Source: Marichromatium purpuratum 984 (GTDB lineage: Bacteria; Pseudomonadota; Gammaproteobacteria; Chromatiales; Chromatiaceae). From it: a stretch of DNA of 64,000 nt. The DNA lies in contig NZ_CP007031.1 of NCBI RefSeq assembly GCF_000224005.2, positions 1,165,501 through 1,229,500 on the forward strand, in the 5' to 3' direction. Under the pieces are notes generated by a model. That model was not told the DNA's origin, did not search any database, and saw only the letters and a list, made by a program, of their open reading frames with translations. Position 1 is the first letter of the stretch. Every line of letters begins with the position of its first letter. This document shows positions 1-64,000 of the stretch, piece by piece. The position numbers and the translations under genes are program-made.

Positions 1-785
1 GGGCCCTGGAGCAGGCGCCCGATTCGGCTGCCGCGCATGCTGGGCTGGTCCGGCTGGCGTTGACCGCAGAGGACGTGGTGCTGGCCGGTGAGCGGCTCGA
101 GGCGCTGCGTGCGGTGGTCGGTGAGGAGCACCCTGAGGTGTTGTTACTCGAGGGGCTGGTCGCTGATCAGACGGGGGATGACGTGGCTGCGCTGGCGAGC
201 TATCGACGCCTGTTCGAGATGATGCCGAACTCGGTCAATCTGCTGCGGCTGGCGCGTGCGCAGCGCCAGACCGATGACCCCGCGGCGGCTGTTGCAACCT
301 TGGAGGATTGGCTCGTGGAGCATCCCGAGGATGTTCCGATTCAGTTCAACCTGGCGCAGATGCACATGGAGGTCGGGCAGTTGTCGGAGGCCATTGCCGC
401 CTTCGAGCAGACCATCGAGATCGCACCGGAGCATGCCATTGCGCTCAACAACCTGGCTTGGTTGATTCGTGATCGGGACCGTGCGCGCGCGCTGGACTAT
501 GCGCGTCGCGCCTATGCCGTGGCACCAGAGTCGGCGGACGTGGCCGACACCTTGGCGGTGGTGTTGTTCGAGGAGAAGGCCCTCGACGAGGCGAGGCGGG
601 TCATCGACGAGGCCCAGGCGCTCGCGCCGAGGAGTGCGACGGTACGCTTCCACAAAGCGCAGATCCTGGTCGCTCAGGGGCTCGACGACGAAGCCAGACG
701 GTTGCTCGAGTCGACCCTTGTCGACGTCGAGGATTTTCCTGAGCGCGCCGCGGCCGAGTCGTTGCTCGCTCGTCTCGGTCGCTGA
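1..785 (+). CDS. prsT: TPR-repeat protein of the XrtA/PEP-CTERM locus (PrsT-like), 3' part only
   Basis: The reading frame is open from the first bases of the window, so the start lies upstream; the TTG at position 60 is not a credible start. About 260 C-terminal residues are visible. They consist of repeated helix pairs with TPR signatures (for example A-x-x-x-N-x-A-W around residues 148-152, and repeats with Asp/Glu-A-x-x-x-Y/F-x-x-A). Families of this kind sit at the head of exosortase-A polysaccharide clusters, which agrees with the downstream genes. TPRs mediate protein-protein contacts, probably in the periplasm or at the membrane during polymer assembly or export. The family name comes from context plus TPR content and is less certain than the TPR fold itself. 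Confidence 0.75.
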   Translation, partial: ALEQAPDSAAAHAGLVRLALTAEDVVLAGERLEALRAVVGEEHPEVLLLEGLVADQTGDDVAALASYRRLFEMMPNSVNLLRLARAQRQTDDPAAAVATLEDWLVEHPEDVPIQFNLAQMHMEVGQLSEAIAAFEQTIEIAPEHAIALNNLAWLIRDRDRARALDYARRAYAVAPESADVADTLAVVLFEEKALDEARRVIDEAQALAPRSATVRFHKAQILVAQGLDDEARRLLESTLVDVEDFPERAAAESLLARLGR

Positions 786-831
786 ATTCCTCGCTCTCGC
801 CCCGTCCGGGGAGAGGTCGCACATCCGCCAT

Positions 832-871
832 CGGACACGACCTGTCGGTCACGGCCGACAGGTCGTGTCCG
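832..871. terminator. Strong inverted repeat between convergent genes
   Basis: A perfect 17-bp stem pairs 832-848 with 855-871 around a 6-base loop (849-854). It lies between the stop of the + strand TPR gene (785) and the stop of the small - strand gene (878), the place for a bidirectional terminator. Neither side has a clear T run, so intrinsic termination would rest on stem strength alone, or the stem may block exonuclease decay. Confidence 0.6.
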
Positions 872-877
872 TGCGTG

Positions 878-1075
878 TCAGGTCAGCGCCTGGTGGCTGG
901 CGTGGTGCTCCTTGTCATAGCGTTGCAGCAGACAGCGATAGACATTGACCAGGACCTCCTCTCTGAAGGTGGCCGGCGGGGTCAGGTCGGCGATCTCGCG
1001 CCGGTAGTGGTCGATACGTGCGTCGAGATTCATTTCATCGATTGCAACGTCGTTATCGTTCTGGTGCTTTTGCAT
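878..1075 (-). CDS. Small uncharacterised protein (65 aa) antiparallel to the XrtA locus
   Basis: I do not recognise this family. The frame extends further upstream, but the ATG at 1075 is preferred because the N-terminal extension is low-complexity and basic, whereas the 65 residues from here look like a real soluble helical protein: acidic N-terminus (MQKHQNDNDVAIDEMNLDARI), then an HYRREIADLTPP / FREEVLVNVYRCLLQRYD pattern. It is flanked by a strong terminator-like hairpin on its 3' side and by the presumed regulatory region of the XrtA genes on its 5' side. No signal peptide or membrane segment is visible. A small regulator or adaptor is possible, but function is unknown. Confidence 0.45.
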   Translation of the reverse strand: MQKHQNDNDVAIDEMNLDARIDHYRREIADLTPPATFREEVLVNVYRCLLQRYDKEHHASHQALT

Positions 1076-1674
1076 GATTCGGCCTGCTTGTCGTGCGTGA
1101 AGTGGGTTTGAGCGCTGGGACGGGCATTGCCGTTCCGTGCCGGGTGAGCGGCCCGCTCTAGGCAGCAAAGTACGTGCCTTTCTGGTCTTCATGAGCGACA
1201 TCCGTATCTGCCTGGCTGCGAGGGCCTTGTCGGAGCCTCAGTGGTGTTGTCATACGCGGCGTGAGAACGGTTGTGTGCGAACTGGTCGTGGTGCAATGGA
1301 TCGTCCACCGTATTCACATTGCTGCCGTCCGACCCGAGTGTCAGAATCTGACGGCCTGTTGCCAGTGCTGTCCCTCGTCTTGCTGTGTTCGTCCTTGAGG
1401 GGGGCTGACACGCGGTCGCGGTCAGCTTCGGTGTTGCAGTGGGCGTGGCTGCTCACACGCCACTGCGGGATGCGTGTGCCAGGTGCGTCTTATTTTCCGA
1501 TATGCGTAATTGCGATCTGGTCCTTGTATTGCAATGCCGACTGCATGCGTGCAGGGGTGATGCCGGCATTTCGGACAGCGCGCCGCAGCGCGTCGGTGCC
1601 GCAGCGACTACTCCTCGCGATCTTTACCACGAAAAGCGTCGCGCCGCCAGGTCGATCAGAGGTCTTGAGTCATC
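1076..1674. promoter_or_regulatory. 599-base non-coding regulatory region upstream of the XrtA operon
   Basis: I see no convincing gene here. The region carries three hyphenated inverted repeats: GTCAG-N3-CTGAC at 1340-1352, GCTGAC-N11-GTCAGC at 1404-1426, and CACACGC-N11-GCGTGTG at 1454-1478. The last two share an 11-base spacer, which places half-sites about one and a half to two helical turns apart. Downstream of them is a sigma-54-like promoter at 1518-1534. Because PrsR, a sigma-54 activator, is encoded in the same operon, these repeats are candidates for its upstream binding sites (inference). Confidence 0.5.
1518..1534 (+). promoter_or_regulatory. Candidate sigma-54 (-24/-12) promoter for the XrtA operon
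   Basis: TGG at 1518-1520 and TTGC at 1529-1532 have exactly the spacing of the sigma-54 consensus TGGCAC-N5-TTGC; the middle positions (TCC) deviate. The site lies about 140 bases upstream of the ATPase gene and just downstream of two inverted repeats. The link to PrsR is an inference from the family of that activator. Confidence 0.45.
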
Positions 1675-3786
1675 ATGTACGAGCATTTCTATGCCCTCGG
1701 GGCTGATCCGTTTCGCCTGAGCCCGGATCATCGTTTCTGTTTCACCCACAGGAACTACGCCCGTGCGCGCTCCTATATCGATTATGCGCTGCACCGTGGC
1801 GAGGGGTTCGTCATGATCACCGGTCGGCCGGGAACAGGCAAGACCACGCTGATCAATGACCTGCTCGATCGTCTGCCGACACAGGAGGTGTCCGTCTCCA
1901 TGCTGGTCAGCACCCAGCTGGCCGCCGAGGATCTGCTGCGGATGACCGCTCACGGCTTCGGGCTGAGTGCGGGCGCTCCGCGCAAGGCCGATGTGTTACA
2001 GGGACTGATGGCATTCCTCGAGCGCCAGCACCAGGCCGGGCGGCGCGCCCTGCTGATCATCGACGAGGCGCAGGATCTGGCCGCCTCGGCGCTCGAGGAG
2101 CTGCGGCTGCTGACCAACCTGCAGCGCCAGGGACGCCCGCTGCTGCAGATCGTACTGGTTGGCCAGGAGCGGCTGCGCGAGCTGGTGCAGGGGCCGGATA
2201 TGGAGCAGGTCCACCAGCGGCTGGTCGCGGCCTGGCATCTCGAGCCGCTGGGACCGGTCGAGACCCTGGCCTATGTCCGCCACCGTCTGGAGAAGGGCGG
2301 TTGGCATGGTGATCCGGAGTTCGCACCCGGCGTGTTGCGTACCGTCTTCGAGTTCAGCGGCGGGGTGCCGCGTCGGATCAACCTGATCTGCAGCCGGTTG
2401 CTGCTGCACGGCTTCATCGAGGAGCGTCACCTGATCAGCGCCGAGGAGGCCGAAGGGGTGCTCGATGAGTTGCAGCAGGAGTCGCTGAGCGGTGCGTCAC
2501 CGGAGATCGATGTCGATTGGGATGCGCTCGACCAAGGGCTGTACGCGCCCCCCGAGCCTGCTCCGGTAATCGCCGAGGCGCCGCTCCCCGAAGAGCCTCC
2601 GCTGGCGCAGGTGTCTCCGCCACCACTAGTCGATCGTGCTCCGCCCGCAAGCCTTGCCGCTGAGTCCGCGCCTGTACTCGAGGAGGTCGTGGATGGCGAG
2701 GTGGCGCCACCTGATGACGAGTTCCTGTTGCGCGAGGCGGTGTTGCTGCCCGATGAACTCGATGACCTCGTCACTGAACCAGAGGTCGCTCCTGGTCGGC
2801 GTCGCTCGCCCGCGCGCTGGGTCGTGGGTGGCGGTGCTCTGGCCGCCGGCTGTCTGCTCGCTGGCTTCTATCTGCTCCAGCCGCAGCAGGCTGTCGAGTT
2901 GGGACGAGCGACAATCGCGTGGGTGGCTCGATCGCTGCCCGAGTTGGTGGCTGGGGTGGTGCCGCCGCCGGACGATCGAATCGTTCGGATCTCGTCGACA
3001 GATGAGCCGTCACCGGTCGTGCCCGAGGTCTCGTCGTCTGCGGCCACGACGGACGGAACGGCGACGATCACGCCGCTGATCGAGGAGCCGCGTGCGGCGC
3101 CGCACCCGGCGCTGATCGTGGCCGAGACCACTCCCGAGTCCGCCGAGCCTCGCGCGCTCGCCCCCTCTCGTCCAGCGATTGCGGTGGCTGACGTGGGGGC
3201 GTCGAGTGCGCGCGCCGCTGACCAGATAGTGTCCGAGAAGCAACCGGTCGAGGATGGTGTGCCAGTGGTCGTGGCCACCTCGACCGAGATCGCCGAGCAG
3301 CCTCCGGTGCTCAGGGTCGCTGATCTCCGCTCGGTCGTGCCGTCTCCGTTGGCCGCCGTTGCACCGGTTGCCGACAGATCCACGGTGGAGCGTGAGGTGG
3401 CGCGCGCGCCCTGGCCGGCGTCGCTCCAGGTGGTCTTTGGCTGGAACAGCACCGAGGTCGAGGGGCGTTTTGCAGGGCGACTCGATGTGCTGATCGAGGC
3501 GTATCGATCGCGTGACGATCTTGGGGTCGAGGTCGTCGGTTACTCCGATAGTCTCGGTGACCCTGCCTACAATCTCGACTTGTCGCGTCGCCGTGCGCAG
3601 GCGGTTGCCGACTATCTGGTTGCTGGCGGTCTCGATCCTGAGCGGTTGCGGATCGAGGGCCGAGGTCCGGTCGAGCCGGAGGCCTTGGAGGGGCAGTCGG
3701 CCGAGGCGGCCGGGTCGCGCGGTCGCATGGTCGAGGTCGCTCCCTATGCGCCAGAGGGTGTGGAGATGGATGAGGAGAACGGATGA
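1675..3786 (+). CDS. XrtA-associated ExeA-like AAA ATPase fused to a C-terminal OmpA domain (703 aa)
   Basis: Residues 1-280 match the ExeA/XrtA-associated ATPase family: MYEHFYAL start, Walker A GRPGTGKT at 50-57, Walker B LLIIDEAQ near 126-133, then helical lid. A long Pro/Ala/Glu-rich linker follows, with a single membrane helix at about 382-402. Residues about 586-692 form an OmpA-like peptidoglycan-binding domain (VVGYSDSLGDPAYN, LSRRRAQAVADYL). The usual XrtA ATPase is roughly 270-350 aa without the OmpA part. The predicted topology puts the ATPase in the cytoplasm and the OmpA domain in the periplasm, which would couple ATP hydrolysis to the cell wall during polymer export. The stop overlaps the prsK start (ATGA). 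Confidence 0.85.
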   Translation: MYEHFYALGADPFRLSPDHRFCFTHRNYARARSYIDYALHRGEGFVMITGRPGTGKTTLINDLLDRLPTQEVSVSMLVSTQLAAEDLLRMTAHGFGLSAGAPRKADVLQGLMAFLERQHQAGRRALLIIDEAQDLAASALEELRLLTNLQRQGRPLLQIVLVGQERLRELVQGPDMEQVHQRLVAAWHLEPLGPVETLAYVRHRLEKGGWHGDPEFAPGVLRTVFEFSGGVPRRINLICSRLLLHGFIEERHLISAEEAEGVLDELQQESLSGASPEIDVDWDALDQGLYAPPEPAPVIAEAPLPEEPPLAQVSPPPLVDRAPPASLAAESAPVLEEVVDGEVAPPDDEFLLREAVLLPDELDDLVTEPEVAPGRRRSPARWVVGGGALAAGCLLAGFYLLQPQQAVELGRATIAWVARSLPELVAGVVPPPDDRIVRISSTDEPSPVVPEVSSSAATTDGTATITPLIEEPRAAPHPALIVAETTPESAEPRALAPSRPAIAVADVGASSARAADQIVSEKQPVEDGVPVVVATSTEIAEQPPVLRVADLRSVVPSPLAAVAPVADRSTVEREVARAPWPASLQVVFGWNSTEVEGRFAGRLDVLIEAYRSRDDLGVEVVGYSDSLGDPAYNLDLSRRRAQAVADYLVAGGLDPERLRIEGRGPVEPEALEGQSAEAAGSRGRMVEVAPYAPEGVEMDEENG

Positions 3787-5882
3787 GCGTGGCCACCATC
3801 AGCTATGCGGCCGCACTGATCGCCTATCTGGTACTGACCCTGTTGCTGGTCACCGCGTGGCGCGGACGCCTGCTGGGGCTGTTTGCGCTGGTGGCGAGCA
3901 TGGCAGGCGTCTGCTGGGCGGCGATCGTGCTGGCGATGGTGCATGGTCTGCTGCCCGCAGGGCATTGGTCGGCGGTGGCCGAGCTGGTCCGGAGTGCGGC
4001 TTGGTTCATCTTCCTGTCGCGGGTGTTGGTCGTTGAGTACGACCCGAGTCAGCTGCGTTTCTGGGCGCGAGCACCGTGGTGGGTGATCTGCGGTGGCGCG
4101 CTGCTCACCTTGGGGGTGCCGTTGCTCGAGGTCCCGCTCGGCCTCGACGGTGCCCAGGTGATCAATGCGATGCTACTCGGCTGGGTGCTGTGGTCGATCT
4201 TCGGCCTGGTGTTGCTCGAGCAGATCTTCCGCAACCGCCGTCCCGAGCAGCGCTGGGGTATCAAGCACCTGTGTCTCGGGGTCGGGGCGGTGTTCGCCTT
4301 CGACCTGTATTTCTTCTCCGATGCCTTGTTGCTGCATCGGATCGATCCCGTGCTGTGGCAGGCACGTGGCCTGGTGCATGCCTTGGTGGTGCCGTTGATC
4401 GCGGTCTCGGCGGCGCGTAATCCGAGCTGGTCGCTGGAGGTGCACGTCTCGCGGCATGCGGTGTTCCACTCCGCCACGCTGACCGCCGCCGGGCTCTATC
4501 TGTTGGCGATGGCTGCGGCGGGTTACTACATCCGCTATTTCGGCGGCGCCTGGGGGGCGGTGCTGCAGATCACTTTCCTGTTCGCGGCCCTGCTGTTCCT
4601 GCTGGCGGTGCTGTTCTCGGGGCAGCTGCGCGCGCGCCTGCGGGTCCTGCTCAGCAAGCACTTCTTCAGCTTCAAGTACGACTATCGCGAGGAATGGCTG
4701 GGCTTCACCACGGCACTGTCGCGTCCCGGCGTGGCGTTGCCGGAGGCGGTGATCTCGGCGCTCGGCGGGATCGTCAACAGCCCAGGGGGGATGCTCTGGG
4801 TGAAAGGTGAGCACGACGCGTTCGAGTTCTGTGCCCAGAGCCATCTGGGCGAGCCGCAGGCGCAGATCCTCGCTGCCGACGCACCGATGATCATCTTCTT
4901 GGCGAACAGTGGCTGGGTGGTCGATCTCGAGGAGTATCGCAACCATCCGGAGCGCTACCAGGGGTTCTCGACACCGCCCTGGCTCGAGTCGCTGGCCGAT
5001 GCCTGGCTGGTCATCCCATTGCTGCACCGTGAGTCGCTGTGCGGTTTCGTGGTGCTGGCCCGTCCGGGAGGCGCCGGGGCGCTGAACTGGGAGGACCGCT
5101 CACTGTTGCGTACCGCGGGTCGTCAGGCGGCCACCCATGTCGCTCAGCACCTGGCCGACCAAGCCCTGATCAGGGCGCGTCAGTTCGAGGCATTCAGCCA
5201 GCTCTCGGCCTATGTCGCCCATGACCTCAAGAACCTGCTCGCCCAGCAGTCGCTGCTGGTCTCCAATGCCGAGCGCCATCGCGATAATCCTGCCTTTTTC
5301 GATGATGTCATCCGTACCGTGCGCAGCTCGGTCGAGCGCATGACTCGATTGATGGAACAGTTGCGCGATGGTGTGCGCGGCGAGGCGCCGCAGCGACTGA
5401 GTCTCGCGCCCTTGCTGGAGGAGTTAGTGCGCGGGCGTGGCGGGTATGCGCCGGTGCCGGTGTTCGAGGCACCGTTATCGTCGCTGTATGTGAGCGCCGA
5501 TCGCGAGCGTTTGCTGACTGTGTTCGGTCATTTGGTGCAAAATGCGCAGGAGGCGACCACGCCGGAAGGATGCGTGGTGGTGCGCCTGTTCGCCGAGGGC
5601 CGATTCGCAATCGTCGAGATCGAGGACGATGGCATCGGCATGTCGCAGGAATTCGTTCGAGAGCGGCTGTTCAAGCCCTTCGATTCCACCAAGGGTTTGA
5701 CCGGAATGGGGATCGGTGCATTCGAGAGTCGGGAGTTCGTCCGGCTGCTCGGCGGTGATCTTTTGGTGCGCAGCCAGCCGGGGGAAGGTACGCTGTTTCG
5801 TGTATGCTTGCCGCTGGACGGCGAGTTGCAAAAAGAGGGGGAGGGGACCGTGCACGCCGGGCATCATGGAGTGGCCTCATGA
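3783..5882 (+). CDS. prsK: XrtA/PEP-CTERM system sensor histidine kinase PrsK (699 aa)
   Basis: The N-terminal ~290 residues contain repeated hydrophobic segments consistent with eight or more membrane helices. A GAF-like sensor region spans about 310-450. The transmitter follows: H-box with His480 in YVAHDLKNLL, N-box LVQNAQEAT, G1 EDDGIGMS and G2 GMGIGAF. Length and architecture fit the PrsK family found only in exosortase-A loci. It overlaps the preceding stop and the next start by ATGA junctions, so it is translationally coupled to the ATPase gene and to prsR. It should phosphorylate PrsR in response to an unknown envelope signal. Confidence 0.93.
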   Translation: MSVATISYAAALIAYLVLTLLLVTAWRGRLLGLFALVASMAGVCWAAIVLAMVHGLLPAGHWSAVAELVRSAAWFIFLSRVLVVEYDPSQLRFWARAPWWVICGGALLTLGVPLLEVPLGLDGAQVINAMLLGWVLWSIFGLVLLEQIFRNRRPEQRWGIKHLCLGVGAVFAFDLYFFSDALLLHRIDPVLWQARGLVHALVVPLIAVSAARNPSWSLEVHVSRHAVFHSATLTAAGLYLLAMAAAGYYIRYFGGAWGAVLQITFLFAALLFLLAVLFSGQLRARLRVLLSKHFFSFKYDYREEWLGFTTALSRPGVALPEAVISALGGIVNSPGGMLWVKGEHDAFEFCAQSHLGEPQAQILAADAPMIIFLANSGWVVDLEEYRNHPERYQGFSTPPWLESLADAWLVIPLLHRESLCGFVVLARPGGAGALNWEDRSLLRTAGRQAATHVAQHLADQALIRARQFEAFSQLSAYVAHDLKNLLAQQSLLVSNAERHRDNPAFFDDVIRTVRSSVERMTRLMEQLRDGVRGEAPQRLSLAPLLEELVRGRGGYAPVPVFEAPLSSLYVSADRERLLTVFGHLVQNAQEATTPEGCVVVRLFAEGRFAIVEIEDDGIGMSQEFVRERLFKPFDSTKGLTGMGIGAFESREFVRLLGGDLLVRSQPGEGTLFRVCLPLDGELQKEGEGTVHAGHHGVAS

Positions 5883-7237
5883 AAGGCTCGGACAAGTGTC
5901 TGTTGGTCGTCGAGGACGACCCCGGGTTGCAGAGCCAGCTGCGCTGGTGTTTCGACGGTTTCGAGGTGGTGCTCGCCGGTGATCGGCGCGAGGCGCTGGC
6001 TCAGTTGCGTCGTTACCGCCCCAGTGTGGTCACCCTGGACCTTGGCCTGCCTCCCGACCCTGGTGGCGTGAGCGAGGGCCTCGCGCTGCTCGAGGAGATC
6101 GTCGCCCTGGCCCCTCAGACCAAGGTCGTAGTGGTCACCGGCAACGATGATCGCAGCCACGCGCTCAAGGCGATCAGCCTCGGGGCCTACGATTTCTATC
6201 TCAAGCCAATCGATGCCGAGACCCTCAATCTGGTGGTCGAGCGCGGTCATCGGCTGCATGCGCTCGAGACCGAGAACCTTCGTCTGCAGCACAGTCAGAT
6301 GGACTCACCGCTGCGTGGCATCATCGCCAGTAGTACGCCGATGCTCGAGGTCTGTCGCGCGGTCGAGAAGGTTGCGCCGACCGATGTCACCACCCTGATC
6401 CTCGGCGAGAGCGGGACCGGCAAGGAGCTGTTTGCCCGCGCCCTGCACGAGATGGGGCCGCGCGCCTCGGGCCGGCTGGTGGCGATCAACTGTGCCGCCA
6501 TCCCCGAGAACCTGCTCGAGAGTGAGCTGTTCGGCTACGAGAAGGGAGCCTTCACCGGCGCGGTCAAGCAGACCCGGGGCAAGATCGAATACGCCGACGG
6601 TGGCACCCTGTTTCTCGACGAAATCGGCGACCTGTCGCAGCCGCTTCAGGCAAAACTGCTGCGTTTCTTGCAAGAGCGGGTGATCGAGCGTGTCGGTGGT
6701 CGTCAGGAGATTCCGGTCGACCTGCGGGTGATCTGCGCGACCCACCGCGATCTGCGGGCACAGATCGCCGAAGGGAGTTTTCGCGAGGATCTCTTTTATC
6801 GGGTCAGCGAGGTGACCATCACCCTGCCGCCGTTGCGCGATCGCGAGGGTGATCTGCTGGTGCTCGCCCGCGCCTTTCTTGAGCGCTATAACCGTGAGTA
6901 TGCCAAGACGGTTCGCGGTTTCACCAAGGATGCGCTCGCGGCGATGGAGACCTACAACTGGTCCGGTAATGTGCGCGAACTCGAGAGTCGGGTCAGGCGA
7001 GCGGTGATTATGGCCGATGGGCAACAGCTGACGCCCGCCGATCTCGAGCTGGCACCAGTCGGCGTCGAGCCGGCCCTGCCGCTGAGCCTGCAGCAGGTCC
7101 GTGAACAGGCCGAGACCCGGGCGATCCGCCAGGCGCTTGCCCGGGTCGACGGCAATATCACCCAGGCCGCGCGGTTGCTGGGCGTGACCCGGCCGACCCT
7201 GTACGGCCTGCTCGATAAATACGGACTCAAGGAATGA
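5879..7237 (+). CDS. prsR: Sigma-54-dependent response regulator PrsR (452 aa)
   Basis: The start is taken as the ATG at 5879, overlapping the prsK stop; a longer in-frame extension has no support. Receiver domain at 1-120 with phospho-acceptor Asp54 (TLDLGLP). AAA+ domain from about 150 with Walker A GESGTGKE, the GAFTGA sigma-54 contact motif ([13 protein letters not shown]) and an arginine-finger region. A Fis-type helix-turn-helix lies at the C-terminus ([18 protein letters not shown]). It is the cognate partner of PrsK and is expected to activate sigma-54 promoters of XrtA polysaccharide and PEP-CTERM genes, possibly including the site at 1518-1534. Confidence 0.94.
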
Positions 7238-7434
7238 GACCGTGATGACCTGGATAGTGTGATCGATTTTACACGATAAGTGTTTGTCGCTTTGTCCTCG
7301 TGGTTTGCGCCGCATCTATGCAACGCATGGTGGGGTACGGTCAGCAAAGATAATGCACTAGCTGCGATCGGCCTCGCCGAGCGCGGTATCGGACCAGGGC
7401 CAGTCCCTGGAGTTTGGTTACAGGGGGAACACTG
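7238..7434 (+). promoter_or_regulatory. Intergenic leader before the export genes
   Basis: This 197-base gap in an otherwise tightly packed operon holds no gene. A GTGT-N10-ACAC hyphenated repeat occurs near 7256-7274 and a TTTACA-N17-TTTGTC pair could be a weak sigma-70 promoter. I found no sigma-54 consensus. A second promoter for the export and synthesis genes is plausible but unproven. Confidence 0.3.
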
Positions 7435-8085
7435 TTGAGCGCGAATCTTGGATCGATCGACGGCGTCTGGTCGCGGCTGTGCCTGGGCGCGGTGCTGGTC
7501 CTGCTGGCCGGTTGTTCTGGTTCCGGCAAGGACCTGCCGCCGGTCCCGCCGGAGCAGCGCGAGCTGGCGGTACAGCAGGGATACTTCTACGAGATCGCCC
7601 CGGGCGATTCGGTCAGCATCTTCGTCTGGGGTCTCAACGACCTCTCGGGAACGGTTCCCGTGCGCCCCGACGGCATGCTCACCACACCGCTGATCGAGGA
7701 CATGCCGGCGAGCGGCAAGACCCCGTCGCAGCTCGCCCGCGATCTCGAGAAGGAGTATGCGGTCTATGTCCGCTCGCCGATCGTCACCGTGATCGTCAAG
7801 GGCTTCATCGGCTTGCCCTCACAGCAGGTGCGAGTCATCGGTGAGGCGGTGACGCCAGCAGCGGTGCCGTTTCGCAAGCACATGACCCTGCTCGACCTGA
7901 TGATCGCCGTCGGCGGGCTGACTGATTTTGCCGCTGGCAACAAGTCGGTGCTGGTGCGCTACTACGGTGGCGAGCGACAGGAGTACTCGGTACGGCTGGA
8001 TGACCTCATTCGCGATGGTGAAATCGCTGAGAACGTGAGCTTGCTCCCGGGCGATATCCTGATTATCCCCGAAGCTTGGTTCTGA
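7435..8085 (+). CDS. XrtA-associated polysaccharide export lipoprotein (Wza-type, 216 aa)
   Basis: The TTG at 7435 is chosen because AGGGGGA lies just upstream and the protein then begins with a normal lipoprotein signal: hydrophobic LCLGAVLVLLAGC with lipobox Cys27. Next come a polysaccharide export (Poly_export) domain (YEIAPGDSVSIFVWG, VRPDGMLTTPLI) and an SLBB beta-grasp region near 130-200. Proteins of this family form outer-membrane export channels for polysaccharides, but this one is short, as XrtA-type members usually are, and lacks the Wza C-terminal helix. It works with the chain-length protein and tyrosine kinase encoded next. Confidence 0.9.
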   Translation: MSANLGSIDGVWSRLCLGAVLVLLAGCSGSGKDLPPVPPEQRELAVQQGYFYEIAPGDSVSIFVWGLNDLSGTVPVRPDGMLTTPLIEDMPASGKTPSQLARDLEKEYAVYVRSPIVTVIVKGFIGLPSQQVRVIGEAVTPAAVPFRKHMTLLDLMIAVGGLTDFAAGNKSVLVRYYGGERQEYSVRLDDLIRDGEIAENVSLLPGDILIIPEAWF

Positions 8086-8137
8086 AGCCGCGCAGCTGCT
8101 CGGCATGATGCAGACTTAGACTGATAAGAGGACGGCG

Positions 8138-9676
8138 ATGCACGAACTCCTGGCCCAACTGTTCGGCTATGCGCGCGGCATGTGGCGTTACCGCTGGCTC
8201 GCGCTCGTCGTCGCCTGGGCGATCGCGATTGCCGGATGGACCATCGTCTCGCGTATCCCCGATGAGTACCGCTCCTCGGCGCGGGTATTCGTCGACACCA
8301 ACAGCGTGCTGCGGCCACTGCTGCGCGGCCTGACCATCCAGCCGGATCTGGTGCAGCGTGTGGCGCTGATGAGCCGGATGCTGCTGAGTCGGCCGAATCT
8401 GGAAAAGATCATCCGTATGAGCGATCTCGACCTGAAGCTGCGCACCGAGGCCGAGCGCGAGCGGTTGATCAGCGATCTCGGCAACAAGATCAAGATTCGT
8501 GGCGATCGCTCCAACCCCTCGCTCTATACCATCTCCTTCGAGGATCGCGATCCCCAGAGCGCCAAGCTGGTGGTGCAGTCGCTGGTGTCGATCTTCATCG
8601 AGGAGGCGCTGGTGAGCGATCAGCGCGCCACCTCTACCGCTCAGGACTTCCTCGATCAGGAGATCGAGGAGTACGAGGCGCGGCTGCGTGATTCCGAACA
8701 TCGTCTCGCCGACTTCAAGCGTCGCTATGCCGGGTTGCTGTCGGGAGATATCGGCGGCTATTACTCCAATCTCCAGTCGGCGCAGAAGGAACTCAAGGAT
8801 GCCGAACTGACCCTGCAGGAGGCCAAGCGGCGGCGTGATCAGCTCCAGCAGCAGATCGAGACCCAGGAGCAGGCACTCGAGAGCGCCGAGGAGCTGGTTC
8901 CGCAACTGCCCGATGATCCGCGCATTGCCGCACTGCAGACCAAGCTCGACGAATTGCTGCTGCGCTACACCGAGCGTCACCCCGACGTCATCGAGCTGCG
9001 CCGGCTGATCCGCGAGATCCGTTCGCGTCAGCAGCAGCGTACCGAGGTCGCCGGCAGCGCGCTGATGGCCACCACGGTGCAGGCTGACAGTCTCTATGGC
9101 AGTCTGCGGGTGGCGCTCAGTCAGGCCGACGCCCAGGTCGCTGCGCTACAGGCGCGGGTCGATGATCATGGCCAGCGGGTGCGTGATCTCGATCAGAAGA
9201 TCGACACCATTCCAGAGATTGAAGCCGAGCTGACCCAGCTCACGCGTAACTACAAGACGATCGTCGCCCAGCACGCCGAACTGCTCGAGCGGCGTGAATC
9301 GGCGCGGCTCTCGAGCGAGGTCGAGAAGACCGCCGAGGGGGTCAAGTTCCGCGTCATCGATCCACCAGTGGCACCGCTCAAGCCCTCGGCGCCGAACCGG
9401 CTGCTGCTCGCCAGCGGCGTGCTACTGGTCGCCCTCGGTGGCGGGCTGCTCGCTGCCCTGGCAATGGATCTGGTTCGTCCCGTGTTCGACGATCGGCGGC
9501 TGCTCTATCGTGCCACCGGCCTGCCGGTGCTCGGTACCGTGGCCCTGGTGCGCTCGCCTACCGAACGCAGACGTGAGCGAATCATGCTGATCCCGTTCTT
9601 CGCGATGACGGCAGGCCTGGCGGTCGCCTTCATCTTCGTTGTCTCCGGTCTGCCGCTGTTGCAGTCTCTCATCTAG
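8138..9676 (+). CDS. XrtA-system polysaccharide chain-length determinant protein (512 aa)
   Basis: This is a Wzz/Wzc-type inner-membrane co-polymerase. An N-terminal membrane helix lies at about 20-40, then the Wzz domain (PDEYRSSARVFVDTNSVLRPLL), a long coiled coil over about 160-360, and a C-terminal membrane helix pair near 420-440 and 485-510, preceded by the conserved Pro-rich segment VIDPPVAPLKPSAPNR. There is no cytoplasmic kinase domain; the kinase is the separate next gene, the usual split arrangement. RBS-like GAGGA precedes the ATG. Confidence 0.92.
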   Translation: MHELLAQLFGYARGMWRYRWLALVVAWAIAIAGWTIVSRIPDEYRSSARVFVDTNSVLRPLLRGLTIQPDLVQRVALMSRMLLSRPNLEKIIRMSDLDLKLRTEAERERLISDLGNKIKIRGDRSNPSLYTISFEDRDPQSAKLVVQSLVSIFIEEALVSDQRATSTAQDFLDQEIEEYEARLRDSEHRLADFKRRYAGLLSGDIGGYYSNLQSAQKELKDAELTLQEAKRRRDQLQQQIETQEQALESAEELVPQLPDDPRIAALQTKLDELLLRYTERHPDVIELRRLIREIRSRQQQRTEVAGSALMATTVQADSLYGSLRVALSQADAQVAALQARVDDHGQRVRDLDQKIDTIPEIEAELTQLTRNYKTIVAQHAELLERRESARLSSEVEKTAEGVKFRVIDPPVAPLKPSAPNRLLLASGVLLVALGGGLLAALAMDLVRPVFDDRRLLYRATGLPVLGTVALVRSPTERRRERIMLIPFFAMTAGLAVAFIFVVSGLPLLQSLI

Positions 9677-9707
9677 TCCGACGCACGGACATGCAGGGGG
9701 TATCCTT

Positions 9708-10631
9708 GTGAGTACCATCGAAAAGGCCATTGCCAAGATCGGTCGCCAGGGCGCAGCGGAGTCTGGCGCTGTCGATTCGCCCGCTGGTTGGGCACCGTCA
9801 GCAGGGAGGCATGGGCATGCATCGGAGGGATCCATCACCGACCCGGGGCGGGTTCAGCACCTGGCGCTCGAGCGTCTGCGTGCCCAGGGCTTGCTGACCC
9901 CGGATGCCAAGCGCTCGCAGCTGGCCGAGGAGTACCGGCTGATCAAGCGTCCGCTGTTGATGAATGTCGACAAGAAGGGCGCCGACATCGTCGACAACGC
10001 CAATATGATCATGGTCACCAGCGCCCTGCCGGGCGAGGGCAAGACCTTCTCGGCGATCAACCTGGCGATGAGCATCGCCATGGAGCGCGATCGCACGGTG
10101 CTGCTGGTCGATGGTGACGTGGCCAAGCCGACTGCGGCCAAACGCCTGGGGATCGAGGCCGAGCTGGGACTGACTGACCTGCTCGATGGCAGTTGCGATT
10201 CCGTAGCCGACGTGCTCGTGCACACCGATGTGGCCAACATGCGCATCCTGCCGGCTGGACGTCGTCATGAGCGTGCTACCGAACTGTTGGCCAGTGAACG
10301 GATGAGCATGGTCATGGCCGAACTCTCGACCCGTTACAGTGATCGCGTGGTGATCTTCGACTCACCGCCACTGCTGCTGGCCAGCGAGAGTGCGGTACTG
10401 GCCGAGATGATGGGGCAGGTGATCATGGTGGTGGCCGCCGAGCAGACTGGTCAGCATGCGGTCAACGAGGGGTTGGCGCGACTCGGCGAGGACAAGATCA
10501 TCGGATTGTTGCTCAACAAGTACCGCCCCGGGCTCGGCAATCGTTACGGCAGCGGTTACCGTTATGGTTACGGATACGGCTATGGACAAGCACCAACGGC
10601 GGACGAATCGGCTGCCCAACCCGGCGTTTGA
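9708..10631 (+). CDS. XrtA-associated tyrosine autokinase (BY-kinase, CpsD/CapB-like, 307 aa)
   Basis: The GTG at 9708 follows CAGGGGG at correct spacing, so the upstream extension is rejected. Walker A is SALPGEGKTFSA, Walker A' VLLVDGDVAKP, and Walker B VVIFDSPPLL, diagnostic of bacterial tyrosine kinases. The C-terminus is a tyrosine-glycine cluster (YGSGYRYGYGYGYGQ) that would be the autophosphorylation tail. It partners the chain-length protein just upstream to control polymer length and export by phosphorylation cycles at the cytoplasmic membrane. Confidence 0.93.
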   Translation: MSTIEKAIAKIGRQGAAESGAVDSPAGWAPSAGRHGHASEGSITDPGRVQHLALERLRAQGLLTPDAKRSQLAEEYRLIKRPLLMNVDKKGADIVDNANMIMVTSALPGEGKTFSAINLAMSIAMERDRTVLLVDGDVAKPTAAKRLGIEAELGLTDLLDGSCDSVADVLVHTDVANMRILPAGRRHERATELLASERMSMVMAELSTRYSDRVVIFDSPPLLLASESAVLAEMMGQVIMVVAAEQTGQHAVNEGLARLGEDKIIGLLLNKYRPGLGNRYGSGYRYGYGYGYGQAPTADESAAQPGV

Positions 10632-10661
10632 TCCGGGGCTGTGCTGTCGGGGGGAGAAGTC

Positions 10662-12107
10662 ATGCTGAAGTTCGCGCGACATCGTCATCTGGTGTCGTTG
10701 TGTCTGTGTGCGACCGCGCCCCTGATCTGGGGGACCGGATGGAGCGCCGATTGGCGACTGTCGCGTCAGCTCAGCGTCAACGGGGTCTATACCGATAACC
10801 TCTCGCTTTCCGAAGAAGATCAGGGTAGCGACTTCTATGTCGAGCTGACCCCGGGGTTCGTGGTCTCCGGCAAGGGGGGCCGTGCCGAGTTCGATCTCGC
10901 CTATTCGTTGCAATACCTCAACTATCTCAGTTCGGACAATGGTGATCAGGCCAACCATCGCCTGCAGGGCAATGGTCGGGTCGAACTGTTCAGGGAGCGG
11001 CTGTTCGTCGATGCCAAGACAACCGCACGCCAGGAGCTGATTGACCCCCTTGGTCCGACCAGTGGCGATGCCACCAACCTCTCCGGCAACCTCCAGACCA
11101 GTTATACCTACGAGATCTCGCCCACTTATTACGAACGTTTTGGTCGTCGCGCGGAGCTGACCGCGCGTGTCTCCAACAACGGAGTCTTCTACTCCGACGA
11201 GGGTAGCGACAGCATCGGCTACGATGGCTCGATCGAGCTGCGCAGTGGTCCGGCCTTCGGCACCACCAACTGGGCTCTGCTGGTCTCCTCCGAGCATGTC
11301 GATTACCAGGACGACGAAGTCCCCTCGGACACCTATTCCGACGCCAGTTTTCTGCTCGGCAATCAGCTCTCGCGGCGCTGGCGTCTCGACGGCACCCTGC
11401 TCTACGAGGACAACGATTACACCTCGCGTGATGGTACCAGTGGGGCTGGCTGGGAGCTGTCGACCACCTGGACGCCGACGCCGCGGACCTCGCTTCGGGT
11501 TGGTATCGGCCATCGTTATTTCGGTATGACGCCGGTACTCGACTTCTCCCATCGCAGCAAGCGCTCGGTGTGGCGCGCAAGCTATGTCCGCGATGTCTCC
11601 AGTGCCCGGGGTGATCGTATCGGCTCGCAGGTCTTCGCGTTCGAGGACGCCTTCGGCGATCCAACCGTTCCCGAGGTGACTGCGCCTTTCGAGGTCGGCG
11701 ACGATACCGCGGCGCCGACTACCGGGACCTATGTCAGCAACACTTTCGAAAGCAGCTATACCCTGCAGACCCGACGCAGTACCCTCGGAGCGTCGCTCGG
11801 CTATGTGCTGCGTGAGTACGAGGCTACCGCGGAGGATCAGTCGACGATGCGCGCCCGGCTGTTCTGGAGTCGACAGCTCTCTGGTCTGACCCGCTCCAAC
11901 CTCACCCTCGGCTGGAGCCGGAGCGAACTCGACCAGACCAGCGTGACCGATGGCAGTGACGAGCGCGACGAATACACCCTCGATGCCGGGCTGAGCCGGC
12001 GCGTCGGCACCAATACCCGGGTTGCATTGCAATATCGGCTGAGCAGCTCCGATGACGTGACCGAGAACCGCGTGACCTTGGGCCTGGTCACCAGCTGGTC
12101 GGACTGA
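10662..12107 (+). CDS. PEP-CTERM/XrtA-associated outer-membrane beta-barrel protein (481 aa)
   Basis: The ATG at 10662 has GGGGAGAAG just upstream. A signal peptide (about 1-30, ending near GWSA) is followed by alternating aromatic/polar strands throughout, with typical porin-like endings (RVALQYRLSSSDD, VTLGLVTSWSD). Family knowledge: TIGR03016-like barrels are encoded in exosortase-A loci between the kinase and the deacetylase genes, as here. A role as an outer-membrane exporter or secretin-like partner for the polysaccharide is assumed, not shown. Confidence 0.85.
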   Translation: MLKFARHRHLVSLCLCATAPLIWGTGWSADWRLSRQLSVNGVYTDNLSLSEEDQGSDFYVELTPGFVVSGKGGRAEFDLAYSLQYLNYLSSDNGDQANHRLQGNGRVELFRERLFVDAKTTARQELIDPLGPTSGDATNLSGNLQTSYTYEISPTYYERFGRRAELTARVSNNGVFYSDEGSDSIGYDGSIELRSGPAFGTTNWALLVSSEHVDYQDDEVPSDTYSDASFLLGNQLSRRWRLDGTLLYEDNDYTSRDGTSGAGWELSTTWTPTPRTSLRVGIGHRYFGMTPVLDFSHRSKRSVWRASYVRDVSSARGDRIGSQVFAFEDAFGDPTVPEVTAPFEVGDDTAAPTTGTYVSNTFESSYTLQTRRSTLGASLGYVLREYEATAEDQSTMRARLFWSRQLSGLTRSNLTLGWSRSELDQTSVTDGSDERDEYTLDAGLSRRVGTNTRVALQYRLSSSDDVTENRVTLGLVTSWSD

Positions 12108-12199
12108 ACGTGCTGGATGCCGTCCCGTCCCCATCCCTTCGCATGCGTCCGGCGCCGGAGCGGCGTCCGGGGCCGTGCTCCGCCGCGAGTCCGTCACCC

Positions 12200-13057
12200 A
12201 TGCTGAACGCCATGACCATCGACGTGGAGGACTACTTCCAGGTCTCCGCTTTCGAGCGCCACATCGCCCGCGACGACTGGGACCGGATCCCCTGCCGGAT
12301 CGAGCGCAACATGGATCGAATCCTCGAACTGCTCGAACGTCACGCCATCCGCGCGACCTTCTTCACCCTCGGTTGGATCGCCGAGCGCCATCCCCGGGTA
12401 GTGCATGAGCTGGTCGCCGCCGGGCACGAGCTGGCCTGTCATGGGTTGGCCCATGTACGCGTCACCCAGCAGACACCGGCGTCCTTCCGCGAGGATGTGC
12501 GTCGCAGCAAGGCGCTGCTCGAGGACATCGGCGGGGTCGAGGTCCGTGGCTATCGCGCGGCGAGCTACTCGATCGATCGCGACAACCAGCGCTGGGCGCA
12601 CGAGACGCTGTACGACTGCGGTTACCGCTACAGCTCCAGCGTCTACCCGGTGCGTCACGACCTCTACGGCATCCCCGAGGCGCCGCGCTTCGCCTACCGG
12701 CCGCTCGCCGGGGTCGAGGACTTCGTCGAGATCCCGATCACCACCAGCACGCTCTTCGGGCGCCGCCTGCCCAGTGGCGGTGGCGGTTTCTTCAGGCTCT
12801 ACCCCTACGCGCTCTCGCGCCAGGCAATCCGGCGGATCAACCGTCGCGAGGGTACTGCCGCAATCTTCTACTTCCATCCCTGGGAGATCGATCCCGATCA
12901 GCCCCGTGTCGACGGTATCCCGCCGCGTACCCGGGTGCGTCACTATCTCAACCTGGCACGCACCGAGGCGCGGCTCGAGCGCCTGTTCCAGGATTTTCAC
13001 TGGGGACGCATGGACCAGGTCTTTCTCGAACCGCAAGGAGTGTCTGTTCGCCGATGA
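12200..13057 (+). CDS. XrtA-associated polysaccharide deacetylase (285 aa)
   Basis: NodB-type deacetylase: TIDVEDYFQVSAFE (catalytic and metal Asp region), HELACHGLAHVRV (metal His pair), RGYRAASYSIDRDN and FYFHPWEID. The start at 12200 gives the family's usual N-terminus; a GTG at 12110, three bases after the previous stop, would add 30 Pro/Arg-rich residues and cannot be excluded. It probably removes N-acetyl groups from the exopolysaccharide. The stop overlaps the next ATG. Confidence 0.9.
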   Translation: MLNAMTIDVEDYFQVSAFERHIARDDWDRIPCRIERNMDRILELLERHAIRATFFTLGWIAERHPRVVHELVAAGHELACHGLAHVRVTQQTPASFREDVRRSKALLEDIGGVEVRGYRAASYSIDRDNQRWAHETLYDCGYRYSSSVYPVRHDLYGIPEAPRFAYRPLAGVEDFVEIPITTSTLFGRRLPSGGGGFFRLYPYALSRQAIRRINRREGTAAIFYFHPWEIDPDQPRVDGIPPRTRVRHYLNLARTEARLERLFQDFHWGRMDQVFLEPQGVSVRR

Positions 13058-14133
13058 TGGACTCGCCATCGACCGCCCCCGCCGAGCCGGACGCGTCAAC
13101 CGCCGCAATCCGTCTCGCCCGACTCGAGACGGACGCCGATCTCGCCCGCTGGGACGCCTTCGTCGACCGTCACCCTGAGGCGACCTTCTTCCACCGCGCC
13201 GGCTGGAAGCAGGTGCTCGAGCAGGGCCTCGGTCATCGCGCCCCCTTCCTGTACGCCGAGCGTGACGGCGAGCTGTGCGGCATCCTGCCGCTCGGCGAGA
13301 TCCGCAGCCTGCTGTTCGGGCGCGCGCTGATCTCCACCCCCTTCTGTGTCTACGGCGGCGCGGTCGCCGACGACCCGGAGGTCCGTGGGCTGCTCGAGAC
13401 CGAGGCCTGTCGGCTTGCCGAGACCGCCGGGGTGGGGCACCTGGAGCTGCGCGAGCGCGAGCCGCATCACCCGGACTGGCCGGGCAAGGCGCTCTATGCC
13501 ACCTTCCGTCGAGCGATCGATCCCGACCCCGAGCGCAACCTGCAGCAGATCCCGCGCAAGCAGCGGGCGATGGTGCGCAAGGGGATCAAGGCAGGGCTGT
13601 CGAGCCGCTTCGACGACGGCGTCGACGCCCTCTATCGGGTCTACAGCGAGAGCGTGCGCAACCTCGGCACCCCGGTGTTCCCGCGTCGTTACTTCCGTGT
13701 GCTCAAGCAGGTCTTCGGTGATGACTGCGAGGTGCTGTTGGTCGAGCATCAGGGCGCGCTGGTCTCCGGGGTGATGAGCTTTCGTTTCCGCGACGAGGTG
13801 CTGCCCTACTATGGCGGCGGCACCCAGGCGGCGCGCGCGCTCAAGGCCAACGACTTCATGTACTGGGAGGTGATGCGCCGGGCCTGCGTCGAGGGCGTGC
13901 GTACCTTCGACTTTGGGCGCAGCAAGCGTGGCACCGGCGCCTTCGACTTCAAGCGCAACTGGGGCTTCGAGCCCGAGCCGCTGCACTATGCCTATCGGCT
14001 GGTACGCGCCAATGAGCTTCCAGACGTCAACCCGCTCAACCCCAAGTACCGGCTCTTCATCGCGGCCTGGAAGCGGTTGCCGCTGCCGCTGAGCCAGCTC
14101 ATCGGCCCGTTGCTGGCCAGGAATCTCGGCTGA
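13054..14133 (+). CDS. FemAB-family protein of the XrtA locus (359 aa)
   Basis: A GNAT-like double-domain protein: WDAFVDRHPEATFFHRAGWKQVLE at the N-terminus, IPRKQRAMVRKGIKAGL in the middle, and a C-terminal YYGGGTQAARALKANDFMYWEVM / FDFGRSKRGTGAFDFKRNWGF signature characteristic of XrtA-associated FemAB proteins. FemAB relatives transfer aminoacyl groups from tRNA; in this setting the acceptor could be the polysaccharide or a lipid-linked intermediate (inference). Translationally coupled to the deacetylase gene by an ATGATG overlap. Confidence 0.9.
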   Translation: MMDSPSTAPAEPDASTAAIRLARLETDADLARWDAFVDRHPEATFFHRAGWKQVLEQGLGHRAPFLYAERDGELCGILPLGEIRSLLFGRALISTPFCVYGGAVADDPEVRGLLETEACRLAETAGVGHLELREREPHHPDWPGKALYATFRRAIDPDPERNLQQIPRKQRAMVRKGIKAGLSSRFDDGVDALYRVYSESVRNLGTPVFPRRYFRVLKQVFGDDCEVLLVEHQGALVSGVMSFRFRDEVLPYYGGGTQAARALKANDFMYWEVMRRACVEGVRTFDFGRSKRGTGAFDFKRNWGFEPEPLHYAYRLVRANELPDVNPLNPKYRLFIAAWKRLPLPLSQLIGPLLARNLG

Positions 14134-14148
14134 GGACCGCGCCCGGAC

Positions 14149-15351
14149 ATGGATGATCTGCTGTTTCTGGTCCACCGTATCCCCTATCCGCCGAACAAGG
14201 GCGACAAGATCCGTTCCTACCACCTGCTGCGCTTCCTCAGCGAGCGCTATCGGGTTCATCTGGCGACCTTCATCGACCAGCCCGAGGACCGCGTCCATCG
14301 CGCGCGTGTCGCCGAGTATTGCGCGAGCAGCTGGTTCGGCACCCTCGATCCGCGCCGCGACAAGCTCCTGAGCCTGCGCGGGCTGCTCGGCGGCGAGCCG
14401 CTGACCCTCACCTATTACCGCGATCGCGCGCTGCGGCGCTGGCTGCGCGAGACCCGCGCGCGCCATGCCATCGGTCGCGTGCTCGCCTTCTCCTCGTCGA
14501 TGGGGCAGTACCTGTTCGATCCGGCCTGCGCCGATCTGCGCCGAGTGATCGATCTGGTCGATGTCGACTCGGAGAAATGGCGCCAGTACGCCGCCGAGAG
14601 TCCGCCGCCGATGCGCTGGGTCTATGCCCGCGAGGCGCGGCGACTGGGCGCGTTCGAGCGTCGCTTGGCTACCGCCTGCGACGCCTCGACGCTGGTCTCC
14701 GAGGCCGAGGCCGCGCTCTTCCGTGAACGGCTCGATGACGCCTCGGCGCGGGTCGAGGTGGTCGGCAATGGTGTCGACACCGCGCACTTCGCCGTGGCTC
14801 CCGGGACGCCATCGCCCTATCCGGACGCAGCCCCCAGGCTGGTCTTCACCGGCGCCATGGACTACTGGGCCAATGCCCAGGGCGCGGCCTGGTTCGCCGA
14901 GCAGGTGCTGCCGCGGATCCGCGCACGTCGGGCCGATGCCGAGTTCTGGGTGGTGGGGATGAATCCGACCCGTGCGGTGCGCCAGCTCGGGCGGCTGTCC
15001 GGCGTGGTGGTCACCGGCGCGGTGCCCGACGTGCGACCCTATCTGCAACATGCCGCCGCGGCGGTGGTGCCACTGCACATCGCCCGCGGTATCCAGAACA
15101 AGGTGCTCGAGGCGATGGCGATGGCGCGTCCGGTCATCGCCACCCCGCAGGCGCTGGAGGGGATCCCGGCGGCCCCGGGGCGCGAGGCCCGGGTGGCCGA
15201 GGCAGTCGAGCCCTTCGCCGCTGCGTGTCTCGCCGTGCTGGCGACGCCCGATGACCCGATGGGCGCGCAGGGGCGGGCGCTGGTCGAGCGTCATTTCGCC
15301 TGGGAGGCGACCCTGCCCAGGCTGGTCGAGCTGTTGGAGGGTGGATCATGA
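14149..15351 (+). CDS. XrtA-system glycosyltransferase, TIGR03087 type (400 aa)
   Basis: GT-B fold glycosyltransferase: N-terminal HRIPYPPNKGDKIRSYHLLRFL, a donor-binding C-terminal half with LVFTGAMDYWANAQGAAWF and the EAMAMARPVIAT motif. The N-terminal LVHRIPYPPNKGDKIR is typical of the PEP-CTERM-locus family. It should add a sugar to the growing repeat unit on the cytoplasmic side. Its stop overlaps the exosortase start (ATGA). Confidence 0.92.
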   Translation: MDDLLFLVHRIPYPPNKGDKIRSYHLLRFLSERYRVHLATFIDQPEDRVHRARVAEYCASSWFGTLDPRRDKLLSLRGLLGGEPLTLTYYRDRALRRWLRETRARHAIGRVLAFSSSMGQYLFDPACADLRRVIDLVDVDSEKWRQYAAESPPPMRWVYAREARRLGAFERRLATACDASTLVSEAEAALFRERLDDASARVEVVGNGVDTAHFAVAPGTPSPYPDAAPRLVFTGAMDYWANAQGAAWFAEQVLPRIRARRADAEFWVVGMNPTRAVRQLGRLSGVVVTGAVPDVRPYLQHAAAAVVPLHIARGIQNKVLEAMAMARPVIATPQALEGIPAAPGREARVAEAVEPFAAACLAVLATPDDPMGAQGRALVERHFAWEATLPRLVELLEGGS

Positions 15352-16907
15352 GTCGAGTCGACGGGTTGTCCCGACCGCTCTCGCCGCGGGCGCGGCTGAT
15401 CTGGCTCGCGCTGCTGCTGCTCGTGCTGCTCGCCGCCTTCTGGCCGACGGTTGCCGGGATGGTCGAGATCTGGACGCGTTCGGAGACCTTCACCCACGGC
15501 TTCCTGGTGCTGCCGGCGGTGTTGTTCATGATCTGGCGCGAGCGCGCCGGGTTGCGCGGGGTGGTGCTGCGCGGGGAGCCGCTGGCGCTGCTGGCGATCG
15601 CCGCCGGGGGGCTGGTGTGGCTGCTGGCGCGGCTCACTGAGGTGGCGGTGATCGAGCAGCTGGCGCTGGTCGGGCTGAGCTGGGCGCTGGTCGGGCTGAT
15701 GCTCGGCCGGGCGATGCTGTGGCGTCTGGCCTTTCCGCTCGCCTTCCTGCTGTTTGCGGTGCCCATGGGCGAGGGGCTGATCTACCCGCTGATGGAGTTC
15801 ACCGCCGCCTTCACCGTCAATCTGCTGCGCCTGACTGGCATCCCGGTGTTCTGGGACGGCACCTTCTTCAGCATCCCCAGTGGTGACTGGTCGGTGGTTG
15901 AGGGCTGCAGCGGGGTGCGTTATCTGATCGCCTCGCTCTTCCTCGGGGTGATCTACGCCTATCTCAGCTATCGCTCGCCCTGGCGCCGGCTCGCCTTCAT
16001 CGTCCTGGCGGCAGTGGTGCCGCTGCTCGCCAACGGGCTGCGCGCCTATCTGATCGTGATCATCGCCCACCTCAGCGACATGCGCCTGGCCGTCGGCGTC
16101 GATCACCTGATCTACGGCTGGGTGTTCTTCGGGCTGGTGATGTTCGTGCTCTTCCTCATCGGCGGGCTGTGGCGCGAGCCGCCGCGCGCCGAGCCGGAGA
16201 TGCCGACGGTGTCCTCCGCCGCCGGTCGACGGTCCGCGCGGCGGCGTGGCGGACATGCGCTGCCCGCGCTCGGGCTGGCGCTGCTGCTCGCTTGGCCGGC
16301 GCTCGCCGCCGACCTGGAGCGCCCGCGCGAGACCCAGCCGCTCGCGCTCGCGCCGCTCGCGGCCCCCGCCGGCTGGACGACGGGCGCGGCCTTCACCGAG
16401 TGGCGCCCGACCTATCTCGGCGCGAGCACCACCCTGGAGCAGGTCTTCGTCCGCGATGCCGAGCCCGTCGGGTTCTATCTCGCCGCTTATGTCGGCGAGG
16501 GCGGCGAGCTGGTCAACTCGCAGAACGTGCTGGTCGCGCAGAAGCACCCGAGGTGGAAGATGCCGCAGCAGGCGCCGCGTCGCGAGGACCTGGCCGGTGG
16601 CTCGCTGGGGCTGATCGAGTCGCGGGTACGGACCCCCGAGCAGACCCTGCTGGTGTGGCACTGGTACTGGATCGACGGCGCGCATCTCGCCAACGACTAC
16701 CTGGCCAAGCTTCATGAGGCGCTGGCGTTGCTCCAGGGGCGCGGGCGTCACGAGGCCGGGGTGGTGATCTACACCCCGCTCGGGCTCGATCCGCAGGCCG
16801 CGCGCGCGCGGTTGCGTGCCCTGGCCGAGTCGTTGCGCCCCGCGCTCGACGCCCTGCTCGATGCCCCCAGTCGTCCTGCCGCCGGAGTCCATGATGGCCG
16901 AGAATAA
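15348..16907 (+). CDS. xrtA: Exosortase A fused to an EpsI domain (519 aa)
   Basis: The N-terminal ~290 residues are a polytopic membrane protein with the exosortase catalytic residues Cys187 (VVEGCSGVRYL), Arg232 (NGLRAYLI) and His253 (VDHLIYGW). Residues about 310-519 are an EpsI domain (WRPTYLGASTTLEQVF, WHWYWIDGAHLANDYLAKL) after another hydrophobic segment. Exosortase A cleaves the PEP-CTERM sorting signal of exported proteins, while EpsI is tied to the exopolysaccharide. The fusion is common in this family. No PEP-CTERM substrate was found within the window. It overlaps the next glycosyltransferase gene by 17 bases. Confidence 0.95.
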   Translation: MSRVDGLSRPLSPRARLIWLALLLLVLLAAFWPTVAGMVEIWTRSETFTHGFLVLPAVLFMIWRERAGLRGVVLRGEPLALLAIAAGGLVWLLARLTEVAVIEQLALVGLSWALVGLMLGRAMLWRLAFPLAFLLFAVPMGEGLIYPLMEFTAAFTVNLLRLTGIPVFWDGTFFSIPSGDWSVVEGCSGVRYLIASLFLGVIYAYLSYRSPWRRLAFIVLAAVVPLLANGLRAYLIVIIAHLSDMRLAVGVDHLIYGWVFFGLVMFVLFLIGGLWREPPRAEPEMPTVSSAAGRRSARRRGGHALPALGLALLLAWPALAADLERPRETQPLALAPLAAPAGWTTGAAFTEWRPTYLGASTTLEQVFVRDAEPVGFYLAAYVGEGGELVNSQNVLVAQKHPRWKMPQQAPRREDLAGGSLGLIESRVRTPEQTLLVWHWYWIDGAHLANDYLAKLHEALALLQGRGRHEAGVVIYTPLGLDPQAARARLRALAESLRPALDALLDAPSRPAAGVHDGRE

Positions 16908-18054
16908 TCCGCCGCTGATCGTCCATGTCATCCACCGGCTCGCCGTCGGCGGGTTGGAGAACGGACTGGTCAACCTGATCAACCGCACCCCGGAGGGGCG
17001 CTATCGTCATGCGATCCTCGCCCTTGAGGGCGTGGATCCTGACTTCCGCGCGCGCATCGAGCGACCGGTCGAGGTCCACGACCTCGCCAAGCGCCCGGGG
17101 CAGGACCTCGGGCTCTATCTGCGGATGTGGCGCGCGCTGCGGCGGCTGCGCCCGGCGATCGTCCATACCCGTAACCTCGCCACCCTGGAGATGCAGCTTC
17201 CGGCGCGATTGGCCGGGGTGGCGCACCGCGTCCACGGCGAGCACGGGCGTGATGTCCACGACCTCGACAACACCCGCCGCCGGTATCGCTGGCTGCGCCG
17301 TGCCTTCCGTCCGCTGGTCGACGCCTACATCCCGCTCTCGCGCGAGCTGGCCGACTATCTGCGCGTGGATATCGGGGTCGCGCCCGAACGCATCCACACC
17401 ATCCGCAACGGGGTCGACGAGCAGCGTTTCCGCCCCGCGCGGCCCGACGAGGAGGCGCGCGGGGTCCTGCCCGCGGGCTTCGCCGGACCGGATGACCTCG
17501 TCATCGGTACCGTCGGGCGGCTCGAGCTGGTGAAGGATCAGGCCACCCTGGTGCGCGCCTTCATCGCCCTGGTGCGTGAGGATCCGGCGCGCGGCGCGCG
17601 GTTGCGATTGGTGCTGATCGGCGACGGCTCGCAGCGCACCCGGCTCGGCGCCCTGGTCGATGCCGCCGGGCTCGGCGCCCAGGTGTGGTTTGCCGGCAGT
17701 CGCGACGATGTGCCGGCCTGTCTGCGCGCGCTCGATTTGTTCGTGCTGCCCTCGCTCGGCGAGGGCATCTCCAACACCATCCTCGAGGCGATGGCCTCGG
17801 GGCTGGCGGTGGTGGCGACCGAGGTCGGTGGCAACGGCGAGCTGGTGGTAGCCGGGGAGACCGGCGCCCTGGTGCCGCGCGACGACACCCAGGCTCTTGC
17901 CGCCGCGCTGCGGGGCTATCTCGCCGACTCGGCGCTGGCGCGTACCCAGGGCGCGGCGGCGCGCTCACGGATCGAGGCCGAGTTCGGACTCGGCACCATG
18001 GTCGCGCGTTATCTCGAGGTCTATGACGGGCTCCTCGCGGGGCCGGGGGAGTAA
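16891..18054 (+). CDS. XrtA-system glycosyltransferase, TIGR03088 type (387 aa)
   Basis: The start is the ATG at 16891 inside the xrtA 3' end; the longer frame is a shadow of xrtA. GT-B/GT4 features: PLIVHVIHRLAVGGLENGLVNLI at the N-terminus (GG acceptor loop), GTVGRLELVKDQATLVRAF, and the donor-binding motif SLGEGISNTILEAMASGLAVVATEVGGN with the E-x7-E spacing. It is the second glycosyltransferase of the locus, again a family restricted to exosortase-A clusters. Confidence 0.92.
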   Translation: MMAENNPPLIVHVIHRLAVGGLENGLVNLINRTPEGRYRHAILALEGVDPDFRARIERPVEVHDLAKRPGQDLGLYLRMWRALRRLRPAIVHTRNLATLEMQLPARLAGVAHRVHGEHGRDVHDLDNTRRRYRWLRRAFRPLVDAYIPLSRELADYLRVDIGVAPERIHTIRNGVDEQRFRPARPDEEARGVLPAGFAGPDDLVIGTVGRLELVKDQATLVRAFIALVREDPARGARLRLVLIGDGSQRTRLGALVDAAGLGAQVWFAGSRDDVPACLRALDLFVLPSLGEGISNTILEAMASGLAVVATEVGGNGELVVAGETGALVPRDDTQALAAALRGYLADSALARTQGAAARSRIEAEFGLGTMVARYLEVYDGLLAGPGE

Positions 18055-18065
18055 GGCAGTCCATC

Positions 18066-19967
18066 ATGTGCGGAATCGCAGGCATCTTCGACACCCGTGG
18101 TCCGGGGCCGATCGACCCCGAGCTGCTCGGACGGATGAACGAGGCGCAGCATCATCGCGGCCCGGATGACGGCGGGGTCCACATCGAGCCCGGGGTGGGG
18201 CTGGCGCACCGACGTCTGTCGATCATCGACCTCTCCGGCGGGCACCAGCCGCTGTTCAACGAGGACGAGACCGTCGCCGTGGTGTTCAACGGCGAGATCT
18301 ACAACTTCCAGGAGCTGGCCGCCGAGCTGCGCGCCGCCGGGCACCGCTTCCGCACCCACAGCGATACCGAGGTGATCGTCCACGCCTGGGAGGCCTGGGG
18401 CGAGGCCTGTGTCGAGCGCTTTCGCGGCATGTTCGCCTTCGCCATCTGGGATCGCGGGCGCGAGACCCTGTTCCTCGCCCGTGACCGGCTCGGCATCAAG
18501 CCGCTGCACTACGCACTGCTCGACGACGGCCGGCTGCTGTTCGGCTCCGAGCTGAAGTCGCTGCTGGTCGATCCGACGCTGCCGCGCGCGCTCGACCCCC
18601 AGGCGATCGAGGAGTACTTCGGCTTCGGCTATATCCCCGATCCCCGCACCATCTTCGGCGCGGTGCGCAAGCTCGAGCCCGGCCATACCCTGACCCTGCG
18701 CCGGGGCCGCACGGCGCCGCCGCAGCCGCGCCGCTACTGGGACCTGGACTTCGCCGACAACGGCGTGCGCGATCTCGACAGCGCGGGGGGGGAACTCATC
18801 GAGCGGCTGCGCGAGGCGGTACGCATCCGTCTGATCTCCGAGGTGCCGCTTGGTGCCTTCCTCTCCGGCGGGGTCGACTCCAGCGCGGTGGTGGCGATGA
18901 TGGCCGGGCTCTCCGAGCAACCGGTCAACACCTGTTCGATCTCCTTCGGCGATCCGCGCTACAACGAGTCGCGCTATGCCGAGCAGGTGGCCGGGCGCTT
19001 CGCCACCCGACATCTGGTCGAATCGGTCGATCCCGACGATTTCGCCCTGCTCGAACGGCTCTCGGCGCTCTACGACGAGCCCTATGCCGACAGCTCGGCG
19101 CTGCCGACCTATCGCGTCTGCGAGCTGGCGCGCAAGCGCGTGACCGTCTGTCTCTCCGGCGACGGTGGCGACGAGAGCCTCGCCGGCTATCGCCGCTATC
19201 GCTGGCATCTCTACGAGGAACGGCTGCGCCGGTTGTTGCCGCAGGGGATGCGCGGGCCGCTGTTCGGGCTGCTCGGGCGGGTCTATCCCAAGGCCGACTG
19301 GGCGCCTAAGGTGCTGCGCGCCAAGTCGACCTTCCAGGCGCTGGCGCGCGACTCGCTCGAGGGCTATTTCGAGAGCGTCTCGATCCTCGGTGACGGGCTG
19401 CGTCAGTCGTTGTTCTCGGCCGATTTCAGGCGCGAGCTACAGGGTTATCGTGCCGTCGAGGTGCTGCGTCGTCACGCCGAGCGCGCCCCCGACCACCCGC
19501 TCTCGCGGGTGCAGTATCTCGACCTCAAGACCTATCTCCCCGGTGACATCCTCACCAAGGTCGATCGCGCCAGCATGGCCCACGGGCTGGAGGTGCGGGT
19601 GCCGATCCTCGACCACCAGCTGCTCGAGTGGAGCGCCGGGCTCGCCCCCGGCCTCAAGCTCTCCGGGCGCGAGGGCAAGTATGTGTTCAAGCGCGCGCTC
19701 GAGCGCCATCTCGACCCGGAGATCCTCTATCGTCCGAAGATGGGCTTTGCGGTGCCGCTCTCGGCCTGGTTCCGGGGGCCGCTGCGCGAGCAGGTGCGCG
19801 AGACCCTGCTCGGCGACCGGCTCGCCGACACCGGATTGTTCGACAGCAAGCAGCTTGCCTGGATCGTCGACCAGCATCAGTCGGGGATGCGCGAGTTCAG
19901 TCCGGCGATCTGGAGCCTGTTCATGTTCGCCGCATTCCACCGTCGGGTGATCGATGGCGAGGGCTGA
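18066..19967 (+). CDS. XrtA-system amidotransferase, asparagine-synthetase-like (633 aa)
   Basis: Class II glutamine amidotransferase with catalytic Cys2 (MCGIAGIF), glutamine-site residues RGPDDGG and FNGEIYNF, then a synthetase domain with the pyrophosphate loop LSGGVDSSA. Full length for the family. In XrtA loci this protein closes the biosynthetic operon and is thought to amidate a sugar acid of the polymer rather than make asparagine (family inference). It starts 11 bases after the preceding glycosyltransferase. Confidence 0.93.
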   Translation: MCGIAGIFDTRGPGPIDPELLGRMNEAQHHRGPDDGGVHIEPGVGLAHRRLSIIDLSGGHQPLFNEDETVAVVFNGEIYNFQELAAELRAAGHRFRTHSDTEVIVHAWEAWGEACVERFRGMFAFAIWDRGRETLFLARDRLGIKPLHYALLDDGRLLFGSELKSLLVDPTLPRALDPQAIEEYFGFGYIPDPRTIFGAVRKLEPGHTLTLRRGRTAPPQPRRYWDLDFADNGVRDLDSAGGELIERLREAVRIRLISEVPLGAFLSGGVDSSAVVAMMAGLSEQPVNTCSISFGDPRYNESRYAEQVAGRFATRHLVESVDPDDFALLERLSALYDEPYADSSALPTYRVCELARKRVTVCLSGDGGDESLAGYRRYRWHLYEERLRRLLPQGMRGPLFGLLGRVYPKADWAPKVLRAKSTFQALARDSLEGYFESVSILGDGLRQSLFSADFRRELQGYRAVEVLRRHAERAPDHPLSRVQYLDLKTYLPGDILTKVDRASMAHGLEVRVPILDHQLLEWSAGLAPGLKLSGREGKYVFKRALERHLDPEILYRPKMGFAVPLSAWFRGPLREQVRETLLGDRLADTGLFDSKQLAWIVDQHQSGMREFSPAIWSLFMFAAFHRRVIDGEG

Positions 19968-20017
19968 GAAGGGTCCCGATCGGTCAGTGCCGAGGGATGC
20001 GGGGAGAAGGATGAGGG

Positions 20018-20102
<85 letters not shown>

Positions 20103-20111
20103 AGTCCACCT

Positions 20112-20140
20112 ATTCTATACCGATTCTGCGTAAGGTTAAA
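20112..20140 (-). promoter_or_regulatory. Sigma-70 promoter of tRNA-Leu
   Basis: On the - strand, TTTAAC (20135-20140) and TAGAAT (20112-20117) are separated by 17 bases, and the -10 box ends 10 bases before the mature tRNA 5' end. Confidence 0.6.
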
Positions 20141-20167
20141 TGCCCGCCCCTGGCGTGTCCCGAGCCC

Positions 20168-20839
20168 TCAGGGAGTGATCGTGGTCAGGCCGACACTCAC
20201 CCAGTCCTGCACGCCGCCGCGATACCACTTGAGCTTGTGCAGCGGATAGCCGATCCCGACCAAATTCTTGATGTTGGCCGTCGATTGCGGGCACCAGATA
20301 CCGTTGCAGAACAGCACCAGTGTCCTGGCTTCGCCGAAGTCCCAGCCGCCTCCGGCCAGTGGTTCGGCGGCGAACTCGTCGGCGAGCACATGGCGGAAGG
20401 TATCGGCCTCGGCGGGGGTCTCGAAGGTGCCGGCGCTGTCGCGACTGATAGTGTTCCAGGGAATGTTGACCGACCCCGGGATGGTGCCGCGCAACACCCA
20501 GTCCGGGGTGCGCGAGTCGACCACCAGGATGCTGTCATCGCCTTGCTCGATACGCTTGAGATAGTCGAGCAACTCCAGTTCGCCGATGGTCTCGACGCCG
20601 GGGACGGCGACCATGGGCTGGACGCAGAAGGGCGGACAGCCGCGATCTGTCTTCTGGAATTCCTCGGGCAGGGTCGCGTCGCGATCGTGGCCGCGGGCGA
20701 TGATGACGGGCTCGCCCTGGTGGCTGATGGTGACCGACTCGATCTCTGGCGAGATCCGGTTTTCGGCGCCGTGCGCCGGGGTGATGGCGGCGAGCGTGAC
20801 CGTCAACAGGGTTGCACTCAGGGTCGTGTTCAGGTGCAT
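20168..20839 (-). CDS. soxL: Rhodanese-like periplasmic sulfurtransferase SoxL (223 aa)
   Basis: Signal peptide at 1-24 (cleavage near PAHG-A). A rhodanese domain follows, with LVVDSRTPDWVLRGTIPGSVNIPW and the active-site loop FCNGIWCPQS, where Cys178 or Cys183 would carry the persulfide. Extra cysteines 68 and 72 may form a disulfide. It is the last gene of the soxX-A-K-L run, the order known for Allochromatium-type sulfur oxidisers. SoxL is proposed to release or recycle sulfane sulfur from SoxYZ in organisms that form sulfur globules. The call rests on domain plus position. Confidence 0.9.
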   Translation of the reverse strand: MHLNTTLSATLLTVTLAAITPAHGAENRISPEIESVTISHQGEPVIIARGHDRDATLPEEFQKTDRGCPPFCVQPMVAVPGVETIGELELLDYLKRIEQGDDSILVVDSRTPDWVLRGTIPGSVNIPWNTISRDSAGTFETPAEADTFRHVLADEFAAEPLAGGGWDFGEARTLVLFCNGIWCPQSTANIKNLVGIGYPLHKLKWYRGGVQDWVSVGLTTITP

Positions 20840-20854
20840 GGATGCCTCCTGGGC

Positions 20855-21400
20855 TCAAGGTTGGCGGATATAGTCGGGGAAGTCGGCGTCGCGCTCGCGC
20901 AGCGCCTGCGCGTGACCGAGTTCGCCTTGGCGGCGGGCGCGTTCGGCGAGCGCGATGGCGGCCTCGAAGTCACCGGTGCGAGCGAGTCCTTGCGCCTCGG
21001 CGATCATCTTGGCGGTGTCGCGCCACTCGCCGCCGACTGCGTCGGCGCGCGCCCGTGCGGCCTCGGCCGCGGCAATCGCCGCCTCGGCCGCGGCGGCGCC
21101 GGGCTCGGGCTCGTCGCGTTGCGCCTGTTCGTAGGCATGGGTGTCCTGGGCGATCGCCCGTTCTGCGAACTCCACCGCCTTGGTGTACTGGCGCGAGGGC
21201 AGCAGTTCCGCCGCGCGCTCGATCAAGGTCGCGGTCTCGGCGACCTCGACCCCGGCGTCGATAGCCCGTTCGTGGGCGGCGCGCGCTGCGGCGATCGCCG
21301 CCTCGGCCTCGCTGCGGTGGGTGGCCCAGGCGGGCGTGATTATCAGTGTGGTGAGCGCCAGGACCAAGACCAACCGGGCGCGGGTGCGGAATGGCGTCAT
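20855..21400 (-). CDS. soxK: SoxXA-binding protein SoxK with internally duplicated domain (181 aa)
   Basis: A signal peptide at about 1-26 is followed by two similar helical units. Unit 1 is about residues 29-88 (AEAAIAAARAAHERAIDAG, LIERAAELLPSRQYTKAVEFAERA); unit 2 is about 102-165 (AEAAIAAAEAARARADAVG, MIAEAQGLARTGDFEAAIALAERA). Unit 2 has the EWRDTAKMI and GELGHAQ features of SoxK, the subunit that stabilises SoxXA and aids its attachment of thiosulfate to SoxYZ. Most SoxK proteins have one such unit of about 100 aa, so this is a tandem duplication or fusion. Confidence 0.85.
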   Translation of the reverse strand: MTPFRTRARLVLVLALTTLIITPAWATHRSEAEAAIAAARAAHERAIDAGVEVAETATLIERAAELLPSRQYTKAVEFAERAIAQDTHAYEQAQRDEPEPGAAAAEAAIAAAEAARARADAVGGEWRDTAKMIAEAQGLARTGDFEAAIALAERARRQGELGHAQALRERDADFPDYIRQP

Positions 21401-21431
21401 GCCGTCATCTCCTCTGGTGCAGGGGCCGGGC

Positions 21432-22271
21432 TCATTTGCGCGCGCCCGGGCCGTTGAGCGGGAGGCCGTTGTTCATGTAGGTCATGAAGAACTCCAGGTT
21501 GCGGTATTCCTCGCCCTGGGCGGGGAAGGGTTTGGCGCGGACCTGTTTGTTGCAGCCGGTGAAGCGACGGTGCAGGGTGCCCATCTCACCCCATTTGGAG
21601 CGATAGACCGGGAAGTGGGTGGTATGGCCGTAGGCAGGACTGAGGATCTCGGTGCGCAGCGTGGTGCCCGAATTGCCCATGTGACAGTGGCTGCAGGCGA
21701 AGTTGAGTTGACCACGGCGGGCGAAATAGAACTGTCTGCCCTGCTCGTAGGCGGCCAGCGCGCGGGGGTCGTCCTCGGGGATCTCGACCGCGGTGACCTG
21801 ACCGCGCGAGGCGAAGGCGATATAGGCGACCAGGTCGACGATCGGGCCCTTCTTGTACTTCAGCGGGGCCTCGTCGTTGGCCGCGCGACAGTCGTTGAGC
21901 GCCAACGGCAGGGTGATCACCATGCCGCGCTCTCGGTCCCAGTGGGGATAGCGCCCGGCGATCGCCGGCCCATCAGGGAAGCAGTCGGCATAGCCCTGGC
22001 CATTGGCGAAGGGGGTGTTCCACATCTCCTCGCCCTTGCTGAGGGCGGTTTCGTAGGGGGGGAACTCCTCGATCGCCTCCCAGTTCTCGCGTCCGATCGG
22101 GTCGAGTGCGTAGGCGCCGTTGATGAAGTCCTCGGTGTCGACGGTGGGGAAGCGGGTCTCGAAATACTGCTGGAAGACGGCGCGGTCTTCTTCGGGGCCG
22201 GCCGCGACCGGTCCGGTGAGCAGTGCGCCGACGAGCAGCGCGAGGGCGCGAGGGCTGAGCTTGGCTGTCAT
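21432..22271 (-). CDS. soxA: L-cysteine S-thiosulfotransferase subunit SoxA, monoheme (279 aa)
   Basis: The ATG at 22271 has GGAGG upstream and opens a signal peptide (1-24). One c-type heme motif, CSHCH (193-197), and Cys240 in FTGCNKQVRAKPF, the residue that serves as the cysteine-persulfide axial ligand in SoxA, are present. Cys97 and Cys128 take the place of the first heme and probably form a disulfide, so this is the monoheme SoxA type. With SoxX it oxidatively couples thiosulfate to SoxYZ in the periplasm. Confidence 0.95.
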   Translation of the reverse strand: MTAKLSPRALALLVGALLTGPVAAGPEEDRAVFQQYFETRFPTVDTEDFINGAYALDPIGRENWEAIEEFPPYETALSKGEEMWNTPFANGQGYADCFPDGPAIAGRYPHWDRERGMVITLPLALNDCRAANDEAPLKYKKGPIVDLVAYIAFASRGQVTAVEIPEDDPRALAAYEQGRQFYFARRGQLNFACSHCHMGNSGTTLRTEILSPAYGHTTHFPVYRSKWGEMGTLHRRFTGCNKQVRAKPFPAQGEEYRNLEFFMTYMNNGLPLNGPGARK

Positions 22272-22311
22272 GTGGTCTGGCCTCCGGTGTTGGGCTGCGG
22301 GCGCTGGTCCT

Positions 22312-22692
22312 CTAGAGCGACCAAATGAACTCGACCACATCGGCGAATTCCTGCTCGGTGAGAATCTCGTGCTTGCCAAAAGGGGGCATCACCACGCCAG
22401 GGGTCTGGGTGGTGGGGTCCCAGATCTGTTCGGCGAGCGCGCGTTTGCTCGGGTAGCGGGTCTGCATGGCGATCAGTATCGGGCCGATGGCGCCCGGACT
22501 CTCGGCGCCGGCGATCACGTGGCAGGCGACACAGTTGCCCTTGGCGCGTGTGGTGGCGACGATGCGCCCGGCCTCGATGTCGCCCTCGAGCGCGAGGTCA
22601 GAGGGCATCTCGGCGTATGTCGGACCGGTGGCGAGCGTCAGGACGAGCGAAAGAGCGGTCAGCACCAGCCTGGGGTGCGGGGACGAGGTCAT
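22312..22692 (-). CDS. soxX: Cytochrome c subunit SoxX (126 aa)
   Basis: The ATG at 22692 is preceded by AGGAGG. A signal peptide (1-27, TYA-E) leads to a small class I cytochrome c: CVACH at 54-58 and axial Met102 in VVMPPFGKH. It forms the heterodimer with SoxA encoded 40 bases downstream, in the same - strand operon. The upstream frame extension has no support. Confidence 0.95.
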   Translation of the reverse strand: MTSSPHPRLVLTALSLVLTLATGPTYAEMPSDLALEGDIEAGRIVATTRAKGNCVACHVIAGAESPGAIGPILIAMQTRYPSKRALAEQIWDPTTQTPGVVMPPFGKHEILTEQEFADVVEFIWSL

Positions 22693-23030
22693 GCGGTGCC
22701 TCCTGGATCTCCGTTGGTGACGGTGGTGGTCTGGGGCGGCCAGGGGCGTGTTCGTCGGCGATCCGGTCGTGTGTCGGTGATGTCGCACGCACACCGTGGT
22801 AACGGTGTGCGTCGGGTCGAACGGTACCGGATGTCTTCTGTGGTTATTGTGTGCGCCGCCCCGTGCGCCGAAAGTGAAGGTGACGATTGGTGTTTTCAAT
22901 CTCGTCGTGACACCTTCGATGTCGTCGTGAAGATCTCTTGCAATCGTGGTCGGAGCGCCGATGTCTTGAGGCTGGTGACCCGTGCGGGCCAGCACCGGGC
23001 CCGAGAGAACCCAGCAGGAGGACAGCCTCG
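22693..23030. promoter_or_regulatory. Divergent soxX / soxB promoter region
   Basis: This 338-base gene-free interval separates the - strand soxXAKL operon from + strand soxB. It contains an 11-bp perfect inverted repeat at 22787-22812 (separate entry) and a direct repeat TCGTCGTGA at 22902-22910 and 22922-22930, spaced two helical turns apart. I did not find a consensus sigma-70 promoter. Its position suggests thiosulfate-responsive regulation of both directions. Confidence 0.6.
22787..22812. promoter_or_regulatory. Inverted repeat, probable operator of the sox genes
   Basis: ACGCACACCGT (22787-22797) and its exact reverse complement ACGGTGTGCGT (22802-22812) flank GGTA. It lies 95 bases upstream of the soxX start and 219 bases upstream of soxB. 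Symmetry and size fit a dimeric repressor or activator site; the alternative is an mRNA hairpin in the soxX or soxB leader. Confidence 0.5.
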
Positions 23031-24812
23031 ATGACCCTGTCGCGACGTGACTTCGTGCGCTTGCTCGCCCTCGCCGGCGCCGCCGGCATGCTCCCGCTCA
23101 GTGCCCGCGCCGCGCGGCGCATCCCCGCCGATCCCTACGACCTGCCGGTCTTCGGCAATCTCCGTCTGCTTCACATCACCGATACCCATGCCCAGCTCAA
23201 CCCGGTCTACTACCGCGAGCCCAACGTCAACCTCGGGCTGGGTGCGGCGCGTGGGCGAGCGCCGCACCTGGTCGGGCAGGCGCTGCTCGATCACTTCGGG
23301 ATCGCACCGGGGGGGCTCGAGGCCCATGCGCTGACCTATCTCGACTATGCCGAGCAGGCCGAGCGTCTCGGCCGGGTCGGCGGCTTTGCCCAGCTGCGTA
23401 CCCTGGTCGAGCGGCTGCGCGCCGAGCGCGGGCGCGAGGCCACCCTGCTGCTCGACGGCGGCGACACCTGGCAGGGCTCGGGGACGGCTTACTGGACCCG
23501 TGGGCGCGACATGGTCGGGGCCTGCAACCTGCTCGGCGTCGACGTGATGACCGGGCACTGGGAGTTCACTTATCGCGATGCCGAGGTGATCGACAACATC
23601 GCCGCCTTCGCCGGCGACTTCGTCGCGCAGAACGTCAAGGTGCGCGAGGAGGCGCTGTTCGACTATCGCTTCGAGGACTTCGCCGGCTTCGACGAGGACC
23701 TCGGGCTGGCCTTCGACCCCTATGTGATCCGCGAGGCCGGCGGGGTGCGGGTGGCGGTGATCGGCCAGGCCTTCCCCTATACCCCGATCGCCAACCCGAG
23801 CCGTTTCATCCCCGACTGGACCTTCGGCATCCAGGAGGGGCGGCTGCAGGAGATCGTCGATCGGGTGCGTGAGCGCGAGCGCCCGGCGCTGGTGGTGCTG
23901 CTCTCGCACAACGGCATGGACGTCGATCTCAAGCTCGCCTCGCGGGTGCGTGGCATCGATCTGATCCTCGGCGGTCACACCCACGACGGCGTGCCGGCGC
24001 CGCAGGTGGTCGACAACCCGGGCGGGCGCACCCTGGTGACCAACGCCGGCTCCAACGGCAAGTTCCTCGGGGTGATGGACCTCGACGTCGGCCCCGGGGG
24101 ACTGCGCGACTTCCGCTATCGGCTGCTGCCGGTGTTCTCTGACCTGATCGCGCCGGATCCCGAGATGACCGACTATATCGCTGGGGTGCGCGCGCCCTAT
24201 CGCCAGCGCCTCGAGGAGCCGCTGGCGGTGGCCGGACAGACGCTGTATCGTCGGGGTAACTTCAACGGCACCTTCGACCAGCTCATCTGCGACGCGCTGC
24301 GCACGGTCAAGGACGCCGAGATCGCCCTCTCGCCCGGGTTCCGCTGGGGCACGACGCTGCTGCCGGGGCAGACCATCACCATGGAACACGTGCTCGATCA
24401 GACCTGCATCACCTACCCCGAGACCTACCGGCGCGAGATGACCGGCGCCGAGCTCAAGGCCATTCTCGAGGACGTCTGCGACAACCTCTTCAACCCCGAT
24501 CCCTATGTCCAGCAAGGCGGTGACATGGTGCGTAGTGGCGGGCTCGACTATGTCTGCGAGCCGGGCGCGGCGATCGGCTCGCGGATCCGGTCGCTGCGCC
24601 TCGCCGACGGCACCCCCGTCGAGGCCGACAGGCGCTATGTAGTGGCCGGTTGGGCGAGCGTCGGCGCCCCGGCTGAGGGTGAGCCGATCTGGGAGACGGT
24701 GGCGACCTATCTGCGCGATCGCGAGCGGATCGACATCGCCCGGCTCGAGACCCCGCGTCTCGAGGGTGTCGCGGACAACCCGGGTATCGCCGATTATGCT
24801 GGAGACGCTTAG
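23031..24812 (+). CDS. soxB: Thiosulfohydrolase SoxB (593 aa)
   Basis: The ATG at 23031 follows GGAGGA. The N-terminus carries a Tat signal (SRRDFVRLLALAGAAGML). 5'-nucleotidase-like metallohydrolase motifs: LHITDTHAQLNPVYYREP, LLDGGDTWQGSGTAYW, the SoxB signature GHWEFTY, and LGGHTHDGVPAP. Two Mn ions are bound by these residues in known SoxB. It hydrolyses sulfate off SoxYZ-bound thiosulfate. No soxYZ genes are in the window, in line with their separate location in Chromatiaceae. The stop overlaps a possible start of the downstream diguanylate cyclase gene. Confidence 0.97.
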   Translation: MTLSRRDFVRLLALAGAAGMLPLSARAARRIPADPYDLPVFGNLRLLHITDTHAQLNPVYYREPNVNLGLGAARGRAPHLVGQALLDHFGIAPGGLEAHALTYLDYAEQAERLGRVGGFAQLRTLVERLRAERGREATLLLDGGDTWQGSGTAYWTRGRDMVGACNLLGVDVMTGHWEFTYRDAEVIDNIAAFAGDFVAQNVKVREEALFDYRFEDFAGFDEDLGLAFDPYVIREAGGVRVAVIGQAFPYTPIANPSRFIPDWTFGIQEGRLQEIVDRVRERERPALVVLLSHNGMDVDLKLASRVRGIDLILGGHTHDGVPAPQVVDNPGGRTLVTNAGSNGKFLGVMDLDVGPGGLRDFRYRLLPVFSDLIAPDPEMTDYIAGVRAPYRQRLEEPLAVAGQTLYRRGNFNGTFDQLICDALRTVKDAEIALSPGFRWGTTLLPGQTITMEHVLDQTCITYPETYRREMTGAELKAILEDVCDNLFNPDPYVQQGGDMVRSGGLDYVCEPGAAIGSRIRSLRLADGTPVEADRRYVVAGWASVGAPAEGEPIWETVATYLRDRERIDIARLETPRLEGVADNPGIADYAGDA

Positions 24813-24835
24813 TGCTTGATGGTGGAGGGCGCGTC

Positions 24836-26320
24836 GTGGTGTGGCGCGTGGCGGGTGCGGTGATGGCCGTGGGTTGGAGCGGTGCGGCCAGCGCCGAGCC
24901 GGTGGCGGGGTTGATCGAGCCGGCGTGGCTGATCGGACCGTTGTTGCTGCTGGTGGTGACCTTCTTGATCTGGAATCGGCGACTGCGTCGCGAGGTCGTG
25001 CAGCGGCGTGCCGCCGAGCAGGCGTTGCGGCGCTATCGCCAGGTGGTCTCGGCGACCCAGGACTCGATCTCGCTGATCGACCGCAATGCCGTCTATCTGC
25101 TGGTCAACGAGTCCTATCTGCGCATCTTCGAGCGGCGCTATGACGAGATCGTCGGCCATTCGGCCCGCGAGCTGCTCGGCGACGAGGCCTTCGAGCGCGT
25201 GGTGGCGCCTCGGCTGACGCGCTGTCTGGCCGGTGAGACGGTCAACTATCAGGCCTGGTTCGATCTCCCCGGCACAGGGCGCTGTTATCTCGACGTGCTC
25301 TATGCCCCTTATCGCGATCAGGGTGTGGAGATCGACGGTGTGCTGGTCAGCGTGCGCGATATCACCGAGCGACGCCGGGCCGAGGAGGCCCGACAGCTTG
25401 CCGCCAACGTCTTTACCCATGCCCGTGAGGGTATCGTCATCACCGATCCGCGGGGCGACATCGTCGACCTCAATGCCGCCTTTCTCGAGATCACCGGGCA
25501 GTCGCGTGAGACGCTGCTCGGCAGCCGGGCGGCAGTATTGAGCCGTGCCACGGGGACAGACCAGATATTCTCCACCACCGAAGGTGATGTCTGGACCGCC
25601 CTGGACGAGCAGGGGCACTGGGAGGGCGAACTCAGTGGACAGCGGCGAGGTGGCGGCGAGACCTATGTGGCCATGGTCACCGTCACCACGATGCGTGACG
25701 ATGACGGCAAGGTTCAGCACTATGTCGTGCTCTATCACGATATCACCGCGCTCAAGCTGCAACAGCGTCGGCTCGAGCAGGCGGCGCACTACGACGGACT
25801 CACCGGGTTGCCCAATCGGGTGCTGCTGTTCGATCGACTCGAACAGGCGATGAGCCAGGTGCAGCGACGCGGTGGAGCCCTGGCGGTGGTCTATTTCGAT
25901 CTCGACGGTTTCAAGGCGGTCAACGACGGTCTCGGACACGAGGCCGGAGACCACCTGCTCGCCGGGCTTGCCACGCGGATGCGCGGAGTGTTGCGCGAGG
26001 GCGATACCATTGCCCGGCTCGGTGGCGACGAGTTCGTCGCCGTGTTACTCGATCCGGGCGGGGTCGCCGAACTCGCACCGCTGCTCGATCGTCTGCTCGA
26101 GGCGCTCTCGCGACCCATGCCGATCGCCGGCCATCTGGCCCAGGTCTCGGCCAGTCTCGGCGTCAGCTGCTTCGATCAAGGCGATACCACCACCTCGGAC
26201 CTGTTGCTGCGCCGCGCCGATCAGGCGATGTATCAGGCCAAGCTTGCCGGCAAGGGGCGCTATCGTTTCTTCACTCCGGGGGTCGACGACGCCCCGCGCC
26301 GCCATTCGCTCGCCGGCTGA
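24836..26320 (+). CDS. PAS-containing diguanylate cyclase (about 494 aa)
   Basis: The GTG at 24836 is preferred because GGAGGG lies 6 bases upstream; a GTG at 24812 would overlap the soxB stop. An N-terminal signal-anchor and membrane helix (LIGPLLLLVVTFLIW) is followed by two PAS domains (SATQDSISLIDRNAVYLLVN; AREGIVITDPRGDIVDLNAAF) and a GGDEF domain with intact GGDEF at about 396-400 and an I-site RxxD (REGD) nine residues before it. It should synthesise c-di-GMP and be product-inhibited. No EAL domain. It may be co-transcribed with soxB. Confidence 0.88.
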   Translation: MVWRVAGAVMAVGWSGAASAEPVAGLIEPAWLIGPLLLLVVTFLIWNRRLRREVVQRRAAEQALRRYRQVVSATQDSISLIDRNAVYLLVNESYLRIFERRYDEIVGHSARELLGDEAFERVVAPRLTRCLAGETVNYQAWFDLPGTGRCYLDVLYAPYRDQGVEIDGVLVSVRDITERRRAEEARQLAANVFTHAREGIVITDPRGDIVDLNAAFLEITGQSRETLLGSRAAVLSRATGTDQIFSTTEGDVWTALDEQGHWEGELSGQRRGGGETYVAMVTVTTMRDDDGKVQHYVVLYHDITALKLQQRRLEQAAHYDGLTGLPNRVLLFDRLEQAMSQVQRRGGALAVVYFDLDGFKAVNDGLGHEAGDHLLAGLATRMRGVLREGDTIARLGGDEFVAVLLDPGGVAELAPLLDRLLEALSRPMPIAGHLAQVSASLGVSCFDQGDTTTSDLLLRRADQAMYQAKLAGKGRYRFFTPGVDDAPRRHSLAG

Positions 26321-26323
26321 GGC

Positions 26324-27340
26324 TCACAGCCTGACCCCGGGCGAGGCGCTGTAGCTGTCGAGCACGTTGACGTAGTTGGCGCGCTCGAACTCCGCCGGAT
26401 TGGGCACGGCCAGGGCGCTGACCCGGCCACGGAAGTCCTCCACCGACTCGAACCCCTGCTCCTCCATCCACTGCTCGACCCCGCCGATCACCTCGCCGAG
26501 ATAGGCCGGGCCGTGGGCGAGCAGCGCGCTGCACAGGTGTACCACGTCGGCACCGGCGAGCAGCAGCTTGATCGCGTCCGCGGCGGTATGCACGCCGCCG
26601 GTGGCGCCCAGCGACAGCCCCTCGATGCGACCGTGGAGCAGGGCGATCCAGCGCATCGCCAGCAACGCCTCGGCGGAGGTCGAGGGGTGCAGGCTCGGCT
26701 GCAGGCGCAGGGTGTCGATATTGATGTCGGGCTGATAGAAGCGGTTGAACAGCGCCACACCGTTGGCGCCGGCGGCGGCGAGCTGGACGATCAGATGGCC
26801 GAGCGAGCTGAAGCTCGGTGAGAGCTTCATGTTGATGGGGATGGCGACATGGGCGCGCAGGTTGCGCAGCAGATCGAGATAGCGCGCCTCGACCGTGGCG
26901 CCGTCCTGACCCAGGTCGCCGGCGACGTAGTAGACGTTGAGTTCCAGGGCATCGGCCCCGGCACGCTCGATCTCGCCGGCGTGGGCGATCCAGCCGCCGG
27001 GGGTGACGCCGTTGAGGCTGGCGATGACGGGGATGTCGAGCGCCGCCTTGAGTCGGCCGATGTGCGCCAAGTACTGCTCGAGCGGGCTGTCGAAGTCGTG
27101 ATAGTCGGGCAGGAAGCCGTCATCGGCCTCGGCGAAGCCGATCTCCTGGTGGTGGAGGAAGCGCACCATGGCCTCGGACTCGGCGCTGACCGCCTCCTCG
27201 AACAGCGACCAGAGGATGATCGCCGAGGCGCCGTGGTCCTCGAGCGCGCGCGCCTGGTCGAGACTGCGTGAGAGCGGCGAGGCGGAGGGGACGAAGGGGT
27301 TGCTGAGGTCGAGCCCCAGATACGTGGTCGCTAGATCCAT
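26324..27340 (-). CDS. Dihydroorotate dehydrogenase-like flavoprotein (338 aa)
   Basis: An FMN-binding TIM barrel: DLATTYLGLDLSNPFVPSASPLSR at the N-terminus, VIASLNGV, AINMKLSPSFSSL-type strand, and a C-terminal GGVHTAADAIKLLLAGADVVHLCSALL phosphate-binding loop. It resembles PyrD and the dihydropyrimidine-dehydrogenase barrel, but homologues next to nifJ are of unknown substrate. It lies 33 bases downstream of nifJ on the same strand, so co-transcription is likely, and an electron-transfer link to ferredoxin or flavodoxin is a reasonable guess. Confidence 0.85.
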   Translation of the reverse strand: MDLATTYLGLDLSNPFVPSASPLSRSLDQARALEDHGASAIILWSLFEEAVSAESEAMVRFLHHQEIGFAEADDGFLPDYHDFDSPLEQYLAHIGRLKAALDIPVIASLNGVTPGGWIAHAGEIERAGADALELNVYYVAGDLGQDGATVEARYLDLLRNLRAHVAIPINMKLSPSFSSLGHLIVQLAAAGANGVALFNRFYQPDINIDTLRLQPSLHPSTSAEALLAMRWIALLHGRIEGLSLGATGGVHTAADAIKLLLAGADVVHLCSALLAHGPAYLGEVIGGVEQWMEEQGFESVEDFRGRVSALAVPNPAEFERANYVNVLDSYSASPGVRL

Positions 27341-27373
27341 GATCGGCTCCGTGTTCGGTCCGGGACGGTGTGT

Positions 27374-30973
<3,600 letters not shown>

Positions 30974-31185
30974 CGATCTGTCCCGGGTTGCGAGGTGGCT
31001 GGAGCGGGGGCGCGGCGATTGCTCGTGACCCCTGGTCCGGAGGCTGTCCCGACCGCTGGGGCGCGAGCTGGTCTGCCATCCGGCGTCCGGCGCGTCGCCC
31101 GGATCAACTATAGTCGCTATCCGTGAATGCTTTTGATCGCCGGGCAAGCGGCGATCGACCGACGGGGATGATGTCAGGAACCCTG

Positions 31186-31680
31186 ATGAATGCAGCGATC
31201 GAACAGGCGGGGTTGGCCCTGCGCGAGATGCGCGAGGCCGACCTCGCGACGGTGATGATGGTGGAGCGGGCGGCCTATCCCCACCCCTGGAGCGAGGGGG
31301 TGATGCGCGACTGTCTGCGCGCCGGCTATGACTGCCGGGTGGGCGAATTCGACGGCAGGCCGGTGGCCCATGCGGTGGTCTCGGTGGCGGTTGGCGAGTG
31401 TCACGTGCTCAACATCACCGTGCACCCCGACTGCCAGCGGCGCGGCTTCGGTCGCGCCCTGCTGCGCGCGCTGGTCGAGCGCGCCCGCGCCAAGGGGGCG
31501 CAGACCGCCTTTCTCGAGGTGCGCGCCTCCAACACCGCCGCACGCGCGCTTTATGAGGCCGAGGGCTTCTGCGAGATCGGCCGACGCCGCGGCTACTACC
31601 CCGCCGCCAACGGCCGCGAGGACGCCCTGGTGCTGGCGCGGGAACTCGGTGGGATGCATGGCGCATTGGCCGGGGATTGA
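31186..31680 (+). CDS. rimI: Ribosomal-protein-alanine N-acetyltransferase (164 aa)
   Basis: GNAT acetyltransferase with RimI features: LREMREADLATVMMVERAAYPHPWSEG, the acetyl-CoA loop NITVHPDCQRRGFGRALLRALVERA, and LEVRASNTAARALYEAEGFCEIGRRRGYYP. The ATG at 31186 follows AGGAA; in-frame starts at 31123 (GTG) and 31168 (ATG) are less likely. It acetylates the N-terminal alanine of ribosomal protein S18. The gene is divergent from nifJ and convergent with prfC. Confidence 0.9.
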   Translation: MNAAIEQAGLALREMREADLATVMMVERAAYPHPWSEGVMRDCLRAGYDCRVGEFDGRPVAHAVVSVAVGECHVLNITVHPDCQRRGFGRALLRALVERARAKGAQTAFLEVRASNTAARALYEAEGFCEIGRRRGYYPAANGREDALVLARELGGMHGALAGD

Positions 31681-31817
31681 ACCGCAAAGACACAAAGCGC
31701 GCGAAGGCGTTGCAGGGGAGGGAGGTGCTTCGACGACGATGGCGCCACAGTCAGTCGCTGGAGGCGACTGACTGCGAGTGACGAGGATTGCTTTGCGTGC
31801 TTCGCGTCTTTGCGGTT
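31680..31817. repeat. 138-base element bounded by 12-bp inverted repeats
   Basis: AACCGCAAAGAC (31680-31691) and its exact reverse complement (31806-31817) bound the whole rimI-prfC interval. An internal 11-bp hairpin lies at 31748-31774. The same AACCGC(A/C)AAG end recurs several times at 33513-34075, so this looks like a small dispersed repeat (MITE- or REP-like) rather than a chance palindrome. Confidence 0.6.
31748..31774. terminator. Hairpin between convergent rimI and prfC
   Basis: CAGTCAGTCGC (31748-31758) pairs perfectly with 31764-31774 across a 5-base loop. No T run follows on either strand. Position between converging genes suggests a terminator function, or it is simply the core of the surrounding repeat element. 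Confidence 0.45.
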
Positions 31818-31823
31818 GGGGAC

Positions 31824-33404
<1,581 letters not shown>

Positions 33405-33594
33405 AGGGGGTGTCTGGCGTTGCTGGCTGCGGACTGGGGAAAACCGCCAATTATATCCCCGCGGCCCGGTTGCGTTCATCCGCCGGGTGGACGGATCGGG
33501 CGGGGAAATGGTTGAACCGCCAAGATACCGTCTTGCCCGTCAATCGCCGATCAAGCACACCAGCTTCGCCGACCGGAGGCTGGATGCTGATTCG

Positions 33595-33755
33595 AACCGC
33601 AAAGCCGCGAAGGGCGTGAAGAAGACTTGATGGAATCGAGGTCTCGGCGGTGGTGCCGGCTTCCCACGGTGGGTGGCAGCTGGTGACTGGTGACTGCAAG
33701 CCTTTCTTCTCTGCGCGTCCTTCGCGTCCTTCGCGTTCTTCGCGGCTTTGCGGTT
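33595..33755. repeat. 161-base element with perfect 18-bp terminal inverted repeats
   Basis: AACCGCAAAGCCGCGAAG (33595-33612) and its exact reverse complement (33738-33755) form the ends; adding the flanking G/C makes 19 bp. The ends match those of the 31680-31817 element in the first nine bases. The interior contains tandem TTCGCG(T/C)(C/T) segments next to the right end. No ORF for a transposase. Confidence 0.65.
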
Positions 33756-33765
33756 CAATCCCCTT

Positions 33766-33807
33766 GGTAGCTGGTAGCTGGTAGCTGGTAGCTGGTAGCT
33801 GGTAGCT
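33766..33807. repeat. Tandem heptamer GGTAGCT, six copies
   Basis: Six uninterrupted copies of the 7-base unit, directly after the TTTGCGGTTCAATCC end of the preceding inverted-repeat element and directly before another GATTCGAACCGCC end. Confidence 0.9.
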
Positions 33808-33960
33808 GATTCGAACCGCCAAGTCGCCAAGCGCACAAAGAATGTCGAGACGCGTTGACCCGCAGCGATCATTGAGCGCGCTCCTCTTGCTGGCGGCTGT
33901 CAGCTGGCTACTGGAAGCTGCAGATGTCGAGAGTCGTCGGTCGAAATACCCAGCCGAGTT

Positions 33961-34015
33961 CCCCCTTTGGCGATGAATCCCCCTAAATCCACCTTTGTTA
34001 AAGGGGGACTTTGGG
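33961..34015. repeat. Dispersed palindromic repeat with CCCCCT / AGGGGG ends
   Basis: Contains CCCCCTTT, AATCCCCCTAAATCC and TTAAAGGGGGACTTTG segments that can pair. Sequences of this general form are common dispersed repeats in several bacterial phyla. No coding potential. Confidence 0.5.
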
Positions 34016-34080
34016 TGAGCGTCTTGTTGCTTGCTCTTTCCCTTCTTCGCGCCCTTGGCGGCTTTGCGGTTCAATCCTCG

Positions 34081-34166
<86 letters not shown>

Positions 34167-34254
34167 GCTTGAGCCAGGGCCGCGCCGCACCAATCTCTGG
34201 CGGGTGCGCCGAGCCGGCGCGCGTTCATTCTCAAGCCTGCGCAGGAGTCGAGAC

Positions 34255-34491
34255 GTGGAGACGACAGCGGTTGCCGATCTGATTCGTCGGGGGATGCCCG
34301 AGGCCGAGGTGGAGGTCACTGGCGATGGTGAGCACTTCGACGCGGTGGTGGTCAGCGAGCGGTTTGAGGGGCTGACGCCGCTGGCCAAGCAGCGGTTGGT
34401 GATGGAGACGGTCAAGGCGGAGATCGCCAGCGGTGCCTTGCACGCCATCTCGATCCGCACCCTGACCCCAGCGCAGCGCGCCGCGGGGTGA
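34255..34491 (+). CDS. ibaG: BolA-family protein, IbaG/YrbA type (78 aa)
   Basis: The GTG at 34255 follows AGGAG, so the longer frame is rejected. A single BolA domain with VEVTGDGEHFDAVVVSERFEGLTPLAKQRLVMETVKAEIASGALHAISIRTLTP, including the conserved GDG-x-HF and the C-terminal H(A)xS-K/R-like strand. BolA-type proteins partner monothiol glutaredoxins in iron-sulfur handling; IbaG is the acid-response member. It stands alone after the repeat region and is convergent with the fumarase gene. Confidence 0.85.
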   Translation: METTAVADLIRRGMPEAEVEVTGDGEHFDAVVVSERFEGLTPLAKQRLVMETVKAEIASGALHAISIRTLTPAQRAAG

Positions 34492-34554
34492 GGGCAGGGC
34501 GGGTGCCGCCTGCGCGGCACCCGGGCGACGCCTTGTGGCGTCGCCCGGCCCGTC

Positions 34555-36078
34555 TTACTCGATCTCGACCGGGATCTTGCCGATGCGCGCGCGCCACTCG
34601 GCCGGGCCGCTCTGGTGCACCGCTTCGCCGCGGCTGTCGACCGCGACCGTGACCGGCATGTCCTCGACCTCGAACTCGCGGATCGCCTCCATGCCCAGGT
34701 CCTCGAAGGCGACCAGGCGCGAGGACTTGATCGCCTTGGCCACCAGATAGGCCGCGCCACCGACGGCCATCAGATAGACCGCGCCGTGTCGCGCGATCGA
34801 CGCCACCGCCGCCGGGCCGCGCTCGGCCTTGCCGACCATGCCGATCAGGCCGGTCTCGGCGAGCATCTGCTCGGTGAACTTGTCCATGCGCGTGGAGGTG
34901 GTGGGACCGGCCGGGCCGACCACCTCGTCACCGACCGGGTCGACCGGGCCGACGTAGTAGATGAAGCGGTTGGTGAGGTCGACCCCCTCGGGCAGCGACT
35001 CGCCGCGCGCGAGCATCTCGGTGATGCGCTTGTGCGCGGCATCGCGTCCGGTCAGCAGCTTGCCCGAGAGCAGCAGGCGCTCGCCCGGCTGCCACTCGGC
35101 GATCTGCTCGCGGGTGAGGGTGTCGAGATCGACCCGACGTGAGCCGGCGGCGCCGTCCCACTCCAGCGCCGGCCAGTCCTCCAGGCGCGGCGGCTCGAGC
35201 TTCGCCGGCCCGCTGCCGTCGAGGGTGAACTCGACGTGACGGGTGGCCGCGCAGTTGGGGATCATCGCCACCGGCAGCGAGGCTGCGTGGGTGGGGTAGG
35301 TGTGGATCTTGACGTCGAGCACGGTCGCCAGCCCGCCGAGCCCCTGGGCGCCGATGCCGAGCGCGTTGACCTTCTCCATCAGCTCCAGACGCAGCGCCTC
35401 GATCTCGTCCTCGGCGCCGCGCTGCTGCAGCTCGTGGATGTCGATCGGCTCCATCAGCGCCTCCTTGGCCATCAGCATCGCCTGCTCGGCCGAGCCGCCG
35501 ACACCGATGCCGAGCATTCCCGGCGGGCACCAGCCGGCGCCCATGGTCGGCACCGTCTTCAGCACCCAGTCGACCAGGCTGTCGCTGGGGTTGAGGATGG
35601 CGAACTTGGACTTGTTCTCCGAACCGCCGCCCTTGGCGGCGATCTTCACCTCGAGGCTGTCGCCCGGCACCAGCTCCATGTGCACGATCGCCGGGGTGTT
35701 GTCGCGGGTGTTCTTGCGTGCCCCGATCGGCGGCGTGACCATCGAGGCGCGCAGCGGGTTGTCGGGGTGGGTGTAGGCGCGGCGCACGCCCTCGTCGACC
35801 ATCGCCTGCACGCTCTTGTCGCTCTCCCAGCGCACCTCCATGCCGACCTTGAGGAAGACCACCACCATGCCGGTGTCCTGGCAGATCGGGCGCTGGCCCT
35901 CGGCGCACATCCGCGAGTTGACGAGGATCTGCGCCATGGCGTCCTTGGCCGCCGGCGATTCCTCGGCCTCGTAGGCTGCGGTCAGGGCGCGGATGTAGTC
36001 CTGCGGATGGTAGTAGGAGATGAACTGAAGGGCATCGGCGATGCTCTCGACGAAGTCAGACTCGCGAATGGTGGTCAT
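34555..36078 (-). CDS. Fumarate hydratase class I, single-chain FumA/B type (507 aa)
   Basis: Iron-sulfur fumarase: CAEGQRPICQDTGMVVVFLKVG contains cluster cysteines, GAGWCPPGMLGIGVGGSAEQAMLMAKEAL forms the N-terminal domain core, and the C-terminal domain has LLLSGKLLTGRDAAHKRI and GPAGPTTSTRMDKF. The ATG at 36078 gives the family's N-terminus (TTIRESDFVESIADALQFISYYHP). It interconverts fumarate and malate in the TCA cycle. Confidence 0.94.
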   Translation of the reverse strand: MTTIRESDFVESIADALQFISYYHPQDYIRALTAAYEAEESPAAKDAMAQILVNSRMCAEGQRPICQDTGMVVVFLKVGMEVRWESDKSVQAMVDEGVRRAYTHPDNPLRASMVTPPIGARKNTRDNTPAIVHMELVPGDSLEVKIAAKGGGSENKSKFAILNPSDSLVDWVLKTVPTMGAGWCPPGMLGIGVGGSAEQAMLMAKEALMEPIDIHELQQRGAEDEIEALRLELMEKVNALGIGAQGLGGLATVLDVKIHTYPTHAASLPVAMIPNCAATRHVEFTLDGSGPAKLEPPRLEDWPALEWDGAAGSRRVDLDTLTREQIAEWQPGERLLLSGKLLTGRDAAHKRITEMLARGESLPEGVDLTNRFIYYVGPVDPVGDEVVGPAGPTTSTRMDKFTEQMLAETGLIGMVGKAERGPAAVASIARHGAVYLMAVGGAAYLVAKAIKSSRLVAFEDLGMEAIREFEVEDMPVTVAVDSRGEAVHQSGPAEWRARIGKIPVEIE

Positions 36079-36285
36079 CGTCTCTCGTGGCTGTTTGGCT
36101 GTGGGGGAGGGGCTCGCCGTCATTGATGGCGCGCCCTGTGTTGCAGTGGTCGCCATCGCCGGCGGCCGGTCTGTTCGCGCCAGTATATCAATCGGGTTTG
36201 ACCTCCCGCCTCGCGCACGCACGCGCGTTCATTACATGGACGAGGGGTCAGAAACGCTCGATCGTCATTTTTTTCAAAAAAGGGG

Positions 36286-36314
36286 TTGCGCGATCAGGGG
36301 AGGGTCTGTAGTAT
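36286..36314 (+). promoter_or_regulatory. Sigma-70 promoter of tRNA-Val
   Basis: TTGCGC (36286-36291) and TAGTAT (36309-36314) are 17 bases apart and end 17 bases before the mature tRNA. An A/T-rich tract just upstream (36267-36280) could act as an UP element. Confidence 0.65.
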
Positions 36315-36331
36315 ACATGGCTCACGACGAC

Positions 36332-36408
36332 AGGCGCATAGCTCAGTTGGTTAGAGCACCACCTTGACATGGTGGGGGTCGTTGGTTCGAGTCCAATTGC
36401 GCCTACCA
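36332..36408 (+). tRNA. tRNA-Val (anticodon GAC)
   Basis: Acceptor AGGCGCA pairs with TGCGCCT, followed by encoded ACCA. Anticodon stem CCACC/GGTGG encloses TTGACAT, giving GAC. D-arm and GGTTCGAGTCC T-arm are canonical. Confidence 0.97.
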
Positions 36409-36416
36409 AACACCGG

Positions 36417-36486
36417 GCCGTCAGTCTCCAAACGTCAGTATGCCCCACTACGGTGGCGACGACCAAGGAGACTGGCGGCTTTTTTT
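36417..36486 (+). terminator. Terminator after tRNA-Val, before thrS
   Basis: GCCGTCAGTCTCC (36417-36429) pairs with GGAGACTGGCGGC (36467-36479) with one G-U, followed by seven T (36480-36486). The 37-base loop is long, so it could also be an attenuator in a thrS leader. The T run and position favour termination of the tRNA transcript. Confidence 0.7.
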
Positions 36487-36533
36487 CATGTGATCCCTCG
36501 TATCGATCACCACTGAACACCCAAGGTCCGCGC

Positions 36534-38450
36534 ATGCCTCAGATTACCCTTCCCGACGGCTCGACGCGTCAGTTCGACGCGCCGGTCAGTGTTCACGACG
36601 TCGCCGCATCCATCGGTCCCGGTCTCGCCAAGGCGGCGCTCGCCGGTCGCGTCGATGGCGAGCTGGTCGATACTTCCTATCGCATCGATCGCGATGTCGA
36701 ACTCGCCATCGTCACCAGCAAGGACGAGGAGACCGCCCTCGAGCTGATCCGTCACGACGCCGCGCACGTGATGGCCCAGGCCGTCCAGGAACTCTACCCC
36801 GGCACCCAGGTCACCATCGGCCCGGCGATCGAGAACGGCTTCTACTACGACTTCGCCCGCGACGAGCCCTTCACCCCCGACGACCTCGAGCGGATCGAGG
36901 CGCGGATGCACGAGATCGTCAAGCGCAACCTGCCGATCGTGCGCGAGGAGCTGCCGCGCGAGGAGGCCAAGCGCGTGTTTGCCGAGCTGGGCGAGCACTA
37001 CAAGGTCGAGATCATCGACGCCATCCCCGAAGGCGAGACCATCACCCTTTATCGCCAGGGTGAGTGGTTCGACGTCTGTCGCGGGCCGCACCTGCCGAGC
37101 ACCGGCAAGCTCGGCAACGGCTTCAAGCTGACCAAGCTCGCCGGTGCCTACTGGCGCGGTGACGCGGCCAACGCCATGCTGCAGCGCATCTATGGCACCG
37201 CCTGGCGCGACAAGAAGGAACTCAAGGCCTATCTGCGTCGTCTGGAAGAGGCCGAGAAGCGCGATCACCGCAAGCTCGGCAAGCAGCTCGATCTCTTCCA
37301 CTTCCAGGACGAGGCCCCGGGCATGGCCTTCTGGCACGCCAAGGGCCGGGTGGTCTACCGCCTCGCCGAGCAGTACATGCGCGAGAAGCTGGAAGAGTAC
37401 GGCTACCAGGAGGTCGAGACCCCGCAGGTGCTCGACCGCTCGCTGTGGGAGCGCTCCGGGCACTGGGAGAAGTTCGCCGAGAGCATGTTCACCACCCAGC
37501 TCGACGATCGCGACTTCGCGATCAAGCCGATGAACTGCCCCGGCCACATCCAGCTCTACAACCAGGGGCTGAAGAGCTACCGCGACCTGCCGCTGCGCAT
37601 GGCTGAGTTCGGCGTGGTCCATCGCAACGAGCCCTCCGGTACCCTCCACGGGCTGATGCGCGCGCGTCGCTTCACCCAGGACGACGCCCACGTCTTCTGC
37701 ACCGAGGAGCAGCTCCAGCCCGAGGTCGCCACGCTCATCGACATGGTCTTCGAGACCTATCGCGACTTCGGCTTCGACAACATCGAGCTGGCGCTCTCGC
37801 TGCGCCCCGAGAAGCGGGTCGGCAGCGACGAACTCTGGGACAAGGCCGAGGCGGCGCTCGCCCACTCGCTCGACGCCAAGGGGCTCGAGTATCGCGTGCA
37901 GCCGGGCGAGGGCGCCTTCTACGGTCCCAAGATCGAGTTCACCCTGCACGACAGCATCGGTCGCGCCTGGCAGTGCGGTACCATCCAGGTCGACTTCTCG
38001 ATGCCGGGCCGGCTCGGCGCGCACTACATCGCCGAGGACAACAGCAAGCAGACCCCGGTGATGATCCACCGCGCGGTGCTCGGCTCGGTCGAGCGTTTCA
38101 TCGGTATCCTGATCGAGCACTACGCCGGTCTGCTGCCGTTGTGGCTGGCGCCGGTGCAGGTCGTGGTGCTCAATATCACCGATCGCCAGGCCGATTATGT
38201 CGGCGAGATCGCTAAGACCTTGCGTGCAAAGGGCTTGCGCGTCGAGACCGACTTGAGAAACGAGAAGATCGGCTTTAAAATCCGCGAGCACACCCTGCAG
38301 AGGGTGCCCTATCTGCTCGTCATCGGTGACCGCGAGGTAGAAACCCGCTCCGTCGCCGTGCGTGATCGCAAGGGCCAAGATCTCGGAACGCTCGAGCTCG
38401 ACGCCTTTGTCGAGCGTGTAGGCGAGGAGATGACAAACCGAATCGCCTAA
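36534..38450 (+). CDS. thrS: Threonyl-tRNA synthetase (638 aa)
   Basis: Class II aminoacyl-tRNA synthetase with TGS domain ([24 protein letters not shown]), the editing domain with [17 protein letters not shown], the catalytic core with [24 protein letters not shown] and the anticodon-binding C-terminus. The ATG at 36534 gives the standard length (E. coli 642). It opens the thrS-infC-rpmI-rplT-pheST-ihfA cluster. Confidence 0.98.
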
Positions 38451-38530
38451 CCCGGTCGGGCTGCGCGGACGACGATCGACGTTGCCTGATGCCCGATCGA
38501 TCGTGATCTGTGCTTTTGGAGGAACCTGCT

Positions 38531-39049
38531 ATCGCTGCACCAAAGAGAAACCGCGTCAACAAGGAAATCAACGTACAGGAGGTACGTCTGATCGGCGCGG
38601 ACGGTAACCAGGTCGGCGTCATCAGTACGCGAGAGGCTCTCACCCTCGCCCAGGAAGCGTCGCTCGATCTGGTCGAGATCGTTCCTAATGCCGATCCGCC
38701 GGTGTGTCGGCTCATGGACTTCGGTCGTTTTCTCTTCGATCAGAAGAAAAAGAAGAACGAAGCCAAGAAGAAGCAAAAGCAGGTTCAGGTCAAGGAAGTC
38801 AAGTTCCGTCCTGGAACGGATCAGGGAGACTATCAGGTCAAACTACGCAACCTGACGCGTTTCCTGCAGGAAGGGGACAAGGCCAAGGTCACCATGCGTT
38901 TTCGTGGTCGCGAGCATGCTCACCGTGAACTCGGGCTCGAGCTGCTGCGGCGCGTGGAGAGCGACCTGGCCGAGATCAGCACCGTCGAGCAGCAGCCGCA
39001 GATGGAAGGGCGGCAGATGGTGATGGTGCTGGGCCCCAAGAAGAAATAG
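38531..39049 (+). CDS. infC: Translation initiation factor IF-3 with probable ATC start (172 aa)
   Basis: GGAGGAA (38518-38524) is placed 6 bases before ATC at 38531, exactly where the protein should begin (then [21 protein letters not shown]). No ATG, GTG or TTG stands at that spacing; the next usable start upstream (GTG 38510) would put the Shine-Dalgarno inside the gene. Known infC genes use ATT, ATC or ATA starts, which IF-3 itself discriminates against, giving autoregulation. The rest is a full IF-3 with [20 protein letters not shown] and the C-terminal domain. Confidence 0.93.
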
Positions 39050-39106
39050 CGACACCGAACGGATCGTCGATCCTCTTCCCCGAAGAGCACGCCCCGGCGT
39101 GGCCGC

Positions 39107-39138
39107 CGCCCGATCGTCGTCGACACGACGGTCGGGCG
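39107..39138 (+). promoter_or_regulatory. Stable hairpin in the infC-rpmI interval
   Basis: CGCCCGATCGTCGT (39107-39120) pairs with 39125-39138 (one G-U) over a CGAC loop. No T run follows. Its place before rpmI-rplT suggests part of an L20-responsive leader, known in gammaproteobacteria, but the L20-binding elements were not identified. Confidence 0.4.
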
Positions 39139-39204
39139 ATGTGGCGTCGTCGGTTCGTTGCCGTCGCTGTAAAAACAAAAGATCAGCAAATAGCGGAGTA
39201 TCGA

Positions 39205-39402
39205 ATGCCCAAGCTGAAATCCAACCGCGGAGCCGCGAAGCGCTTCAAGCGCACCGCATCCGGTTCGGTCAAGTGCAACGCCTCCCACCGGCGTCACATC
39301 CTGACCAAGAAGAGCACCAAGCGTAAGCGTCAGCTGCGTGCGCCGCAGCGCATCCACAAGTCGGATGTGCGTGCAGCGCTGCGCATGATCCCTTACTGCT
39401 AA
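39205..39402 (+). CDS. rpmI: 50S ribosomal protein L35 (65 aa)
   Basis: [17 protein letters not shown] start and [17 protein letters not shown] core are diagnostic. The ATG at 39205 has GCGGAG upstream. Normal length for L35. Confidence 0.98.
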
Positions 39403-39429
39403 CCCGCTGATTCCAACCGGAGACTCCAC

Positions 39430-39786
39430 ATGCCACGAGTGAAACGCGGTGTTACCGCTCGCGCCCGCCACAAGAAGGTTCTGAACGAGGCCAAGGGTTA
39501 TTACGGTGCCCGCCGCAAGGTCTATCGCGTCGCCAAGCAGGCCGTCATCAAGGCCGGCCAGTACGCCTATCGCGACCGTCGCCAGAAGAAGCGTCAGTTC
39601 CGCGCCCTGTGGATCGCCCGTATCAACGCCGCTGCGCGTGCCAACGGTCTGTCCTACAGCCGCCTGATCGCCGGTCTGAAGATGGCCGGCGTCGAGGTCG
39701 ACCGCAAGGTGCTGGCCGACATCGCCTACCACGACAGCGTCGCCTTCGCCGCGCTCGCCGCTCAGGCGAAGGAAGCGCTGGCTTGA
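39430..39786 (+). CDS. rplT: 50S ribosomal protein L20 (118 aa)
   Basis: [38 protein letters not shown] is typical L20, and the length is exactly that of most L20. It starts 27 bases after rpmI, with CCGGAGA upstream. In enteric bacteria L20 represses this operon by binding its leader. Confidence 0.98.
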
Positions 39787-39826
39787 GGCGCGCGGCGTGG
39801 TCCGCCTCGGCTGACCACGCCGGTGA

Positions 39827-41089
<1,263 letters not shown>

Positions 41090-41258
41090 GGCGCGCTGGA
41101 GCGCGCCGTGCGCCTGAGCCCAGGCGCGCGGCGCGCTCCGCTCGGGACGGCACCCGCGGGTGCCACGGAAAGCGCCGAGCCGCTCGGCCTTTCGCCAACA
41201 TCTTCATCGAGGCCCCGGCACCGACGCGTGCCGGGACCGAAGCACAGGAAAGCGGGAC

Positions 41259-43637
41259 ATGCGATTCAGCGAGGCATGGCTGCGGGAGTGGGTCAACCCG
41301 CCGGTCGATACTCAGACTCTGGCCGATCAGCTCAGCATGGCAGGACTGGAAGTGGACGCGGTGGAGCCCGCCGCGGCCGCCTTCAGCGGCGTCGTGGTCG
41401 GTCTGGTGCAGGCGCTCGAACAGCACCCGGACGCCCAGAAGCTGCGCGTCTGCACCGTCGATGTCGGTGGCGACGCGCCGCTGCAGATCATCTGCGGTGC
41501 GGCCAACGTCGCCGTCGGCATGCGCGTGCCGGTGGCCACCATCGGCGCGCGGCTGCCGGGTGACTTCAAGATCAAGAAGGCCAAGCTGCGCGGCGTGCAG
41601 TCCTTCGGCATGATCTGCTCGGCGAGCGAACTCGGCCTCGCCGAGTCCTCCGAGGGCATCCTGCCGCTGCCCGAGGACGCGCCCATCGGCACCGACTTCC
41701 GCGCCTGGCTGGGGCTCGACGACCACTGCATTGAGGTCGACCTGACCCCGGACCGCGGCGACTGTCTGAGCATCGCTGGGCTCGCCCGCGAGGTCGGGGT
41801 GATCAACCGCACCGCGCTCACCCGCCCCGATTTCGCCCCGGTCGCGCCCGTCTGCGACGATCGCGTCGAGGTCCGCCTGCTCGCCGAGGAGGCCTGCCCG
41901 CGCTATCTCTGCCGCGTGGTGCGCGGCATCGACACCAGCGCCGCCACGCCGATGTGGATGCAGGAGCGGCTGCGCCGCAGCGGCGTGCGCGCCATCTCCC
42001 CGGTGGTCGATGTCACCAACTACGTGCTGCTCGAACTCGGCCAGCCGTTGCACGGCTTCGATCTCGCTCGTGTCGAGGGCGAGATCCAGGTGCGCATGGC
42101 CGCCCCCGGCGAGCGCCTCGTGCTGCTCGACGACAGCGAGATCGAGCTGCGCGCCGACACCCTGGTGATCGCCGACGCCAGCCGTCCGCTGGCCGTCGCC
42201 GGCATCATGGGCGGGGCCGGCTCCGGCGTCGGCGCGGAGACCCGCGACGTGCTCCTCGAGAGCGCCTTCTTCTCGCCGCTGGCCGTCAGCGGCAAGGCGC
42301 GCAGCTACGGCCTGCACACCGACTCCTCGCACCGCTTCGAGCGCGGCGTCGACCCCGAGCTGCAGCGCCAGGCGATCGAGCGCGCCACCGCGCTGCTGTT
42401 GGCGATCGCCGGCGGCACCCCCGGCCCGGTGGTCGAGGCGGTGGCCGAGTCGGCGCTGCCGCAACGCGCCGCGCTCACCCTGCGCGAGGCGCGGGTGGGG
42501 CAGGTGCTCGGCGTCGAGCTGGAGCGCGAGACCATCGTCGACATCCTCGAGCGTCTCGGCATGACGCTCGAGACGGTTGAGGGCGGCTGGCGCGTCACCC
42601 CGCCGAGCGCGCGTTTCGACCTGCTCCACGAGGTCGACCTGATCGCCGACATCGGGCGTATCTACGGCTACGACAACATCCCGGTGCGCCAGGCCACCAC
42701 CAGCAGCGCCATGCGCCCGGTGCCCGAGGGCGCCTTCGAGGCCGATCGCGCGCGACTCGCGCTGGTCGATCGAGGCTATCACGAGGTCATCACCTACAGC
42801 TTCGTCGCCCCCGAGCTGCAGGCGCGCATCGACCCCGAGCGCGAGCCGCTGAAACTCGCCAACCCGATCAGCAGCGAACTCTCCTGCATGCGCACCAGCC
42901 TGTGGCCAGGTCTGCTGCAGTGCGCCCGCCACAACCAGGCGCGCCAGCAGGCGCGGGTGCGTATCTTCGAGAGCGGGCTGCGCTTCATCCCCGAGTCCGA
43001 GGGGCTGGCCCAGCGCGAGGCCATCGGTGGCCTCAGTCTCGGCGCGGTGGCGCCCGAGCAGTGGGGGCAGGGTGAGCGCGCGGCCGACTTCTTCGACCTC
43101 AAGGCCGACGTCGAGGCGCTGCTCGCGCTCACCGGCGCGCCCGAGCGCTTCGCCTTCGTCGCCGCCGTCCACCCGGCGCTGCACCCGGGGCAGAGCGCGC
43201 GCATCGACTGCGACGGCGCGCCGATCGGCTGGATCGGCATGCTCCACCCGGCGCTCGCCGCCGAACTCGACCTCGACGGCAACGCCTTCCTCTTCGAGCT
43301 GGAACTGGCCCCGCTGGATCTCGGCGTCGCGCCGCGCTTCAGTCCGATCTCGCGCTTCCCCAGCATCCGCCGCGATCTCGCCATCGTGGTCGATGCCGAG
43401 GTCGACTTCGCCGCCGTCGCCGCCTGCGCCCGCGCCGCCGGCTCCGAGCTGCTGCGCGACCTGGTGCTGTTCGACGTCTACGCCGGCGACAACATCGAGA
43501 AAGGACGAAAAAGTCTGGCTTTGGGATTGATTTTACAGGCTTCTTCTCAGACACTTACCGAAGAAGTGATCGACGACGCGGTGGGCCGCATCCTGGCCCG
43601 GTTGACGTCCGAACTTGACGCACGATTGAGGGATTGA
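41259..43637 (+). CDS. pheT: Phenylalanyl-tRNA synthetase beta subunit (792 aa)
   Basis: Domains in order: [36 protein letters not shown] start, tRNA-binding (EMAP-like) domain, B3/B4 editing domain, B5, catalytic-like core and the C-terminal ferredoxin-fold anticodon-binding domain ([19 protein letters not shown]). The ATG at 41259 follows CAGGAAAGCGGG. Length is normal. Together with PheS it forms the alpha2beta2 enzyme. Confidence 0.98.
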
Positions 43638-43641
43638 CGGT

Positions 43642-43941
43642 ATGGCTTTGACCAAAGCCGACATGGCTGAACATCTGTTCGACGAATTGGGGCTCAACAA
43701 GCGCGAGGCCAAGGACATCGTCGAGATGTTCTTCGAGGAGATCCGCACCGCGCTCGAGCGCGGCGAACAGGTCAAGCTGTCCGGGTTCGGCAATTTCGAT
43801 CTGCGCGAGAAGAAGGAGCGCCCCGGCCGCAACCCCAAGACCGGGGAAGAGATCCCGATCACCGCGCGTCGCGTCGTCACCTTCCGTCCAGGCCAAAAGC
43901 TCAAATCGCGGGTGGAAGCCTATGCCGGAAACGAAAGGTAG
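43642..43941 (+). CDS. ihfA: Integration host factor alpha subunit (99 aa)
   Basis: [34 protein letters not shown] and [28 protein letters not shown] are the canonical IHF-alpha sequence, including the beta-arm region. It starts 4 bases after pheT, the conserved arrangement. It bends DNA in recombination and sigma-54 transcription, relevant both to the adjacent prophage and to PrsR-type promoters. Confidence 0.98.
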
Positions 43942-44296
43942 CGTCGGCAGCCAGGGGGAGGGCGAACTCCCGCCCATCCCCGGCAAGCGCTATTTCACCA
44001 TCGGTGAGGTCAGCGAGCTGTGCGGCGTCAAGCCGCACGTGCTGCGCTACTGGGAGCAGGAGTTCCCCCAGCTCAAACCGGTGAAACGGCGCGGCAACCG
44101 CCGCTACTATCAGCGCCACGACGTGCTGATGGTGCGCCAGATCCGCAACCTGCTCTACGACCAGGGTTTCACCATCGGTGGCGCCCGTCAGCAGCTCAGC
44201 GGCGAGGGCGCACGCAACGACCTCAACCAGACGCACCAACTGCTCCGGCAGATGCGTCTGGAACTCGAAGAGATCCTTCAGGTCCTGAGGCGTTGA
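43922..44296 (+). CDS. MerR-family transcriptional regulator (124 aa)
   Basis: N-terminal MerR helix-turn-helix and wing: [69 protein letters not shown], followed by a short coiled coil. No C-terminal cysteine effector site is present. It overlaps ihfA by 20 bases. The same small MerR gene follows ihfA in most gammaproteobacteria; its regulon is not established. Confidence 0.95.
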
Positions 44297-44332
44297 CAAG
44301 AGACCACTAGCCCGATAATATGATGGTCTCTT
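44293..44332 (+). promoter_or_regulatory. Consensus promoter of tRNA-Pro with overlapping inverted repeat
   Basis: TTGACA (44293-44298) and TAATAT (44316-44321) are 17 bases apart. A 9-bp perfect inverted repeat, AAGAGACCA (44298-44306) with TGGTCTCTT (44324-44332), brackets the -10 box and abuts the mature tRNA at 44335. The -35 overlaps the stop codon of the MerR gene. Confidence 0.75.
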
Positions 44333-44334
44333 CA

Positions 44335-44413
<79 letters not shown>

Positions 44414-44430
44414 ATAAAGCATCAGAATCA

Positions 44431-44463
44431 AGCGGCTACGTAGATTTACGTAGCCGCTTTTTT
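44431..44463. terminator. Terminator after tRNA-Pro, overlapping the int 3' end
   Basis: AGCGGCTACGTA (44431-44442) pairs perfectly with 44447-44458 over a 4-base loop and is followed by TTTTTT (44458-44463). The stem also encodes the last residues and stop of the integrase on the - strand, so tRNA transcription is stopped before running antisense through int. Confidence 0.85.
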
Positions 44464-45525
44464 CTTGCCTGCACCGTCGGTGTGCCGGATAGTGTGCGAA
44501 ACTGCTCGCACAGGGGTTTCGATCTTGGCGGCATATTCCGCCAGATGTTCGGGGGCGAGGTGGGCGTATTTCTGCACCATCCCCAGATCGCTCCAGCCGC
44601 CGAGCTCCTGCAGAACGTGCAGCGGGGTACCGCCCTGCACGTGCCAGCTCGCCCACGTGTGACGCAAGTCATGCCACCTGAAGTTCTCGATCCCGGCGCG
44701 CCTCAACGCTTTTCTCCACGCTCCCCCTCCCGCCTTGGCGACCGGCATCCACTTGATCTCGCCGTCCGCCGGGTCCGTCCGGCGAAAGACAAAGACTCGG
44801 CGGGGGTGTCGCCCTTGCCACCGGCGCAATACCAGTACGGCGTCGGTGTTGAGAGGGATGCCGATGGCGCGCCGAGCCTTGGCCTGATCGGCGTGAATCC
44901 AGGCGACTCGGCGTGCCAGGTCAACTTGGCTCCACTCGAGCCCCGTCACATTGGACTCACGCAATCCGGTCGATAGCGAGAAGCGCGCCATGTCCGCTAA
45001 ATGCTCCGGCAGCTCCGCGATCAATCGATCTGCCTCATCCCTGGTCAACCACCGTATGCGCTTCTGCGGCTCCGGCAAGAGGGGGATGGTAGGCGCGTGA
45101 TCGATCCACTCCCAATTGCGCTCGGCGCGCCGCAAGATCGCGTGCGCGACCGACAGCATCCGGTTGATCGTGGCGTTGCTGACGTTTGTCGCGCTGCGCG
45201 CCGCCGCCAACGCGCGCAGCTTGGAGCGGGTGATCTCGTCAAGCATCAGCCCTGCGAAATGCGGATCGATCCAGCGCAGGTGGTAGAGATCATCCTCGTG
45301 GCTGGCCTTGTGTGATGTCTCCTCGATCCATCGCACCACCGCCTCTTCCCAGCTCCGGCGTGGCTTCTCGCCCATGCGAGCGCGACGCCAGTGCTCGCCT
45401 TTCAGTTTCGCTTCGTACTCCTCTGCTGCTTTCTTGTCCGCGGTGCCAGTAGACTGGCGTATCTCTTTGCCGCCCGCCGTGAATCGACACCACCAGTATC
45501 GGCTGTTCTTCCTGCGGTAGAGCAT
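44446..45525 (-). CDS. int: Phage tyrosine integrase (359 aa)
   Basis: N-terminal arm/SAM-like domain (MLYRRKNSRYWWCRFTAGGKEIRQSTGT, common start of phage integrases), core-binding domain at about 55-150, and a catalytic domain with Arg189 (STGLRESN), His285 and Arg288 (WHDLRHT), Trp311 in the H/W position and nucleophile Tyr320 (VQKYAHLAP). All catalytic residues are present. It should recombine attP with the tRNA-Pro 3' end. Confidence 0.95.
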   Translation of the reverse strand: MLYRRKNSRYWWCRFTAGGKEIRQSTGTADKKAAEEYEAKLKGEHWRRARMGEKPRRSWEEAVVRWIEETSHKASHEDDLYHLRWIDPHFAGLMLDEITRSKLRALAAARSATNVSNATINRMLSVAHAILRRAERNWEWIDHAPTIPLLPEPQKRIRWLTRDEADRLIAELPEHLADMARFSLSTGLRESNVTGLEWSQVDLARRVAWIHADQAKARRAIGIPLNTDAVLVLRRWQGRHPRRVFVFRRTDPADGEIKWMPVAKAGGGAWRKALRRAGIENFRWHDLRHTWASWHVQGGTPLHVLQELGGWSDLGMVQKYAHLAPEHLAEYAAKIETPVRAVSHTIRHTDGAGKKKAAT

Positions 45526-45725
45526 CTCTCACTCCTCGGCTCCGCCGCTCGCGCTGCACGGTCAGCATAGTGACCGCGCAGCCAGTCGGCCAGATCATCG
45601 TCGATGAAGACCCAGTGCTTCCCCGGCTTCGCGCTCGGGATCTCGCCAGCGACAGCGCGCCGGCGCAGCGTCTCTGGGTGCATCCGCAGGAACTCTGCGG
45701 CCTCGTGCAGGTCGAGCGTCCTCAT
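45402..45725 (-). CDS. Excisionase-like helix-turn-helix protein (107 aa)
   Basis: MRTLDLHEAAEFLRMHPETLRRRAVAGEIPSAKPGKHWVFIDDDLADWLRGHY is a MerR/excisionase-type HTH. A variable tail with a CSTAGRTADTGGVDS segment and RRAAKRYASLLAP follows, a form recognisable in HTH genes next to phage integrases. The last 124 bases overlap the start of int in another frame; both N-terminal int and C-terminal HTH sequences look genuine. Likely recombination directionality factor. Confidence 0.8.
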   Translation of the reverse strand: MRTLDLHEAAEFLRMHPETLRRRAVAGEIPSAKPGKHWVFIDDDLADWLRGHYADRAARAAEPRSERCSTAGRTADTGGVDSRRAAKRYASLLAPRTRKQQRSTKRN

Positions 45726-45934
45726 CGCGACCACTCCAGGCTGCGCCACTCATGCCGCCCCGCTCGCACAGTTACCGACCGCACCCCGGGCCGCCGCGCC
45801 CGCCGCCGGCCGATCCAGCGCGCGACAGTATGGCGATCGGCGTCGACCGCATCGGCTGCAGCGCTGATGCTTGCGCCGTGCTCGACCAGGTCGCGGGCGC
45901 GACGGCGAGCGGTTTCGGGGTGTGGTGTACTCAT
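45722..45934 (-). CDS. Small helix-turn-helix protein (70 aa)
   Basis: [48 protein letters not shown] contains a helix-turn-helix of the Hin/transposase-resolvase kind. GGAG precedes the ATG at suitable spacing, and both ends form ATGA overlaps with neighbouring genes, strong evidence of a translated operon member. Role unknown. Confidence 0.65.
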   Translation of the reverse strand: MSTPHPETARRRARDLVEHGASISAAADAVDADRHTVARWIGRRRARRPGVRSVTVRAGRHEWRSLEWSR

Positions 45935-46191
45935 ACCGCCATCTCCATTTGCGCGTCGCGCCTCGGCCCGTACTGATACTCCAGACGCACTCCTCGCAGC
46001 GCCTCGACTGCGCTGGCTCTCTGGAGCCAGATCGATTTCAGCTTCCCGTTCCCCCCTAGATCCTCGCCCATGGCGAGCTGCGCGCGCGTTATGTGGACGC
46101 CGGCGTGGACGAGGCAGTCCATCGCAGCCTCGATCTCGCGGATGGCTGGGGCGTCGTCTGGCACGACAGGACCGTCTTTGCCCCAGCTCAT
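45931..46191 (-). CDS. Uncharacterised phage protein (86 aa)
   Basis: Not recognised. [31 protein letters not shown]..., soluble, mixed charge. Stop and start overlap the flanking genes (ATGA on both sides), so it is part of the same - strand transcript as rdgC. Confidence 0.6.
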
Positions 46192-47342
46192 CGCAGTCCA
46201 CCTCGCTCAGTCGCCCTTCCGTGCCGCCGCGCGACCTCCAGCGCCAAGACCTCGCGATTGCCATTGGTCTCGGCTGGGCCGACGATGCCACTGCACTCCA
46301 TCTCCTCGATCAGGCGCGCGGCGCGGTTGTAGCCGATCTTGAGCCGGCGCTGCACCCCGGAGATGGAGGCGTGGCGGGTCTCGGTGACGATCTGCACCGC
46401 CTCGTCGAGCAGCGGGTCGGCGGCCTCGGCGTCGCTGCCCCGCACCCTGCCGAGACCGAACACCGTCTCGAGCCGCGCGAGCAGGTTGCGCAGCTGCAGC
46501 GCGAACAGCGCGAACTCGGTCTCGAAGCGCACCGCCGGGTCCTCGATCTCGTCGTCGAGGGTATCGAGCAGCCCCTCGGTCATGCGCAGCCGCCTCAGAG
46601 ACAGGTCGTCGGCGAGGGTGAAGCTGAAGCGCTCGTCCCAGGTCAGCGCAAGCTTGACCGCGCGCTTGCCGGTGCGCAGGTGGGCGAGCGCCTCGTCGCT
46701 GGTGGGGTCGCCACCGCTGATCCGCACCACGTCGGCCTCGTCGCTGGGGTCGCGCAGCTCGCAGGCGTCGCCGACGGTGAAGTAGGCCGGGGCGGTGTCG
46801 TCGAGCAGCCAGCGCGAGAGCACCTCGGCGGGGTGCTCGCTCGTCGGTGCTGGCGGTCGTGCCGACAGGCCGCCCAGGGTCTCGCGCAGCAGCGAGACGA
46901 CATCCTCGGCCTGCTTCTCGGTGGCCGCGTCGATCACCATCCAGCCACTCTTGGTGTCGAGGTAGGCGAGGGTGCGGCGCGAGCGGGTGAAGGCGCGCGG
47001 CAGCATCTCGTCGACGATCTGCTCGCGCAGCCGACGCCGCTCGGTGCGCCCGACCTCGCGCGACTCGCCGGCCTCGATCTCACCGATACGCTCCTCCAGT
47101 GCCTCCTTTACCGCCGCCGTCGGCAGCAGACGCTCCTGCTTGCGCGCGCAGATCAGCAGACAGCCCTCGAGGGGGTGGACCAGTGCACCGCCGTCCTCGC
47201 CGAGCGGCGCGCTCCAGCCCATGGTCGCGGTCTCCAGCGGACCGCAGGGTCGGAACCGACGTCCGGCGAGCTGGGTCTCCAGCTCCTGACCGTCGATGCG
47301 GACGGGTTGCTCGAGACGATAGAGTCTGGCGTTCTTGAACAT
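46188..47342 (-). CDS. rdgC: RdgC recombination protein fused to a C-terminal FtsK gamma domain (384 aa)
   Basis: Residues 1-300 are Rdg[109 protein letters not shown]. RdgC forms a ring on duplex DNA and limits RecA. Residues about 309-367 (DNA 46242-46418) are an FtsK gamma winged helix: [47 protein letters not shown]. In FtsK this domain reads KOPS and contacts XerD. E. coli RdgC is about 303 aa and lacks it. AAGGAG precedes the start. It sits with recT and a recE-like gene in the phage recombination operon. Confidence 0.92.
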
Positions 47343-47387
47343 GCGATCTCCTTGCCCGGCTTGGCGCCGGGCATGCTGGCAAATGCG

Positions 47388-48737
47388 TCAGAAGCGAACG
47401 GCTCGCGTCTCTAGGCTGTCGTCCAGTAGGTGGTCGTCCAGGTAGTTGCGCCGCTCGTGCTCGGCGCGCTCAATCTCGGCGCGATGACTGGGACCGATCG
47501 GGATCGTGCGCGACAGGTCGAGCCACTCGTCGATCGCGTCCACATCCTTGGCGGACGCGATACCGGTCAGGATGCGGTCGATGGTGAGCGGCGGCGCGGC
47601 AGATTGGTCCTGGCCCTGGTCCTGGCCGCTCTCGTCCGACGGCGGATTGGCGGTCGGGTCGCCCTCCTCATCCATCAGCTCCCGCTCGATCCGCTCGACA
47701 GTCATCGGGTCGACGCCGCGCTTGCGCCGCCACGACCCGTCGGCCGTGCGAGCCCGGCTCGACGAGTGGATGCGCTCATCCCAGGGGATGCCGCGGGCGT
47801 CGACGGCGTCGTCTCCGTCGCCGAGGCTGCCGTCGACCTCCTCCGGTGCCTGCTCTGAGGTGGTGCTCAGCGCGGCATTGCTTTGCGCTGAGGCCGCGTC
47901 AGCGCTGGTGCTGGGGCCGGTGCTGGAGTGGTGACCGGTGGTCGGCTTGAGGTTACCCCCCTCCGGCGTAACCGACGGCTGCTGGCCGCCTGCGATGGGG
48001 CTCTCGCGCTCGACGCTGGCCGCGAGATGAGTGTTAAGGTCAACCACCGTAGCGGCCACAGCGCGCTCCGGCAGCCGATCCTCATCTGCCTCGGCAGTCA
48101 TCGCATCTGCCATCTCGATCGACATCGGCAGGTACTTGAAGAGGCGGCGCATGACGGTCTTGCGTGCCATCTCGCTCCAATCGGTCACCCAGGGGCCGTT
48201 GCCTCCGGCCCGCGACCGCTTACGGACCGCCTCGACTTCAGCGCGCGTCATGACTTCGTATTGGATGCCGCCGTCACGCAGCTTGGCGACGGCGTAGACG
48301 TGCGTTACCTGGCCGGGGTCTTCGTCGGTACTGGGAATGTGGCGCAACTTCTCCTCAAGGCCGTACTCCAGCTCGAAGGTGTCGCGGGCATAGACCACGC
48401 GCGCGGTGATCGACTGGATCTCGCCGGAGCGACGCGCGAGCGCGATCATGCCGCGATAACCGATGATCAGCGTGCATTCAGTCTTGTAGGGGACGAGGTA
48501 GGCGTGCCCCATAGCCGAGCCGACTTCCAGGCCGAGCTGGCTCGCCTTGACGATCGCGCTCATGAGGCTGGTCGGGTTGCAATCCAGCAGCCTTGGATTC
48601 GTGCGCAGTTCGCCGAGCGCGACACGGCTCAGACGCTCGGCGGTCAAGTGCTTGGGCAGCGCCGCCGCGATGCTGTCGCGGTTCCTCTCCATCATCTGTG
48701 CGATGGTGGTGTAGTTCTGCTTCTGGGCAGGCAGCAT
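47388..48737 (-). CDS. recT: RecT-family single-strand annealing protein with long C-terminal tail (449 aa)
   Basis: RecT core at about 1-210: MLPAQKQNYTTIAQMMERNRDSIAAALPKHLTAERL, NPTSLMSAIVKASQLGLEV, HAYLVPYKTECTLIIGYRGMIALARRSG, WVTDWSEMARKTVMRRLFKYLP. Residues 215-449 are a low-complexity acidic/Ser/Pro tail containing the segment GIPWDERIHSSSRARTADGS followed by WRRKRGVDP, a motif seen in other phage DNA proteins. Usual RecT is about 270 aa. GAGGAGG precedes the ATG. It pairs with the nuclease encoded upstream. Confidence 0.92.
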   Translation of the reverse strand: MLPAQKQNYTTIAQMMERNRDSIAAALPKHLTAERLSRVALGELRTNPRLLDCNPTSLMSAIVKASQLGLEVGSAMGHAYLVPYKTECTLIIGYRGMIALARRSGEIQSITARVVYARDTFELEYGLEEKLRHIPSTDEDPGQVTHVYAVAKLRDGGIQYEVMTRAEVEAVRKRSRAGGNGPWVTDWSEMARKTVMRRLFKYLPMSIEMADAMTAEADEDRLPERAVAATVVDLNTHLAASVERESPIAGGQQPSVTPEGGNLKPTTGHHSSTGPSTSADAASAQSNAALSTTSEQAPEEVDGSLGDGDDAVDARGIPWDERIHSSSRARTADGSWRRKRGVDPMTVERIERELMDEEGDPTANPPSDESGQDQGQDQSAAPPLTIDRILTGIASAKDVDAIDEWLDLSRTIPIGPSHRAEIERAEHERRNYLDDHLLDDSLETRAVRF

Positions 48738-48749
48738 GTCAGGTCCTCC

Positions 48750-49586
48750 TCACAGCGCCCAGGGCGCCAGTTCAATGGGTGAAATCTCGGTCGGATAGCC
48801 GGGCCAGCTCCCGGTGTCGACGCACTCTCGGTATGCATCCATCGCGCGGCGGATGCGGACGCCCCCGGCGTGCAGCTCACGCTCGCCGAGCTGGTAGAGC
48901 GCGACGCCGTGCGGCGGCTCGCTCTCGACGACGATGAACACGAAAGTCCGCTCGCCGAGGCCGGTGGCGCGGGCCGCGTCGATGTAGTGCGCCGCCTGCA
49001 TGTGGTAGCGCCACTGCCCGACCGCACGACGGAAGCCTTGCTCACTGGCGTCGGCGGCGGTCTTGAGGTCGACGATCACCTGATGGCCGCCGCAGACCCA
49101 ATCAGCACGCGCCTTGCAGGAGACGCCGTCGCGCTCCCACAGCATCGTCACCTCGGGGTCACCATCGGCGAGCAGGGCGCGGGCGAACGGCTGGGCTATG
49201 ACGGCGTCGCGCATCGCCTGCGCTCGCGTCATCTGGTCGGCGGTCACCACCAGCAGTCCTCGCGCCTCGGCGTCAGCCTGGAACTCTGCCCACTCCGCCT
49301 TGCCTGCCTTCGTGCGCCGATCGACGACCGGCGCAACGGTGTACTCCTCAAGGTCTGGCGTCAGCGTGAGCGCATGCACCAGGGTGCCGAGCGCCTGAGC
49401 CTGGGTCGGTTTGTGCGGCGACTCGATCGCGTGCCGGTAGTGCATCGGGCTGCGCTCGATGAGCATCAGGCCGTGCGAGGAGATCGCAGGCAGTCGCAGA
49501 TAGGTTTCGAATGGGATGCCGTGATGCACGCCCAGCGGATACCCATCGACGCTGGCGTAATCCGCCGCCACAGCTACAGCACTCAC
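48750..49586 (-). CDS. RecE-like PD-(D/E)XK exonuclease (278 aa)
   Basis: HHGIPFETYLRLPAISSHGLMLIERSPMHYRHAI at the N-terminus is the RecE/exonuclease VIII nuclease-domain start; ALGTLVHALTLTP, CKARADWVCGGHQVIVDLKTAADAS (D and D-x-K active site) and QAAHYIDAARA follow. The GTG start at 49586 overlaps the previous stop (GTGA). It provides 5'-3' resection for RecT annealing. Confidence 0.88.
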   Translation of the reverse strand: MSAVAVAADYASVDGYPLGVHHGIPFETYLRLPAISSHGLMLIERSPMHYRHAIESPHKPTQAQALGTLVHALTLTPDLEEYTVAPVVDRRTKAGKAEWAEFQADAEARGLLVVTADQMTRAQAMRDAVIAQPFARALLADGDPEVTMLWERDGVSCKARADWVCGGHQVIVDLKTAADASEQGFRRAVGQWRYHMQAAHYIDAARATGLGERTFVFIVVESEPPHGVALYQLGERELHAGGVRIRRAMDAYRECVDTGSWPGYPTEISPIELAPWAL

Positions 49587-49702
49587 GCCCCACCTCCCGC
49601 CGCTAACGCGACCAGCAGCAGTGCGCCCACCAGCGTCGCGGCGACGCCAATACCCAACGCCCGATCAGCCCGGGCGAGCAGCTCCATCAGATCAGGCCGC
49701 AT
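49583..49702 (-). CDS. Small predicted membrane protein (39 aa)
   Basis: MRPDLMELLARADRALGIGV continuing into AATLVGALLLVALAAGGGA gives one hydrophobic helix with a charged N-terminal segment. GGGAGG precedes the ATG and its stop overlaps the next gene (GTGA). Too short for the usual gene callers; position in a tightly overlapping operon supports it. Confidence 0.6.
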   Translation of the reverse strand: MRPDLMELLARADRALGIGVAATLVGALLLVALAAGGGA

Positions 49703-50021
49703 CACGTGCCTCCCGCTCCACCCCATCAGGGATATCAGCCAGTAGTCGAGCGCACAGCTCGGTCACGCCCTGCAGTGCGGCAGCGCAGTGATAGACGCAG
49801 TCCTCGTCGAGGGCGCCGGCGGGTGCGACCTGGCGGGCGCGGTGCAGGCCGATGGCGATGTCGAGCGCCGAGACGATCTCGTCGCGCAGCGCAGGGATCG
49901 GCCAGCTCGACCGCGCGAACTCATCGCCGGCCTCGCTGCAGCCAGCCCGGTCGAGACACGCCTCGACGTCATCGTCGGCGTTGTGCCCGGCGATCATCCG
50001 CCGGAGATCGTCGATAGCCAT
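49692..50021 (-). CDS. Uncharacterised phage protein (109 aa)
   Basis: Not recognised. MAIDDLRRMIAGHNADDDVEACLDRAGCSEAG, then a helical ALRDEIVSALDIAIGLHRAR / CVYHCAAALQGVTELCARLL region with several cysteines. The ATG at 50021 is one base after the preceding stop; it overlaps the next small gene by 11 bases. Confidence 0.55.
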   Translation of the reverse strand: MAIDDLRRMIAGHNADDDVEACLDRAGCSEAGDEFARSSWPIPALRDEIVSALDIAIGLHRARQVAPAGALDEDCVYHCAAALQGVTELCARLLADIPDGVEREARDAA

Positions 50022-50022
50022 C

Positions 50023-50229
50023 TCAGGCCCTCCACGTGAGCCGCACGCCAGAGACGCGGGCGGCATGGTCGTTGGTTTCGCGCAGCCGCAGCCGCCGCGG
50101 ATCAGGCGCGCGATCGACGCGCACCGTGGGCCGCCCTGCGTGCGCCGTGGCTGCGATGACGCGGCAGCCGCAGCGAGCCGCCAATGCGCAGAGCGCGAGG
50201 GCGACGCGAGTGTCGTTGCGGGTGCTCAT
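50023..50229 (-). CDS. Small uncharacterised protein (68 aa)
   Basis: MSTRNDTRVALALCALAARCGCRVIAATAHAGRPTVRVDR..., basic, with an N-terminal Ala/Cys-rich hydrophobic stretch. GGAGG stands 8 bases before the ATG, and the start overlaps the stop of the next small gene. Function unknown. Confidence 0.5.
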   Translation of the reverse strand: MSTRNDTRVALALCALAARCGCRVIAATAHAGRPTVRVDRAPDPRRLRLRETNDHAARVSGVRLTWRA

Positions 50230-50327
50230 GACGTGAGCCTCCATGCTGCGATGGCGATAGCTACCTGCAGTGCGATCGAGCCGCCGAGCAGAAGCGCCCA
50301 AGTGGAGATCAGCTGCGGGCGACTCAT
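50226..50327 (-). CDS. Very small predicted membrane protein (33 aa)
   Basis: MSRPQLISTWALLLGGSIAL then QVAIAIAAWRLTS: a single membrane helix. It is bounded by ATGA overlaps at both ends, which makes it hard to dismiss as noise. Unknown function; tiny phage membrane proteins often act in superinfection exclusion or lysis control, but nothing here proves that. Confidence 0.5.
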   Translation of the reverse strand: MSRPQLISTWALLLGGSIALQVAIAIAAWRLTS

Positions 50328-50593
50328 GCCGCATCCCCTCCCGGTCGCCCCGGGCGCGACGGCGGCCAGCGACGCACCGGGCGGCGCAGCGGCAGGACGT
50401 TGTCACCGGCGGCCTGCGCCCGAGTGCGCGGCAGCGGCGGGAGCGCGGCGCGCTCGGCGTCGCTCAGCGCCCGGTCGATGGCGACGATGCCGCCTGCGCC
50501 GTCCTGGCGGACGTCGGCGCAGACCTCGCGCAGCCACGCGGCGATTTCGGCGGCGGAGCGCTGGTCTGCGACATGGATCGTGATCTTGGGCAT
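50324..50593 (-). CDS. Uncharacterised phage protein (89 aa)
   Basis: MPKITIHVADQRSAAEIAAWLREVCADVRQD... starts with a beta-strand/helix unit, then a basic Pro/Arg-rich tail. GGAGG lies before the ATG at 50593. Not recognised. The gene overlaps its downstream neighbour by ATGA. Confidence 0.55.
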   Translation of the reverse strand: MPKITIHVADQRSAAEIAAWLREVCADVRQDGAGGIVAIDRALSDAERAALPPLPRTRAQAAGDNVLPLRRPVRRWPPSRPGRPGGDAA

Positions 50594-50595
50594 GG

Positions 50596-51000
50596 CTACC
50601 TCCACGGGGTCTTCGGGGCGATCGGGGCGATCGGCCCGCGGAATTCGGCGCGGCGCGCCACGGAGTCAGTGCGCCGATACCGGCGCTCGCGAGCAGGGCT
50701 GTTACCGACGATCTCGATCCGCCCGGCCTCGCGCAGCGCACGGAGCGCGTGCTTGGCGCGAGCGGTCGTCGTGTCGGCGGCGTTCGCGAGCTCGGTGACG
50801 CTCATCGCGGATCCGTCGGCCAGCCGCCCGAGCAGTCGATCGGCCAGCGTGAGCGATGCCGGGCCGGTGGCCTCGGGCTGCGGGCGCACGGGTAGGCAGG
50901 TGATGCGCGCCGTGTGGGGCGGACGCCAGCCACTGCTCGCGTCCGGCAGGCGTGGGCGCAGCGGGCGCCAGGGTGCGTCGTGGGCTGGATGGATGCTCAT
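50596..51000 (-). CDS. Winged-helix DNA-binding protein (134 aa)
   Basis: Residues about 50-105, LADRLLGRLADGSAMSVTEL / ANAADTTTARAKHALRALREAGRIEIV, form a winged helix-turn-helix. The N-terminus is Pro-rich. Start overlaps the next gene's stop (ATGA). A regulator of the left operon or a replication accessory factor are both possible. Confidence 0.6.
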   Translation of the reverse strand: MSIHPAHDAPWRPLRPRLPDASSGWRPPHTARITCLPVRPQPEATGPASLTLADRLLGRLADGSAMSVTELANAADTTTARAKHALRALREAGRIEIVGNSPARERRYRRTDSVARRAEFRGPIAPIAPKTPWR

Positions 51001-51410
51001 GCTGCGGCCCTCCGGTCCAGCCGCTCGACCCGCTGATGCACCTCGGCGCGCAGCCGGTCGCGCAGCACCTCAACGCTGCGGGATAGCGCCGTGAGGTCGG
51101 CGTCGGTGAGTCGATCGACTCGCTCAGCCAGCAGCTCGACGCCGTCCATGGACTCGGTCAACTCGGCCTCGCAGCGCGGGCAGCGCCCGCAGCCAGCCTG
51201 CCAGCTGTACTCGGACACATGCCCGCAGACGCCGCAGATGGCTGCGTAGACGCCGTGGCCGATGTTGTAGATGGCGTGGTCGATGCCGACCGGGTAGTGC
51301 GGGCCGTCAGCGTTGGGCCATTGACGCAGCAACTCTTCTTCGGTGCTGATCTTGGCGAGCAGGTCGGACCTGTGGTCGTGCTCGGCGTAGGGGTTGTCGT
51401 CGGGGTGCAT
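50997..51410 (-). CDS. Zinc-ribbon phage protein (137 aa)
   Basis: The ATG at 51410 follows GAGGGAG. CGVCGH and CGRCPRC form a four-cysteine zinc ribbon at about 60-85, followed by a helical segment (ELLAERVDRLTDADLTALSRSVEVLRDRLRAEV). It is the first gene of the leftward transcript, immediately downstream of the operator-bearing promoter, the place of lambda N-like early genes; no antitermination function can be read from the sequence. Confidence 0.65.
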   Translation of the reverse strand: MHPDDNPYAEHDHRSDLLAKISTEEELLRQWPNADGPHYPVGIDHAIYNIGHGVYAAICGVCGHVSEYSWQAGCGRCPRCEAELTESMDGVELLAERVDRLTDADLTALSRSVEVLRDRLRAEVHQRVERLDRRAAA

Positions 51411-51454
51411 GGTGGTCTCCCTCGGTTGCTGCATTAGGTGCGGCTTCGAGACAG

Positions 51455-51483
51455 ATGTTAGTCATGCCTAATAATCAGGTCAA
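51455..51483 (-). promoter_or_regulatory. Leftward early promoter with internal operator
   Basis: On the - strand TTGACC (51478-51483) and TAACAT (51455-51460) are 17 bases apart. The operator TTAGGCATGACTAA (51458-51471 in reverse) lies over the spacer and -10. The rightward promoter at 52021-52049 has identical hexamers, spacing and nearly the same operator. This is the functional counterpart of lambda pL. Confidence 0.8.
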
Positions 51484-51518
51484 GAAAAAAGTTAGGCGGA
51501 ACGAATCACGCCTAACTT
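51483..51518 (-). terminator. Terminator of the repressor gene
   Basis: On the - strand, AAGTTAGGCG and CGCCTAACTT (10-bp perfect arms, 51489-51498 and 51509-51518, 10-base loop) are followed by TTTTTTC. The stem contains the operator core TTAGGC/GCCTAA, so it may double as a weak repressor-binding site. It separates the repressor gene from the leftward operon. Confidence 0.8.
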
Positions 51519-51536
51519 CGATGGATTAGCGAGCAA

Positions 51537-51974
51537 TCAACCGGCTGCCCTACGGTTCTCCAGAAGCTCCTTCAAGAGCCGGTCGTAGTACGATTTTTTC
51601 TCACCAAGATCATGCACGAGCTGGTCGACCTCGCTTTGCGGGAAGCCCTCCAGCAGCCTGATGATCGCTTGGTATTTCGCCGGCAGTTCCGATAGTCGCG
51701 GATCGTCTCCCGGGTCGTTCGCGGGGGTTGCTGGTGGTTGCTCGTGTCGGGGCTGCTCTTCCATCTCTCCGCGTCCATATAGCAGCCACTCCTGGCGTAT
51801 GTGCAGATAGCTGCACACCCGAACAAGGTTCTCGCCCTTCAGGTTCTTGATGCCGCCATGCAACCAGCCGTGCACCGTTGGCGGCTTGACGCCGACGGCG
51901 CGTGAGAGCTCTGCCGGCGACTTTTCGCGCGCAGCTAGGGCGTCTCGGAGGCGGTCATTCCAAGTCGTTTTCAT
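51537..51974 (-). CDS. cI: Phage repressor, CI-like HTH protein without protease domain (145 aa)
   Basis: The ATG at 51974 gives MKTTWNDRLRDALAAREKSPAELSRAVGVKPPTVHGWLHGGIKNLKGENLVRVCSYLHIRQEWLLYGRG, a full HTH_3/XRE domain. The C-terminal half is acidic and Pro-rich and ends in a helical segment (SEVDQLVHDLGEKKSYYDRLLKELLENRR); there is no S24 autocleavage domain, so RecA-driven self-cleavage is not expected. It lies between the two operator-bearing promoters. No Shine-Dalgarno is visible, as in lambda cI made from pRM. Confidence 0.85.
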   Translation of the reverse strand: MKTTWNDRLRDALAAREKSPAELSRAVGVKPPTVHGWLHGGIKNLKGENLVRVCSYLHIRQEWLLYGRGEMEEQPRHEQPPATPANDPGDDPRLSELPAKYQAIIRLLEGFPQSEVDQLVHDLGEKKSYYDRLLKELLENRRAAG

Positions 51975-52020
51975 GTAGGGAAGCCTAACACCTTGAAAAA
52001 TAGGTGGGCTTAAGCGATCC

Positions 52021-52049
52021 TTGACCGCGTGATTAGTTATGCCTAACAT
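52021..52049 (+). promoter_or_regulatory. Rightward early promoter with internal operator
   Basis: TTGACC (52021-52026) and TAACAT (52044-52049), spacer 17. Operator TTAGTTATGCCTAA spans 52033-52046. The expected transcription start (about 52055-52057) coincides with the ATG at 52057, so cro mRNA would be leaderless or nearly so. A further half-site AAGCCTAAC lies at 51981-51989, near the repressor start. Confidence 0.8.
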
Positions 52050-52056
52050 CATCGCT

Positions 52057-52254
52057 ATGGACGCAAACACTGTGATCGATGCTCTCGGCGGTACCGCTGC
52101 CACGGCCAAGCTCTGCAAGGTGCGCCCGCCGTCCGTCTCTGGGTGGCGCAAGAACGGCATCCCTGAGTACCGCTTGGACTACCTACGGCTCGCGCGCCCG
52201 GAAGTGTTCCGCAGCCTGGGCGACCCTACCCAGACGCCCCGCGCCGCCGCCTAA
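52057..52254 (+). CDS. cro: Cro-like repressor (65 aa)
   Basis: MDANTVIDALGGTAATAKLCKVRPPSVSGWRKNGIPEYRLDYLRLARPEVF is a YdaS/Cro-type helix-turn-helix. The ATG at 52057 is chosen over 52039 because the latter lies inside the operator and upstream of the -10 box. It is the first gene of the rightward transcript, opposite the CI-like gene. Confidence 0.85.
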   Translation: MDANTVIDALGGTAATAKLCKVRPPSVSGWRKNGIPEYRLDYLRLARPEVFRSLGDPTQTPRAAA

Positions 52255-52273
52255 CCCACCAAGGAGACCCGGC

Positions 52274-52453
52274 ATGCCCAACAACGACTCAACTCCGACC
52301 AGGGAGGTCTCTGTCGCGCCCAGGGCGCTTGACGAGGCGCCGCCGCCCGACAGCTTGCGCTCCGCCTTGGTGGCGATCCTGAAGGCTTTGGCTTGTCCCG
52401 AGGGCTCGCGCGACGACGATCGCGATACAACCCCACCAGGAGACCCGGCATGA
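52274..52453 (+). CDS. Small uncharacterised phage protein (59 aa)
   Basis: AAGGAGACCCGGC precedes the ATG at 52274, an excellent ribosome-binding site. Acidic, Pro-rich (MPNNDSTPTREVSVAPRALD...). The stop overlaps the next start (ATGA). The two genes share almost identical ribosome-binding sequences, AGGAGACCCGGC. Confidence 0.6.
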   Translation: MPNNDSTPTREVSVAPRALDEAPPPDSLRSALVAILKALACPEGSRDDDRDTTPPGDPA

Positions 52454-52659
52454 ACGAACGCACCTCCCTGATGCGCCCCGACCAGGAATCCAAAGAGACC
52501 CTGACCCTGGCGTCTGAGATCGCCGCCCTGCTGCGCGAGGGTGAAAAGCGGGGCGCAAGACCGCTGGACTCCGCCTGGATTGCGATCCAGGCGGAGTACG
52601 GAGGCGTTATGGCGATCGGGATGATGAAGGACTACTTGGGCGGGCTGTCCAAGACCTGA
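52450..52659 (+). CDS. Small uncharacterised phage protein (69 aa)
   Basis: Starts with MNERTSLMRPDQESKETLTL and ends AEYGGVMAIGMMKDYLGGLSKT. The strong AGGAGACCCGGC site and overlap with the upstream gene support translation. Its 3' end overlaps the opposing gene at 52632 by 28 bases. Not recognised. Confidence 0.6.
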   Translation: MNERTSLMRPDQESKETLTLASEIAALLREGEKRGARPLDSAWIAIQAEYGGVMAIGMMKDYLGGLSKT

Positions 52660-52826
52660 GCCAAGAGTTGGTGGTAAGCCGACAGGGTCATCTCGACTTG
52701 GGTTGGCGGGGCGTTGTCCCGCCACTCCACCGAGTGCCGCTTCATGAAGTTCTGTGGATCTTCCCGGCTCGCGATGTCCTTGGCCAGCTGCATCAGCGCA
52801 ATCCGTTGCTCGATTGTGATTTCCAT
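52632..52826 (-). CDS. Small uncharacterised protein on the opposite strand (64 aa)
   Basis: AGGAGACCTCC precedes the ATG at 52826 on the - strand; the protein (MEITIEQRIALMQLAKDIAS..., ending MTLSAYHQLLAQVLDSPPK) looks soluble and helical. It is the only - strand gene in the rightward arm, inside the transcript from the rightward promoter, so it could be expressed in the lysogen or act antisense. Confidence 0.5.
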   Translation of the reverse strand: MEITIEQRIALMQLAKDIASREDPQNFMKRHSVEWRDNAPPTQVEMTLSAYHQLLAQVLDSPPK

Positions 52827-52967
52827 GGAGGTCTCCTGTGAACGCAAGTGTGTGTGGTAACCACGAGCCTAGCATGGGGATCTCCGCCTTTTCCGCGCCG
52901 GGCGCTCTTTCGGCTGATGGTGCGCCAGGCAGGCGATCGCTTCCACGTGATCCAAGGAGTCAGTCCC

Positions 52968-53465
52968 ATGCACGACCCCGTTGAAACCGCCATCTCCGAG
53001 ATGGCTGCCAGCTACAAGCCCGGCGGCTATGTCGGGCTCGCGAAGGCCATCGACCGACGCCCCGGCGTGTTCTTCAATCAGGCGACCTTCCAGGACCGCA
53101 ACCAGCTCGGCATCAACACGCTGCGCGCCGCCATGCGGGTGACCAGCGACCACGGCCCGCTGCACGCGCTGTGCGCCGAGTTCGGCTACGGCGCCGTCTC
53201 GCTGGGAGCGTACCGGGACTGCTCTGACGCCGAGCTGATCTCGTGCATCACCGCCCTGGGCGCCGCTCGGGGTGAAGTCGATGCCGAGCTGCATCGGGCG
53301 TTCGAGGATCGGCGCATCACCCGCGAGGAGGCGCGCCGGATTCGCGAACGTGCCTCGGTGGCGATCCGCGCCAACCTGGAGCTGCTCTCGCGGCTCGATG
53401 CCCTGGCCGAGGCCGAGACTCAGGCCGAGGAGCGACGGGCGCTGCGCGCCGTGGGAGGCGCGTGA
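52968..53465 (+). CDS. CII/YmfL-like phage regulatory protein (165 aa)
   Basis: The ATG at 52968 follows CAAGGAGT. Residues about 5-75, VETAISEMAASYKPGGYVGLAKAIDRRPGVFFNQATFQDRNQLGINTLRAAMRVT and GPLHALCAEFGYGAV, are typical of the P2-type CII / YmfL family of DNA-binding regulators. A long C-terminal helix follows. Position right after cro fits a lysogeny-establishment or early activator role. Confidence 0.7.
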   Translation: MHDPVETAISEMAASYKPGGYVGLAKAIDRRPGVFFNQATFQDRNQLGINTLRAAMRVTSDHGPLHALCAEFGYGAVSLGAYRDCSDAELISCITALGAARGEVDAELHRAFEDRRITREEARRIRERASVAIRANLELLSRLDALAEAETQAEERRALRAVGGA

Positions 53466-53680
53466 TGGACCGGACAATCAACGCCGAGCTACTGCGCCTC
53501 GCCGAGCATGCCCGCGCCGTGGCGCGACATGCCGGGGCGCGATGGCGAGCGCTGGAGCATCGGGGCGACTGGGCTGAGGCTGTTGCGATGCGGCGCCTGG
53601 AGCGGCGGATGCTGGCCTCTGGCGAGCGGTTTGCGCGCGAGGCGCGGGGGGTGTCCAGTGCGACGCACAGCGTGGAATGA
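53465..53680 (+). CDS. Small helical phage protein (71 aa)
   Basis: Arg/Ala-rich, likely one long helix (MDRTINAELLRLAEHARAVA...). ATG at 53465 overlaps the previous stop (GTGATGG). Not recognised. It overlaps the next gene's start by 23 bases. Confidence 0.55.
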   Translation: MDRTINAELLRLAEHARAVARHAGARWRALEHRGDWAEAVAMRRLERRMLASGERFAREARGVSSATHSVE

Positions 53681-54626
53681 GTCCGAGGACGACGCGCTCC
53701 ATGGCCTGCCGTGGAGCGCCCAGCTGATCTACCTGCGCGCGCTGCGCCCACACATGGACTACGCCAGCGGCATCGTCGGGCAGCGGCGCGGGATCTCGCT
53801 GCGAGGGCTCGCCGAGACGCTGCACGTCGAGCACGGACAGGGGCGGCGTGAGGCTGGTGATCCCTCACCGAAGGCGGTGCGTCACGCCCTGGAGCTGCTG
53901 GAGCGCGCGGGGTTGATCGAGCGCATCCCCGCTGATCGACAGCTCATTTTTCGGCTTCCCCTCGCCGACGTGGATTCGTCTGCCTCCGAGAAGTGGGGCA
54001 GACGTGGGGCAGACGTGGGGCAGAGCAACCAGGGCACACCGAAACCCAACAACGACGCGGCCTCGCCAGAGATGCAGGGCAGACGTGAGGCAGACCCGGA
54101 GACGAGGAAGAGGGGCACACATCCGGTATCCGGTTTACCGGATACAGGAGGTTCTTACGAACCTGTCGAGTTCGCTGCTCGCGAACCCGACCAGCCAGCC
54201 AAGCCGCGCACGGACTCCACGAGCCACGCACCCACTCCGCCCACGCCGATCGCCACACGCCGATTGCCCGACAAGGCCGACGCGGTGCGAGAGGTCTTCG
54301 ACTACTGGCGCGCCGCGCTGGACCACCCGCGCGCCAAGCTCGACTCGAAGCGGCGGCGGACGATCGCCGCACGACTGAAGGACGGCTACAGCACGGAGGA
54401 TCTGAAGCGCGCCGTTGACGGCTGTCGCGCCTCGCCCTGGCACTGCGGGCAGAACCCGAGCCGCAAGCGCTACGACGACATCGAGCTGATCTGCCGGAAC
54501 GCGGTCAAGGTCGAGGGGTTCCAGAAGCAGGTCGAGCAGCGGCACAGCGGCAACGACGAGCTGGCCGCATGGATCAACGAAGGCGACGAGCAGGTCATCG
54601 AGGGGGTATTCAGCCATGTCGGATAG
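53658..54626 (+). CDS. Phage replication protein O-like (322 aa)
   Basis: GTG at 53658 follows GCGGGGGG. The N-terminal ~100 residues form a winged helix of the replication-initiator kind (RRTAWNESEDDALHGLPWSAQLIYLRALRP; AVRHALELLERAGLIERI), the middle is a low-complexity linker, and residues about 235-310 (VFDYWRAALDHPRAKLDSKRRRTIAARLKDGYSTEDLKRAV, DGCRASPWHCGQNPSRKRYDDIELICR) are the conserved phage-replication C-terminal domain. Lambda O-like origin binding; iterons were not identified with certainty. Confidence 0.8.
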   Translation: MRRTAWNESEDDALHGLPWSAQLIYLRALRPHMDYASGIVGQRRGISLRGLAETLHVEHGQGRREAGDPSPKAVRHALELLERAGLIERIPADRQLIFRLPLADVDSSASEKWGRRGADVGQSNQGTPKPNNDAASPEMQGRREADPETRKRGTHPVSGLPDTGGSYEPVEFAAREPDQPAKPRTDSTSHAPTPPTPIATRRLPDKADAVREVFDYWRAALDHPRAKLDSKRRRTIAARLKDGYSTEDLKRAVDGCRASPWHCGQNPSRKRYDDIELICRNAVKVEGFQKQVEQRHSGNDELAAWINEGDEQVIEGVFSHVG

Positions 54627-55437
54627 CAGCACGCGGCCAAGCGTGGCCGAAACGAAGCGCCAGTTCCTGGCGATCATGAACGACCTCGGCGAGCTCTATG
54701 AGCGCCAGATCTCCCCCGGGCTGGTCCGGCTCTACTGGGAGGATCTCGGCCATCTGCCGATCGAGGCGTTCGAGCAGCTGGTGCGCGCTCATCGCCGAGA
54801 TCCGGTGCGCGGGCGCTTCTTCCCGAAGCCTGCCGACCTGCTCGCTGCGGCGGAGGCGATCGGCGGCGGTGCGCTGAGCGCCGACGAGGCCTGGACGCTC
54901 GCGCTCGAGGTGTTCGACGAGAGCGCATCGGTATGCGCGACCGAGGAGGTGCTGACTGCGGCGGCTGCCGCATCGGGCGTGTGGGCGACCGGCGACAAGA
55001 TCGGCGCGCGAATGGCGTTCCGGGCCGCCTATGACCGTGCGATCACCTCGCAGCGCGCCGAGGGGCGCCCGACCGTATGGCGGCTCTCGCTCGGCTGGGA
55101 CCCTGAGCTGCGAGCCAGGGCGGCGCAGGCGGCCGTCGAGCGCAAACTCATCACGCAGGAGCAGGCCGCGCCGCACCTGCCGCCGCCAGAGCCCGAGGGG
55201 CCGGCTGCCGCGGTTGCAGGCCTGCTCACCGGTAGCTCGACGGTCGTGCCATTCCCTGGCGGCGACGAGGCCAAGACGCGCCGCCGCCTGGCCGAGCTTC
55301 GGGAGGCGATCACCAGCGCCGGGCGCCGCGCCGAGCCGGAGGGGCCGAGCCGGACGGAGACGATCGCCGCGCGCAAGCGCGCGGCGCTTGCCGCTCTCGA
55401 GGCGCACCGGAACCAACACGCGAAGGAGGCGGGCTGA
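54616..55437 (+). CDS. Replication protein P-like helicase loader (273 aa)
   Basis: [36 protein letters not shown] with [27 protein letters not shown] is the lambda P / phage replisome-organiser-type N-terminal domain. It directly follows and overlaps the O-like gene, the classic O-P order. It would load host DnaB. The C-terminal third is basic and disordered. Confidence 0.75.
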
Positions 55438-55916
55438 TGGCCCAGAGAGGCATCAACAAGGTGATCCTGGTCGGCAACCTTGGGGCCAACCCCGAGATCC
55501 GCCACATGCCCAGCGGCGACGCTGTGGCCAACCTGCGGATCGCCACCAGCGAGAGCTGGCGGGACCGCGCCACCGGCGAGACCCGCGAGCGCACCGAATG
55601 GCACAACGTGGCCATCTTCGGCAAGGTCGCCGAGGTCGCCAAGCAGTATCTGCGCAAGGGCTCGAAGGTCTATATCGAGGGCAGGCTGCGCACCCGTAAA
55701 TTTCAGGGCAAGGACGGCCAGGATCGCTACACCACCGAGGTGGTGGTCGACATCAGCGGGACCATGCAGATGCTCGACGGGTCTGGGGACGGGCAGGCGG
55801 GCGCAGGAGGCCGTCAGAGCACCCAGGCCGGGCGAAGCCATGGCGGCGGCGCTCCGGCTCCCAGCAATCACCCTACGCCCTCTGGTGCGGACTATGACGA
55901 TGACATCCCGTTCTGA
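55437..55916 (+). CDS. ssb: Single-stranded DNA-binding protein (159 aa)
   Basis: OB-fold [74 protein letters not shown], then a Gly-rich tail ending in the acidic DDDIPF tip that binds partner proteins. Its ATG overlaps the previous stop. A phage-encoded copy supporting replication and RecT annealing. Confidence 0.96.
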
Positions 55917-55932
55917 GCGCCCCGTCCGCCAA

Positions 55933-56136
55933 ATGAGTTATCAGAACACATTTGATCGAACCAGCGGACACGAGGACGCCCCGCCGCTCACCTGCTGGAG
56001 CTGCACTCACTATCGTCCCGAACGCTGCGAGCGCGGGATCTACGGCTGGCCCGCTCGGCGGCTCTCCGCCTGCCCGGCGGGGTGCTATGAGCCGGGTAGT
56101 GATGAGGCTGAGCGGCGGGACGCCGAGGATGATTGA
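55933..56136 (+). CDS. Small cysteine-rich phage protein (67 aa)
   Basis: LTCWSCTHYRPERCERGIYG with SACPAGCYEPG gives five or six cysteines in CxxC-like spacing, a probable small zinc-binding fold. It begins 16 bases after ssb and overlaps rusA. Not assigned to a family. Confidence 0.6.
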   Translation: MSYQNTFDRTSGHEDAPPLTCWSCTHYRPERCERGIYGWPARRLSACPAGCYEPGSDEAERRDAEDD

Positions 56137-56491
56137 GGTGCTACTCCCTTACCCGCCCAGCGCCAACCGGATGTGGCGCCACGTCCGTGGGCGAGTCGTG
56201 CCGTCGGCGGACGCGGAGCGCTGGCAGCGCGAGGCTGCATGGCGAGCCCAGGCCGCTGGGGTCAGATCGACCAGTAGCGATGTCGCGGTGGCGCTGGTGC
56301 TGCATCCGCGGCTCACCGCCAAGGGGCGCCCGAGCCGGCAACGCCTCGATCTCGACAACATCATCAAGCCGACGCTCGATGCGCTGCAGGGCACCGCCTA
56401 CGACAACGACCGGCAGGTGGTGCGGATTGGCGCGGAGGTTGGCGAGGGGCTGCCGGGTGGCGGCCTGACAGTGCGAATCGAGGTGCGCTGA
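56129..56491 (+). CDS. rusA: RusA-family Holliday junction resolvase (120 aa)
   Basis: The ATG at 56129 overlaps the previous stop. RusA features: LLPYPPSANRMWRHVRGRVVPS, and the acidic active site RLDLDNIIKPTLDALQGTAYDNDRQV (three conserved Asp) followed by the catalytic-site C-terminal strand. Length is typical. It resolves recombination or replication branches before packaging. Confidence 0.93.
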   Translation: MIEVLLPYPPSANRMWRHVRGRVVPSADAERWQREAAWRAQAAGVRSTSSDVAVALVLHPRLTAKGRPSRQRLDLDNIIKPTLDALQGTAYDNDRQVVRIGAEVGEGLPGGGLTVRIEVR

Positions 56492-56510
56492 TGCGAACGA
56501 GGTTGGGCAA

Positions 56511-57254
56511 ATGATGGATATCAAGACCTCGGGGCTGAAAGCGGTCCAGGCCGCGATCAAGGGGCTCGAGCGGCAGTTGCCGTACATGCTCTCGCGGTCG
56601 GTGAACGATGCCGCCTTCAAGGTGCGCGCGGCTGAGCAGGATGAGATGCGCCAGGTCTTCGATCGGCCGACGCCCTATGTGCTGCGATCAGTCTACGTCC
56701 AGAAGGGGCGGGCACAGCAGCCCAGTGCGCAAGTCGGTCATGTCGACGCGAAGCGGGACGCGCTGATGCGCTGGTCCGAGACGGTGCGCCCGCATGTCAT
56801 CGGAGGTCGTCGCGCCGAGAAGGGCACGGAATCGCGGTTGAGCCGAATGGGGATCATGCCCGCCGGCTGGCGGGTGGTGCCCGGGCCAGCGATGCCGCTC
56901 AATGCCTACGGGAACCCGAAGCCGAGCGAGTATGCGCGCATCCTCTCGTTTCTGCGCGCCTACACCGGTCGAGCTCGCAGGCTCAACCGCTCCTCGACCA
57001 GGCCTCGTGCACGCGCCACCTTCTTCGCCGTCGAGGTTGGCTCACCGCAGGCGCGGGGGATTCGACCCGGCATCTACAAGCGCGATGGCTCGGGCATTCA
57101 TCCGATGCTCTATTTCGTCCGCGGCGCGGAGTATCGGCCGCAGCTCAACTGGGTGCGGGTGGCGCGCAAGACAGTCGATGATGCGTTTCCCGCTGCGTTC
57201 GACCGCGAGTTGACGCGCGAGCTGGCTCGACAGCGAACGAGGAGGGGATCGTGA
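56511..57254 (+). CDS. Putative phage minor tail protein Z-like (about 247 aa)
   Basis: MDIKTSGLKAVQAAIKGLERQLPYMLSRSVNDAAFKVRAAEQDEMRQVFDRPTPYVLRSVYVQKGR resembles lambda gpZ / HK97 gp10-type proteins, in which an N-terminal GLK segment and an 'RALNDAA-x-K-x-R' helix recur. Its place before the terminase is unusual; gpZ normally lies with tail genes. Start could be ATG 56511 or 56514. Family call is tentative. Confidence 0.45.
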   Translation: MMDIKTSGLKAVQAAIKGLERQLPYMLSRSVNDAAFKVRAAEQDEMRQVFDRPTPYVLRSVYVQKGRAQQPSAQVGHVDAKRDALMRWSETVRPHVIGGRRAEKGTESRLSRMGIMPAGWRVVPGPAMPLNAYGNPKPSEYARILSFLRAYTGRARRLNRSSTRPRARATFFAVEVGSPQARGIRPGIYKRDGSGIHPMLYFVRGAEYRPQLNWVRVARKTVDDAFPAAFDRELTRELARQRTRRGS

Positions 57255-57353
57255 TCGTCAGTCCTCGCCCCGGGTCCTTCCCGGGCCCCTTCGCCCGCGG
57301 GTTCGTTGCAGCTCGACATTCGCGCGTTTTTCGGTTGCTTGGGGTTGTTTCTG

Positions 57354-57851
57354 GTGTCGGTCATCAATGATCTAGCGGCGCTGCCGGCGGGGCGGTTGGC
57401 GAACAAGGCGCAGGTGGCCGAGTTCTTCGAAGTGTCTGTGCCGACCGTGGATGCGTGGTTGCGTCGCGGCTGCCCGGTGGTTGAGCGCGGTGGTCGAGGC
57501 CGGCAGTGGCGCATCGACCTGCTCGAGGTGGCGCGATGGCGGTTCGGTGGCGACGCGCCAGAAGATGGCGATGACCCGGAGAAGATGGCCCCGAAAGATC
57601 GGCTCGACTGGTACAAAGGGGCCAGGGAGCGAACAAAGCACCTACAGGAGTGCGGCGAACTGCTCCCCGCCGCCGAGTTCGAGCGCACCCTGTCGGCCGT
57701 GCTCCAGGGCGTGGCCATGGGGCTCGAATCGCTCCCCGACATCCTGGAGCGTGACGCCGGTATCGACGGCGCCGCCATCGAGCGTGCTCAAGGTGTGGTC
57801 GATCGCCTGCGCGAGGACCTCTACCGGAGGATTGTCCCCGATGCCAGTTGA
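57354..57851 (+). CDS. Terminase small subunit, Nu1-like (165 aa)
   Basis: The GTG at 57354 gives VSVINDLAALPAGRLANKAQVAEFFEVSVPTVDAWLRRGCPVVERG, the winged-helix N-terminus of Nu1-type small terminases, followed by the coiled-coil middle (KDRLDWYKGARERTKHLQECGELLP) that binds the large subunit. Length close to Nu1 (181 aa). It recognises the packaging site; a cos site is expected just upstream (57255-57353) but I could not define it. Confidence 0.88.
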   Translation: MSVINDLAALPAGRLANKAQVAEFFEVSVPTVDAWLRRGCPVVERGGRGRQWRIDLLEVARWRFGGDAPEDGDDPEKMAPKDRLDWYKGARERTKHLQECGELLPAAEFERTLSAVLQGVAMGLESLPDILERDAGIDGAAIERAQGVVDRLREDLYRRIVPDAS

Positions 57852-59865
57852 TCGCTACGCCAGCGCCCAGGGCATCAGCCGCGATGTCGCCGACATCATC
57901 CGCCCGCCGCGGCGCGTGGCCGTCTCGACCTGCGCCGCCGAGGTCGTGCGCATCGAGACCCCGGGTGGTTACTCCGGCCCCTGGGATGCGCAGCTCACAC
58001 CCTACATGGCCGAGCCGATGGACCTGCTCAAAAGCCGCCGGCACGAGGCCGTGGTCTTCGTCTCGCCGGCGCGTACCGGTAAGACCCAGGCCCTTCTCGA
58101 CGGCTGGCTCGCGCACTGCGTGACGGCCGACCCCGGCGATATGGGCCTCTACTTCCCGACCCAAACCCTGGCCTACGACTACCGCAAGCGTCGCATCGAG
58201 CGACTACACCGCAACAGCCCGCGACTACGCGAGCGCCTCAGCCCGCGCAAGCACGACACCACCATCGAGATGATCGCCTACCGCAACGGGATGATCCTCA
58301 ACCTCGGCTGGCCGACCAGCTCGCAGCTCGCGCAGCGCGACCTGCGCTATGTGGCGATGACCGACTACGACTCGTTCCCCGACGACATCGGCGGCGAGGG
58401 CGAGCCCTTCGGCCTGGCCCGCAAGCGCACCCAGGTGGCGATGTCGGCAGGCATGACGCTGGTCGAGTCCAGCCCCAAGCGCGAACTCGTCACCAACCAG
58501 TGGACACCGGACGGCCCGCACGCCGCGCCGCCGGTCAAGGGCGGCATCCTGCCGCTCTACAACCGCGGTGACCGGCGCCGCTGGTACTGGCCGTGCCTTG
58601 ATGGCTGCGGCGCGCGCTTCGAGCCCCCCGCCATGCCGCTCTACGACGAGGCTGAAACCATCGAGGCCTCCGCCGCGACGGCACACATCTGCTGTCCGCA
58701 CTGCGGGACGCGCTACCTGCCGCACGACAAGCGCCGACTCAACATTGCCGGACACTGGTTTCGCGAGGGCGAACTCGACGGCTCGCCGCGCACCGCTGCG
58801 ATTGCCTCCTATTGGGTGCTCGGCTGCGCCGCGGCATTCCAGCAGTGGGAGTCGCTCGTCACCAACGCGCTGCTCGCCCAGCGCGAACTCGAGGCGAGCG
58901 GCGATGAGACCGCGCTGCGCCAGACCACCAACACCGACCAAGGCATGCCCTACATGCCGCGCGCCATGGCCGAGTCCCGAGGCGCCGAGTCCCTGGCCGC
59001 CCGCATCGAGGAGGCCGAGCGCTATCGCGTGCCGGACGGCGTGCGCCTCCTGCTGGCCGCTGTCGACGTCCAGGGCAACCGCTTTGAGGTCTGCGTGATC
59101 GGCTTCGGTATCGGCGGCGAGCGCTGGATCGTCGACCGCTACGCCATCCGCAAGACCGCTGCCGGCGAGCCCCTGCAGCCCGCCGTCATGCAAGAGCACT
59201 GGAGTGAGCTCACCGATCGCGTCATCAACGCCACCTACCGACTACCCGACGACCGCGAACTGCGCGTCTACCGCACCGGGGTCGATCTCGGCGGCTACGC
59301 CAACCGCGCCAAGGGCGCCGACTCGACCGCGCGCGCCTACGCCTGGTGGCGCGAGCTGCGTCGCGCCGGGCTCGCGCACCGCGCCCGCCTCGTGCGTGGC
59401 GACGGCTCGAGGAGCGCCCAACTGGTGCGCGAGACCCTGCCCGACACCAGCAAACGGCACGATCGCAAGTCCGGCAGTCGCGGCGACGTGCCGGTGCTTA
59501 TCCTCAACGCCGATCGCATCAAGGACCGCGTCTCGGCCGATCTCGCGCGCGACGTCCCGGGGCCGGGCTACATCCACCTGCCGTCCTGGCTCAGCCGCGC
59601 CCAGCGCGACGAGCTCACCGCGGAGCAGCGCACCCCCGACGGCTGGCGACAGATCGGCAACCGCCGCAACGAGACCTGGGACCTGCTCTGCTACGCCGAG
59701 GCGCTATGGCTCCATTGCGGTGGCGACCGCATCGACTGGGCACGCCCCCCGGCCTGGGCCGAGGCCTGGACCGACAACACCGAGGTCGTCACCGCCGACC
59801 AGCGCCGCGCCCTCAAGGCCACTCACCGCCCGGGCGTCCGGCGCCGCGCCTCGCAATGGTGGTAG
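57841..59865 (+). CDS. Terminase large subunit, lambda GpA-type (674 aa)
   Basis: The ATG at 57841 has GGAGG upstream and overlaps the small subunit gene by 11 bases. ATPase: adenine/Walker A region FVSPARTGKTQALLDG (Lys81), Walker B YVAMTDYDSFPDD. A zinc-binding CPHCG follows (about 280-290) and the nuclease domain has VDVQGNRFEV (Asp), a conserved TGVDLGGY and a C-terminal DLLCYAEALW. Length close to GpA (641 aa). Translocates DNA into the prohead and cuts the ends. Confidence 0.95.
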   Translation: MPVDRYASAQGISRDVADIIRPPRRVAVSTCAAEVVRIETPGGYSGPWDAQLTPYMAEPMDLLKSRRHEAVVFVSPARTGKTQALLDGWLAHCVTADPGDMGLYFPTQTLAYDYRKRRIERLHRNSPRLRERLSPRKHDTTIEMIAYRNGMILNLGWPTSSQLAQRDLRYVAMTDYDSFPDDIGGEGEPFGLARKRTQVAMSAGMTLVESSPKRELVTNQWTPDGPHAAPPVKGGILPLYNRGDRRRWYWPCLDGCGARFEPPAMPLYDEAETIEASAATAHICCPHCGTRYLPHDKRRLNIAGHWFREGELDGSPRTAAIASYWVLGCAAAFQQWESLVTNALLAQRELEASGDETALRQTTNTDQGMPYMPRAMAESRGAESLAARIEEAERYRVPDGVRLLLAAVDVQGNRFEVCVIGFGIGGERWIVDRYAIRKTAAGEPLQPAVMQEHWSELTDRVINATYRLPDDRELRVYRTGVDLGGYANRAKGADSTARAYAWWRELRRAGLAHRARLVRGDGSRSAQLVRETLPDTSKRHDRKSGSRGDVPVLILNADRIKDRVSADLARDVPGPGYIHLPSWLSRAQRDELTAEQRTPDGWRQIGNRRNETWDLLCYAEALWLHCGGDRIDWARPPAWAEAWTDNTEVVTADQRRALKATHRPGVRRRASQWW

Positions 59866-59868
59866 CCC

Positions 59869-60129
59869 ATGTCCCGTGACGTCCTCCACGAAACCGCCGA
59901 CGAGCTCATCGCCGCCGGCGCCGATCCCACCCTGGTGCGCGGCGTCATCGCCCGCATTCGCCAGCGGGTCGGTGGCGCTGAGGTCTACGTCTGCGCCATC
60001 GACCGCGTGGCGCGGGACGACGCCATCCGCCGCGAGCTCGCCGCCGGTCGCGACATCCACGAGGCCGCGCGACGCATCGGCGTATCACCATCCACCATCC
60101 GTCGCCGGCGCTCGCAGTGGTTGCGCTGA
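59869..60129 (+). CDS. Mor-family transcriptional regulator (86 aa)
   Basis: SRDVLHETADELIAAGADPTLVRGVIARIRQRVGGAEVYV followed by the HTH HEAARRIGVSPSTIRRRRSQWL match Mor/C activators, best known as middle/late activators of Mu. Here it lies between terminase and gpW genes of a lambda-type module, starting 3 bases after the terminase stop. Confidence 0.75.
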   Translation: MSRDVLHETADELIAAGADPTLVRGVIARIRQRVGGAEVYVCAIDRVARDDAIRRELAAGRDIHEAARRIGVSPSTIRRRRSQWLR

Positions 60130-60205
60130 CCGGCGTGCAGCTTCCGGTATTTTTGGCGCCGCCGCGCGCCTAGGCTCGACACGACACAACCCGAGAGGAT
60201 CGCCA

Positions 60206-60415
60206 ATGGCCTTCACCTCCGACCAACTCGCCACCCTCGAGGCCGCCGCCGCTTCCGGCCGACTGCGCGTCCAACTGGGCGACAAGGTCATCCAGTACCA
60301 GACCCTGCCCGACCTGATGCACGCCATCCGGCAGGCGCGCGCCGATGTCGCCGCGGCTGCCGGACTGCGGCCCGGGCGGGCGCTGCGCTGCTACCTGGAG
60401 CACCACCGTGGCTAA
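60206..60415 (+). CDS. Head-tail joining protein gpW-like (69 aa)
   Basis: MAFTSDQLATLEAAAASGRLRVQLGDKVIQYQTLPDLMHAIRQARADV is a gpW domain (first helix, beta hairpin with GDKxIQY, second helix); lambda gpW is 68 aa. GAGAGGA precedes the ATG. It overlaps the portal gene start (GTGGCTAA). Confidence 0.92.
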   Translation: MAFTSDQLATLEAAAASGRLRVQLGDKVIQYQTLPDLMHAIRQARADVAAAAGLRPGRALRCYLEHHRG

Positions 60416-61790
60416 GCGCCCACCCGTCATCGTCGACACCGCCGGCCGACCGCTGCGCACCCCCGCCCAAGCCCATTACGAGGCCGCCAAGCTCACGCGC
60501 CGCACCAGCGGCTGGCATACCCGCGCGACCGGCCCGAACCGCGAGATCCGCGCCGACCTGCACAAGTTGCGCGACCGTCACCGTGACCTCGCGCGCAACA
60601 ACCCCTGGGTGCGCAAGGCGATCGCCGCCATCGTGCACAACACCATCGGCCACGGCGTGCGCGCCCAATGGTCGACGCCAGAAGTCCAGCAACGTTGGAG
60701 CGCGTGGTTCGAATCGACTGCGATCGACGCCGACGGTCATCACAACGGCTACGGGCTCCAGGCGCTCATCCTGCGCACCGTCGTCGAGTCCGGCGAATGC
60801 CTGATCCGGCGCCGCCCGCGCCGTCCCCGGGACGGCCTGCCGCTCCCACTGCAGATCCAGGTGCTCGAACCCGACTTCCTCGACACCGCCAAGCACGAAG
60901 AACTCGCCAACGGCGGCATCATCCGGCAGGGCGTCGAGTTCGACCGACTCGGCCGCCGCGTCGCCTACTGGCTCTACCCCGAGCACCCCGGCGATGCCGT
61001 CCGCGGCGTGCCGGGGCAGAGCAAGCGCTACGGCGCCGAGGCGTTCCTCCACGTCTACCGGCTCGACCGCCCCGGCCAGGTGCGCGGCGTGCCCTGGGGC
61101 ACCGGCGCCATGCTGCGCGCCCGCATGCTCGACGACTACCAAGACGCCCAGCTCGAACGCCAGCGGCTGGCCGCCTGCTATGTCGCCTTCGTGCGCGACA
61201 CCGAGCTGCCCGCCGACGCCGCGCCGCTCGACGACTACGAACTGCTCGACCGCCTCGAGCCCGGCGCCATCGAGCTACTGCCCGCCGGCAAGGACGTCAG
61301 CTTCGCCAGCCCGCCGCAACCCGAGGACGACGAGCGCTTCACCAACCAGACCCTGCGCGCCATCGCTGCCGACTACGGCATCCCCTTCGAGGTGCTCACC
61401 GGCGACCTCTCCGAGGTCAACTTCAGCAGCGCGCGCATGGGGCAGCAGGAATTCGCGCGCGCCATCGACGTCTGGCGCTGGCAACTGCTCGCCCCCCAGG
61501 CCTGGGACCCGATCGCGCGCTGGTTCGCCGCCGCCCTCGCGCTCGACGGCCTCGCGCCCGCCGGTGAGCCCCGCTGGTCCGCGCCGGCCCGCACCCTCGT
61601 CGACCCCTCCCGCGAAATCCCCGCGCTGCGCACCGCCATCCGGGCCGGCCTGATCTCCCTGCCCGAAGCCATCCGCCAGGCCGGCTACGACCCCGAAACC
61701 CTCGCCCGCGACCAAGCCGCCTACCTCGACGTGCTCGATCGGCTGGGCGTGCGGTTTGATTCGGATGCGAGGGAAGGAAGGGTGGGGTGA
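60408..61790 (+). CDS. Phage portal protein, lambda family (460 aa)
   Basis: The GTG at 60408 overlaps the gpW stop. Typical lambda-family portal: DLARNNPWVRKAIAAIVHNTIGHGVRAQW, QIQVLEPDFLDTAKHEEL, GIIRQGVEFDRLGRRVAYWLYPEHPGD, FNFSSARMGQQEFARAI-type NFSSARMGQQEF, and C-terminal LISLPEAIRQAGYDPETLARDQA. Near complete at both ends (lambda gpB 533 aa). It is the last recognisable morphogenesis gene in the window; no protease, scaffold, capsid or tail gene follows. Confidence 0.94.
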   Translation: MAKRPPVIVDTAGRPLRTPAQAHYEAAKLTRRTSGWHTRATGPNREIRADLHKLRDRHRDLARNNPWVRKAIAAIVHNTIGHGVRAQWSTPEVQQRWSAWFESTAIDADGHHNGYGLQALILRTVVESGECLIRRRPRRPRDGLPLPLQIQVLEPDFLDTAKHEELANGGIIRQGVEFDRLGRRVAYWLYPEHPGDAVRGVPGQSKRYGAEAFLHVYRLDRPGQVRGVPWGTGAMLRARMLDDYQDAQLERQRLAACYVAFVRDTELPADAAPLDDYELLDRLEPGAIELLPAGKDVSFASPPQPEDDERFTNQTLRAIAADYGIPFEVLTGDLSEVNFSSARMGQQEFARAIDVWRWQLLAPQAWDPIARWFAAALALDGLAPAGEPRWSAPARTLVDPSREIPALRTAIRAGLISLPEAIRQAGYDPETLARDQAAYLDVLDRLGVRFDSDAREGRVG

Positions 61791-62039
61791 TGGTCGGCGT
61801 GAGCTGGGCGGACGATAGGCCCTGGTCCTGACGCAGGAGCAGGCTTCAGGCACCTACTTGCCTATCGGGAACATCCACTTGGCGCCGCCTGCCAAGCTGA
61901 ACTCGCCGGTTCGCGCCGACCGGCGAGGGCAACCTCCTGCAGTTTCTCCGCGTGGGGTCGTTGATCCTCTTTCTGGCGAGGCTGTCAACCATCATGTAAA
62001 CTGTAAACCAAAGTGTCAACCGTGGCAGTGGAGCGACCT
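61791..62039. other. Junction between phage module and cargo genes
   Basis: No convincing gene (a 61-codon frame at 61858 has no ribosome-binding site). A 9-bp hairpin CTCGCCGGT/ACCGGCGAG at 61902-61927 could end the late transcript. Just before the next gene are TGTCAACC at 61983-61990 and 62014-62021 (31 bases apart) and tandem TGTAAAC at 61995-62008, a probable regulatory site. Confidence 0.5.
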
Positions 62040-62840
62040 GTGAGCGAGCGAATGTCGAATGCGCCGGTGTACTATGCGCTAGCGCAGGCGCACTTCAATC
62101 CGGTGGCCGCAATGGCCAAGTACGTCAACCAGATACAGGATCGGCTGCGTCGTGAAGGTTACCCCCTGTTCGAGCCGCAGGAGGTTACTCACTTGGTCGT
62201 GCCGAGGCCGGGGCAGGCGCAACAACCCGAGCCGAAGATTCAGCAAACGACATCCTGGCTCTTGGCCAATCAAGACCGAACCGCAGGCTTTGTTCTTTTG
62301 CCTTCGAGTATCACGTTCCAGACGACGAACTACGACACGCACGAGACCTTCATCCCTGAGCTGTTGCGTGGGTTAAGCGCGGTTCATGAAGAGGTCAGCC
62401 TTGACCACGTGGGGCGCCTGGGCCTGCGCTACCTGGATGCCGTGCTGCCAAGAAGCGGGGAGCAAGTCGAGCAGTATTTTGCCGATGGTGTTCATGGGGT
62501 GAAGTTTGATGCGCCCTGCCAGCACGCAATGAGCGAATCCGTGTTCTCGACCAAGGTTGGCCCGCTTGTGACTAGTGGAACCTTGGTCGTGAGGGTGTAT
62601 CGCGCGAATGCACCGCTTGGCTTCCCCCCCGATCTATCACAGAACGGGCTGACACCGAACGCTCGCTTCGCTATGACGGAACCATGCGACCACGGCGTGC
62701 TCGATACCGATCATTTTTGCAGCGGTCGCATGCCAATCAATCCAGATGAGCTTGAGGCACAGCTGCACTCTTTACATGCCTCTGTCAAGTCCGTGTTCAT
62801 GAAAGCGACTACGGATCATGCGCGTGAGACATGGGCGTAG
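62040..62840 (+). CDS. TIGR04255-family protein (266 aa)
   Basis: The GTG at 62040 has GGAG 7 bases upstream. The N-terminus MSNAPVYYALAQAHFNPVAA, followed by MAKYVNQIQDRLRREGYPLF, and the LLPSSITFQTTNYDTHETFIPELLRGLSAV and DHVGRLGLRYLDAVLP segments define the TIGR04255 family, whose biochemical role is unknown. No membrane or catalytic motif is evident. Codon and base use is more A/T-rich than in the phage genes before it, suggesting separate acquisition. It is separated by 17 bases from the next gene, and the three genes to the window end form one + strand run. Confidence 0.85.
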   Translation: MSERMSNAPVYYALAQAHFNPVAAMAKYVNQIQDRLRREGYPLFEPQEVTHLVVPRPGQAQQPEPKIQQTTSWLLANQDRTAGFVLLPSSITFQTTNYDTHETFIPELLRGLSAVHEEVSLDHVGRLGLRYLDAVLPRSGEQVEQYFADGVHGVKFDAPCQHAMSESVFSTKVGPLVTSGTLVVRVYRANAPLGFPPDLSQNGLTPNARFAMTEPCDHGVLDTDHFCSGRMPINPDELEAQLHSLHASVKSVFMKATTDHARETWA

Positions 62841-62857
62841 CCCTGGGGGAGGTCAAC

Positions 62858-63517
62858 ATGTACACCGCAACATCACCGGGAACCGCGATCCCGTGGTCGG
62901 TTGCGCCCACTCGTCCAGTAGCAGCTGTGTTGGTGGTGGCGGCCAGCCTGACCGGAGTGTCACCGTTTGTCAGCGGCACTGGCGGTGCGTTAGATATATC
63001 TCGTGCTGTAGCCTGGTGCAGGCTAGGAGAAACGAGAACCTCTATCTCTTCTGTGGATGTCGAGGTGGATGGCGAAGAGGAGGCATCTTGCCCCGACGTT
63101 CGCAGCCCTTTAGATCATCTGACCAACATCCGCGAGACGCTCAACCCGGCGATCGCCGATCTTGCCGGGGCTTTTGCTGTGTCTAGGCAGTCGATCTATA
63201 AGTGGCTGAAGGGCGAATCAATGCCAGAAGCCGGCAACCTTGAAAGAATACAGGCGCTTAGCCAGGTGGCGGATGCTTTTCGTGAGGCAGACATCAAGCG
63301 GGCGCCGGCAATGCTGAAGATGAAGGCTTTTGAGGGGCGGTCGCTCTTGGATCTCGTTGCAACAAACGAGGCCACCCTGGAGCATGCCCGGTCGCTGATC
63401 TCAGAAGCAAAAGCCATGGATGCGTCATACGAAAGATCGGGGTTGGCCAGGAGCAAGGCCAAGCCATCAGAGGACTGGCGTTCCAGTCACTCCATCCCTG
63501 GAGCTGTCGAGCGGTGA
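62858..63517 (+). CDS. Helix-turn-helix protein of the cargo module (219 aa)
   Basis: ATG at 62858 follows GGGGAGG. An N-terminal hydrophobic stretch (VAAVLVVAASLTGVSPFVSG, about 29-48) precedes a helix-turn-helix near 95-125 (NPAIADLAGAFAVSRQSIYKWLKGESMPE) and a C-terminal helical, Lys/Glu-rich region. The combination of a possible membrane or core segment with an XRE-like HTH is odd. Function unknown; it may regulate, or work with, the adjacent TIGR04255 and SHDCD proteins. Confidence 0.7.
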   Translation: MYTATSPGTAIPWSVAPTRPVAAVLVVAASLTGVSPFVSGTGGALDISRAVAWCRLGETRTSISSVDVEVDGEEEASCPDVRSPLDHLTNIRETLNPAIADLAGAFAVSRQSIYKWLKGESMPEAGNLERIQALSQVADAFREADIKRAPAMLKMKAFEGRSLLDLVATNEATLEHARSLISEAKAMDASYERSGLARSKAKPSEDWRSSHSIPGAVER

Positions 63518-63532
63518 TTCGGAGATCGTAGA

Positions 63533-64000
63533 ATGGTGGACCGGGGAACGTCATGGCGACAGGGAGACCTTCTCGCAAGCGAAGCACTGGCCCGACTCAG
63601 GTTGAACGAAGCCTTAGAGCCGGAGGGCGAGTGCTTCGCTGTCGTCATCTCTCACGACTGTGACATCCCTCACCCGCATGAGCCATACATTGAGGTGATC
63701 CTGGCCAAAGTGGTTGATCGCGCCGACGGGACGCCGGACCCGCAGCTTTCCCACGCCAAGAATCCTCGAAAACTCCATCTTGTGTACGACAGGCTGGGTG
63801 GAGGCTCGATAGTGCTCGAGCTGCAGCACGCGAAGAGACAGCTCGTTCATAAAGAGGCATTCAGAGAGCATGCAACTCGCTTTGCAGATGCCTCGCTTTC
63901 GGAGATGTCGAAGCGCACCCTGAAGCAATGGCTGGCGGCACGCTATGGCCGGCCAGCCTTTCCCAACGCCTTCGAGAGTCGGCTTGGCAAGCGCATTCGC
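63533..64000 (+). CDS. Unrecognised SHDCD-motif protein, 5' part only
   Basis: The frame from ATG 63533 stays open to the window edge (156 codons seen). It begins MVDRGTSWRQGDLLASEALA and contains ECFAVVISHDCDIPHPHEPYIEVILAKVV (residues about 37-65), then KNPRKLHLVYDRLGGG and LELQHAKRQLVHKEA. The SHDCD-x-EPxxEV pattern with His-Asp-Cys-Asp looks like a metal or catalytic site, but I cannot name the family. It starts 15 bases after the HTH gene's stop. Confidence 0.7.
   Translation, partial: MVDRGTSWRQGDLLASEALARLRLNEALEPEGECFAVVISHDCDIPHPHEPYIEVILAKVVDRADGTPDPQLSHAKNPRKLHLVYDRLGGGSIVLELQHAKRQLVHKEAFREHATRFADASLSEMSKRTLKQWLAARYGRPAFPNAFESRLGKRIR

Follow-up and report, generated by a model that had tools for sequence, protein, structure and literature searches.

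A prophage RdgC fused to the FtsK gamma domain in Marichromatium purpuratum: a possible sequence-addressed DNA ring

The locus studied here raises the question of what a phage protein does that joins an RdgC to the DNA-reading gamma domain of the translocase FtsK. The window, a stretch of 64,000 nt from Marichromatium purpuratum 984 (NZ_CP007031.1, positions 1,165,501 to 1,229,500), carries one such gene, rdgC-gamma, within a prophage. RdgC proteins form ring dimers, bind DNA without sequence preference and lower both strand exchange by RecA and the cleavage of LexA (PMC11077077), while FtsK carries six gammas, on a 10-residue linker to its ring, of which probably three read the polar KOPS sequences (PMC5357621). 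A first-pass annotation had proposed that the phage protein uses the targets of FtsK, KOPS and XerD at dif, to steer recombination, replication or dimer resolution of phage DNA.

The same annotation had described a complete RdgC running in frame into an FtsK gamma domain, and both profile and structure comparisons confirmed this architecture (Table 1). The RdgC part matched its Pfam family with 347 bits against a curated cut-off of 25, over profile positions 3-296 of 298, and the gamma part matched FtsK_gamma with 94.6 bits against a cut-off of 30.6. The top NCBIfam match for the whole protein was the RdgC model NF001464 (E=8.2e-96), with which the PHROGs concurred, and the tail aligned to the C-terminal positions 1287-1350 of the 1355 in the FtsK model. 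The structures related by sequence were 2owl and 2owy for RdgC and 2j5o, 2ve8 and 2j5p for gamma. Neither the motor nor the membrane anchor of the FtsK translocase was found, as the Pfam search to E 0.1 returned only RdgC and FtsK_gamma. The AlphaFold monomer, built from 36 aligned sequences, contained both folds (mean pLDDT 90, pTM 0.73), with pLDDT below 50 over three or more residues only at 301-305 and 371-384. Foldseek recovered 2owl (TM(target) 0.92-0.93) and also 2owy with the RdgC half, and the KOPS-bound P. aeruginosa FtsK gamma 2ve9 (70-71% identity) with the gamma half. A sequencing artefact is unlikely, because the one-frame fusion is also present in an IMG/VR provirus of 100% identity, which possibly comes from the same genome, and in two close but diverged versions (L007 and L008, the latter resembling G438 of the same genus), and because in relatives purifying selection acts on both parts. 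The frameshift that the annotation had considered as a possible refutation, one separating the two halves, would count as such an artefact, and the frame has no internal stop.

Table 1. Features of the rdgC-gamma gene and of the surrounding prophage, in window positions.
Feature	Position	Strand	Evidence or remark
rdgC-gamma coding sequence, both domains	46188-47342	-	single uninterrupted ORF (384 aa) and Pfam; ATG at 47342, stop codon 46190-46188
RdgC domain, residues 2-296	46455-47339	-	PF04381 E=1.2e-103; fold 2owl
Linker, residues 297-306	46425-46454	-	Pfam bounds; AlphaFold pLDDT <50 at 301-305
FtsK gamma winged helix, residues 307-366	46245-46424	-	PF09397 E=2.9e-27; 2ve9, rmsd 0.7 Å
Residues 331-339, equivalents of XerD contacts	46326-46352	-	E. 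coli Q1288, R1289, R1292, I1293, G1294, N1296; K335 at the R1292 position (PMC5052618)
Recognition helix R343, E346, E349	46296-46316	-	equivalent to R1300, E1303, E1306 (PMC2680272)
RecT, immediately upstream in the operon	47388-48737	-	PF03837 E=1.6e-51
RecE-like PD-(D/E)XK nuclease	48750-49586	-	PF12684 E=5.6e-31; PHROG 412 E=4.1e-81
86-aa ORF, 4-nt overlap with the rdgC-gamma stop	45931-46191	-	no Pfam or PHROG match
HTH_17 protein, excisionase-like position	45402-45749	-	PF12728 E=5.6e-11
Tyrosine integrase	44446-45525	-	PF00589 E=2.2e-31
tRNA-Pro(ggg) adjoining the integrase, possible integration locus	44335-44411	+	
KOPS GGGNAGGG in the prophage	52224-52231	-	further minus-strand KOPS start at 59435, 60303 and 61657

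The minus-strand order of the genes is RecE-like nuclease, RecT, RdgC-gamma, 86-aa ORF, HTH_17 protein and integrase, so that the proposed operon with RecT and a RecE-like nuclease holds for this prophage. RecET was rejected as a general partner of RdgC-gamma: a low-sensitivity search, run with three queries each for RecT and for the nuclease, detected the linkage at no more than 2 of the 36 loci. The prophage starts at the integrase and its IMG/VR provirus record (33,834 bp) extends past the end of the window; no direct repeat of at least 16 bp was found between tRNA-Pro and the next 40 kb. The host genome, one contig of 3.78 Mb, has a full-length chromosomal RdgC at 2.74 Mb, FtsK at 2.69 Mb and an rdgC fragment at 2.15 Mb, and the family search returned two gammas in it, those of FtsK and of the window protein. 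Two or more gammas were present in 7 of the 195 genomes of the order.

The co-occurrence of RdgC and FtsK gamma in one protein, suggested as a check by the annotation, was observed well beyond this genus. Both domains lay in one open frame in all 80 retained IMG/VR loci, the best 80 of 477 confirmed stretches (36 after thinning at 92% identity), each with at least 293 profile positions of RdgC and at least 58 of gamma. The one-frame fusion was also found in the phages P. aeruginosa PA8, Pararheinheimera KLER1-1 and P. fluorescens Skulduggery, in the Vibrio phages K478b, phiVP505, K279, D60 and 252E42.2, on the P. aeruginosa plasmid pNY5530 and in loci of Serratia and Marinomonas genomes. In the phage collection 327 records matched the whole or part of the window protein, 147 of them with at least 80% covered, and in a scan with a degenerate gamma DNA pattern RdgC-gamma accounted for 50 of the 117 gamma ORFs among the matches listed. 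Among 150 of the 175 listed neighbouring ORFs, from 31 loci, the commonest named families were DNA methyltransferases and replication proteins (PF00145 10/150, Dam 8/150, MT-A70 5/150), and many neighbours were without a Pfam match. That the architecture is common in phages, that the window copy has a probable origin in host rdgC and ftsK and that gamma occurs on many other phage proteins had all been passed over in the annotation.

To place the fusion among its relatives we used a tree of the RdgC domains of 123 sequences, thinned at 92% identity, of which 49 are fused, 45 are chromosomal and 29 come from phages whose RdgC lacks gamma. On this tree at least 17 changes of the fused state are required, and starred branches force at least 12 of them; the count combines gains and losses, which are not separable. 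The tree was built with a quick method and several long rows are flagged, and while the placement of the window protein is starred, the deep fused groups are uncertain. Other viruses have apparently made the same joining more than once. The window RdgC is sister to the chromosomal RdgC of its own host (99*), inside the chromosomal RdgCs of the family (98*) and apart from the other fusions. The gamma tree had 62 columns and few supported forks and was used for nearest rows only. Outside the proviruses of the genus, the best-scoring gammas were those of chromosomal FtsKs, first Sedimenticola and Marichromatium (83-86%), and the best-scoring other phage gamma was 68% identical. The two halves have similar distances to the host genes, with 91.4% nucleotide identity and dS 0.175 between the RdgC half and host rdgC, and 91.0% and dS 0.165 (7 synonymous differences in 63 codons) between the gamma and that of host ftsK, to which it is 86% identical in protein. 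Because of the sister position of its RdgC, the nearest FtsK of the genus for its gamma and the similar dS of both halves, the window copy looks locally built and was probably assembled from rdgC and ftsK of its host. A single recent construction from these two genes, which lie 46 kb apart, is the simplest reading; the alternative is an older fusion, both halves of which were exchanged with the host genes. The ftsK region of the host is 97.2% identical to that of Marichromatium gracile DSM 203 across 4.3 kb.

A second route is suggested by PA8, whose RdgC is 99% identical to the gamma-less RdgC of phage H66. In the loci L282 and L285 a gamma-less rdgC is followed by a gene for NA37 (PF04245) with a gamma tail, and in PA8 this NA37 is absent between rdgC and the lexA-like gene, with the PA8 gamma being 85% identical to that of the L285 NA37-gamma. 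PA8 would be explained if a deletion had fused rdgC to the gamma of the neighbouring NA37-gamma gene. The final eight residues of the H66 NA37 are those of the end of the PA8 gamma, and a loss of gamma from NA37 would account for H66.

Pooled over 21 disjoint pairs of RdgC-gammas from viruses, pN/pS was 0.132 for RdgC and 0.175 for gamma. The gamma is therefore under purifying selection and kept for its sequence. This, together with the recurrence of changes in the fused state, already disfavours the view that the fusion is an accidental read-through whose gamma has no selected function, which we consider very improbable. What speaks for such an accident is a single close copy, L008/G438, whose RdgC is 94% identical to that of the window and whose linker plus gamma is only 60% identical, with the recognition region rewritten; dN/dS against the window is 0.81 for linker plus gamma and 0.17 for the RdgC half, and its gamma scores 53.8 bits compared to 98.4 for the window gamma.

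The residues by which FtsK gamma acts are largely kept in the window protein. R343, E346 and E349 occupy, at a constant offset of 957, the positions of the KOPS-reading R1300, E1303 and E1306, whose triple alanine substitution makes FtsK blind to KOPS (PMC2680272), and in the set contacting XerD Q331, R332, I336, G337 and N339 are identical, with K335 in place of R1292, so that 8 of the 9 named residues are the same. The part of the annotation's reading that invoked KOPS and XerD was thus matched at the level of residues. Among 53 nonredundant RdgC-gammas the XerD-type Q-R-G-N set is whole in 51, while the KOPS set R/E/E, with D allowed at 346, is whole in 36. Most RdgC-gammas, including that of the window, look able to read KOPS. 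The difference between the two sets is what favours the possibility that RdgC-gamma docks on XerD at dif, or at XerCD-bound DNA, where it would activate or block dimer resolution or keep RecA-type recombination off dif; in the same direction, the FtsK variants R1300A and E1303A are KOPS-defective and yet support XerCD-dif recombination (PMC2680272). However, the XerD-contacting residues are a subset of those contacting DNA, on the same face (PMC5052618), so that their conservation does not separate docking from DNA reading, and this prophage encodes its own integrase and has no dif-like site (at most three mismatches to the pattern used). We consider docking on XerD as the main function rather unlikely.

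Residue 343, the equivalent of R1300, deserves separate consideration, being R in 36 of the 53 RdgC-gammas and W, H, E, N, A, S or Y in the other 17; W343 occurs together with Q349 in two loci (L193 and L226). The equivalent residue is R in 44/44 FtsKs (27/27 nonredundant), a difference with Fisher p=0.0004, a value which ignores relatedness, and the FtsK set comprises 40 gammas taken by position from score-ranked lists, a ranking that may favour canonical gammas, and 4 from the family search. Because of this replacement, some RdgC-gammas probably have a target other than canonical KOPS, and the altered residue 343 fits either a re-tuned DNA specificity or a loss of KOPS reading with the XerD contact retained. 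A winged helix re-pointed in each lineage towards another sequence, such as a phage origin, a pac site or an operator, with the link to FtsK being only history, would account for these changes and for the rewritten gamma of L008/G438. On the other hand, the recognition residues of FtsK are unchanged here and in most relatives, and the window gamma is still close to that of its host, which makes such general re-pointing unlikely.

In order to see whether the phages carry the sequence that the gamma is expected to read, KOPS (GGGNAGGG) were counted, with the reversed motif as control. The whole records of the 47 RdgC-gamma phages held 300 KOPS and 223 reversed-motif matches in 2.55 Mb, compared to 184 and 146 in 1.48 Mb for 29 phages with RdgC alone, a set that includes L282 with its NA37-gamma and may hold other gammas elsewhere. 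No KOPS excess of the fusion phages over the RdgC-alone phages was thus present in whole records (Fisher p=0.67), nor did KOPS cluster near rdgC-gamma (47 sites, 36 loci), and self-targeting is not supported by the counts; KOPS enrichment as its proof was rejected. A forward-strand excess in 11-kb pieces (26 versus 14.5 expected, 37 nonredundant loci; on the reverse strand 22 versus 18.5) was likewise set aside, being absent in whole records, where 139 KOPS lie on the same strand as the gene and 161 on the opposite one.

The strand-polarity excess of KOPS was 0.53 in RdgC-gamma phages (0.14 for the reversed motif in the same genomes) and 0.22 in RdgC-alone phages (control 0.08), with a bootstrap P=0.02 for the difference; it was 0.33 (control 0.21) in 9 RecT phages, which may include gamma carriers, and 0.70 (control 0.48) in 24 phages whose gamma is on other proteins. 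For a matched control of temperate phages, relatives of RecT and of lambda P were scanned for, which yielded 12 and 3 loci, too few for the purpose; the RecT phages above are 9 of these 12. The polarity signal in fusion phages is therefore confounded by phage type and only suggestive. In the present prophage the count and orientation that the annotation had called for gave 1 KOPS on the plus strand and 5 on the minus strand, compared to 10 and 3, respectively, for the host flank on the left (p=0.04, small numbers). On the whole chromosome the dif pattern matched at 1812284, 1812291 and 56920, all outside the prophage, and since the best candidate lies at 1.812 Mb, the KOPS of the left flank point towards this candidate and those of the prophage mostly away from it. 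The host genome contains 719 KOPS and 575 reversed-motif matches, and with a KOPS about every 5 kb the host chromosome would be a likelier target than the phage's own DNA. The steering of phage DNA proposed in the annotation was thus left with intact reading residues and without either a KOPS excess or a dif-like site, and its link to RecET stood for this prophage and not for RdgC-gamma loci at large.

RdgC is one of several carriers of gamma in phages. Gamma was also found on NA37 in the F116-like phages L282, L285 and L349, on a GapR DNA-binding domain (in L379 and, with two gamma stretches, in gp60 of Rhodobacter phage RcKemmy), on VapE-like and DUF5906 primase-helicases and on a helicase of the strawberry-notch type, as well as in small proteins (about 150-185 aa) that have no other Pfam domain. 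In the largest non-RdgC gamma group, which includes L394, RecT is encoded on the same strand in 27/32 cases and lies within 210 bp in 22 of these, and in mycobacteriophage Sejanus RecE and RecT are directly followed by a gamma protein; the window gene thus fills a slot used by other gamma proteins elsewhere. Gp12 of phage phi297 corresponds to PHROG 6576. Gordonia phage RayTheFireFly gp60 and Sejanus gp65, annotated as DNA polymerase III beta clamps, were not counted as sliding clamps with gamma: Pfam gave no clamp match for either to E 1, a relative in phage Opie matched the clamp only with E=0.29, RayTheFireFly gp60 had a weak PHROGs match to a processivity factor (E=0.006), and a PDB profile search with the Sejanus family returned FtsK gamma and then weak unrelated matches, none of them a clamp. 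AlphaFold gave no confident model of the Sejanus gamma protein (pLDDT 53).

The small gamma proteins, and the probable derivation of the window gamma from the host's own ftsK, are what one would expect of a decoy, in which the gamma occupies KOPS or XerD and disturbs host FtsK during infection or lysogeny, with RdgC mainly as a carrier. We regard this as distinctly improbable: purifying selection on RdgC is at least as strong as on gamma, which would be needless for a mere carrier, and every gamma partner that could be named is a DNA protein.

The reading that we prefer, at a probability of roughly one half (about 0.48), is that RdgC-gamma is an addressed DNA ring, in which gamma gives the sequence-blind RdgC an address among the targets of FtsK. 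We infer ring formation, KOPS or XerD binding, the effect on recombination and the target DNA as follows. Judging by family and fold, the RdgC part would form a ring-shaped dimer on duplex DNA, without sequence preference, that restrains RecA; the gamma tail, tethered as in FtsK by a short flexible linker, would read FtsK's targets, so that rings may be loaded or held preferentially at KOPS-type sequences, both those of phage DNA and those of the host chromosome, which is much larger, with XerD perhaps as a further docking target of the tail. In this way the phage could set where recombination by its own RecE/RecT and by host RecA is restrained. The addressed ring is supported by the intact domains and folds, the KOPS residues kept here and in 36 of 53 RdgC-gammas, the purifying selection, the many changes in the fused state, the probable local assembly of the window copy and the case of PA8, the stronger KOPS polarity of the fusion phages and the nature of the named gamma partners, all DNA proteins. 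It is weakened by stoichiometry, as KOPS is probably read by three gammas and an RdgC dimer would offer two, by the lack of a KOPS excess and the confounded polarity, by the 17 of 53 RdgC-gammas with a changed R1300 equivalent, by the rewritten region of L008/G438 and by the prophage KOPS running against those of the left host flank.

Each of the two domains is known. P1 HrdC is an example of a phage RdgC. The RdgCs of E. coli and P. aeruginosa (2owl, 2owy) have the same complete PF04381 domain and fold as the window protein; the crystallised RdgCs have 303 and 306 residues, and RdgC shows no sequence preference on DNA (PMC11077077), whereas the window protein adds a tail of a sequence-reading type. 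The FtsK/SpoIIIE gamma (2ve8, 2ve9, 2j5p) shares with it the PF09397 domain, the KOPS and XerD residues and the short linker to a DNA ring, but the window protein has no motor domain and no membrane anchor, and its ring, by family, would be a dimer, while that of FtsK is an ATP-driven hexamer. Fusion of gamma to another phage protein is already published, in the small terminase of Bacillus phages Sam46 and Sam112 (PMC8190038), where gamma is joined to a DNA-handling protein as in the window; the partner there is TerS and gamma is N-terminal, unlike the C-terminal gamma on RdgC here. RdgC is not mentioned in the main text of that paper (0 occurrences), in which the role of single gamma genes is called unknown. 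The NA37 (NdpA/YejK)-gamma of F116-like phages also has a C-terminal gamma, on a nucleoid-type protein, and adjoins rdgC in L282 and L285; it differs from the window protein in its carrier, and in the relative PA8 it is RdgC that bears the gamma. Lambda RexA is a phage-encoded DNA-binding dimer with the RdgC fold, with a role in exclusion and lysogeny, and the available text of PMC11077077 does not mention a gamma for it. A search of the open-access literature, with subscription papers and preprints outside its scope, returned no paper on an RdgC-gamma fusion.

Until now KOPS has mostly been regarded as a code that links the chromosome with FtsK. The repeated joining of RdgC to gamma suggests that phages steer DNA machines by the host's own signposts. 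As a more general proposal, which we find possible though doubtful, the KOPS reader of FtsK may be a mobile address tag that phages have repeatedly joined to DNA-encircling or DNA-coating proteins (RdgC, GapR, NA37, primase-helicases and terminase), here afresh from host rdgC and ftsK, so that sequence-blind loaders would be placed and oriented by the host's polarity code, with some lineages having re-pointed the tag through the KOPS-reading arginine. If phages do attach the KOPS reader to recombination and replication proteins, the KOPS code would also be a target for mobile elements, and an otherwise sequence-blind RdgC ring would acquire a sequence address. With the fused state having changed repeatedly, and with one copy that looks host-derived, the role of gamma becomes directly testable. 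The fusion may also explain why some motor-less phage proteins are annotated as FtsK.

A close version of the RdgC-gamma fusion, found in locus L008 and in the same-genus genome G438, retains an RdgC part that is still 94% identical, while the recognition region of its FtsK gamma winged helix has been rewritten. The plasmid pNY5530 carries the full fusion, which the incomplete PLSDB gene table enters by its tail only, as DNA translocase FtsK. The rdgC fragment on the host chromosome is perhaps a leftover of another prophage.

As shown in the table, gamma was also detected on other partners. A gamma-free rdgC is directly followed by NA37-gamma in L282 and L285, and in RcKemmy gp60 the gamma is present as two stretches. 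In phage H66, the 3′ end of the NA37 gene looks like a gamma remnant.

The gamma-bearing family of phi297 gp12 and a group of 32 ORFs has a same-strand RecT in 27 of 32 loci; gp12 itself is annotated as FtsK, yet Pfam detects no motor in it. The annotation of the Sejanus gamma protein as sliding clamp beta was supported neither by Pfam, nor by a PDB profile search, nor by AlphaFold.

Coordinates of gamma-bearing proteins and related loci
Feature	Coordinates	Strand
RdgC-gamma, close version	L008 (match 6001-7107); G438:C17:16940-18067	
RdgC-gamma, full, pNY5530	L072:5995-7149	
rdgC fragment (profile positions 21-63), outside the window	G000:C1:2152194-2152325	+
NA37 (NdpA/YejK) with C-terminal gamma tail, phages	L282:3881-5185; L285:653-1993; L349:2-700; L269:3942-4994	
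GapR DNA-binding domain-gamma fusion	L086:3611-4945 (Rhodobacter phage RcKemmy gp60); L379:4275-4994	
Phage DUF5906 or VapE-like primase-helicases and one strawberry-notch type helicase, gamma inside	L333:1910-5182; L414:1386-4337; L427:1448-4021; L344:1154-7435	
phi297 gp12, gamma-bearing, PHROG 6576	L082:3479-4450	
Mycobacteriophage Sejanus RecE, RecT, gamma protein, RusA	L079:1208-4677
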